From Arbacia lixula (Eukaryota > Echinodermata > Echinoidea > Arbacioida > Arbaciidae): a stretch of DNA of 64,000 nt. The first letter of the stretch is position 1. Each line of letters begins with the position of its first letter. The notes below the pieces were generated by a model that was given only the letters and a program-made list of their open reading frames with translations, was not told where the DNA came from and made no database searches. The DNA lies in the NCBI GenBank assembly GCA_963669155.1, contig OZ022580.1:19553736-19617735 (forward strand). Direction: 5' to 3'. This document shows, one piece after another, positions 1 to 64,000 of this stretch. The translations under genes were made by a program, and so were the position numbers.

Positions 1-333
1 CGCGCATGGCCTTGAATTATTAACCAGCTTTCATTTTGCTCGAGTAAAAGAAGAGGAAAAAGCAACAGATGTTTTTCATAGTCAAACGCACACTCTCGGG
101 AATCATCATATCTCAAAAGACCTCTTATTGGAGAAATACTTTGTACATGTCGGATACGACTCTGAATTATTCATATGAGCTTCGAATATAGCCACCTTAC
201 TCTCGTTACAAATACATCTACTCCATGACCATAAGCACCAAGCATTTGTGAATTTGCATTCACAACCCCCCCCCCCCCCCTCCCCTCTATCCCCTCTTAT
301 CCTATTGGATGTGGTAATGACATTTAAGAAAAA
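1..333. other. Non-coding left edge
   Basis: No gene, RNA or splice structure seen. The only simple feature is a poly-C run at about 266-280. Confidence 0.5.
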
Positions 334-427
334 ATGAAAAGTAAAGTAACAGAATTATATTCATATCTTCACATACTTTTTTTAAAGCTTGGGCAACATA
401 ACACCACGAGTCTAGTTTCACATATTT

Positions 428-616
428 TTTCTTTCTTTCTCTCTCGCTCTCTCTCTCTCTCCCTCTCTCTCTTTATCTGCGTGTCTGTCTGTCTCTGTCT
501 CTCTCTCTTTCATCTCTGTCCCTGCATTTTAATGTCCCTCTCTTTCTCTACTTACTTCACTCTCTCAACCACAACTATTTACTCTGCCATCGTTTTCTCT
601 CCTTCCCTTCCCCCCT

Positions 617-670
<54 letters not shown>

Positions 671-750
671 ATCGCCTCCCCTCACCACCCTCTCGCCCAC
701 ATTCCCTCCACCTCCACGTCTCTCTTTACGTCCCTTCTTCTTTCTCGTTA

Positions 751-822
<72 letters not shown>

Positions 823-880
823 CATCCCTTCCCTCTCTTATCATTCCTTCTCTCATCTTCCTCTCTTGTGTCGCTTTCCT
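428..880. repeat. (CT)n microsatellite block
   Basis: Long pyrimidine tract with near-pure CT runs at about 622-667 and 749-820, separated by degenerate TCCCTC. It opens Ser/Leu reading frames on one strand and Arg/Glu frames on the other; none is a gene. Confidence 0.95.
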
Positions 881-1016
881 CATTAGAATGAACATGAAAA
901 CATGATATCCATTCAGTGGTGTTTCTCACTCTTCATTATTCGTTGTTCGAAAGATGAAATTCAATTATTTCAATCGTTTCCCAGCAAAAGAAGTACATTC
1001 ATTCTAAATAAAATCA

Positions 1017-1263
1017 TTTTAGCACTGTTGTAAGAGGCAGTAAGATAACAATGCAAATCATGGTCTTTGTTTTACCACAAAATAATATCACATGAAACAC
1101 TCTCAAAATAATATCACCTTTCAAATATCTTGACATTCATTTTAGCACTGTTGTAAGAGGCAGTAAGATCACAGTGCAAATCATGGTCTTTGTTTTACCA
1201 CAAAATAATATCACATGAAACACCCTCAAAATAATATCACCTTTCAAATATCTTGACATTCAT
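1017..1263. repeat. Tandem duplication, 123-bp unit x2
   Basis: The segment starting AGCACTGTTGTAAGAGGCAG at 1021 recurs at 1144 with very few differences, so two head-to-tail copies of about 123 bp lie side by side. High identity suggests a recent duplication. Confidence 0.93.
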
Positions 1264-3754
1264 TGTATCATAAGCTTTTGTTAATAGGAAATCTTATTTT
1301 AAATAACATGACATTCGCCCTGATACCAATCGCAGTAATTTCATCTGAGTAATACACATTTTTCTAATTTTTATTGAAGGTAAGGGAACGAATTATAACT
1401 TCTCCCCAAATGTGCATAGAGAGTGTAGATACCTTCCATGAGGTACTGTCAATACCAGTTTGGGCACACAAGTCATGAAACTCGGCATGGATTCGTGATA
1501 TACTCTAACAATTACATGTACACAAATTTCACAGTCATAACTTTACGAACATGTTCGGGAAACGTGGAAAACTAGTCTTGTTTACGTTTAAAACACAGCA
1601 GCCTCAGTCTATCTTCATTTAGACTGTATTGCAGCGAGTAGTGGCGCGGTTCTCGCATTGCGCACATTGTCTGCAACTCTGCATTTCCACGGACAATCGC
1701 TGACCTTAGTGCGAGCCGTTCGGAGCGGAGAACAGCAAAGTGCGGGTCTCGGTCTCGCCTACAAGAACCGCGGAGGTCTTGAACGACCCGTCCAAAACCT
1801 ACTCGAAATCTAGAGATCAATGTAATTCCGCTCGAAGTCAGTTGCCTTATCTAATATTGTGAGGGAAGTTCAAATATTGGCACGAAAAAAAAATACTTTC
1901 CCGTGGTTTCCACAAAATCTATTTTTCCCCCTGAAAAGGGGCTACCCCGTCCCTAAGCTACCGGTATGCATAAAGACCATTTGTAATATCAGAGAGCTCG
2001 TAGTAATTAATTTTGCACCATGTATAATGTAAAGCTGTTCCAAGATCTAACCGTATCTGTCAGTAGATTTCCACAATTCAACGGCTCATACTTATATTAT
2101 TACGGGCCGTAATATTTCCTTTAAATCGTGATCATACCGATGATATATCATTTGAGGAGACTCCGTGACATAAAGAATGGAATTACACCAAATTTTTGGA
2201 CGACCACTACAACTTCCCTCTAACTTATACCTCATACACAATCCATATTGTCATAAAACTACATACAAAGCAAGTGTTATAGTGAATTCAATATGATTCA
2301 ATAACAACCTATATTTACAATACAAAAAAAAGATCAAATATACATGTAATATACAATTGTACACTGTGAAAACTTCAGGCCCATGAATGAATATGAGCTT
2401 GTATGTATAATATCTCTACTTTAAATGTTCAGATTTATATATAATATAAATGATTGTTTCCACATAACATAGTAACACATTGAGATACCTGTATATAAAT
2501 ACATCATACAAGCCTATACCTCAATAGGTCACACACAAAAGTTGAACTAAGTTCAGCATTAGCATTGCTCCATCGTACCCACTGATTTATCAAAAATAGC
2601 TTGATACACATCAGTGAATGAGTGGTACACATGCAAGTGAAGCCGCCATAAGTACTCCCAACATTCAACATGCTAGGGAGTGCCATAGTAGGAAAAATGG
2701 ACTTTTAAAAGCAGGACTAATCTTCTGACAAACAAATTGCAATTTCTTCTTTCTGGAACAAATATGAGCTCATATATAAGCTTTTTGAGAGCAAAGTAAC
2801 ATTATAATTAGTTGTTATTATCACTTACATTATTTTTATCATGAAATAGAATGTACATTCTATTGTAATTTCAAATAATGTCCACAAATTCAATTAAGAG
2901 TAATGATTGGGTGACTTTAAAGAACACTCTGTGATTAAAAGATTTCCAATGTGTTGCCACTATGAAGATTAGTAATTAATAGATGGAATTATCTGTGTGC
3001 AGGAATCTACGCTCTTTCATTTGATACATTTCATATTCTTTGTAATGTATAATAAGAGGAAATATAAGCCAAAACCACATGGTTGTAATGCTGGGTACAA
3101 GTGATAAGTGAAAACGAATTGTTTGTTGGCTTTGAGTTTCTTATTTTCACCTACACTCAGCATGACACACTTGGAAATTCATTAAACTCAAGTACATCTA
3201 ACAATTGTTCAAGATCCATGGCAATCACCACAATAGAAGCTTGTGACCATGATTTACTAATTACCACACACAAGATGAGCATAGATAGTAAAAACAAAAC
3301 GTTTTAACACATTCGCCAAGTGGTCTGTTTCAGCCAAAATTGCAAGTGGCATAGCAAAACCCCACAATTTATTTGTCTGCAATTGCTACTCTTAGAGTAT
3401 ATATTCATGTACGAAATAATGGGTCTGCAGCCACTGTGACTTAAACTTTACAAAGGTATGCTCATATTTGAAATTATTAGGTAACATAATTCAATATTAT
3501 GTACATAAAATAAAAAGAAGGTAGCAGCGTGATTAAACTCCCTTACAATGGGTACACCATACTCATTCATTAAGAAAATAATATAAAAATGAGCAGTAAT
3601 GTATGGCAGCACTACAATGTGACTTACTTCACATAAAGACCTCAACAAACACACTATTGCACATCCCAAAAGACAAATTTACATCATTCATTTACTAATT
3701 TCATGTTCCGTTCTCCTCTTTGTACCATGATTTTGTACGTATTTCCTGTTCTCC
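1264..3754. other. AT-rich non-coding stretch
   Basis: No conserved reading frame, RNA gene or complete mobile element recognised. The segment at about 1515-1600 (AATTTCACAGTCATAACTTT onward) resembles one at about 46493-46570, so it is probably part of a dispersed repeat. Confidence 0.5.
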
Positions 3755-4030
3755 TTTCTTTTGGTTCTTAGTTATATTCGCCATCCCATTCTTCCTCTTC
3801 CTCTTCCTCTTCCTCTTACCTGCCTTCTTCTTTCCCATCTTCATCTTCTTCTCTGCATTTTCCACAGCCTTCTTCTTTTTCTCTGGTTCCTCCCTAATAT
3901 TCCTCATCCCCTTTCTGCTCCTCCTCCTCCATTTTTCACGTTTCCTCTTCCCCCTTTTCTTCATCTTCATCTTTTGTTTCTCCTCCTCCTTCTTTTCCTC
4001 CTCATTCTCTTTCTGTTTTTCTCCATCTTT
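3755..4030. repeat. TTC/TCC-rich low-complexity tract
   Basis: Degenerate CTTCCTCTTC-type polypyrimidine. The minus-strand translation is a Lys/Arg/Glu-only frame typical of such repeats. Confidence 0.9.
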
Positions 4031-5298
4031 GACACACTACAGATTCTTTCTTTTGAGTTTGAATAGATTATATACAGCTGACAATGAAGATTTATCTCAA
4101 ATACATTGAGGACTATGCTGACACAATAAACCAACAAATATGTTTTGTATCAAACTGCAGAGCACACCCAATGTGCATTAGCTTGCATAGATTGCATAGA
4201 CTAAATCTGACACAAACTTCTCATCAAACCCAATAAATCACATTCTATTGCAATAATATCGAAATAAATAGTAGTTATGTTTCATATTCTGAACACCCAT
4301 CTTTATATTCTCACTTCTCAAAGATACTTGTTTTACTTGAGACCTGTATTCACCAAGAATTTAAGTTACTTCACTTCACATGAAGTACAGTAACTGTATT
4401 CTAACATTAAATTTGAATTAAGGAGATTTCACATTCTGTCAGGAGGATCACATAAGCATTAATGCTTCAGCCAAGCATTATGCATTGATTGACATTAATA
4501 AAGTATATTCATGACTAACTTTCTACACAGTGAAGTAGACAGAGAAACCTGCCTGAGCGACCACATTTTTGGTTTCCCTCAACAATTGTTTCTTATAATC
4601 ACCAGCATTAAACGTGTACCTGTACCTAAAGAGCACCTGCTCACAAAGGCCATATTTCTCATCTCCCTTATGCGGTCTTTACATACAGGTTTCATCATAC
4701 TAACACCACATGAAAGCAGGGGAGAAAAAAAATGTTCATAAGGGGGGGATATTGTTCAACTTTAATGATATTATAGGAAAAGACTGAACTTTGCTGTGCA
4801 CAATATGCTATCAGTTACATACCTACAGATTGCACAGGGAAACTTTTTTGCATTGCAGTAACTAACTCACCTTGGATCGAGAGCTAGGTTCACAAATCCA
4901 GCAGCCACTAGCAGAGTAGAGGGCTACCCCATCCCATCCTAAATGTTCAGTGCCGGTAAAAGTGGGAAGGAGTAAAATCGACTGATGAAAACCAACATGG
5001 GGGGGGAGGTCAATATGAGGAGGGGAGATGGTACGCTAAGCCTCAGTTTCTTATGACACCCAATGGAGGGAGGGGGGAGGGTTAGAAATTCTTCTGACAT
5101 GCCTATCTATGAGCTATGGGGAGAAGGGACGGTTTGATTCCTGGGGGGGGGGGGGTGGAAGCTATGCATCTTTGACCCTATGTGCAGTGTCAGAGGGGTC
5201 AATTCACCACTCCCAGTGGAGAGGAGCAAAGTGAGACTGTATCTCTCTCAGTCCTGTAAGCAGTACGCTGTGTTCAAGTTGACATGAGATTGGCACGT
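4031..5298. other. Non-coding stretch downstream of TRIM23
   Basis: No gene recognised. G-rich runs at about 4741-4748, 5000-5009 and 5144-5154 are the only obvious composition feature. Confidence 0.5.
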
Positions 5299-5606
5299 TT
5301 AACTCTCTCATTACCTTTGCCAAGAAGGTGTGCAGCAAACCAATGGGGTTTCCAAGGCCTGTTAATGTTAGGGTTAACTTTCTCATTACCATTGGCATGA
5401 AGGTGTGTAGCAAACCAATGGGGTTTTCACGGCCTGGTAATGTAAGGGTAAACTTTCTCATTACCATTGGCATGAAGGTGTGTAGCAAACCAATGGGGTT
5501 TTCACAGCCTGGTAATGTAAGGGTTAATTCTCTCATTACCACTAGCATGAAGGTGTGTAGCAAACCCATGAGGTTTTCAAGGCCTGGTAACATAAGAGTT
5601 CATCGG
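5299..5606. repeat. 75-bp tandem repeat x4 beside the TRIM23 stop
   Basis: AAGGTGTGTAGCAAACCAAT-type units recur at 5325, 5400, 5475 and 5550, a strict 75-bp period. Because 75 is a multiple of three, frames stay open on both strands. Lies where the TRIM23 3' UTR is expected. Confidence 0.95.
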
Positions 5607-5633
5607 GCTGGGGTAGCGAATGGGGACAATATC

Positions 5634-14310
<8,677 letters not shown>

Positions 14311-14497
14311 TATGGTCTTTTGGGCAAATTGGCGATTCGTTTGGCTCCTTATTCCCAGCTCAGATCAGCTCAAATCGGCCTCTTTCCATCAATGAGAAAT
14401 TAATTGACGGAAAGTCTGCCTGCCATAAGACCTTTCACCTACACAGCCTGGGACCGGTACGTGTACCGTGTACGTAAGTTTATACACAGTACGTTGT
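14311..14497 (-). promoter_or_regulatory. TRIM23-side half of a split bidirectional promoter
   Basis: Only 178 bp lie between the TRIM23 start codon and the 9-bp duplication (14489-14497) of the big transposon. With the element and one duplication removed, TRIM23 and TRAPPC13 start codons are about 264 bp apart and diverge. Promoter activity is inferred from geometry. Confidence 0.6.
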
Positions 14498-17400
14498 GGT
14501 AGGCAATGTTTTGGAACATCTAGGGGTATGCACACGACCCTGTACGATGACACGCTGACGATAAGTTACTCCCCTCTAATGAATATGCATTATACCAAGG
14601 CATGTGTGTACAATGCTGTACCGATACAGAGCACTCATACTGTATTGACAAACGGACTCGCATCCATTGATGTAGTGCATTCTACATGTTCCAAGCTGCA
14701 TGCTACATGTTCCAAAATTTCAATTTCTTTATATATCGTATTGTTTTAGCTGTCATACGCGCCAATACTCGCATCTATTGATGTAGTGCATTCTAGATGT
14801 TCCAAGCTGCATGCTACATATTCCAAAATTTCAATTTCTTTATATATCATATTGTTTTAGCTGTCATACGCGCCAATACTCGCATCCATTGATGTAGTGC
14901 ATTCTAGATGTTCCAAGCTGCATGCTACATGTTCCAAAATTTCAATTTCTTTATATATCGTATTGTTTTAGCTGTCATACGCGCCAATACTCGCATCTAT
15001 TGATGTAGTGCATTCTAGATGTTCCAAGCTGCATGCTACATGTTCCAAAATTTCAATTTCTTTATATATCGTATTGTTTTAGCTGTCATACGCGCCAATA
15101 CTCCCATCTATTGATGTAGTGCATTCTAGATGTTCCAAGCTGCATGCTACATGTTCCAAAATTTCAATTTCTTTATATATCATATTGTTTAGCTGTCATA
15201 CGCGCCAATACTCGCATCTATTGATGTAGTGCATTCTACATGTTCCAAGCTGCATGCTACATGTTCCAAAATTTCAATTTCTTTATATATCATATTGTTT
15301 TAGCTGTCATACGCGCCAATAATCGCATCCATTGATGTAGTGCATTCTAGATGTTCCAAGCTGCATGCTACATGTTCCAAAATTTCAATTTCTTTATATA
15401 TCGTATTGTTTTAGCTGTCATACACGCCAATACTCGCATCTATTGATGTAGTGCATTCTAGATGTTCCAAGCTGCATGCTACATGTTCCAAAATTTCAAT
15501 TTCTTTATATATCGTATTGTTTTAGCTGTCATACGCGCCAATACTCGCATCCATTGATGTAGTGCATTCTAGATGTTCCAAGCTGCATGCTACATGTTCC
15601 AAAATTTCAATTTCTTTATATATCGTATTGTTTTAGCTGTCATACGCGCCAATACTCGCATCCATTGATGTAGTGCATTCTAGATGTTCCAAGCTGCATG
15701 CTACATGTTCCAAAATTTCAATTTCTTTATATATCGTATTGTTTTAGCTGTCATACGCGCCAATACTCCCATCTATTGATGTAGTGCATTCTAGATGTTC
15801 CAAGCTGCATGCTACATGTTCCAAAATTTCAATTTCTTTATATATCGTATTGTTTTAGCTGTCATACCCGCCAATACTCGCATCTATTGATGTAGTGCAT
15901 TCTACATGTTCCAAGCTGCATACTACATGTTCCAAAATTTCAATTTCTTCATATCATATTGTTTTATTGTTTTAGCTAACACATAGGTACCAACACTTGC
16001 ATCCAATAATGTAGTGCATTCTAGATGTTCCAAGCGGCATGCTACATGTTCCAAAATTTCAATTTCTTCATATCATATTGTTTTAGCTGTCATACGCGCC
16101 AATACTCGCATCTATTGATGTAGTGCATTCTAGATGTTCCAAGCTGCATGCTACATGTTCCAAAATTTCAATTTCTTTATATATCGTATTGTTTTAGCTG
16201 TCATACCCGCCAATACTCGCATCTATTGATGTAGTGCATTCTACATGTTCCAATCTGCATGCTACATTTTCCAAAATTTCAATTTCTTTGTATATCGTAT
16301 TGTTTTAGCTGTCATACCCGCCAATACTCGCATCTATTGATGTAGTGCAATTCTACATGTTCCAAGCTGCATTCTACATGTTCCAAAATTTCAATTTCTT
16401 TATATATCGTATTGTTTTAGCTGTCATACCCGCCAATACTCGCATCTATTGATGTAGTGCATTCTACATGTTCCAAGCTGCATACTACATGTTCCAAAAT
16501 TTCAATTTCTTCATATCATATTGTTTTATTGTTTTAGCTAACACATAGGTACCAACACTTGCATCCAATGATGTAGTGCATTCTACCTGTTCCACGCTGC
16601 ATGCTACGTGTTCCAAAAATTTCAATTTCTTTATATATCGTATTGTTTTAGCTGACGTAAGCGCCAATACTCGCATCTATTGATGTAGTGCATTCTAGAT
16701 GTTCCAAGCGGCATGCTACATGTTCCAAAATTTCAATTTCTTCATATCATATTGTTTTATTGTTTTAGCTATCACATAGGTACCAACACTTGCATCCAAT
16801 GATGTAATGCATTCTACCTGTTCCACGCTGCATGCTACGTGTTCCAAAATTTCAATTTCTTTATATCTTATTGTTTTAGCTGACGTACGCGCCAATCGTT
16901 GCATCTATTGATGTAGTGCATTCTACATATTCCAAGCTGCATGCTTCCAAAAATTTAATTTCTTTATGTCGTATTGTTTTAGCTGACATATGTACCAATA
17001 CGTGCATCCAAGTTGATGTAGTGCATTCTACATGTTCCAAGCTGCATGCTACATGTTCCAAAAATTTAATTTCTTTATATCGTATTGTTTTAGCTGACGT
17101 ACGCGCCAATCGTTGATGTAGCTGACATATGTACCAATTGTATCTTATTGTTTTAGCTGGCATACGTACCAATAAGCAGATAAGTGCTTCCAATGATGTA
17201 GTGCATTCTACATGTTCCAAGCTGCATGTTAAGTTCATTTAAATGTCACCTTTTCTTTCCTTTCTCCCTCCTTTCCATTCACCTCCCCCTCTGTTCTTCT
17301 CCTCTTGTCTCTGTTTTGTCTCCTACCATTCCTCACTCCACCTTTCCCTCCCTCTCCTCCCCATCCGTATTTCCATTCTCTATTCTTTCCTTTTCCTTAC

Positions 17401-17735
17401 TCCACTCTCCCCTTCCCCATTCTTTTTCTTACCCCTCTCCTCCAGTCTCTGTCGCTCTGTCACCTTTCCCTTTTCTTCTAATACATGTAGCTTTCTACTT
17501 TCTTTCCTCTTTCCTCCTCTTCTGTCAGTCCTCCTCTTCTCCCCTACGCATCCCCCTCACTTTCTCTCTCTCCCCTGCTCTCTGGCCCCTCCATTTCTCT
17601 TTTTGTCTCTCTAATCATTCTTTTTGTATGGGACATTATATGTATATTTGTCAAAACAAAAATATTACATGAAATCATGATGAAAGTGTATTTATTGCAC
17701 GTATCTCTTCCTTGATGTGAAGTCCACACATTTGA
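14498..17735. repeat. Left inverted arm of the foldback element
   Basis: Outer unique segment 14498-14655, 111-bp array 14656-17235, pyrimidine-rich tract 17236-17600, and inner segment about 17610-17735 that pairs with about 21970-22100 on the right. The pyrimidine tract is absent from the right arm. Confidence 0.85.
14656..17235. repeat. 111-bp tandem array, left arm, about 23 units
   Basis: Units begin near ACTCGCATCTATTGATGTAG (14656, 14767, 14878 and on). The outer units are near-identical; from about 15950 inward they diverge, shorten and rearrange. A period of 37 codons keeps frames open, giving spurious ORFs. There are no unique spacers, so it is not a CRISPR array. Confidence 0.95.
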
Positions 17736-17802
17736 TAGACACTCACAATTTTTAGCGGCTGCAATGAAAGAGTGGATTCGTGAGTTTGGTAATTATTACC
17801 AT

Positions 17803-18257
17803 TGTCTCGCCTGAACGAAGTTCGGTAGAGACCTAGTAATCACTTTTCCTGTTAGTCTGTTGGTCTGTTACAAACATGTTAACGTTTTTCTTTAACTTGC
17901 TCTCATTTCTTTATTTCTGTATCAATTGTGATCAAACTTTGTACAGATGATCCTTGGGTAATACCACATGTGTCAATATGAGGATGATGGGGTCAAAGGT
18001 CATCTCGTGGTCAAAAGGTCAAATGATATGAGGCCATGTGCATCCTTTTTTCTCAAAGTTTTCGTTTGACTTGCTTTCATTTCTTTATTTCCGCATCAAT
18101 TGTGATCACACTTGGTACAAATTATATTAGGTTAATACCACATGTGTCTCTTCATGAAGCTGATGGGGTCAAAGATCATCTCGGGGTCAAAAGGTTTGAA
18201 AAAAATCTTTGAAAAAAAACCTAGCACTGTTTATCGATTGCGAAATCAGGCGAGACT
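17803..18257. mobile_element. TGTCTCGCCTGA-ended repeat element inside the foldback element
   Basis: Starts TGTCTCGCCTGA and ends TCAGGCGAGAC, an inverted pair like the TGTCTCGCCCAC family at 35023, 36444 and 55628. Two degenerate internal units each include TTTCTTTATTTC..ATCAATTGTGATCA and GGTCAAAGGTCA-like words. Probably a diverged relative of that family. Confidence 0.6.
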
Positions 18258-18523
18258 CGTGGATCACGAACCACCTTGTACATTTTGTCATCCCGCCCTC
18301 TCTTTACACAATACCTTTAAACTAAGTGACTTTTCTTTGGATCGGTCAATAATTATTACATAATGAACAGGACTACTTTCTTCTTTTCCAGTTACTCTTG
18401 CCATCAGTGTACATCCGATAAATTAGGACTTGGTGTACAGTCAGTTGTTTATGCATACTGTACTGATTATACCAATCCACAAAAGAGTACAAATTCACCA
18501 TATTCATCTGCTGAAATGACCTG

Positions 18524-18660
18524 GGGCCATATTCATGGAGCTGGTATTCACGAAAACTTACGAGTACTAGTTACATTCTAAATTCTTTCCTTACTTTAGA
18601 GTTGATACAGGGCTACTCTAAGTCACTAGTAAGCATTTCTCTCATCCTCTCAGTGACTGC
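18524..18660. mobile_element. Harbinger-like end (left) flanked by CTG
   Basis: GGGCCATATTCATGG follows CTG at 18521-18523; an inverted counterpart, CATGAATATGGCCC followed by CTG, ends at 19953. The pair may bound one 1.43-kb element enclosing part of the LINE remnant, or be the outer ends of two rearranged copies. Confidence 0.45.
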
Positions 18661-18867
18661 CGATGTGCCAGTATTGTGAGAAGAACGGCTGAATTGGAGA
18701 AACTTATGGTTGCAGTGCGTAGAAAACGTGTGTTCTTCCTTTTTTGGATTAGAGGAAGAGGAGGAACCCATTGGACATATTCAGTGTTTTGTTTTAAATG
18801 TGCACAAAATAGCTGCCCAGGTAGCTCTCTTTTTATAATACGAAAAACATCAATCGTTGTCCTGTTC

Positions 18868-20340
18868 TAAATACTGTGTAAAAGGGAGAATTACCAATTT
18901 TACCAATAGAAGTAAGAGAGGCAATAAAACAAATGAAGGAAATAGAGCACTAGGGCCTGATGAAGTAACAAGTGACATTATTAAAGCTGGCGGGGAGGAA
19001 ACAGTTGGACAATCGACAAACCTGTTCAGCCAGATACTGTAGGAAACGAAAATCACAAGCAAATGGAAGAAAGCAAAGATTATTCTTCTGCACACGAAAG
19101 AGAAGGCAGACATAAAAAAAAACTACCGACCGATCAGCCTACTATCTCATACGTATAAAATCTTCACCAAAGTAATTCAAAACCGGCTTAAGATGATATT
19201 AGACCAGAACCAACCTAGGGGCAAACGTGATTTAGAGGAGGATTTTCAAAAACAGATCATCTACAATCAATCAATCAATCAATCAGCTCATTGGAAAGTC
19301 CAACGAGTACCAGGCAGCTCAAGCTTTGTCTATGCTTCGTAGACTTCCAAAAAGCATTCGACTCCATAGAACATTAGGACATGATCGATGCTCTAAGAGA
19401 TATAGGAATTGAAGAAGGTACATTCGTATCTTGGAAGACATATATACACAGAAGTTAAAATAAATAAAGGTGTCAGACAGGGGGACACATTATCACCCAA
19501 CATTTTCACAGCAGCATTCCATGACGTGTTTATAAAGTCCAACCTTTAAGGAAAAGGAACTGATTTTAACCTCTGTGCAAGATATGGAAGTTGCGAAGTC
19601 TGAACATTCAAAGCAATTGAGTTGGCTTGCAAATGCATAATGACTAACTTTGAAACAGCAGAGGATATAAGAATATACCATCACCAGTTAGAGAAAGTCA
19701 GCAGTTACAAGTACTTGGGCCAAATCTTAAAAATGGAGGATAATGCAAGAGAAGGGGTATTGACAAGGATTAAAGGAGGCTGGAGATGTTTTAATAAGTA
19801 TAGAGAATTTTAAACTGACTTGAAAATATCACTCGCAATGAGGAGAAGGATATTTGACCAGTGCATACTAGCCTAGTCAGTTACTAAAATTGCATGTAGC
19901 TGAATGTGCTTTAGTAACTTACTAGGCTTAGTAAGGTTTCATGAATATGGCCCCTGGTCTACAACTAAAGAAACGGAACAGAAATTGAGAACACAAAGAG
20001 CTGTGGAAAGAGGAATGCTCAATTTAACGTTACTTGACAAAGTGAAGTACACTTACACATACGGCAGAAAAAGAAGGTCAAAAATATTGTAGTAAACATA
20101 TAAAGAGATGAAATTGAGATGGGCAGGACACTTTAGAACACAAGACAGCAGATAGACCAAGAAACTCACAGAATGGCAACCAAGAAAATGCAAGCGAAGA
20201 AGAGGTCGACAAAAAGAAGGTGGAGGGACGAAATATCATCACACACAAACACAGCAACATGGAACAGAATGACAGCAAATAGAAGCAAATGGAAACTGAT
20301 TGAGGAGGGCTTCATCCAACAATGGTTGAACAATGTCTGA
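18868..20340 (+). pseudogene. Decayed non-LTR retrotransposon reverse transcriptase
   Basis: Translations in shifting frames give GPDEVTSDIIKAGGEE (about 18950), then NYRPISLLSHTYKIFTKVIQ and NRLKMILDQNQP (about 19120-19215), and further on EQKLRTQRAVERGMLNLTLL (about 19977-20036). These are typical of the fingers/palm and C-terminal parts of LINE reverse transcriptases. Stops, frameshifts and a missing YADD region make it dead. A short Harbinger-like end (about 19873-19956) interrupts it. Confidence 0.82.
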
Positions 20341-20350
20341 TGAATGAGTG

Positions 20351-21860
20351 TGTTGTATTTTGACCATGTTCTCTTAGATCATTTCTTGATAACTATGTTA
20401 AGAATTTGTGTTGTATCTATCAAAATCTTCAAACATTATGTTATAAGTATAATGTTATTTTGTCCATGTCAATATCATAGTAAGCGCATGAAGGCATTTC
20501 TATAGGCCCTTTACCAAAATGATATAGATCATTTTTGTTGTTGTTTTCATCTTCATGCTTTCAATCAATGATATCTTTGGATTTGTCAAACTTGTCGGCC
20601 AAACAGAGATTCGTGAGGATAGTTTGTATGTTGGTGGCCAAGTTGCAAGTCTTTGGATTTAATAAGTCTGGCAATAAGGACTAAGCCTTCTTCCCTGTAG
20701 ATATACACACACACACCTCTACAAAGAGAACATTACCATTAGAGCCAAACTGTCCTTGTATCAATTTAATACTTCCCTTGTAAATTTCTTTATTTACATA
20801 TTTAAAGAAACCACCTTGTTATATCTAGATTACCAACTTCTAAGGAATATGCCTGCACTGTTTATATTAGATGTCTGTAGTGGAGTATATACACATTATC
20901 AACAGTGTTACATGAACCACTTTTTAATATATTAACTGGTACAACATAAAATGAGCCATTTTCACCATCTCGTAATTATACTGGCATATTAGTAGCATTA
21001 TTTCTGATCACATTAGCACCATTTCTTCACCTCCAAGCTCGTACCATCCCCATTTGTTTTCCAGCTGTACGCCAAAGCGTATAACTCACTAAACTTTGCA
21101 TTTGAGGTTCAGACATAGGCTTGTCTTTACAGACCAACATGTATAGCTTGAAAATATCCATGGTGATTACTGATCATTCTGCTACCTAACCAGCTAAAAC
21201 AGTGAGTATAATCTTAACTATGCAACCAGAACATGGCTCCCAACTTTCATACTAGGACAATTTACTTACAAACTAGATGACTGTGTTTTGACGATGGTAT
21301 TGTAAAACAAATGTATGCAGAATTATGTCCATCACTACATGAACAATAGGAACAACTTTTAGTTTCTACTAAGATGTTAGCCTACACTTTCTAGACTGTG
21401 GAGTATATGGATGCAACCGAGTCTGTGAACATTTACGTCTGGCAATAAAGATTAAGGTCTCTGCCCTATGTGCCCCCTTGCAGAGAGCAGGCAGGGAAGT
21501 AGGCTTAGTCCTTATTGCCAGAATTAGATCTTTACACACTGAGTTTTGCTCATGCATCCCAAAGACTCGAATCTAGGCCACCAACAGACAAACTATCCTC
21601 ACGAATCTCACTTTGGCAGACATGTTTTCCAAATTCAAAGATATCATTGATTCAAAACATAAGGATGAAAGCAACAACAAAAATGATCAATGTCATTTTG
21701 GTTAAGGACCTATAAAATGCGCTTAGTCTGATATTGCTATTGACAAAATAACATAATACTTATAACATAATGTATGTACATTATAATCGATAAATACAAC
21801 ACAAATTCTTAAGATAGATATCAAGACGTGATCTGAGAGAACATGGTCAAAATACAATAC
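20351..21860. repeat. Nested inverted repeat, about 360-bp arms
   Basis: The segment 20351-20705 recurs in inverted, diverged form at about 21490-21860: TTGTATTTTGACCATGTTCT against its reverse complement, and CAATAAGGACTAAGCCTTCT against AGTAGGCTTAGTCCTTATTG. The 790-bp spacer has no recognised gene. It looks like an older foldback insertion inside the larger one; no target duplication is clear. Confidence 0.75.
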
Positions 21861-21969
21861 ACCACGACAGTTATGTATTTCAGTTGCAAAAAAAAATGAA
21901 TTGTGAGCCAGTGTATATTTGAAAGAATCTAGTGAAAAAAAAATATATTTTTTTTTTAGTGTTTCGGGT

Positions 21970-23309
21970 ATGTGGACTTTGAATGCCCTGATACATGCAA
22001 TAAATACGCTTTAATCACAATTCCATGTAATATATCATTTTTTGTTTTGACTTGTCACATATAATTACCCATACAAAAAGAATGAGCAGGGAGACGAAAA
22101 GATAAATGGAGAGATATAAAGAAATTGAAATTTTGGAACATGTGGCATGCAGCTTGGAACATCTTGAATGCACTATATCAATAAATGTAACGATTGGCGC
22201 GTACGTCAGCTAAAAAACAATTTGATAATTTATAAAGAATTGCACTACATCAATAGATGCGAGTATTGGCGCGTATGACAGCTAAAACAATACGATATAT
22301 AAAGAAATTGAAATTTTGGAACATGTAGCATGCAGCTTGGAACATCTAGAATGCACTACATCAATGGATGCGAGTATTGGCGTGTATGACAGCTAAAACA
22401 ATACGATATATAAAGAAATTGAAATTTTGGAACATGTAGCATGCAGCTTGGAACATCTAGAATGCACTACATCAATGGATGCGAGTATTGGCGCGTATGA
22501 CAGCTAAAACAATATGATATATAAAGAAATTGAAATTTTGGAACATGTAGCATGCAGCTTGGAACATGTAGAATGCACTACATCAATAGATGCGAGTATT
22601 GGCGCGTATGACAGCTAAAACAATATGATATATAAAGAAATTGAAATTTTGGAACATGTAGCATGCAGCTTGGAACATCTAGAATGCACTACATCAATAG
22701 ATGCGAGTATTGGCGCGTATGACAGCTAAAACAATGCGATATATAAAGAAATTGAAATTTTGGAACATGTAGCATGCAGCTTGGAACATCTAGAATGCAC
22801 TACATCAATAGATGCGAGTATTGGCGCGTACGCAGCTAAAACAATACGATATATAAAGAAATTGAAATTTTGGAACATGTAGCATGCAGCTTGGAACATC
22901 TAGAATGCACTACATCAATAGATGCGAGTATTGGCGCGTATGACAGCTAAAACAATACGATATATAAAGAAATTGAAATTTTGGAACATGTAGCATGCAG
23001 CTTGGAACATCTAGAATGCACTACATCAATAGATGCGAGTATTGGCGTGTATGACAGCTAAAACAATACGATATATAAAGAAATTGAAATTTTGGAACAT
23101 GTAGCATGCAGCTTGGAACATGTAGAATGCACTACATCAATGGATGCGAGTCCGTTTGTCAATACAGTATGAGTGCTCTGTATCGGTACAGCATTGTACA
23201 CACATGCCTTGGTATAATGCATATTCATTAGAGGGGAGTAACTTATCGTCAGCGTGTCATCGTACAGGGTCGTGTGCATACCCCTAGATGTTCCAAAACA
23301 TTGCCTACC
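21970..23309. repeat. Right inverted arm of the foldback element
   Basis: Reverse-orientation match to the left arm: inner segment about 21970-22100, 111-bp array about 22115-23152, then the 158-bp unique end whose rightmost base is 23309. A minus-strand frame of 73 codons here is the mirror of one at 14530-14749; both are repeat artefacts. Confidence 0.88.
22115..23152. repeat. 111-bp tandem array, right arm, about 9 units
   Basis: Same unit as the left array in the opposite orientation. Outer units are almost identical to the outer left units, suggesting recent homogenisation between arms. Confidence 0.94.
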
Positions 23310-23395
23310 GTACGTTGTTTATTTACGTGACTGTGTATTTTGTATTGATAGATGGCGCTAGAGCTAAAAATACATTGCATACATACAACCCAATC
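23310..23395 (+). promoter_or_regulatory. TRAPPC13-side half of the split promoter, with an overlapping uORF
   Basis: Between the right target duplication (23310-23318) and the TRAPPC13 ATG there are 77 bp. An upstream ATG at 23352 opens a 27-codon frame that runs past the main start and ends with TAA at 23433-23435. It would matter only if transcription starts upstream of 23352. Confidence 0.5.
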
Positions 23396-23438
23396 ATGGA
23401 TGTCGTCAGAGAAAAAGAGCAGCTGCTGTCGATAAAAG
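23396..23438 (+). CDS. TRAPPC13: TRAPPC13 exon 1
   Basis: Residues 1-14, [14 protein letters not shown], exit phase 1, donor GTATTT. The layout matches the human N-terminus, which reads LLALK just before VMRLTKP. Confidence 0.9.
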
Positions 23439-26400
23439 GTATTTGATTTTAAAATTCGTGAAAAGCTTATTCCGCTGTATTTGAAGCTCCTTTATTAACC
23501 AGCGATCCTTCTCTGAGTTTCAAGGTGAAAGAGAAAAACATTATTTCGTAAAACGGGCAAGCTTGTGGGCGTGTCTTTCATGAGGCACAGATTAATGTGC
23601 GTCCCATTCATTCACTTTGATGTGGGATACTATAGTGCATTTATAGCACCATAATGTTGTCGACCCCGCGCAATTCCAGATCCAGACATAGACTTCTACT
23701 CTCGACTAGACCTATTATTACTTAGTACTATTGCTACTGCTAGTGCACAGTGACTCATCTTGCTCAATCAATTAGCGTGTATGTATATCAATGAACCTCC
23801 AAATGGGCCTCTCTTGTCTCAATGTTGACTCATGATGTCAAACTTGGGGTGTGATAATAAATTTGTCAGCTGGAATGGATCTTACTTTTTAGCTAAAAAT
23901 GAAAATAATTCCCTGACCATAGACAGAATTAACATAGGCACATCGGCATGGCCACGTTTTGTAGTGATTTTGTACCATGCATCAAACACATGCCCAGGAC
24001 AATGCCATGTACGAAATGGTAGAGCTAGGGACCATAACCACAATTAGGCCATTCTGTCATAATCATTTGATGATGGGCAGGTTATACAGTTTGTCACTTT
24101 CCTAAATGCAGATGTTTTATCCTTTTCATCCATGTTTTTCTCCTTTGCTTTCCAGTAATGAGGCTAACTAAGCCTGCTTTTGTTTCGAACACCCCGATTT
24201 TGTGTGAAGGAAGAGATTTGCCTGGAAATGGTAAGATATGCTCTCTCCTATATTTCATTGTGTCAATTACATGTATAAGCATTTAGATTAATACCCTAGA
24301 GACAGAAGCATGTCCATCATTCCACTGAAACTGAAAGTGATACTTGGATTTTCCTGCACAAGAGTTTATGTGCCAGCACAAACAAACTCTAAGAACATTT
24401 GTGTACATCATTATGTTTCTCTGATTTCTTGCACTATTCATGCATCCTCAAAGGAGTACTTGTAAAGCTGATGTCTTTGTAAGAAGTTGTACTATAAGAT
24501 TGTAGTTGGAACCAAATTATGTTAATGTTTTAGGGAATCTGTTTGTTTTTACTTAATTTTAATTCTTAAGATTGTTTTATTATGGTTTTATGACCTATTT
24601 CACAAATGTTTACCTCATATATTTCTGTGTGTCGCATAATTATTAATTATTACTCTCTTTCTCTCTTTCTCTCTCTCCCTATTTCCCTCTCTCCCTCTCC
24701 CTCTTTCTCTCTCTCCCTCTCTCTCCCTCTCTCCCTCCCTATGATTTTTTAGATAACAAAGTAGTAGATTTCTACACAGGCCTGGGAGCAGTGCCTGGTC
24801 TCCCAGGTTTCACGATGGGGGAAATATTGACCCTTCCTCAGAACTTTGGGTGAGTTTTTCTTTTTACTTTAAAGAAAATCCTTGAAAAGTAAAGATGGAT
24901 AACATCTTATACAATTTACAATGCACTGCATACATGAAAGACTTAAGTAATTGTAAGCCCTGCACCTGTATCATTTACAGGTATCTAATGTCATAGTTAA
25001 GAACCAGTTGTCTTGACAACTTGGCTATAATGATGTCACACCTCTGTACTCTATTTGTATGAGGATGACATTTTGAATACTAGTTGGTAGAGTTCAAAGC
25101 TAGATGGATGTTTTTTCATTCAATTTCTAAAAGAGAGTGGACACATTGGAATCAAGTTAATTCTCAGACATCAACAATTTTCTTCATAATCATGGAAACA
25201 TCTTTGCGAGAAATCTTTCCCAGATTGATGTATAGTTCCTGTGATATAGTATTTAATTTTGTTCATTATCATCCAATGATATGCACCTGTACTTGCCACT
25301 TCACTGTTTCTTCATTCATTTATTTGCAGGAGTATATATCTGGGGGAAACTTTCTCCTGTTTTGTGAGTGTCCACAATGACAGTTCTCACCTGTCACAGG
25401 TAGAGTATAAGACCCTGTGTTGTCTTGAGTCATCTGCCTAGTTTCAGTATACTGTGTCTATCTGTCTATCATTCTATCTATCTAGCCATCACCATCCTGT
25501 TTTCTTCATTTTTGTGCTTGTCTCATCCATGTAACACAACCAAATTATTTAGTTTCATCCATCCAGCACCTACTTTGTTTGCCTCTACACTCCAGCTCAA
25601 AAGAATTGGCATAGGGAAAGGGAAAGAGAAGGACGCACAGTTTTCAACCGCGGTATATTTTGTCCAGTTCAGCATGAAACACGATGCTTTAGCCTAAAAA
25701 TCATCATGTTTCATGCTGAAGTGGACAAAATATACCACGGTTTAAAAATGTGGCTCCTTCCCTTTTTTCCCTTTCCCTTACCCTATGCCAATTCCTTTGA
25801 GCTGGAGTGTACGTCTGGTTTGTCTTCTTTGTATCCAGTGAGTTGTTTGTCCATCTGTTGTCTTTATGTCTTGCAAGGTAGCTTTCCATCTCCATTTCTT
25901 TGTTTTTATCTGTATAATAGCCCTGATATTTGTATTCTTTCTTAAAGGTGGCCAGTCCCTTTTGCAGACCTTATTCTGAAAGTTTCCTGACTTTATCATC
26001 ACTTGAGAGAGAGTGGCTATATAACCTTTCCCTGGAATCGACAATGAGTAATATTCGGTTTTGAGGAAATAATCTCAGATAATTGATCAAGCTTTCTTTT
26101 TTTGTACCACGAAAATACTCAAATCTCAGTGAAAACTAGATAGATTTTCATTTATACTACATGAAGTATATTACCTCTGACCTTAAAATTTTGCAGTTGG
26201 TGACCCAAAGATACGTGCTTAATATGTGCAAACTTTCTTGAAGCTTGCAGATGTTTGTAAAAGGGACAGGCCATCTTTAGGTCCTTGTTTCTGACGTTGT
26301 CTCTTCTTGAAACTCCTACCATATTCCTACCCATTGCTCTTTCTGTGAATCTAAGCTTCTTTACCTATTTCTTAGTTGTTGCCAAAGTATGTGCCCCACT

Positions 26401-29400
26401 TCTGCTTGGCTTATGATAATCAGTCACTACTTCGGAACCAATGCCCATGGCTTTTGTTCTCCTGCTTATTTGTATTCATACATGTACATGTACATGGATG
26501 TTCTATTAGGACACATGTTTATTGGAGAAAATCTTTTGAGGAGAGACAAATAAATGATACCTTCCAATTTATTCTTGTTGTTTCTCTTCTTGCTGGTCAG
26601 GACATTCATGTGAAGACTGACCTTCAGACCAGCTCCCAGCGACTCACTCTGTCTGGGGGCACCACCCCACCCACCCCCTCCCTGGCCGCAGGGGCCTGCA
26701 TTGACCAGGTCATTCACCATGAGGTCAAGGAGCTTGGCACACACATGTGGGTGATGTTGCTGTTGTTCTTCTTCCTCTTCCTATCTATTTCCTTCATTTT
26801 CTTCTTGTTCTTTGTAATCTTGTTCTTTCTCTTCTTCTTTAACATCTTCTTCATCTTCCTCTTCTTTTCATTCTCCACATTCCTCTTCTTCTCAATCTAC
26901 TTGTATTATATTTTTTATTTTCCTCAGATTGGTTTGCGCTGTGAGTTACACGTCACCCAGTGGGGAAACGCTGAGTTTCAGGAAATTCTACAAATTCCAG
27001 GTATTGTATATATATCAATATACTACATTGATTTCTTTCATAAATTTTTAGAGTATTTATTAACTCTTTTGGGGACATTCTTTATGATGCAAAATACCCA
27101 ACCATCAATGCCTGTTAGTGTTTTTTTTCTGTGACAAATTACACGAGGGTTCAGACTTATTTGGCCCCTGCAAGACAAAAAAGAGCCCCTTAAAATAATA
27201 TTTTGAATAATGTCATGATATTCATTTGTTATTTTAACTGTTTCTATTAAATAGTGTACTTATTACAATCATTTGTATCGGTTTTAGTTAATTTAATTTT
27301 TTTGTCACTAGGTACTGAAACCCTTAGATGTGAAGACGAAATTCTACAATGCAGAGGTAAGTGAAAATGCGTGTAGAATGTATCAATTGTATTCGATGAT
27401 AAAGTGTGTCCTATCTCTCTTGCTATCATACATCATTAAATAAGCTTATTTGATTGACTGTAGTTTGCAATGTGAAGCTAAGTTTTTTACCAGTGAGACT
27501 AATGTTTTAAGAGACTTGCGGGTGACTGTGCAAAGTCACGGGGGGGGGGGGGGGGGGGGGGGAGGGCGTACATATACATGCTAACACACAATGCTGGTTC
27601 TTGCAGGACTTGAGCACAGGGCCTCATCAATGACGGACTAACTCTCTGCCAGTTGAACCACACCATTCTTCTTCCTTGTATTAAACCAGACCATGCCGTT
27701 ACTTGGACATCACATGTTTTTTTTCTGACCCATCCTCATGTTGTAAATGAGCCTAATATCATATTTAAGTGCATGAATATTATTAAACATAATAGTTAAA
27801 CATGTCCCCGTGATCACTTGTCAGTATTAGAGCCTACCGGTATTAACAGTTGAGTCTGAGATCAGCTGCATAGAGATTGCAATCGCTGACTGACTGAATC
27901 GATTGCAATCAAATGCAATGAGCTCCATGCATTTGTACACAATGATTGCAATCAGCTGATCACTGGCTCTACTGATATCGAGTTTCTCTACATGTTTAAT
28001 TAGAATCACTGATAGATAAAAGGCAAGAGCGAATTCAATGATGCAAAGCTGCGCATTCCAACCGTCCCTTTTTCAGATCACCACAAACCCATCAAAACAA
28101 TTGCAAAACATATAGAGAAGTGTTAGCATGCTGTATATTCATAATTTGAAACTGATGCGTAGTGTAAAATTCAAAATAATGCACGTAAACAATGTCTGAT
28201 TAATAGTCTTTACCTCAGGCACTCAGCAGTTTGTGTTGAAATATCTGCTTTATTGATCAATCTGTTTATAAAATTATAAAATGCATTATGAAAAAAATTG
28301 TTCTATAGAAGGAATCATTTCCAAAGTTTGGTAATTTGGAGGTTACCAGGAAACAAATAGGTAGACAACATTGTAAACAAGTAAACAGTATTGCTTGTCT
28401 AAATAGGTACTGGCATTTTGCTTTACAACTTCCCACCATTTATTAACATGATGTTTTATGATTGATTGATTACGTGAACAGTACTCTCTGAGAATGAGAG
28501 CCACAGGAGGTTACCAGGAAACAAAAAGACAACATTATAAACAAGTAAACAGTATTGCTTGTCTGAATAGGTACTGGCATTTTGTTTTAGAACTTCCCAC
28601 TAATTATTAACGTGATGTTTTATGATTGATTGATTATGTGAACAGTACTCTCTGAGAATGAGAGCCACAGGAGGATATCAGGTAAACAAGTAAACAACAT
28701 TGTAAACAATTGAACTGTCTTGCCTGTGTGAATAGGTACTGGCAGTGTGTTTTCTTTCATTTTTTTTTTATATGTACCAGTATTATGACTGCATGCAAGT
28801 GGTTACCAAGCCAGTATATTGTACTGTTTGGAAGTGTGTGTGATATGCAGGATTGGCTTATATGTCAAAATTCATTTTATTTTGCTGTTCACAATGTTAG
28901 ATTGTCTTAGTAGAGATAAAGTACATACATAATTATGTAGACTGGTCACTTTTGTGCTCATTTTGATATATATTAGCTGCCTAGTGTTGTTACACTGTTC
29001 ACTAGTAGTATGCATGTTCCTCTGAATACATATATACAGTTTCATGTCTGTATCTACACATTAAACTTTAATCTTGTTTTTTTTTTTTTTGCCTTCACGT
29101 CCTTTACATTCATTCATTATCTCTTTAAAAAGAATAACATCAAAATTACAAACAATGTTGATGAAGGCTGGTATTGAAAAGGAAATGTAACCAGCAATCA
29201 AATTAGCAAAGCAAAATGCAGATCATACAGAACACTATTTGCAACAATTGGCATAATGGCCAAGGAAATATTCACTTTATTTATACTCCTGGATTCTGTC
29301 AAGCCATTCAGTGTAATTCTTCTGTAAATCTCAAAATCAGCTCTTAACGACGGAGCAATAACAGATTTGCAAAGTAAATATGTTTGTTATGGAGAATGGC

Positions 29401-32400
29401 AAGTACAGAATCTATGCAAAAAAAAATTCTTTACGTACGTACGTGGTGTTAAATGTGCTTCTGTGGTTAAATTAGATATTGTTCAACCATAAACATTTGC
29501 TCTGTGCTGTTTGACCCCAAAAATGGTGTTTTGTTTGTTTTATCTTCCTTTCTGTTGAGCAGTTTGAGGTTACATGTATGTTGCATGTATTAGATTCAAA
29601 CAATTTAAACAACAATGGAAGCGGCAAATGATCCCAGAGTAGTGTAGTTGAGAGAGCACCGTGAGTCCGTGACCTTGATCTATATACTTACAGATTAATT
29701 TAATCCACATAGCTGCTCTGATTTAAGTAAACAAATTGCTTTATGTACACTTCCTTTCTTCTGTGTAAGTTCTACCCCTGTAGAAACACTGTTACACTGA
29801 ATATGCTATTGATAGCCAACCTGATCTGTAGATTTATACGCTGCATGAGCACCAGGAGAGGAGGTGTGAAGCTGAATAGTGCAATAGTGTTGAAATGTGT
29901 TCCCATTCACATTTTAAGACAACTGGGTTTTACCTTACTAGTTAGTGCAATATATACATTATAGCACCTTGAGTACTAACTGAATACCCTTGACAAGATC
30001 CATCCTGGAACTGGCACAGGGTGTGGGTGGAGAGGGTAGATTTATGTGTGTGTTGGGGGGGGGGGGTGGAGGATGAGGGGGCAAGTAGAACATCCCCCTG
30101 ATACCATTTTCATATAGAAAACAAACTGTATTTAAACCTAAAGTTTGTTAATGTGTGAATCTTTTTGTAAATAGATGTGGTTATGTGTTCTTGTTTGTTG
30201 AGTGTGCATAAAAAATAATGTTGATTTTTCTGTTCAATTATGTAACTTGTCATATACAATAATATTGTATTTAAATTGGGACGGTAAGAATTCAATTTTA
30301 AGTAATTATCAAAATCAGTTACACATTGTTATCAGTAGTTTTAGCTGAGAAGTCATCTTTTGATATTTGTTGAAACCTGACTGTTTTAATTAAAGATAGT
30401 GTTAGGAAATTTAAACTTGGAGAGATTGAAAGTCGATTATAAAAAAAAGTTGGTCTTCATAATGTAAAAAGTGCAGCACAGTAGTGTTAAGCATTGGCAT
30501 ATTGAAAGCAGTATTAAAGTGATATGAATTTAGATATTTTATCAAATGAACCGTAAACTGTTCGGAATGAATTAAAATTTACTGGTGTTCACAGACAAGT
30601 GGTCTTTATAGACACTGGTCTTTGTAGACAGACACGCTATTGTACAGTACATGTATTTCATTTTGAAACAAAATAAAAACTCATATGTTGCCAATGTTAT
30701 CCCTTTCCAGTGGATGCTTGTGTTGTTGGCTCATTTAATTTGTATTAATTACATGACATTGTATGAGAAGTTGTCCTGTAAAGTATTATAATTTGCTGAT
30801 ACTGAAATAAAAACTATGATTTAATGCTGATTTCTTTACTTTTTTCTGTGTTCTTCTTCCTCTTCCTCTTGCATGACACCTTCTTTTTTTCCCCTCATGT
30901 CCTTCACTTTCTGCCTCAAACCAGGATTATGTTGTAAGTTGTGAAGGAGGTCCAAATGATCTCAAGTTATATCTGCTGCATCGCAATATGATTTGCTCCA
31001 TTGTGCTGCCCGTTGCCATGGTTATAATTTGTTAAACCAAATATGTGATGTGCTATAATTTGATGGAATATTTCGTGCAGCTCTCTACACTCAAAATTTT
31101 CACTTTTTGTCTCATAAATTTAGTTTTTACTTCATCTTACATGTATATGTGTCACAGTATTGTTTTAATCATCTATTTAGTTGATAGCAATATGTAACAT
31201 TTTTTTATGAAATATGGCAAGACTAGTGTGGAATTACATGTTCCATGTATTTATTACATATTAATGTAAAACTGGTTGTGTAAGCAATATTTATTTGGGG
31301 TAGGTATTTATCTTCTATCTTTTTTTGTTCATTTTATTTTTCAAATCTTTTATCCATGCTTCAAACATTTAGAGATCAATTTTTTATAAGGATTTACCTG
31401 AATAAGAAATTACATTGTAAACCAAGCACCTTAAATCGTGTTTCATAATGGAAATTGGTCATTCACTTCCCTTCAAATTTGATGAAGCTTACATTAAATA
31501 CTCTGGGACCCTATAAATACAATATAAAGTTCCATATTATATTTTAATCAAATATGATTTGAAGTCTCAAAGAGAGTTGTTAAACAACCATATTGTCAGC
31601 TGCAGTACTGCTCTGAGCATGAGTTTCCATCCTCCCACTTAAAAGATGCCTGGTGCATATATTTATTTTGTGTGTCATACATGTACATTATACTACCTTG
31701 CATGCATTTCAGTCAGTTAATTTTATGTCCATTCCAACCATTAGTACCTTCTAGCCTTCCACCCATAGACAGTTCTAATTTGACTGCATTGAATTCATGC
31801 CTTTTATTCTTATTTTGCATCCACATGTTCATATCACAACTCCTTAAAAATATCCTCATTCAATCTTTTATATGGAAAAGTAGTCTTGTCAGTTCTGGAT
31901 GGTCTTTTCATTTTGAACTCATTATTCTAACCTATCAACAATGGCGAGCACATGTACCATATGGCTGATATTGTTGTTTGATTCTATCATTTAGTTCTAT
32001 TTTTTTAAATCAAGAGCTGCTGAGCAGATCATCCAGTGCATTTGTTTTAATTTTCCATATCGCGTATACTGCAGTCATATGCACTACCTGTCTCATTGGC
32101 TATTACGCTAGCTAGACCACTATTGGGTATAACTGCAAGCAAGCACTGCATTGTGGGAGAACTCTTCCCATGTTGTATGGAGAATTATAGATCCATGTCT
32201 GGTTGCTGAATGCTGATTAATCACTACTATGAGCTTCAGCAGAGCTACCAACCAAAATATATGGATTTTCAGCGTCTTACATTGAAAATGAACTTGATCA
32301 CGGAAGGTTTGAACTCTTGGTGTGCTACTTGTGCCTTTTTCCACAAGATATACACAATATTCCCATTAAGCAGGAATTAATCTAGCAAATAAATGTTTAA

Positions 32401-35400
32401 TTTAGTGAAAGTAATGATTATTTGCACCAAAATGTAGAAGTAAATGCAGAAATACTTAATTTATCATCAGACTATTGATGTTTAGGCAGCAAAATACTGA
32501 ACTTAAGGCTCAAAAGATGGCGGATCTGATTCAGGAGTTCTAAACCAAACTATTCAACCAAAGGGTCTGGCTAGAGTAGACTAGTCATTGTCTATTTCTT
32601 CCTCAGCTCACCGACAGATTGAGAAAAGAGCAGAATTATGCATTGACTAGTCTTAGAGTAGAAGACTCTATATGTCAGTTGGAATTTTAAAAAAATGTCC
32701 AACAGCGTGGAAACTAGACTAGTAGGTATCTAGAGCTGTACACCTGCATGTATCAGCCATACATTGAAAAAATGCATTTTGTTGTAATTGCATAAAGCAT
32801 GTACTGCGAATGTCGAAAATCATAAGTATTCATAAACTAATGATGATATTTGGATGCATGCCATAGCATGTTTCTTAGAAAGAGTTCAGTGGTAATACCA
32901 TGTGGAGGTAAAATACCAAATATTTTGTGACAGAATATTGTAAACTTTTATTTCAGCAGTATCTTGCTATTGTAATTAGGAGGTCGTGATTTAGAGCATG
33001 AAGATGTTGTTCATTAGATTTACGTGTTACTGTATGTTGTGTAATAATACTGCTACTGTGATTCTATTTTGTACTACAACTTTAAACACTGTCACTAATC
33101 CAATCCTCCTCTTGTTGTGTATATGAAATGGATTCATTTTCCTACAAATCAAGTATTTGTATGTAAAGGTCCTAGAATAATTCAGTTATGTACATGTTTG
33201 GTTGAACTGCTGCCCCATGGGTAGCAGGACAAAAATAGTCTTGATAAGAAGCTGGTCTTTATGGACAGGTGCACTGACAATGAAAGCTGTATATAGGACC
33301 ATTCTATAGAAAGGTTGTCTTCATATAGCAGATTTCACTGTACATGCAAACTTTTTCTTTTGCATGGATTCAGGTTGAGTGGCGATCTGTATAGACAGGT
33401 GGTCTTTCTTGACACGATTTCACTGTCCATACAACCTGCTTTGAAGAAAATGAGTGGTCTTTACAAACAGTCTTTGCGGCCAGCTGGTTTTTCTATAACA
33501 GGGTGGTGCTAACCAAGCTGTTCTTAAGTTAAGAATGACTTTATGCATGACTGGTGACCCTTTCTTGTCCTAAATCAGTTTTTCAATGGTCTAAATTCAT
33601 GTCAGGTAGAGTTCAAATCTGATGTTTATGTATTAAAATTCTTGTTGCATACAATTTTCTGAATACAAAGTTTGTGATTTGTTTAATTTGATTAGGATTG
33701 TTGGAGATTAACTCCTTTTTTAAAGCAGGAACAAATTGGGGTATCTCATTTAGGACAAGAAGGGGTCACCAGTCATAAAGTCGTTCGTAGCTTACAAACA
33801 GCTTGGTGAAACACCTCCTAGAAGTACTGCATATGCAAACTGCTTTGAACGGTTTCATGTGAAGTGGTCTTTATAGACAAGTTGTGGTCTTTTCAGCTAG
33901 GTTTGACTCTTATCTCTTTTCTCGCTTGGTGTTTGTTTCAGTCTGATGAGGTTTATCTGGAGGCTCAGATCCAGAACATCACCCAGTCTCCCATGGTGAT
34001 GGAGAAGGTATCCTTAGAGCCAGCTGCGGACTACATGGTGGAGGAACTCAACTCACTGCAAGACAGCCAGGAGAAAAAGTAAGCAGACTAACTCTCTATC
34101 TCTCGTTTCATTCTGCTCCCTTGGTCTCTTCATTAATGTTTCCTCTTCTTCATTCTTGTTCTTCCTTATCTGCTTGCTTCTATATGTTCTCATCTCCTGG
34201 TTCATAATCATCATGTTCTTCTACCCCTTCTTTTCCATTTTTGTTCCCTTCTGTCCTCTCATTCTGCTTTTATTTGCCTACAGCATTGGTTTATCATCCT
34301 CGTCTTCCTATTTTGGATCATATCATCAACTTCCATGTCTTGTCCTATTCACTCTCTTTTCTGCTTCATCATATTTGATATTTCCTTTCCCCTACCCTTT
34401 ATCCATAACCTTATTTGTATTTCCCTCACCCTTCTACCCTTTCCCATTCTCTTCTTCTTTCTCTGCTTCTGCTTATTATAATATAATCTTCCTGCTCCTT
34501 TATGACCCCCCCCCCCCCTTCCCCTTTCATCCTCTCCTTCTTGCATTGCTTCTTGATTACATGAGGACTTGTATATTTGTGTTAATTTTTGAAGACAACT
34601 GATCTTTGGGGGATTCCTGTACCTCAACCCAATGGACACTAGACAGTACCTTTACTGCCTCAAGGCCAAGACCCAGTCCGGCGCTGACCGGCCGTCCCTC
34701 ATCAAGGGGGTGTCCAGCATCGGCAAGCTGGACATCGTCTGGAAGACTACTCTGGGCGAGAAGGGCCGTCTGCAGACCAGCCAGCTGCAGAGAATGGTCA
34801 GTCGTCATGACAATGAGTGCAGTTTCTACAATGTTATTGAACACATTATGTGTCTGTATAAACACCATGTTATGAATATTCATGTCTGATTGGGTTTAAG
34901 TCATGACAAAGTTTGAATCATTCCCTTGAAATGGTCCATACTCCATAGTAAGTTAAGAGTAATGTACAATAGACTGGTCTACATTACTTTAAATCAATGT
35001 ATTTCAGCCTATTCGATATTACTTTTTGTCTCGCCCACCGGAGGTGAAGGCGAGACTAAGGGATCCAAATGGCGTCCGTCCGTCGTCCGTCCGTCGTCCG
35101 TCCGTCGTCCGTCCGTCGTCCGTCGTCCGTCGTCCGTCGTCCGTCGTCCGTCACAAATGTTAAAGTTTACCTGCAAGACTCTCTTATGATCCATAACTTG
35201 GCAACTGTTACAGCAATGGCAGCCACACTTGGTTGATAGAAGCACTAGGGGTATCTTCATGTTATGGTTTTGTCAGAGGTCATGTGATGATGTCAAAGGT
35301 CATTTGAGGTCATATATTAAAGAGTATGTGCAAGACTCTCTTTTTCTATGTTAAAGTTTACCTGCAAGACTCTCTTTTGACAAATAACTTCACATAGGTT

Positions 35401-38400
35401 GCTTGGATTACAACCTAACTTGGGTCATAGATGCACTGGGGGTACCTTCATGTTATGGTACCGTTGGAGGTCACAGGATAAGGTCAAAGGTCATTTGAGG
35501 TCATACGTTAAAGTTTACCTGCAAGACTCTCTTTTGACAAATAACTTCACATGGGTTGCTTGGATTACAACCTAACTTGGGTCATAGATGCACTGGGGGT
35601 ACCTTCATGTTATGGTGCCGTTGGAGGTCACAGGATAAGGTCAAAGGTCATTTGAGGTCATACGTTAAAGTTTACCTGCAAGACTCTCTTTTGACAAATA
35701 ACTTCACATGGGTTGCTTGGATTACAACCTAACTTGGGTCATAGATGCACTGGGGGTACCTTCATGTTATGGTGCCGTTGGAGGTCACAGGATAAGGTCA
35801 AAGGTCATTTGAGGTCATACGTTAAAGTTTACCTGCAAGACTCTCTTTTGACAAATAACTTCACATAGGTTGCTTGGATTACAACCTAACTTGGGTCATA
35901 GATGCACTGGGGGTACCTTCATGTTATGGTGCCGTTGGAGGTCACAGGATAAGGTCAAAGGTCATTTGAGGTCATACGTTAAAGTTTACTTGCAAGACTC
36001 TCTTATCACACATAACTCATCACATGTTGCTACAATGGCAATCAAACTTGGATGATGGATGCACTGGGGGCACCTGCATGTAATTGTGCTGTAAGAGGTC
36101 ACATGATAGGGTCAAAGGTCATTTGAGGTCATACATTAAAGTTTACTTGCAAGACTCTTGGTGAAGGCTTCCTAACTTGTGCACAGAATTGTGTGAGCAT
36201 GTGTGAGCATTACTGATGTAGATTTAGGCAAACATTACTCATGCACATTTATGCAAATTTATTCAAAGTCACTATTTTGCACCTGATTTTGATGTTGTCT
36301 ACAATTCTTTTGCGTAGCAACGGAGATCGCGATATTTCTGGTTATTTTCGCAAGTGGGCGAGACACAATATTGCTAATGCCTTGTCTTGGATTAGTGGTG
36401 ACAGATAGTGTAGTAAAAATGTTTACATTGCATACTGTCCCAATTTTTGTCTCGCCCACCGGAGGTGAAGGCGAGACTAAGGGATCCAAATGGCGTCCGT
36501 CCGTCGTCCGTCCGTCGTCCGTCCGTCGTCCGTCGTCCGTCCATCGTCCGTCGTCCGTCACAAATGTTAAAGTTTACCTGCAAGACTCTCTTATGATCCA
36601 TAACTTGGCAACTGTTACAGCTATGGCAGCCAAACTTGGTTGATAGAAGCACTAGGGGTATCTTCATGTTATGGTGTTGTCAGAGGTCATGTGATGATGT
36701 CAAAGGTCATTTGAGGTCATATATCAAAGAGTATGTGCAAGACTCTCTTTTTCTATGTTAAAGTTTACCTGCAAGACTCTCTTTTGACAAATAACTTCAC
36801 ATAGGTTGCTTGGATTACAACCTAACTTGGGTCATAGATGAACTGGGGGTACCTTCATGTTATGGTACCGTTGGAGGTCACAGGATAAGGTCAAAGGTCA
36901 TTTGAGGTCATACGTTAAAGTTTACCTGCAAGACTCTCTTTAGACAAATAACTTCACATAGGTTGCTTGGATTACAACCTAACTTGGGTCATAGATGCAC
37001 TGGGGGTACCTTCATGTTATGGTGCTGTTGGAGGTCACAGGATAAGGTCAAAGGTCATTTGAGGTCATACGTTAAAGTTTACCTGCAAGACTCTCTTTTG
37101 ACAAATAACTTCACATGGGTTGCTTGGATTACAACCTAACTTGGGTCATAGATGCACTGGGGATACCTTCATGTTATGCTGCTGTTGGAGGTCACAGGAT
37201 AAGGTCAAAGGTCATTTGAGGTCATACGTTAAAGTTTACCTGCAAGACTCTCTTTTGACAAATAACTTCACATAGGTTGCTTGGATTACAACCTAACTTG
37301 GGTCATAGATGCACTGGGGGTACCTTCATGTTATGGTACCGTTGGAGGTCACAGACAAGTCTTTTGCGTAGCAACGGAGATCGCGATATTTCTGGTTATT
37401 TTCGCAAGTGGGCGAGACACAATATTGCTAATGCCTTGTTTCTCATATGTGCCTTTTGCAACGCAAAATGTTCTATGCACTACAAAATCAATTCATCTGT
37501 GCTAAGACTTGCTCCCCCAAAAATATAATGTCAAATGGCTTTAGGCTCATAATAGTTATAGAGTCTTCTATGATGAACAAATATCTTGAACCTTTTGAAT
37601 CTAGTGATGTTAAGCCAATATGTGGTATACCGGTGTAGAACGAATACAGCCTGCCCTGACATTCTGGGTGTTCTTCTCTCGTGTGCATGCAGGCACCAGG
37701 GTATGGAGACCTAAAGCTGAGCATAGCCGAGATTCCCGACAGCGTGCCTCTGGAGAAACCCTTCCAGCTGACCTGCAGAGTCACAAGCTGCTGGTAAAAC
37801 CCCCTGTTCCACTTTGCCACTTTCACTACGATTTTGATATTTTGTTCAGTTTCAGAGGATTTGGTTGAAAATTGGCCGATCTGGGCCCCGTAACATAAAG
37901 GCTTGCGATCAATTGCAACTTTGAAAGACAAATTCTGATTGGTTACTGGTCAGTCTTTTGAACAAAAAGCGCATGCAACAATGGTGTTGATTGGCCATTG
38001 CCATTTTGTGATTGATCGCAAACCTTTATGTTACAGGGCCCTGGACCAAGTGTGTTAAGGCCCTGTTTCACTACAGCGATTCTGATTCAGATCTATTCCA
38101 CACTATCAAATGGGCAGATTGCGGCGTAAGTGAAGATATTGTCTTTTGATTGGTGTAAAGCGGGGTAGAGCGGCCCAGCAGCTGGATCACAGCAGTGTCC
38201 TGGTTTACATCCCATCCTGATGCTTCTCTTACAAAGCTGAGAAAGACCTTTTTTCAATCCTTCCCAAGCTCCTTTCTAAATTCATTCCTATTTTTCCTCC
38301 TCTTGCGATGTAAGAAACCTAAAAAAATATTGAAAATTATGCAAATTGAATTTATACAAATTTGATATTCCAGTTTCATTATGGGCATTTGATAAGATTT

Positions 38401-41400
38401 AGGAAAATATTCAAGAAAAATATGTTATTACTAACACACAAAGGCGTTTATCACCCGGCTGCATAAAGTCACACAGCAATTGTGGAAATTTTGTTTTGTC
38501 TGGACTGGTTCTTGGCATGTCTTAGAAAGAGGGTTTGAAGAGTTTATTTCCAAAAGGAGCTAAATTCACTTTGACAATTTCAGAGAAAAATTTGTTTCTT
38601 AATCTGACTTAGTACAAACGCCTATGGAAACTGAACTGAGAACTATGGAAGTTGATTTTGCTTGTTGAAATGGTCTAAAATTCTTACTCCAACAAATGCA
38701 CAGATGTTTTTCACTGTGAAGAAAGGAATAAGTCAATTTTTCAGAAAAATGGATTTAGCCACGTTTGGAAATAAGCTCTCCATTTGTAGTCTTAGGCTGA
38801 CATCAGTTGTCTTCTCTCTTTTTGATAGTGAAAGGACCATGGACCTAAAGTTAGTCCTGAACAACACAACGGGCCTCGTCTGGCTTGGGATCTCGGGCAA
38901 GCAGCTTGGTAAACTTGGTCCCAATGCCAGTATGGACATCAAACTTGAACTCATACCCACCATTCCAGGATTACAAGTGAGTGTTATGGTCTGGGCATTT
39001 TCAGTAAAAAATGTTTAACCCTTAACATGCCACAATGGATTATTTCACCATCAATGCACACAAATTCCATAGAACAGCATTTTATTTGGCACACAATTAG
39101 AGTTAATGGATGGCAGCGGTCAAGATTATGTTACTCTGCTGGGACCATGGGGCCAATTCTTCTTTTAATTTCAGGATTATATGAAGGTATCGTTACAAAA
39201 ATATGTGATTGTTAATATCAAACAGAACCCTCAATGTTTACAACCACTATCCCTAATACCTTTAACTGTACCCTCCAAGCTAATCTCCCTTGAAATAAAT
39301 AAATCATTTCATTTAAGTAATCATTTTACTGAAAGAGTTGAACAATAGACCGTTTTCGTAATGTACGCAAAATGACGTCATTCATAGTTACTGTTGCTAC
39401 CTCGGTCAAGCTTAGCGATCCTCGGCATCTTGTCCGCATATCGTTGCGTGCAAATCTAGCGGGTGTCCCGATGTTCTCGTTTTATTTTCAGTCTTATTTT
39501 ACCTGAACGAGCGGTTTTTTTTATGAGAGGGAATTCTGTGATGTCGTCGACATCGACAGGAACTCTTGACGGCATGACTGTCAAGCAGATCCAGGATATT
39601 TTTGAAGCATAAGGGTGTTTCTACCACCGGGTATTCGAAGTGTCGGCTTTTTCAGCTAGCGAAAGCAGTATAGCAGCGTGGACACCAGTGTTGTAGTTCT
39701 CGAGACTGGTCTTGGTCTCGAGACCAGTCTCGAGATCAGGATTTTTGTTCTTGGTCTTGATCTCGGTCTCGAACCCTCTGGTCTTGGTCTTGTTCTTGGT
39801 CTTGAGCCTTTCTGGTCTCGGATTTTACGTCGAGACCAGCCCGAGACCAGCTACTCAAATTACGATATTACGCATAAATCATATTGATAATGCATGTCGG
39901 AGAAAGGAGATACGATACATCACTCTCCTTGGTCGATCGGAGCGCATACAATTTGGAGTTACAATCATCCCTACTATACTGTGCAAGCCTGCCGCCGACC
40001 CGGCCCGGCCCCTGCCCGATCACTGCATAGCACGGGAAGCGTGAGATGCAGATTAGCGAGCATGCAATATGTGCCAACATCACACATGCAAAGCGCATCA
40101 CACTGGGTGATACATGCGTCTTTATGCCAGCCAAGAGGTCAGTGTTGCGAGTTGGATCGATGGTGTGTAGATGTAGTCATGTAAAACTCTCCAAGCCAGC
40201 TCTCAAGCTGTGCCATGCTGCAAGCGTGATTGCATACAATACACGTGTGAGACTGAAAGAGTATGAGAGTCCCCCCTCCCGGCCGAGATAGAGTATTGTT
40301 TATGTTTTTGGCACGAAGCTCGCTAGTGCGAATAGCGTAAGGAAAAAATTACTAGAGGAGCCAACACTATGTCTTAATTACGCCAAATGAAAAGACGACA
40401 TGGAGCTGCAAAAATTACTAAATTATGTTGAAATAATTCCAAAATGTGTGCCGCTGGGACGACTAAAAAGTTTTACAAGTTTTACCATACAAAAAACAAA
40501 ACAATAATCATGCTAAAATTTAATTGTATACTAAATCATGGCAGTGTCTTCACTTGTTTCTACCGGAAGAAGAAAAAATCATGCTAAATTAAAGTACTGA
40601 TACTGATAGATAGCCGTCTTCAGTTGTACAGACAAAAATCAAAGTAAGTTTTTGAATAGTTCTTCTCTATTCAGTAATTATTTTAACAAAATAGGAATTG
40701 CACAATTTTGTATGAAAAATTGCTAAAACCAATAGAGAATGCCCTCGAGTTGTCACAGGTCTTTTTGAATGATGACAGGGTTTTTACATTGTATTAGTGT
40801 ATAGTTGTATACATCTCGAAAATGGTGGAGTTAAATTATTCATTTATATCATAATGGTGCAGGTTTTGGTTACTAAGATAAAGTTTGACCAATACTCAAT
40901 TTGCCTGACCTATATATAAGTAACGTGTATGTGTTTGTAGAGAAAAACGAATGTTTTCCGAATCTGTTTCGGAAAACAATCATCATTCTTGAAATGAAGT
41001 TGTGTTTATTTTGTATGCCTTTCGTCTTTGGCATTATTAAAAAAAACTTCACAGTATTTGATACGTTTGTCAGGAGCTTAGGCAAATATGTTCATGCAGA
41101 AATAAATAAGTATATAAGAAGAATATATAAGTAACTCAAGTCATGTGTATGTGTTTATAGAGAAAAACGAATGACGAATATATTTCGGAAAACAATCATC
41201 ATTCTTGAAATGAAGTTGTGTTTATTTTGTATGCCTTGTGTCTTTGGCATTATTATAAAAAACTTCACAGTATTTGATGTTTTTTCAGGAGGTCAGGCAA
41301 ATATGTTCATGCAGAAATAAATAAGTATATAAGAAGAATATATAAGTATTAAGTAACTCAAGTCATGTGTATGTGTTTATAGAGAAAAACGAATGACTTG

Positions 41401-43514
41401 AATATATTTCGGAAAACAATCATCAATCTTGAAAGAAGTTGTGTTCATTTTGTATGCCTTGTGCCTTTGTCATTATTAAAAAAAAAATCACAGTATTTGA
41501 TATGTTTTTCAGTAACTCAGGCAAATATGTTCATGCAGAAATAAAGAAGTATTTTTCCCCATCATACATATTATCACGATCCTGGATCCTTTGTGCAGGT
41601 TGTTGCTAAACTACTAGCTACTGACTTGTATTGTGCATTTAACTTTGAGCATGCCTGTGAAGTGATTGAAAAAGCACATTGAAAGTATAACTTTTTTAAA
41701 ACAATTTTTTCATTTAATTCAGCCATATAGAAGAATATTACAGACTGCTCATGTTGTGCAAGTTGTGCAAGTATTAGACAGTTTATACTCAAAACCATAG
41801 TCCACAAATAACGCGTGTTTCCTCAAAACTAGTAGAAATTTAAATACTGGTGAGTGGTCTTGGTCTTGGTCTTGATCTCGTAATTTGGTGTTCTTGGTCT
41901 CGGACCTCTGTTCTTGATCTTGAACCAATTTTTTGGTTCTTGATCTTGGTCTCGGGGTGTTTGGTCTTGGTCTTGATCTTGGTCTCGGATGGTCTGGTCT
42001 TGACTACAACACTGGTGGACACACTTGCCTCGCACCCGGACCTCGCCGGCCCGTCCCACAGCGTGGAGCTTACGCTACGTGAAAATGCAAATTATAATCC
42101 TCTAAAAAAATGAATGCAAACGTATGGGAAGGAATAGTTTCACATACTTACATACATCGTTCACTCACAATAATGTATACTGTATGAAGTTGCAGTTACA
42201 CGATGGGGTATGTCACTATGTGTTCATCAAACTAAAAAATTGTTCGGTAGCTTTCTGTCGTTTGGGAAGCGGGTCGATGGCTACTAGCTCTCTCTCGGGG
42301 AGCTGGCCGCACGGCTTTCGCTGTCTTACTTGTTTCGCGCTGAGAGACTGCGGTGCGGCGCGGCAGGTGATTTGGGTGATCTGTTGTCGCAGCCGGCTAT
42401 TCTCGTAAAAAAAAAAAAATACTTGGAGCAAATGTAGCTGTCTTTCCTGATTTTGCCTGTTGTCAAGTCTTTTCTTCCACATGCCTTGATCCAGAGATGG
42501 CACTTGTCGAGTTTTTTTTTTTTTTTTTTTCGTTTGTTTGTTTCGGGAATGGAAGAAATCTTCACCTTGCCGTGCCGTGGCAGCAGTGGTTCACCGAGAT
42601 TATCGCCGATTATTGCCGAACTTTCTTCTGAAAAAAATAACTTTCACCTGAGAAACTGAACTCCTGACAATCTTGCAAATTGTTATTTGCCAGCTGTGTA
42701 AATCTGATCTATGTATTGTCCACAACGAGGTCTTAATTAGAAAAAAACGTGAATCGAATGCATTGTACCCGCGACCCATTATGGGCGGTAGTTCATAGTC
42801 ACGGCAGCGTATGCGGCTAGTTAGCTCGCCGCAGCAGTATCGGGGCTAGGGCCGAAACGGGCGGTAATGGAGACGGAGAAATCACTTTTTTGGACGAATT
42901 CAACGGCAAAGAAGTTTTCTAGGGTTAGAGTTAGGGTCAGAGTTAGGTTTTGAATTAGGTTTAGGGTTAGGGTTAGGTTCAGGGTTAGGTTTAGGGTTCA
43001 AATTTATGAAATAAGTGCCAAAGTATGGATACACTTATGAGCTAGCGCCGCATTGTGTACTTCGTATGCGTGCGGTACGGTACGGTGCAGACGACGGGCA
43101 GCGTTTGTTTGTCCGAGGTTGCGGCCGTGTGCAAAATTAAAGGTCTCGTGCATACATTACGAAAACGGTCTATTGAATGTTGAATGTTGAAATCTGTTTT
43201 TTTTTTTATGATTTGTAGATGTTGTGAACCAAGGTACAGATTGATCCGTTTTTTTCTAAAACATGTGCAATTCTATTGAGAGAGCCATTGACTTGAAGCT
43301 ATGAAGAGAAACCAGCCTTTTGTTGCAAAAATTACATATTTGTTCCCAATTATATAGCAAAATCAGATGTTTTCACAGTCTTTGTTTGCCTTTTTTTTTA
43401 CCCTTCATCCAGAGCGTTTCTGGCATGCGACTCATTGATCTGTACATGAAGAGGACCTATGAACACGATGACATCGCACAGGTCTTTGTCTACACAGCCC
43501 AAGAGGCTCCTTGA
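23396..43514 (+). CDS. TRAPPC13: TRAPPC13: trafficking protein particle complex subunit 13 (whole gene, 12 exons)
   Basis: Twelve exons in consistent phase give 412 codons plus stop (human about 417 aa from memory). Conserved blocks in order: VMRLTKP (15-21), [11 protein letters not shown] (61-71), [14 protein letters not shown] (75-88), [15 protein letters not shown] (99-113), [12 protein letters not shown] (131-142), [15 protein letters not shown] (169-183), [14 protein letters not shown] (238-251), [10 protein letters not shown] (269-278), [11 protein letters not shown] (286-296), [12 protein letters not shown] (348-359) and [12 protein letters not shown] (391-402). These mark the DUF974/TRAPPC13 family, a subunit of the metazoan TRAPPIII complex, which acts as a Rab exchange factor in ER-Golgi transport and autophagy. 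Function is by homology. No signal peptide or membrane segment is seen. Introns 7, 9 and 11 carry most of the mobile DNA. A possible alternative microexon is at 30925. Confidence 0.97.
24156..24230 (+). CDS. TRAPPC13: TRAPPC13 exon 2
   Basis: Residues 15-39, [19 protein letters not shown] then RDLPGN. Acceptor TTTCCAG, donor GTAAGA. Confidence 0.95.
24753..24849 (+). CDS. TRAPPC13: TRAPPC13 exon 3
   Basis: Residues 40-71, ending [14 protein letters not shown]-rich tract at 24650-24740 acts as an over-long polypyrimidine tract before the acceptor. Donor GTGAGT, exit phase 2. Confidence 0.94.
25330..25399 (+). CDS. TRAPPC13: TRAPPC13 exon 4
   Basis: Residues 72-95, [20 protein letters not shown] then HLSQ. 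Acceptor TTTGCAG, donor GTAGAG, exit phase 0. Confidence 0.95.
25588..25809. mobile_element. Palindromic MITE copy 1, TA target duplication, TRAPPC13 intron 4
   Basis: 222-bp near-perfect palindrome with ends CACTCCAGCTCAAAAGAATT and its inverse, flanked by TA at 25586-25587 and 25810-25811. A second copy is at 59059-59278. TA flanks fit a Tc1/mariner-derived MITE. Confidence 0.88.
26601..26746 (+). CDS. TRAPPC13: TRAPPC13 exon 5
   Basis: Residues 96-143, starting [18 protein letters not shown] and ending KELGTH plus two bases of Ile. The middle ([14 protein letters not shown]) is a variable loop. Donor GTGGGT, exit phase 2. Confidence 0.95.
26928..27000 (+). CDS. TRAPPC13: TRAPPC13 exon 6
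   Basis: Completes Ile144 and encodes [20 protein letters not shown] then YKFQ, residues 144-168. Acceptor CCTCAG, donor GTATTG. Confidence 0.95.
27312..27356 (+). CDS. TRAPPC13: TRAPPC13 exon 7
   Basis: 45-nt exon, residues 169-183, [15 protein letters not shown], phase 0 at both ends. Donor GTAAGT. The following 6.6-kb intron is the longest in the gene. Confidence 0.95.
27541..27562. repeat. Poly-G run
   Basis: An uninterrupted G tract of about 22 bases in TRAPPC13 intron 7. It is capable of forming a quadruplex and is also a common assembly-error site. Confidence 0.9.
27845..27972. mobile_element. Degenerate palindromic MITE related to 10564-10678
   Basis: Ends ACAGTTGAGTCTGAGATCAG and CTGATCACTGGCTCTACTG are imperfect inverses. 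The core repeats GATTGCAATC words also found in the element at 10564. Confidence 0.5.
28339..28745. repeat. Tandem repeat, about 165-bp unit, 2.4 copies
   Basis: GGTTACCAGGAAACAAA recurs at about 28342 and 28509, with a partial third copy from about 28672. AGTATTGCTTGTCT and GTACTCTCTGAGAATGAGAG recur with the same spacing. In TRAPPC13 intron 7. Confidence 0.88.
30925..30933 (+). CDS. TRAPPC13: Candidate 9-nt microexon of TRAPPC13
   Basis: GATTATGTT (Asp-Tyr-Val) lies between a strong polypyrimidine tract ending in CCAG and a consensus GTAAGT donor. It is in phase 0, exactly compatible with exons 7 and 8, and would insert three residues between NAE and SDEV. From memory the human protein has about six residues here (between NAE and TDEV) that direct 7-to-8 joining lacks. 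Speculative without transcripts. Confidence 0.4.
33240..33900. repeat. Degenerate GGTCTTTATAGACAG-type repeat cluster
   Basis: Words such as TGGTCTTTATGGACAGGTG (33250), CTGTATAGACAGGTGGTCTT (33390) and GTGGTCTTTATAGACAAG (33866), interspersed with TTTCACTGT, mark a dispersed tandem family. It is split by the palindromic insertion at 33512-33807. Confidence 0.65.
33512..33807. mobile_element. Palindromic insertion, about 296 bp
   Basis: ACCAAGCTGTT at 33512 and AACAGCTTGGT ending at 33807 are perfect inverses. The arms continue as imperfect inverses, for example GACTTTATGCATGACTGGTG against CACCAGTCATAAAGTC. The target duplication is unclear. Confidence 0.7.
33942..34078 (+). CDS. TRAPPC13: TRAPPC13 exon 8
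   Basis: Residues 184-228, [20 protein letters not shown] then EKVSLEP, exit phase 2. Acceptor TTTCAG, donor GTAAGC. Confidence 0.95.
34595..34796 (+). CDS. TRAPPC13: TRAPPC13 exon 9
   Basis: Residues 229-296, including [40 protein letters not shown] and SQLQRM. The acceptor TTTGAAG has a poor adjacent pyrimidine tract, but frame and homology require it. Donor GTCAGT. Confidence 0.94.
35023..36385. mobile_element. TGTCTCGCCCAC element copy 1, with DR1/DR4-bearing tandem repeats
   Basis: Starts TTTTTGTCTCGCCCACCGG and ends GTGGGCGAGACACAATATTG followed by GCTAATGCCTTGT; the outer 12 bp form an inverted pair. After a GTCC/CGTC microsatellite (about 35067-35153) come units of about 158 bp with GGTTGCTTGGATTACAACCT and AGGTCA clusters. 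Four units hold AGGTCAAAGGTCA followed by TTTGAGGTCA. No protein coding seen. No target duplication found. In TRAPPC13 intron 9. Confidence 0.85.
36444..37439. mobile_element. TGTCTCGCCCAC element copy 2
   Basis: Same ends and orientation as copy 1, only about 58 bp downstream, with fewer internal units: three perfect AGGTCAAAGGTCA sites at about 36888, 37053 and 37202. The tail of the last unit joins the right end abruptly at about 37356, so it is internally deleted compared with copy 1. Confidence 0.85.
37693..37793 (+). CDS. TRAPPC13: TRAPPC13 exon 10
   Basis: Residues 297-329, [20 protein letters not shown] then [13 protein letters not shown], exit phase 2. Acceptor ATGCAG, donor GTAAAA. 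Confidence 0.95.
37884..38040. mobile_element. Harbinger-like MITE, 157 bp, CTG-flanked, TRAPPC13 intron 10
   Basis: Ends GGCCCCGTAACATAAAGG and CCTTTATGTTACAGGGCC are nearly perfect inverses. CTG flanks both sides (37881-37883 and 38041-38043). The 3-bp duplication and GGCC ends match the elements at 12391 and 18524. Confidence 0.75.
38829..38976 (+). CDS. TRAPPC13: TRAPPC13 exon 11
   Basis: Residues 330-379, [19 protein letters not shown] then [10 protein letters not shown]. Acceptor GATAG, donor GTGAGT, exit phase 0. Confidence 0.95.
39686..42014. mobile_element. hAT-family non-autonomous element with 8-bp target duplication
   Basis: Ends CAGTGTTGTAGT and ACTACAACACTG, flanked by a perfect GTGGACAC at 39678-39685 and 42015-42022. 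Ends of the form CAGTG and 8-bp duplications define hAT elements. Subterminal blocks (39700-39850 and 41850-42005) are arrays of GGTCTTGGTCTTGATCTCG-like words. The core is a 220-bp tandem repeat x3. No transposase frame is seen in 2.3 kb. Confidence 0.9.
40905..41565. repeat. 220-bp tandem repeat x3 inside the hAT element
   Basis: GTGTATGTGTTTGTAGAGAA at 40926 recurs near 41145 and 41365. Each unit contains TTCGGAAAACAATCATC and ATGTTCATGCAGAAATAA. Confidence 0.93.
42918..43000. repeat. Interstitial telomere-like TTAGGG repeats
   Basis: Degenerate run of TTAGGG, TTAGAG, TTAGGTT and CAGGGTTAGG words within the outer inverted-repeat element. Confidence 0.8.
43413..43514 (+). CDS. TRAPPC13: TRAPPC13 exon 12 (stop)
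   Basis: Residues 380-412, [20 protein letters not shown] then [16 protein letters not shown] at 43512-43514. Acceptor CATCCAG. Confidence 0.96.
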
Positions 43515-43999
43515 AGTAGCAACACCAGTTATCACAAATGAATGACTTTCATTATCGAAGAGGTCAGGGGGCCACCCCACCCCCCCCCCTCTCAATTTTA
43601 TTATCGCCCATATGATGTAGCTTCTGGAGGAGCTTAATGCGGTAGTAGGGATATGATGACATCGCATAGGTCTTTGTTTACACAGACAAACAGGATCCTT
43701 TGCACAACCATGGGCAGATTACCTGCATTATTGGGAAGCTATAGTGCCCCCCGCCACCGCCCTTCCCCCAGATCATAGGGCAGATTGGGGAGCTCCCTCA
43801 CCCTTTAATTCATGTTAACTTTTGTGAATGGAAAAAAACCTTTCTCTCCAAATCAAAATTATTGGGATAGACCCCACCCTCTCGAGGGTGAAACCAATTA
43901 ATATACAAATATTATTTGATATAATCTCAGAAGAAAGCTGAAGAGATATGATGGATGATTGGGTGACTGCAGAACCAAAAAGCTCAACTAAGTGAATTG

Positions 44000-44178
44000 G
44001 TTAACTCCTTCTCAGCCAGACTCCATACTAACCTATAGGAAAGATGTGCATTATCAATGCAAAAGTGCCTCAATGGCGCATAAAGAGTTAACTCCTCCTC
44101 TGCCAGACTCCATACTGACCTATGGGAACGGTGTGTATTACCAGTGCAAACATGCCTCAATTGCTCTTAAAGAGTTAC
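44000..44178. repeat. About 85-bp dispersed repeat, two tandem copies
   Basis: GTTAACTCCTTCTCAGCCAG and GTTAACTCCTCCTCTGCCAG each start a unit containing CCATACT.ACCTAT.GGAA and a TGCCTCAAT..AAAGAGTTA tail. A third copy is at about 60464-60552. Confidence 0.8.
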
Positions 44179-44315
44179 AATGGATGTATGGTGTTTGAGA
44201 TTAATCTTATCAGAATGGTTTTACCCATTATGGACTCATGGATGTTATGATGCTATTATTCTTGTTTTTATTTTCCAGTTCTTGTGAGAAATATTACTTG
44301 AGTAGTACTACTTTA

Positions 44316-44321
44316 AATAAA
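44316..44321 (+). terminator. Possible TRAPPC13 polyadenylation signal
   Basis: AATAAA about 800 bp beyond the TRAPPC13 stop. It is the first clear hexamer I see downstream; use is unproven. Confidence 0.4.
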
Positions 44322-45925
44322 ACCTAAAATCTGAGTTGTTGTTTGGGTTTGTGAAAAAATTAAATATTAGAATATAACCATGATATATTCAAATTTAAGA
44401 TGGGCTTTTTAAGAAAGCATTAACAAGTAACAGCAAGTCATAGTACCAGATGCCTTCACAGAAGATTTGGTCTTATTACTGACAAATATCTTCTATCTTT
44501 AGTTGATATTGATGATAAAGCATTATCATTGGATTTGCAAACATGATACCAGCAGAGCACAATTACATTCCATATCAAATGTAGACTTTACGTTTTGCCC
44601 ATTAATGAAAGTTTGTTAAGGTAATTTTCAACTCAATCTCTAGTAGTTGAGTATATAAACACATTTCATATAAACCATGTTATTGTGGATTGCAATTATA
44701 CCAATGAGGTATATGTACAAAATACAAGCAAAGTGTATATTGTGCATTCAAAATTCAATGAAGATGTAAAAGATATTTTCTTAAGTGAAGTTAGATATTT
44801 TGCTTTCCATCGTGAATTAAATGTAAATTCCTTCTTCTGCTTTTAACCTGTATTGGTCATGCCTACTGCATAACAGAAATGCCATTCGCTGTACTTGATA
44901 GATGAATGTTTGTATCACATGTAAGGTTGCATATATGTTTATGTATTTACGTTATATGAGATTGCAATATGTGTATTTATTGCCTATAAAGAAATGAAGA
45001 GACAAAGAAGTCGATACCTGTTGTTATTATTGTCAGTTTAAAATGGTGTGTATAGTGAAAATTGTTTTGTTCTGTGAACTAGAACAATATTAATGTGTAT
45101 TCATATGAGCAGTGAGTTTGCATGGAAGAAAAAGGCATTGCAAGAAGGCAATGAAATGACAGAAGATGGATATGAGAGATATAAGTGAGATGGATGGAAA
45201 CCAAGAGATATGGAATATGGAGAGGACTGCAGAGTGAGGGGTGAAGTGGATCGTGGAAGAGAGAGAGGGATGGGAGGAGAGCTAGGGTGGGGGAGGTGGG
45301 TGGGGATAGAGGGAATGAGAGTAGGCCCCTAAGCCCTTTAAGAGGGTGTGTCCTATCAAAATATAGAATGTAACTTATGTGAGGGATAAAGGATATACCG
45401 TATTGCCAATTAAAGTAGAGAGATACCGGTAACTCAATACAGATCATTAATAATACATCAATATAGGCTTATCAAATAATTAAAAAATAAAATAATTGTA
45501 TGGTAGGTCCTATTGGTATGATAATTTTGGTTGACCCCTGCAACCCCTATCATATATCCTGTCTCATCAGAAAAAGGAGATGCCAATTTATGACTCATAC
45601 GGGGTTAATTGATTACAGCCAGAAAACAAGTCTAGTCCTACACTATTAAGGTGTATCCTTGCGTCTAGATACACGTCACAGCTACCAACGTGGAGCTGCT
45701 GAAAGGCCCGGCGGCCCCTGGAGGTGATTCCTCAAGTATTTTGGGAAAATGACGCAATGACAGGCCTATTGGAGGAATGGATGCGCTATAGTCTCTCATG
45801 CCTATGGAATTTGAATACAGTACACATTGCAGGGCCATCATCATATGCGCAAACGCGTATTCGGGTTGTACGGTATCGTATGTATACGAGATCGAAAGAG
45901 AACTTGTTAAAAAATCATACTTAAA
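44322..45925. other. Spacer between TRAPPC13 and LRRC40
   Basis: No gene or complete mobile element recognised. It must contain the LRRC40 promoter and any 5' UTR, but no core promoter motif is clear. Minus-strand frames around 45079-45447 are low-complexity Ser/Pro/Leu. Confidence 0.5.
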
Positions 45926-54722
<8,797 letters not shown>

Positions 54723-55627
54723 CCTGACATAGCGACGATGGGATGATATGTTTCATTATCAAGGCTACTTAGATATGCAATCTTTTTTCGTAATTGTTGG
54801 ACAATCATAAAGAGCAGCAGAGGGTTTCTACATCATAGCCTGACGTAAGAAAAGAAATGTTTGCTCTCAAGGTCTACAAAGGTATCCAATATTTCTGTAC
54901 AATTATGAAGGGAGGTACAGGCTTAGTACATCACGCCTGACAGAGCTTTCTCTCAAGGGCTAAGAAGATTTTGTCAAACAATGACCAACCAATCTGCAAT
55001 GAATGAATTGTAGGCAATAGCTCTGTTTGATATCATTGAAGACCTGCTATAATAGAGGAGCAGGATTCCTACATCATAGCGTGACATAGCAACAGTGAGA
55101 AATGAAGTTTTCTTTAAGGGCTTAAACTTAATGAAAGGATGGCCAACCAATCTTTGTGAATGAACTGTAGGCTTTAGCTTATTGAAGGACTGCTATGACA
55201 GTGGTACGGAATTATAGCCTGACATAGCGACAGGGAGAAGAGATGCTGTCTCAAGGGCCAGCCATTACGCACTTGAGGAGCAGCTATAGATACAACAGTG
55301 GTATTCCTAATTCATAGCCTGACCTGGCAACGGCGAGAAGAGATTCTTTTCTCAATGACTATGACGTCATAACTTTTCTGTAGTCCTCGAAACTACCTGG
55401 ATGGGGGAACTTCATAAAATAGAATTATCCCACAAAGAACAAAGGCGACATTTATTGTCAAACAGTGTAAAAATGATGCTCCTAAAATCAAAATTTGATC
55501 GCATAACATCCATTTGAATGTGTATAAAGTTTCTTTGGGGGAAAAATGACTAATTTTTGTGCATTGAAGTATTATTTGACCCCTTCTAAACTACAGTATG
55601 CAGTTAGTAACTAAGTAAATATACTGA
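54723..55627. repeat. LRRC40 3' flank with degenerate repeats
   Basis: Variants of ATAGCCTGACATAGCGAC followed by GAGAAGAGATG..TCTCAAGGGC recur about six times at roughly 110-bp spacing to about 55350, so most of the likely 3' UTR is a decayed tandem repeat. No coding seen. Confidence 0.7.
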
Positions 55628-56837
55628 TTTTTGTCTCGCCCACCGGAGGTGAAGGCGAGACTAAGGGATCCAAATGGCGTCCGTCCGTCGTCCGTCCGTC
55701 GTCCGTCCGTCGTCCGTCCGTCGTCCGTCGTCCGTCCGTCGTCCGTCGTCCGTCGTCTGTCGTCCGTCACAAATGTTAAAGTTTACCTGCAAGACTCTCT
55801 TATGATCCATAACTTCACATGGGTTGCTTGGATTACAACCTAACTTGGGTCATAGATGCACTGGGGGTACCTTCATGTTATGGTGGCGTTGGAGGTCACA
55901 GGATAAGGTCAAAGGTCATTTGAGGTCATACGTTAAAGTTTACCTGCAAGACTCTCTTTTGACAAATAACTTCACATAGGTTGCTTGGATTACAACCTAA
56001 CTTGGGTCATAGATGCACTGGGGGTACCTTCATGTTATGGTGCTGTTGGAGGTCACAGGATAAGGTCAAAGGTCATTTGAGGTCATACGTTAAAGTTTAC
56101 CTGCAAGACTCTCTTTTGACAAATAACTTCACATTGGTTGCTTGGATTACAACCTAACTTGGGTCATAGATGCACTGGGGGTACCTACATGTTATGGTGC
56201 TGTTGGAGGTCACAGGATAAGGTCAAAGGTCATTTGAGGTCATACGTTAAAGTTTACCTGCAAGACTCTCTTTTGACAAATAACTTCACATAGGTTGCTT
56301 GGATTACAACCTAACTTGGGTCATAGATGCACTGGGGGTACCTTCATGTTATGGTACCGTTGGAGGTCACAGGATAAGGTCAAAGGTCATTTGAGGTCAT
56401 ACGTTAAAGTTTACTTGCAAGACTCTCTTATCACACATAACTCATCACATGTTGCTACAATGGCAATCAAACTTGGATGATGGATGCACTGGGGGCACCT
56501 GCATGTTATTGTGCTGTAAGAGGTCACATGATAAGGTCAAAGGTCATTTGAGGTCATACATTAAAGTTTACTTGCAAGACTATTGGTGAAGGCTTCCTAA
56601 CTTGTGCACAGAATTGTGTGAGCATGTGTGAGCATTACTGATGTAGATTTAGGCAAACATTACTCATGCACATTTATGCAAATTTATTCAAAGTCACTAT
56701 TTTGCACCTGATTTTGATGTTGTCTGTTTAAAGTTGCTTATTTGTTTGTTTCAGTTCTCTTTTGCGTAGCAACGGAGATCGCGATATTTCTGGTTATTTT
56801 CGCAAGTGGGCGAGACACAATATTGCTAATGCCTTGT
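55628..56837. mobile_element. TGTCTCGCCCAC element copy 3
   Basis: Same orientation and ends as copies 1 and 2, but over 18 kb away in the LRRC40-CLPP spacer. It has a GTCC/CGTC microsatellite at about 55680-55767, then tandem units with five perfect AGGTCAAAGGTCA sites, each followed by TTTGAGGTCA. The right 250 bp matches copy 1, plus a short extra segment at about 56724-56755. Confidence 0.86.
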
Positions 56838-58730
56838 TTTGTTCCAGAGCAGAGACTAATTTGACATTTCAGGGTGTGACATTCCAGTCTCTAAATAGTA
56901 CTTCTTTTTGCATTTTATGCACTTATTTGTGTGCTTTTTTTATATAATTGAAAACTCTAAAAAAAAAAAAAAAAACTGCCCATTAGATGGAGAGTATACC
57001 AGATGTATTTTGCAGAGGGAACAATGTAGTATCCTACAGTTCTATAAAAACTGGTGCCATAATTTATTGTCACAATTTAGATATGTGGGGGAGCTCCTGA
57101 TATTACCAATGTGTATAAAATGCAAACATCTTGATTTCAAAATATGTATGCTGGTAGGTTAAACCTTAGCATGCCCCTGGTGGATTATTTCACCATTTAC
57201 ACACAAAAATCTCATAGAGAAGCTATTTGTCTAGCTTACAAAGGGTTAATGAACTAGTATCACAGTTCCACTGCTATCTTATGAGTCATATGATGAACTA
57301 AAATGTGCCATGATGTGAATGAGATGAAGCTTTTGTATTCTGTGTGCACTTTAGTATACAATACAGTCTCAGGATCCTACTACTGGGTTTTGGGGTATAA
57401 AATAAGTATAGGAGTACATGTATGTGGCTGTACCTCTATTCATTATAATGCATGTAATTAATTTATTACATCGAAAAACTTTAGTATGCTGATACTTCAA
57501 CCTGTGAAAATTGGTGTAACACCTTTAAACTAAGAGTTAGTAGTGGCAGAGGCCTTGGCAACAGCTCCCATTCTTGTTTTCATTTCAGAATCATGTGAAG
57601 AAATGACATGAAAAAGAGCAAATAATGTAGGAGTCCAAATCAAAGGAGACAGTTACCCTATTAATGGAGGAACAGCCCTGCCATGGTGATAAGTCGTGTA
57701 ATCATTACCACTAGGAACCACTACCACTAGTCCACCCTGAAATTAAGTTGGTTTTAACAAAAGAAGAAACATGAAAGAATCATATTAGTGAAGGTTTGAT
57801 GAAAATCATTCAAAGGATAACAAAGTTACGATTAATTGAGGTTTTTATTCTGTGATGTCATGTACGAGATGCTCTTACGTATGTTATGTACCATTACTAT
57901 GGTTTTTGTAAATCTTGATTTTCTCAAAAGGATATGCATCCTATTACCTGTGCATTTGATACATCATGCACATAACTCTATGAAAAAAATATCCCTTCGT
58001 CAAAAACAGAAAAACAATTTTTTTTATGAAATTATTCAGCACACAACATATGAGAGATCACATCGCATATGACATCTGAAATTTAAATTTTAAAAGATCA
58101 TAACTTTCTTATCCTTTGATGAATTTTCGTCAAACCTTCACTAATAGTTCATTCATGTTCTGCTTTTAAATTTTCAGGGTGTTCTATCCTTTACAGGCCT
58201 ATTTTCAGAATCAAAGCTTATCAGTAGATGTGATCTTAGCATCAGCATATGCCACATTCAGTAGTGGGTCTGAGTTGTTAACAGCACATCGTACTGCATT
58301 CGTCCGTTTCCCTTGGGGCAATCGCTTTAGATGGATGTGATGGGATCTACTGTGCAGGCTGATTCATTCATGTAGAGTGTTGTGGGTATCTCACCAACTT
58401 AACAGTGATGCATACCAAATACCAATTTGTGAAGAAAACTATCAAATGTAATATGCTTGGCATGCAGTACATGTACAGATATAGTACTTTTATGTGTGTG
58501 AAGTAAGAATAAAATTTAAATCAGATACAGTTTTGTTACTCTTTATTGTTTCTTGTCTCTTATCCTAGAAATGGTTCAAGACAGACATGTGTTAATTCTT
58601 TTTCCTCAGCTGTGAAAGGAGCTGCTCAGTGCAGAGAAGTTTTTTGTGCCATCTTGCCATCCGCAAGGCAATGAAAACACGAGTAATTTCCAACACTGCA
58701 CATGGTACACAATGAATAGGGGTCTGGCTG
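56838..58730. other. Spacer downstream of LRRC40
   Basis: No gene recognised. About 57165-57250 (AACCTTAGCATGCC.. to AGGGTTAAT) resembles about 39016-39110 in TRAPPC13 intron 11, so it is a dispersed repeat. A-rich run at about 56960-56976. Confidence 0.5.
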
Positions 58731-59040
58731 CAGCACACTACCGGTCATCACTCTCAGTTTCTTCTTCAGGGACGGACTGAGAAAAAAGGAGAATGATACA
58801 GTGACTAGTCTAAGAGTACTAGACTCTATTTTGTCAGTTGAGATCAGAAATGTCCCACAGCCTAAAAAAAAATCTAACCAAACTATTCAGTAAAGGGGTT
58901 TGGCTGCTGTAGACTAATTATTGATATCTTCTTCAAGGACGGACTGAGGAAAGAGGAGAATGATACAGTGACTAGTCTAAGAGTACCAGACTCTATTTGT
59001 CAGTTGAGATCAGAAATGTCCAACAGCCTGGAAACCAGGC
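58731..59040. repeat. Tandem duplication, about 165-bp unit, with a diverged copy at 32500-32710
   Basis: GACGGACTGAG..AAGGAGAATGATACAGTGAC followed by TAGTCTAAGAGTAC.AGACTC occurs twice (about 58772 and 58931). A weaker relative lies in TRAPPC13 intron 7 near 32610-32720. Confidence 0.8.
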
Positions 59041-59058
59041 TACCACTCACCCAATTTA

Positions 59059-59278
59059 CACTGCAGCTCAAAGGAATTGGCATAGGGAAAGGGAAAGGGA
59101 AAGACCCACAGTTTTAAACCGTGGTATATTTTATCCAGTTCAGCATGAAACATGATGCTTTGTAGGCTAAAGCATCGTGTTTCATGCTGAACTGGACAAA
59201 ATATACCATGGTTTAAAACTGGGTCCTTCCTTTTTTTCCCTTTCCCTTTCCCTATGCCAATTCCTTTGAGCTGTAGTG
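59059..59278. mobile_element. Palindromic MITE copy 2, TA target duplication
   Basis: 220-bp palindrome with ends CACTGCAGCTCAAAGGAATT and its near inverse, TA at 59057-59058 and 59279-59280. Same family as 25588-25809; arms include AGTTCAGCATGAAAC and CATAGGGAAAGGGAAAGG. Confidence 0.88.
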
Positions 59279-59280
59279 TA

Positions 59281-60906
59281 AATCCAGCATGCAAGCACCT
59301 TCCTTCCAATACTGCTACACCTCACATTCCTTATGGTTCCTTGTGTCAGGGTTGAGTATGATTCATTCACCACTCACAATATATTCACCTCATTTCAGAG
59401 ACAGACAAAAGGTTATTATGACATGTACATGCTGTCAAACATTGGGCAGCTCAGCTATTTACAATGTCTTACCCTTTACCAATGAAATTCAGTTAGAAAA
59501 TATATGTACATCTATTTTACTTCAACAATTAAAGAAAATTGGGAAGGTAAAGGGGTACATTCTCAATAGATTTTGAATTCTGACAGCTATTGATTGATCT
59601 AAATTCATCTTCACACTGAATGTTTGATCCATTCAGTTTAATTTTAATCATGAATGTAAACTGGTAAATGTATGTGTAAGAATTGCATATATCATAAACA
59701 TATTAACACTAAAAACAAAACAACTTCACACTTCGACACACATCACTTCCAATTTCGATATCATATATCTCATTTAATTACTTCAATTTAGTTACAGGAT
59801 CATTTCTTTTTAATATGTGCTGAATAGTACATGACAGTTCAATGTATGTTACCAAGAAACCAAAAAAATCCGAAGAAAAATTAGGCATATTGATGTTGTA
59901 AAAAGTCACATAAAGCAGATTTGTAAAATTTGTATTGAAAACAAAATGATATTGTAGAAACAAATGGGGTTGTGCTTACAGAAAATCTGACAAATTAAAA
60001 TACATGTGCACTGCAAAATAATGAATTTGATGTATCTTAATAATGAGCATTGGAATGTTAAATTGTCCAATTACCCTATAGAATCACATACTACCAAGTA
60101 TAGATTAGAGGTTAACTCCGAGTGTTGGTTAACTTATACGGACCCGCATAACTCCAGAAACCCAATTTGTGTCCACTCTTTCTTTGTCAGTCCATCTTTC
60201 AAAGAAAGTTGCTTGTCACAGCACATCTATAAATTTTACCATTTTCAATATTTGCTGTCCGTTCTCAATACATACCCTAATTTATAGTAAGTGAATATTG
60301 GTTTTCCAAAGTTCAAACGTGGCAAAACAGACAACAGAGACGACAGGTGTTTGTATACTGTTTTTGTTGAAGGATACCATGGGCGCTGAAGGGTATTGTG
60401 ACAAGGTACAAACTACTTTCTTTTTGTGCTCCAGTCGTTGAAAATATATCTGGTGTGAAGGGATTAACTCCTTCTCTGCCAGACTCCATACTGCTCTATG
60501 AGAATGATGTGTATTACCAGTGCAAAAAATGCCTCAGTGGCACGTAAAGAATTAATTACTGACAATCAACCCATAATTGCAGGGCTAATTATTCAGTTTT
60601 GGACAATAATAACCTGTCTTGTTTACCTGATTTTCCTCCAACTTTTAACAATTTGCATTCACTAACTTACCATGACAAACTGTTCTGCTCTATAGATGAT
60701 AATACATGTTGCAATAAGTCTAAATGTAGAAAGTACAGAGCCAAAATCCTTCCCAAAAGTTGTCATGACAACCACCAAGACCTTGCACATGGACACCATC
60801 TGCATGACATAAACACAGTTTAACACCACCACATGGTAATTATAAAATGTCTCTCTGCGAAGAATCAAACAACGTACAAAAAGTTCCCGCTGGAATGGTC
60901 TGTCCG
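59281..60906. other. CLPP 3' flank
   Basis: AT-rich, no gene recognised. A copy of the 85-bp dispersed repeat is at about 60464-60552. No convincing CLPP polyadenylation hexamer found. Confidence 0.5.
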
Positions 60907-61043
60907 CTAAGACTCCGCCGATGGTGGGCTCGGTTTGTCATCGTTTAGTGCTAATTGTGGCGGGTGGTCCAGGACCTTGTCGATAAGACCAAACTCTAAG
61001 GCCTCCTGGGGACTCATGAACTTATCCCTCTCCATCGCTTCCT
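60907..61043 (-). CDS. CLPP: CLPP last exon
   Basis: [20 protein letters not shown] then [20 protein letters not shown] and SAES, stop TAG. Contains the catalytic Asp. Acceptor ATACAG, entry phase 1. Confidence 0.95.
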
Positions 61044-61347
61044 CTGTATGGTGGAAAGAAACGCAACAAGACATTTGGAAGAACTATAGCATGATATCTA
61101 TTTTGTTGACAAAATGTAGTTCTACCTGTTGAGATTAAATCAATTTCAATGCAAAAGAACAAGAAATCTAAATTAGTACAAAGAGATATTTGACATAATG
61201 ATATCTTTTTTGATTGTTAAGACTAAGTTAACTTTAATTTTCTCTCATCTACAATATTGAGTGTTTGACATTCCTGATATATCATTTAAGGGGTTGAGCA
61301 TTCAACTTGATAACAATATCTCCTCTGCCTTTTTTTCTCGCTCTTTC

Positions 61348-61403
<56 letters not shown>

Positions 61404-64000
61404 CCTCTCTACCTTCCTCCATCTTATATCCAACTGTCATACCTCCTTTCCTGGTATACTCACCAACAACATCCAGTGGTTGTCCAGTGTGCTTGACATA
61501 GAGTTTATTCAGCTGAGCCTTTAACTTGATGATTTCCTCTGCTTGGATCTGTATATCTGTTGCTTGACCCTGTAGATGATCACAATAAATGAGAGAGAAA
61601 ACATTTGTCTTTACCCTGTTATATAAATGGCACACAGGAAAGCTGATGATATACATGTGAGGCTACAGCCATACTTTGATGTCTGGTTTTAGGGTCAACG
61701 GAATAAGGTTGAAAGTATGATGCTTGTCGTTTCTCATCAAACAGAAAAGATGAAAAGACTGGGCATTGCAGACTCTGACATCAGTCCTTGTGGTCAAGTA
61801 CAGACCCATAGATCATGTTGTAACCCAGTGTGCTGTGACATGACCTTCCTTCTTAATATGACATTAATTTGAGTTAGAAAAAAAAGAGGTTTGGCCACTA
61901 TTACAGCATTGATGAAGAAACATTTCTCTTCAAAAATAGAGATAGGCAAAATAATAACAGTCTGGCCAGATGGATGTAATGCAATGATGATCCTAGAATT
62001 AGGCACACTATGCCACATGCCCATTATAACAGCACCAATAGGGGGAAAGAGTTAGGCAAAAGAAGAAGGTCTTTTCCCCTGTCTGACCAGAGACCCAATC
62101 CAAGAGTTAGGCAGACTATGCCACATCCAGACTTATACAGCATTGATAGTTCATACAGTTAGGCAAAATAAAAAGTTCTGTTCGAAGAGGGCTGCAGCAC
62201 AGTGATCCTAGAATTAGGCAACTATGCCACAATGGGTAACAGAAATCTTTGATACTACAGATAGGCAAAATAACATGTTCCTTCTGCTTCTTGGCCAGAT
62301 AGATGCCTGGCAGGTCATGATCATAGAGTTAGGCAAGACTATGCCTCATCTGCATTATTCCAATATTGACTGGTAGTACAGTTAGGCAGACTATGCCACA
62401 TTGGGAAACAGAGCACTTTTTTGATATATTACAGTTAGGCAAAATAGCAAGTTCTTACCACAGCTTGGCCAGAGGGCTGGTGCGTCATGATCCTAGAGTT
62501 AGGTAGACTATGCCTCATGCCTGGTGCCCCAGCAGTCAGCAGGAGAGAGCCCATGCTACAGGCCTGGCCTACACACCAGGTACTGATAGGGGGCAGCACA
62601 TACTGCATGGTGTCGTAGATCCCCAGACCAGCTGTGACTGAGCCACCTGTTCAATTCAAATCAACAGCTTATAAATGTTCATGAAAAGCAGTGTGTGTGT
62701 GACTACAATGTCTGAGGCATGCTTTTATGATACTGCCTTTCAATGACAAAGGGAAGCAAGTGACAAACCACTCAAATTTGAGTTATTGGTACATGTACTC
62801 TAAGATTGTACCAGGACTCCCTACATACAGGGAGAATCTGGACAAGGTATATTCACCTTGCTTTGTGACATTCAATCTTACATGATGTGGTGTTGCATTG
62901 AGGCCAATGCAAGTGAAGGACACATTTTGCTCATTTACAAGAAAAGTCTTGTTTGTCAGTTACTTCCTTTTGACAAAATACTAATACCATATTTTGTATA
63001 TTCTTTGTACAAGTTAAGCTGTGGTTCATTCTTCATATATATCAGATTTCATTGATTCCTAATTTGTTTATATACTGTTATTTTATCACGATCATGATGT
63101 TGAACAGTTTTAATTGACCTTGTGATTTCAATAAAAATGTAAAATAAATTTTTCAAAATATACTTAAGAGGCAAATTCAAAACATCTTTGCACATTGTGA
63201 AGGCATTATTACAAGATAATCCATACAAAGTATTGGTATCTCTGGAGCAGTATAACCACACACGAGATTGCTTTACGACATTTTACCTGGACTATTGATG
63301 TACATGTGAATGGGCTTTTTGTTGCTCTCTGACTGTAAAAACAGAAGTTGTGCAATCACGACACTGGACAGAGTGTCTGTGACCTGAAATAAACAAAAAA
63401 AAACATGCAAGACATGATATCTGTTATGGAATCCCAGCTGATGCACAGTTCAAAGATGACAACTTATAACTCTTTTGCTAGAGAACAGGGCTCATGAGAT
63501 TTGTAGCTATTGCCATGTCAGAAGTGAGTTCCAATAATTCTCCATCCCGCCGCATAAAGAATACTTTTTCAAAATGCACAGCGCACAAATGCTGTGCAGT
63601 CATGACATTTCTAGTCTAGTGCATTAGTGCATATAGTACCGGAAGTGGTTATGACTGCAAACTAACTCCGTATGTCGTAGTGCAGTGCATTATGGGACGA
63701 CTTTTTACTAAATGTATTATAGAGAATTGGGAGTCTTTAATGCAATATGGCTCAGCATTTGCCTGAATTACAAATTTAGTATGCAAAAATCTTGGACATC
63801 AAGAATGAAATGAAATCACAGCACAAGTGTAAGATCCTGTTGGGGGATTTCTTCACTGAATGAACTCCTTATGCATCATTGTCTCATGTTTGAAGAAAAA
63901 AAACTTGCAAGGTGCACTCACCGGCCCCATGAGACAGATGATGCGCTCCTTGAGAAGTCTGGAGTAGATGTCATATGCTCGCTCTCCTCTCCCCTGAGGA
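60907..64000 (-). CDS. CLPP: CLPP: mitochondrial ATP-dependent Clp protease proteolytic subunit (partial, last five coding exons)
   Basis: The five exons read in phase from [20 protein letters not shown] to the TAG at 60907-60909. They cover nearly the whole mature protease; the mitochondrial targeting sequence and first exon(s) lie beyond 64000. Catalytic triad: Ser in GQACSMGS, His in THQPSG, Asp in [29 protein letters not shown], then [15 protein letters not shown], are nearly identical to animal CLPP. ClpP forms a double heptamer that degrades unfolded matrix proteins with CLPX; function is by homology. The C-terminal tail after DKVLDHPP is short, Asp/Ser/Pro-rich and variable in the family. 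The gene converges on LRRC40. The intron between the last catalytic-core exons contains decayed copies of the neighbouring exon. Confidence 0.96.
61330..61405. repeat. (CT)n microsatellite in the CLPP last intron
   Basis: Near-pure CT run about 58 bp beyond the donor of the next exon upstream. Confidence 0.93.
61464..61569 (-). CDS. CLPP: CLPP penultimate exon
   Basis: [20 protein letters not shown] then [15 protein letters not shown], the head-handle helix region. Acceptor CTACAG, donor GTGAGT, exit phase 1. Confidence 0.96.
61940..62458 (-). repeat. Degenerate tandem array derived from a CLPP exon
   Basis: Four or five units of about 106 bp read, on the minus strand, GGCATAGTCTGCCTAACTCT-like sequence, then GATCAT, then CTGGCCA and a TATTTTGCCTA tail. 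This mirrors the end of the functional exon (62459-62646), which encodes [20 protein letters not shown], plus its donor flank. Units at about 61944-62023 and 62267-62357 are the most exon-like. The array directly abuts the real exon. Confidence 0.85.
62459..62646 (-). CDS. CLPP: CLPP exon with catalytic Ser and His
   Basis: [40 protein letters not shown] and [20 protein letters not shown]. Entry phase 1, exit phase 0. Acceptor GAACAG, donor GTAAGA. Confidence 0.96.
63287..63383 (-). CDS. CLPP: CLPP exon with the INSPG motif
   Basis: [20 protein letters not shown] then [12 protein letters not shown]. Acceptor TTTCAG, donor GTAAAA, exit phase 1. Confidence 0.96.
63922..64000 (-). CDS. CLPP: CLPP exon, cut by the window edge
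   Basis: [20 protein letters not shown] then MGP, donor GTGAGT, phase 0. The upstream end is uncertain: CCTCAG at 63999-63994 could be an acceptor (exon starting at 63993) or coding sequence. Confidence 0.88.

Follow-up and report, generated by a model that had tools for sequence, protein, structure and literature searches.

The window analysed, a stretch of 64,000 nucleotides located on contig C5 of the Arbacia lixula assembly, contains two divergently oriented genes. A Pfam analysis has revealed that the left gene, on the minus strand, encodes a RING, a B-box and two Arf pieces, the set of domains that names TRIM23, and that the right gene, on the plus strand, encodes the middle and C-terminal domains of TRAPPC13. 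These genes are head-to-head neighbours in vertebrates. They are also found at one locus in a buffalo GWAS table (PMC10725422). The start codons begin at positions 14310 (TRIM23) and 23396 (TRAPPC13), and both first coding exons join the next exon in frame with GT and AG signals; in TRAPPC13 the join leads to VMRLTKPAF. The first-pass annotation described both genes as apparently intact, and this holds for the exons that were traced, the sampled exons being open.

The space between the two start codons is occupied by an 8.8-kb insertion with a perfect 9-bp duplication, GTACGTTGT, both copies of which adjoin complementary ends exactly as first annotated. When 14498-23309 and one copy of the duplication are excised, the diverging start codons are 264 bp apart, in agreement with the same annotation. 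This empty gap consists of the host DNA left upstream of each gene: 187 bp for TRIM23, including one duplication copy, and 77 bp upstream of the TRAPPC13 ATG (86 bp with the duplication copy of that side). As the first-pass annotation suggested, the gap may have been a single promoter shared by both genes, and the insertion may be a polymorphic allele.

Table 1. Features of the TRIM23/TRAPPC13 locus (positions in the window).
Feature	Position	Strand	Remarks
Reading frame with TRIM23 RING exon	13458..13829	-	
TRIM23 first coding exon	14242..14310	-	
Residual host DNA, TRIM23 side	14311..14497		187 bp including one duplication copy
Left copy of 9-bp target-site duplication GTACGTTGT	14489..14497		directly outside element end
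Foldback transposon	14498..23309		8,812 bp; complementary ends, family of end matches
Left outer end	14498..14655	+	158 bp, identical to right outer end
Left array of 111-bp tandem units	14656..17110	+	about 22 units
Core	17111..22235		about 5 kb; ~95-99% identity to sister copies in recent set
Reverse-transcriptase remnant inside core	19043..19342	+	RVT_1 E 8.9e-6, below Pfam cut-off
Right array of 111-bp tandem units	22236..23151	-	about 8-9 units
Right outer end	23152..23309	-	158 bp
Right copy of 9-bp target-site duplication GTACGTTGT	23310..23318		directly outside element end
Residual host DNA, TRAPPC13 side	23319..23395		77 bp
TRAPPC13 first coding exon	23396..23438	+	
Reading frame with TRAPPC13 middle-domain exon	33849..34079	+	Pfam

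The self-complementary repeat DNA noticed earlier between the genes corresponds to two arms with 98-99% complementarity in their best-matching stretches (14878-15788 with 22241-23151, and 14498-14974 with 22833-23309), each composed of a 158-bp outer domain followed by 111-bp tandem units. Both long terminal inverted repeats (TIRs) with internal tandem repeats and dispersed copies with a target-site duplication, two features of foldback-type elements, were present. The open reading frames inspected in the core included no intact one; the longest stop-free frame wholly within it has 156 codons and lies in low-complexity CT-rich DNA, and the RVT_1 piece found by a Pfam scan of four frames is degenerate.

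The genome (607 Mb in 590 contigs) was searched with the opening 22 nt of the element, two mismatches being allowed. This yielded 92 matches, of which 47 were forward and 45 reverse; with the reversed control there were none. When neighbouring ends less than 15 kb apart were considered as a pair, 38 head-facing pairs of 0.36-11.8 kb were obtained. The element belongs to a family of foldback transposons with at least 38 paired copies. The ends were read in 16 of these pairs, and the 9-bp duplication was perfect in 13; the pair at C16:12.4 Mb has a near-match duplication with one base of difference in length, an end of the pair at C11:3.7 Mb abuts N, and the pair at C16:10.9 Mb (2.7 kb, without core) shows no duplication. 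Since assembling long inverted repeats is difficult, the structure could in principle be an assembly artefact, a reading with practically negligible probability: neither the element nor the rest of the window contains any N, the same boundaries recur in the 38 pairs, with site-specific duplications in 13 of the 16 read, and the flanks match the TRIM23/TRAPPC13 locus only. Once joined (620 nt), these flanks match just the two halves of this locus, with no empty-site allele in the assembly.

A 701-bp core probe gave at least 40 matches (40 of 146 candidates scored). Among the matches listed, 30 were 250 bp or longer, 21 with 95-100% identity (including the window copy) and nine with 85-92%, and the remaining ten were pieces of about 125 bp. 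All but one of these 30 fall within end pairs, and nine of the 38 pairs had no core match among those listed, again with 40 of 146 candidates scored. In the ten copies readable across, two of them with N runs, each arm contains about 4 to 44 units and the core is found either way round. Dating by arm divergence was discarded because the outer 158 nt agree nearly as well between copies as within them (mean identity 0.973 and 0.977, respectively).

The 9-bp duplication of 13 of the 16 pairs is within the 8-11 bp given for the Mutator superfamily (PMC6446971). Two foldback families with tandem-repeat arms and duplications of 8-10 bp, Tm1 (PMC3169594) and Tetris (PMC4079207), have been placed in Mutator. 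According to the sections of these sources considered, Tetris, a foldback element of Drosophila virilis, shares with the present family the long TIRs, with an outer domain and then tandem units in variable number (about 220 bp in Tetris, 111 bp here), a non-coding middle, the 8-10 bp duplication, the failure to find an autonomous copy and the suggested link to Mutator (PMC4079207). The likeness is one of described structure, and the number of units per arm goes higher here, to about 44; in addition, growth of the Tetris arrays was tied to beta-heterochromatin, whereas the present family is located in CpG-rich DNA, with genes alongside at several sites. Tm1, a Mutator/foldback element of Meloidogyne, is similar in that its TIRs are composite and include tandem repeats and its duplications are mostly of 9 bp, but its units are of 13-15 bp and it includes a transposase-encoding member, of a kind that was not found here (PMC3169594). 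Maize Mu is similar in its TIRs, hundreds of bp long or longer, its 9-bp duplication and its insertion near gene starts, at or slightly 5' of the transcription start site, and differs in being a plant element with a TIR of about 215 bp and no 111-bp arrays mentioned in the portion of the source considered (PMC2774946). Rehavkus shares the 9-bp duplication and a minisatellite, but its minisatellite precedes the 3' TIR, whereas the arrays here are inside both arms, and it is described with TIRs of 26-400 bp, a PHD-finger transposase and arthropod and annelid hosts (PMC6446971).

Mutator-type transposase genes exist elsewhere in the genome, in which PF10551 (MULE) gave 12 matches, seven of them over the cut-off, and PF12762 (IS1595) gave 24. 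No MULE or IS1595 match was found inside any of the 38 pairs when 34 of the 36 matches were compared by script, the other two being located on C154, a contig without a pair, and the MULE and IS1595 searches found no autonomous partner with the same ends. The family appears to be non-autonomous, although a transposase might be present in three core-less pairs of 8.0-10.6 kb on C3, at 20.34, 20.55 and 20.60 Mb. Foldback elements of the Galileo/P superfamily type generate duplications of 7-8 bp, which the 9 bp found here do not match. The sea urchin TU elements can be set beside the present family as echinoderm foldback elements, but have 8-bp duplications and short repeats. A sea urchin foldback is also mentioned in the Tetris study (PMC4079207).

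Another superfamily that makes 9-bp duplications could have given rise to the family, its foldback arms having evolved separately, as the foldback form arises in different superfamilies, such as Galileo in the P superfamily (PMC3573991, PMC4079207), and IS1595-type transposases are present in the genome. This origin is considered unlikely, since the 9-bp duplication, perfect in 13 of the 16 pairs read, and the long repeat-bearing arms match the Mutator/foldback element Tm1, as far as it is described in the source (PMC3169594). Both the duplication and the insertion position point to Mutator, for which a preference for the 5' ends of genes is typical without being defining. The family probably belongs to this superfamily, although neither MULE nor IS1595 domains were located within the 38 pairs. 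The family is new, but of a known kind of element.

The CpG observed/expected ratio, pooled over the DNA up to 150 bp from the 16 insertions, was 1.07, in comparison with 0.50 (SD 0.08) in random 300-bp windows located beyond 1.5 kb from the insertions, of which 0 of 5,000 reached 1.07. The ratio within 150 bp was higher than that of the own 1.0-1.49 kb flank at all 16 sites (Wilcoxon P 1.5e-5), although at the C11 site, measured on one side, the excess does not show before the third decimal. With increasing distance it decreased from 1.13 (0-100 bp) through 0.84, 0.85, 0.70 and 0.67 to 0.61 (1.0-1.49 kb), and then to 0.53, 0.52 and 0.47 (3.7-5 kb); the 0-100 bp bin counts both duplication copies, and 31 flanks contribute to the first bins and 20 beyond 1.49 kb. 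The GpC ratio near the sites was also raised, to a lesser extent (1.22 versus 0.99), so that part of the CpG signal may be due to composition. In the window, 11-14% of the 300-bp pieces of host DNA equal or exceed the TRIM23/TRAPPC13 site in CpG richness; this single locus is therefore not extreme, whereas the family signal is.

Random insertion followed by selection, with copies surviving mostly in CpG-rich, gene-rich DNA, would produce a peak of survival rather than of targeting. In favour of this explanation, only surviving copies are visible in one assembly, and the cores are of different ages, sharing 85-99% identity with that of the window copy. It is nevertheless very unlikely, because the CpG ratio falls off over a short distance (from 1.13 in the first 100 bp to 0.61 at 1.0-1.49 kb) and gene starts are the places where an insertion should be most harmful.

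The genes next to other copies were searched in 1,082 flank reading frames from 15 copies, ten of them covered to at most 5 kb on each side and five to 1.5 kb. The 40 best frames by codon score, chosen regardless of direction, were scanned with Pfam, as were ten more picked by eye. Among the 40, matches over the gathering cut-off were obtained with MCM_N, DER1 and sulfatase, all reading away from the element, and with two Tc1-type mobile-element domains at one site; below the cut-off were WD40 (away), MAPKK1_Int (toward the element) and others. The frames picked by eye gave ThiF, LRR_9 and again DER1, MCM and sulfatase over the cut-off, all away, SNase and MFS_1 below it, and two frames without match. 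Tim29, also over the cut-off, faces the element from 4.8 kb away and is a second gene at the LRR_9 site. The ThiF, LRR_9 and DER1 genes are taken by us, beyond their Pfam families, to be UBA2-like, SNRPA1-like and DERL1-like, respectively. The WD40 match (below the cut-off) beside the DER1 site makes this a second divergent pair interrupted by the element. Exons resembling DARS2, KDM8 and a zinc-finger gene were recognised by eye and left uncounted, with no Pfam match over the cut-off.

Where a Pfam domain identifies a host gene, the closest such gene is directed away from the element at six of six sites, the window counted (binomial 0.016), and at four of four (0.06) without the two sites that rest on frames picked by eye; at the other ten of the 16 sites, no host gene was identified by a Pfam domain over the cut-off in the flanks searched. 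Distances from the element to the apparent start codon were 86 bp for TRAPPC13, 187 bp for TRIM23, 216 bp for DER1, 389 bp for sulfatase and 1,118 bp for the UBA2-like gene. Since the other examined copies are also in CpG-rich DNA, several of them beside first coding exons, the TRIM23/TRAPPC13 site looks like the result of target preference. The insertion into a compact divergent gap with its 9-bp duplication stands as the first-pass annotation proposed, and target preference is a likelier reading of the site than a singular event. Most likely, the family has an insertion preference for gene starts, as in maize Mu, and the site is not an accident at one locus. Open chromatin may be the targeting cue.

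The motif AGATGGCGC occurs at up to 31 bp from the insertion at three of the 16 sites and is absent from 90,350 bases of distant flank. GATGGCG was found within 40 bp at three of 15 sites, the window left out (0.037 expected, P 8e-6), the motif having been chosen after being seen. It resembles a YY1-type start-site motif. With a motif picked post hoc, AGATGGCGC/GATGGCG near the insertions is a lead.

TRAPPC13, whose ATG is preceded by 77 bp of host DNA, seems the more likely of the two genes to be affected, and both genes are presumably expressed from the residual halves. A different source of expression would be the element itself, if outward TATATAAAG boxes in the 111-bp units replaced the lost promoter and drove TRIM23 and TRAPPC13. 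The left arm contains 14 of these boxes and the right one eight, all outward and none inward (no shuffle control), and the short upstream DNA of TRAPPC13 would fit such a replacement. However, the arms are complements of each other and the outward bias counts once, as one fact and not two; TATATAAAG was sought after the unit had been read, and the units start 158 bp inside the element. This explanation is quite unlikely. A long shot is that a host factor bound to promoters, or DNA free of nucleosomes next to a AGATGGCGC-type start-site motif, guides the family to its sites, with divergent housekeeping promoters as regular targets and outward TATA-bearing arms that keep the split genes expressed; if true, this would be a transposon both targeting and replacing promoters. 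Among the papers listed by the literature search, none was by title on the TRIM23/TRAPPC13 bidirectional promoter; the search for DERL1 and TBC1D31 as a bidirectional pair listed one paper, a cattle GWAS, and that for transposable element insertion in divergent gene pairs listed none.

Our preferred reading, with a probability of roughly 0.7, is that a Mutator-type-mobilised foldback family preferring CpG-rich gene starts inserted a copy between TRIM23 and TRAPPC13. A Mutator-type transposase acting in trans would mobilise the non-autonomous element, and cut-and-paste insertion would leave the 9-bp duplication. The target would be the accessible CpG-rich start region between both genes, and the family preference for such DNA would parallel that of maize Mu at gene starts.

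One insertion leads in this way to a rule that can be tested, namely that gene starts are where this animal foldback family tends to insert. Gene-start insertion has been documented for maize Mu, and the same question is now measurable for animal foldback elements in a sequenced genome. The divergent pairs split by about 9 kb (TRIM23/TRAPPC13 and DERL1-like/WD40) are natural experiments on whether a compact bidirectional promoter has to remain undivided. If TRIM23 and TRAPPC13 both continue to be expressed, then each residual half suffices by itself or the arms contribute.

DER1 (DERL1-like)/WD40 is, after TRIM23/TRAPPC13, the second divergent gene pair interrupted by the foldback family. The first coding exon of DER1 is located 216 bp from a sister copy on another contig of the same assembly (stretches L037/L038), and WD40-type exons directed away from the element were found in its opposite flank. 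The motif AGATGGCGCT, which lies upstream of the TRAPPC13 start and includes an out-of-frame ATG (23352), also adjoins two other insertion sites of the family. The window contains three blocks in which 157- or 191-bp tandem units come after a CGTCC-type microsatellite; two of these blocks lie between the exons for the middle and C-terminal domains of TRAPPC13.

Coordinates of the features (plain numbers, window; G000:C, contigs of the same assembly)
Feature	Position
Sister copy	G000:C6:18419149-18428536
AGATGGCGCT	23350-23359
CGTCC-type microsatellite and tandem-unit blocks	35073-37354 and 55678-56581
MULE transposase match, long open frame of 938 aa	G000:C12:1208547-1208831
MULE transposase match, long open frame of 727 aa	G000:C12:19726546-19726827
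Arms-only copy	L045:5001-7659 (G000:C16:10920229-10922887)
Core-less pairs	G000:C3:20340565-20613879

The 2.7-kb arms-only copy, which lacks both core and target-site duplication, is perhaps a recombinant. Three pairs of head-facing ends (8.0-10.6 kb each) without core match, clustered inside 0.27 Mb, possibly represent another subfamily or an autonomous form of the foldback family.
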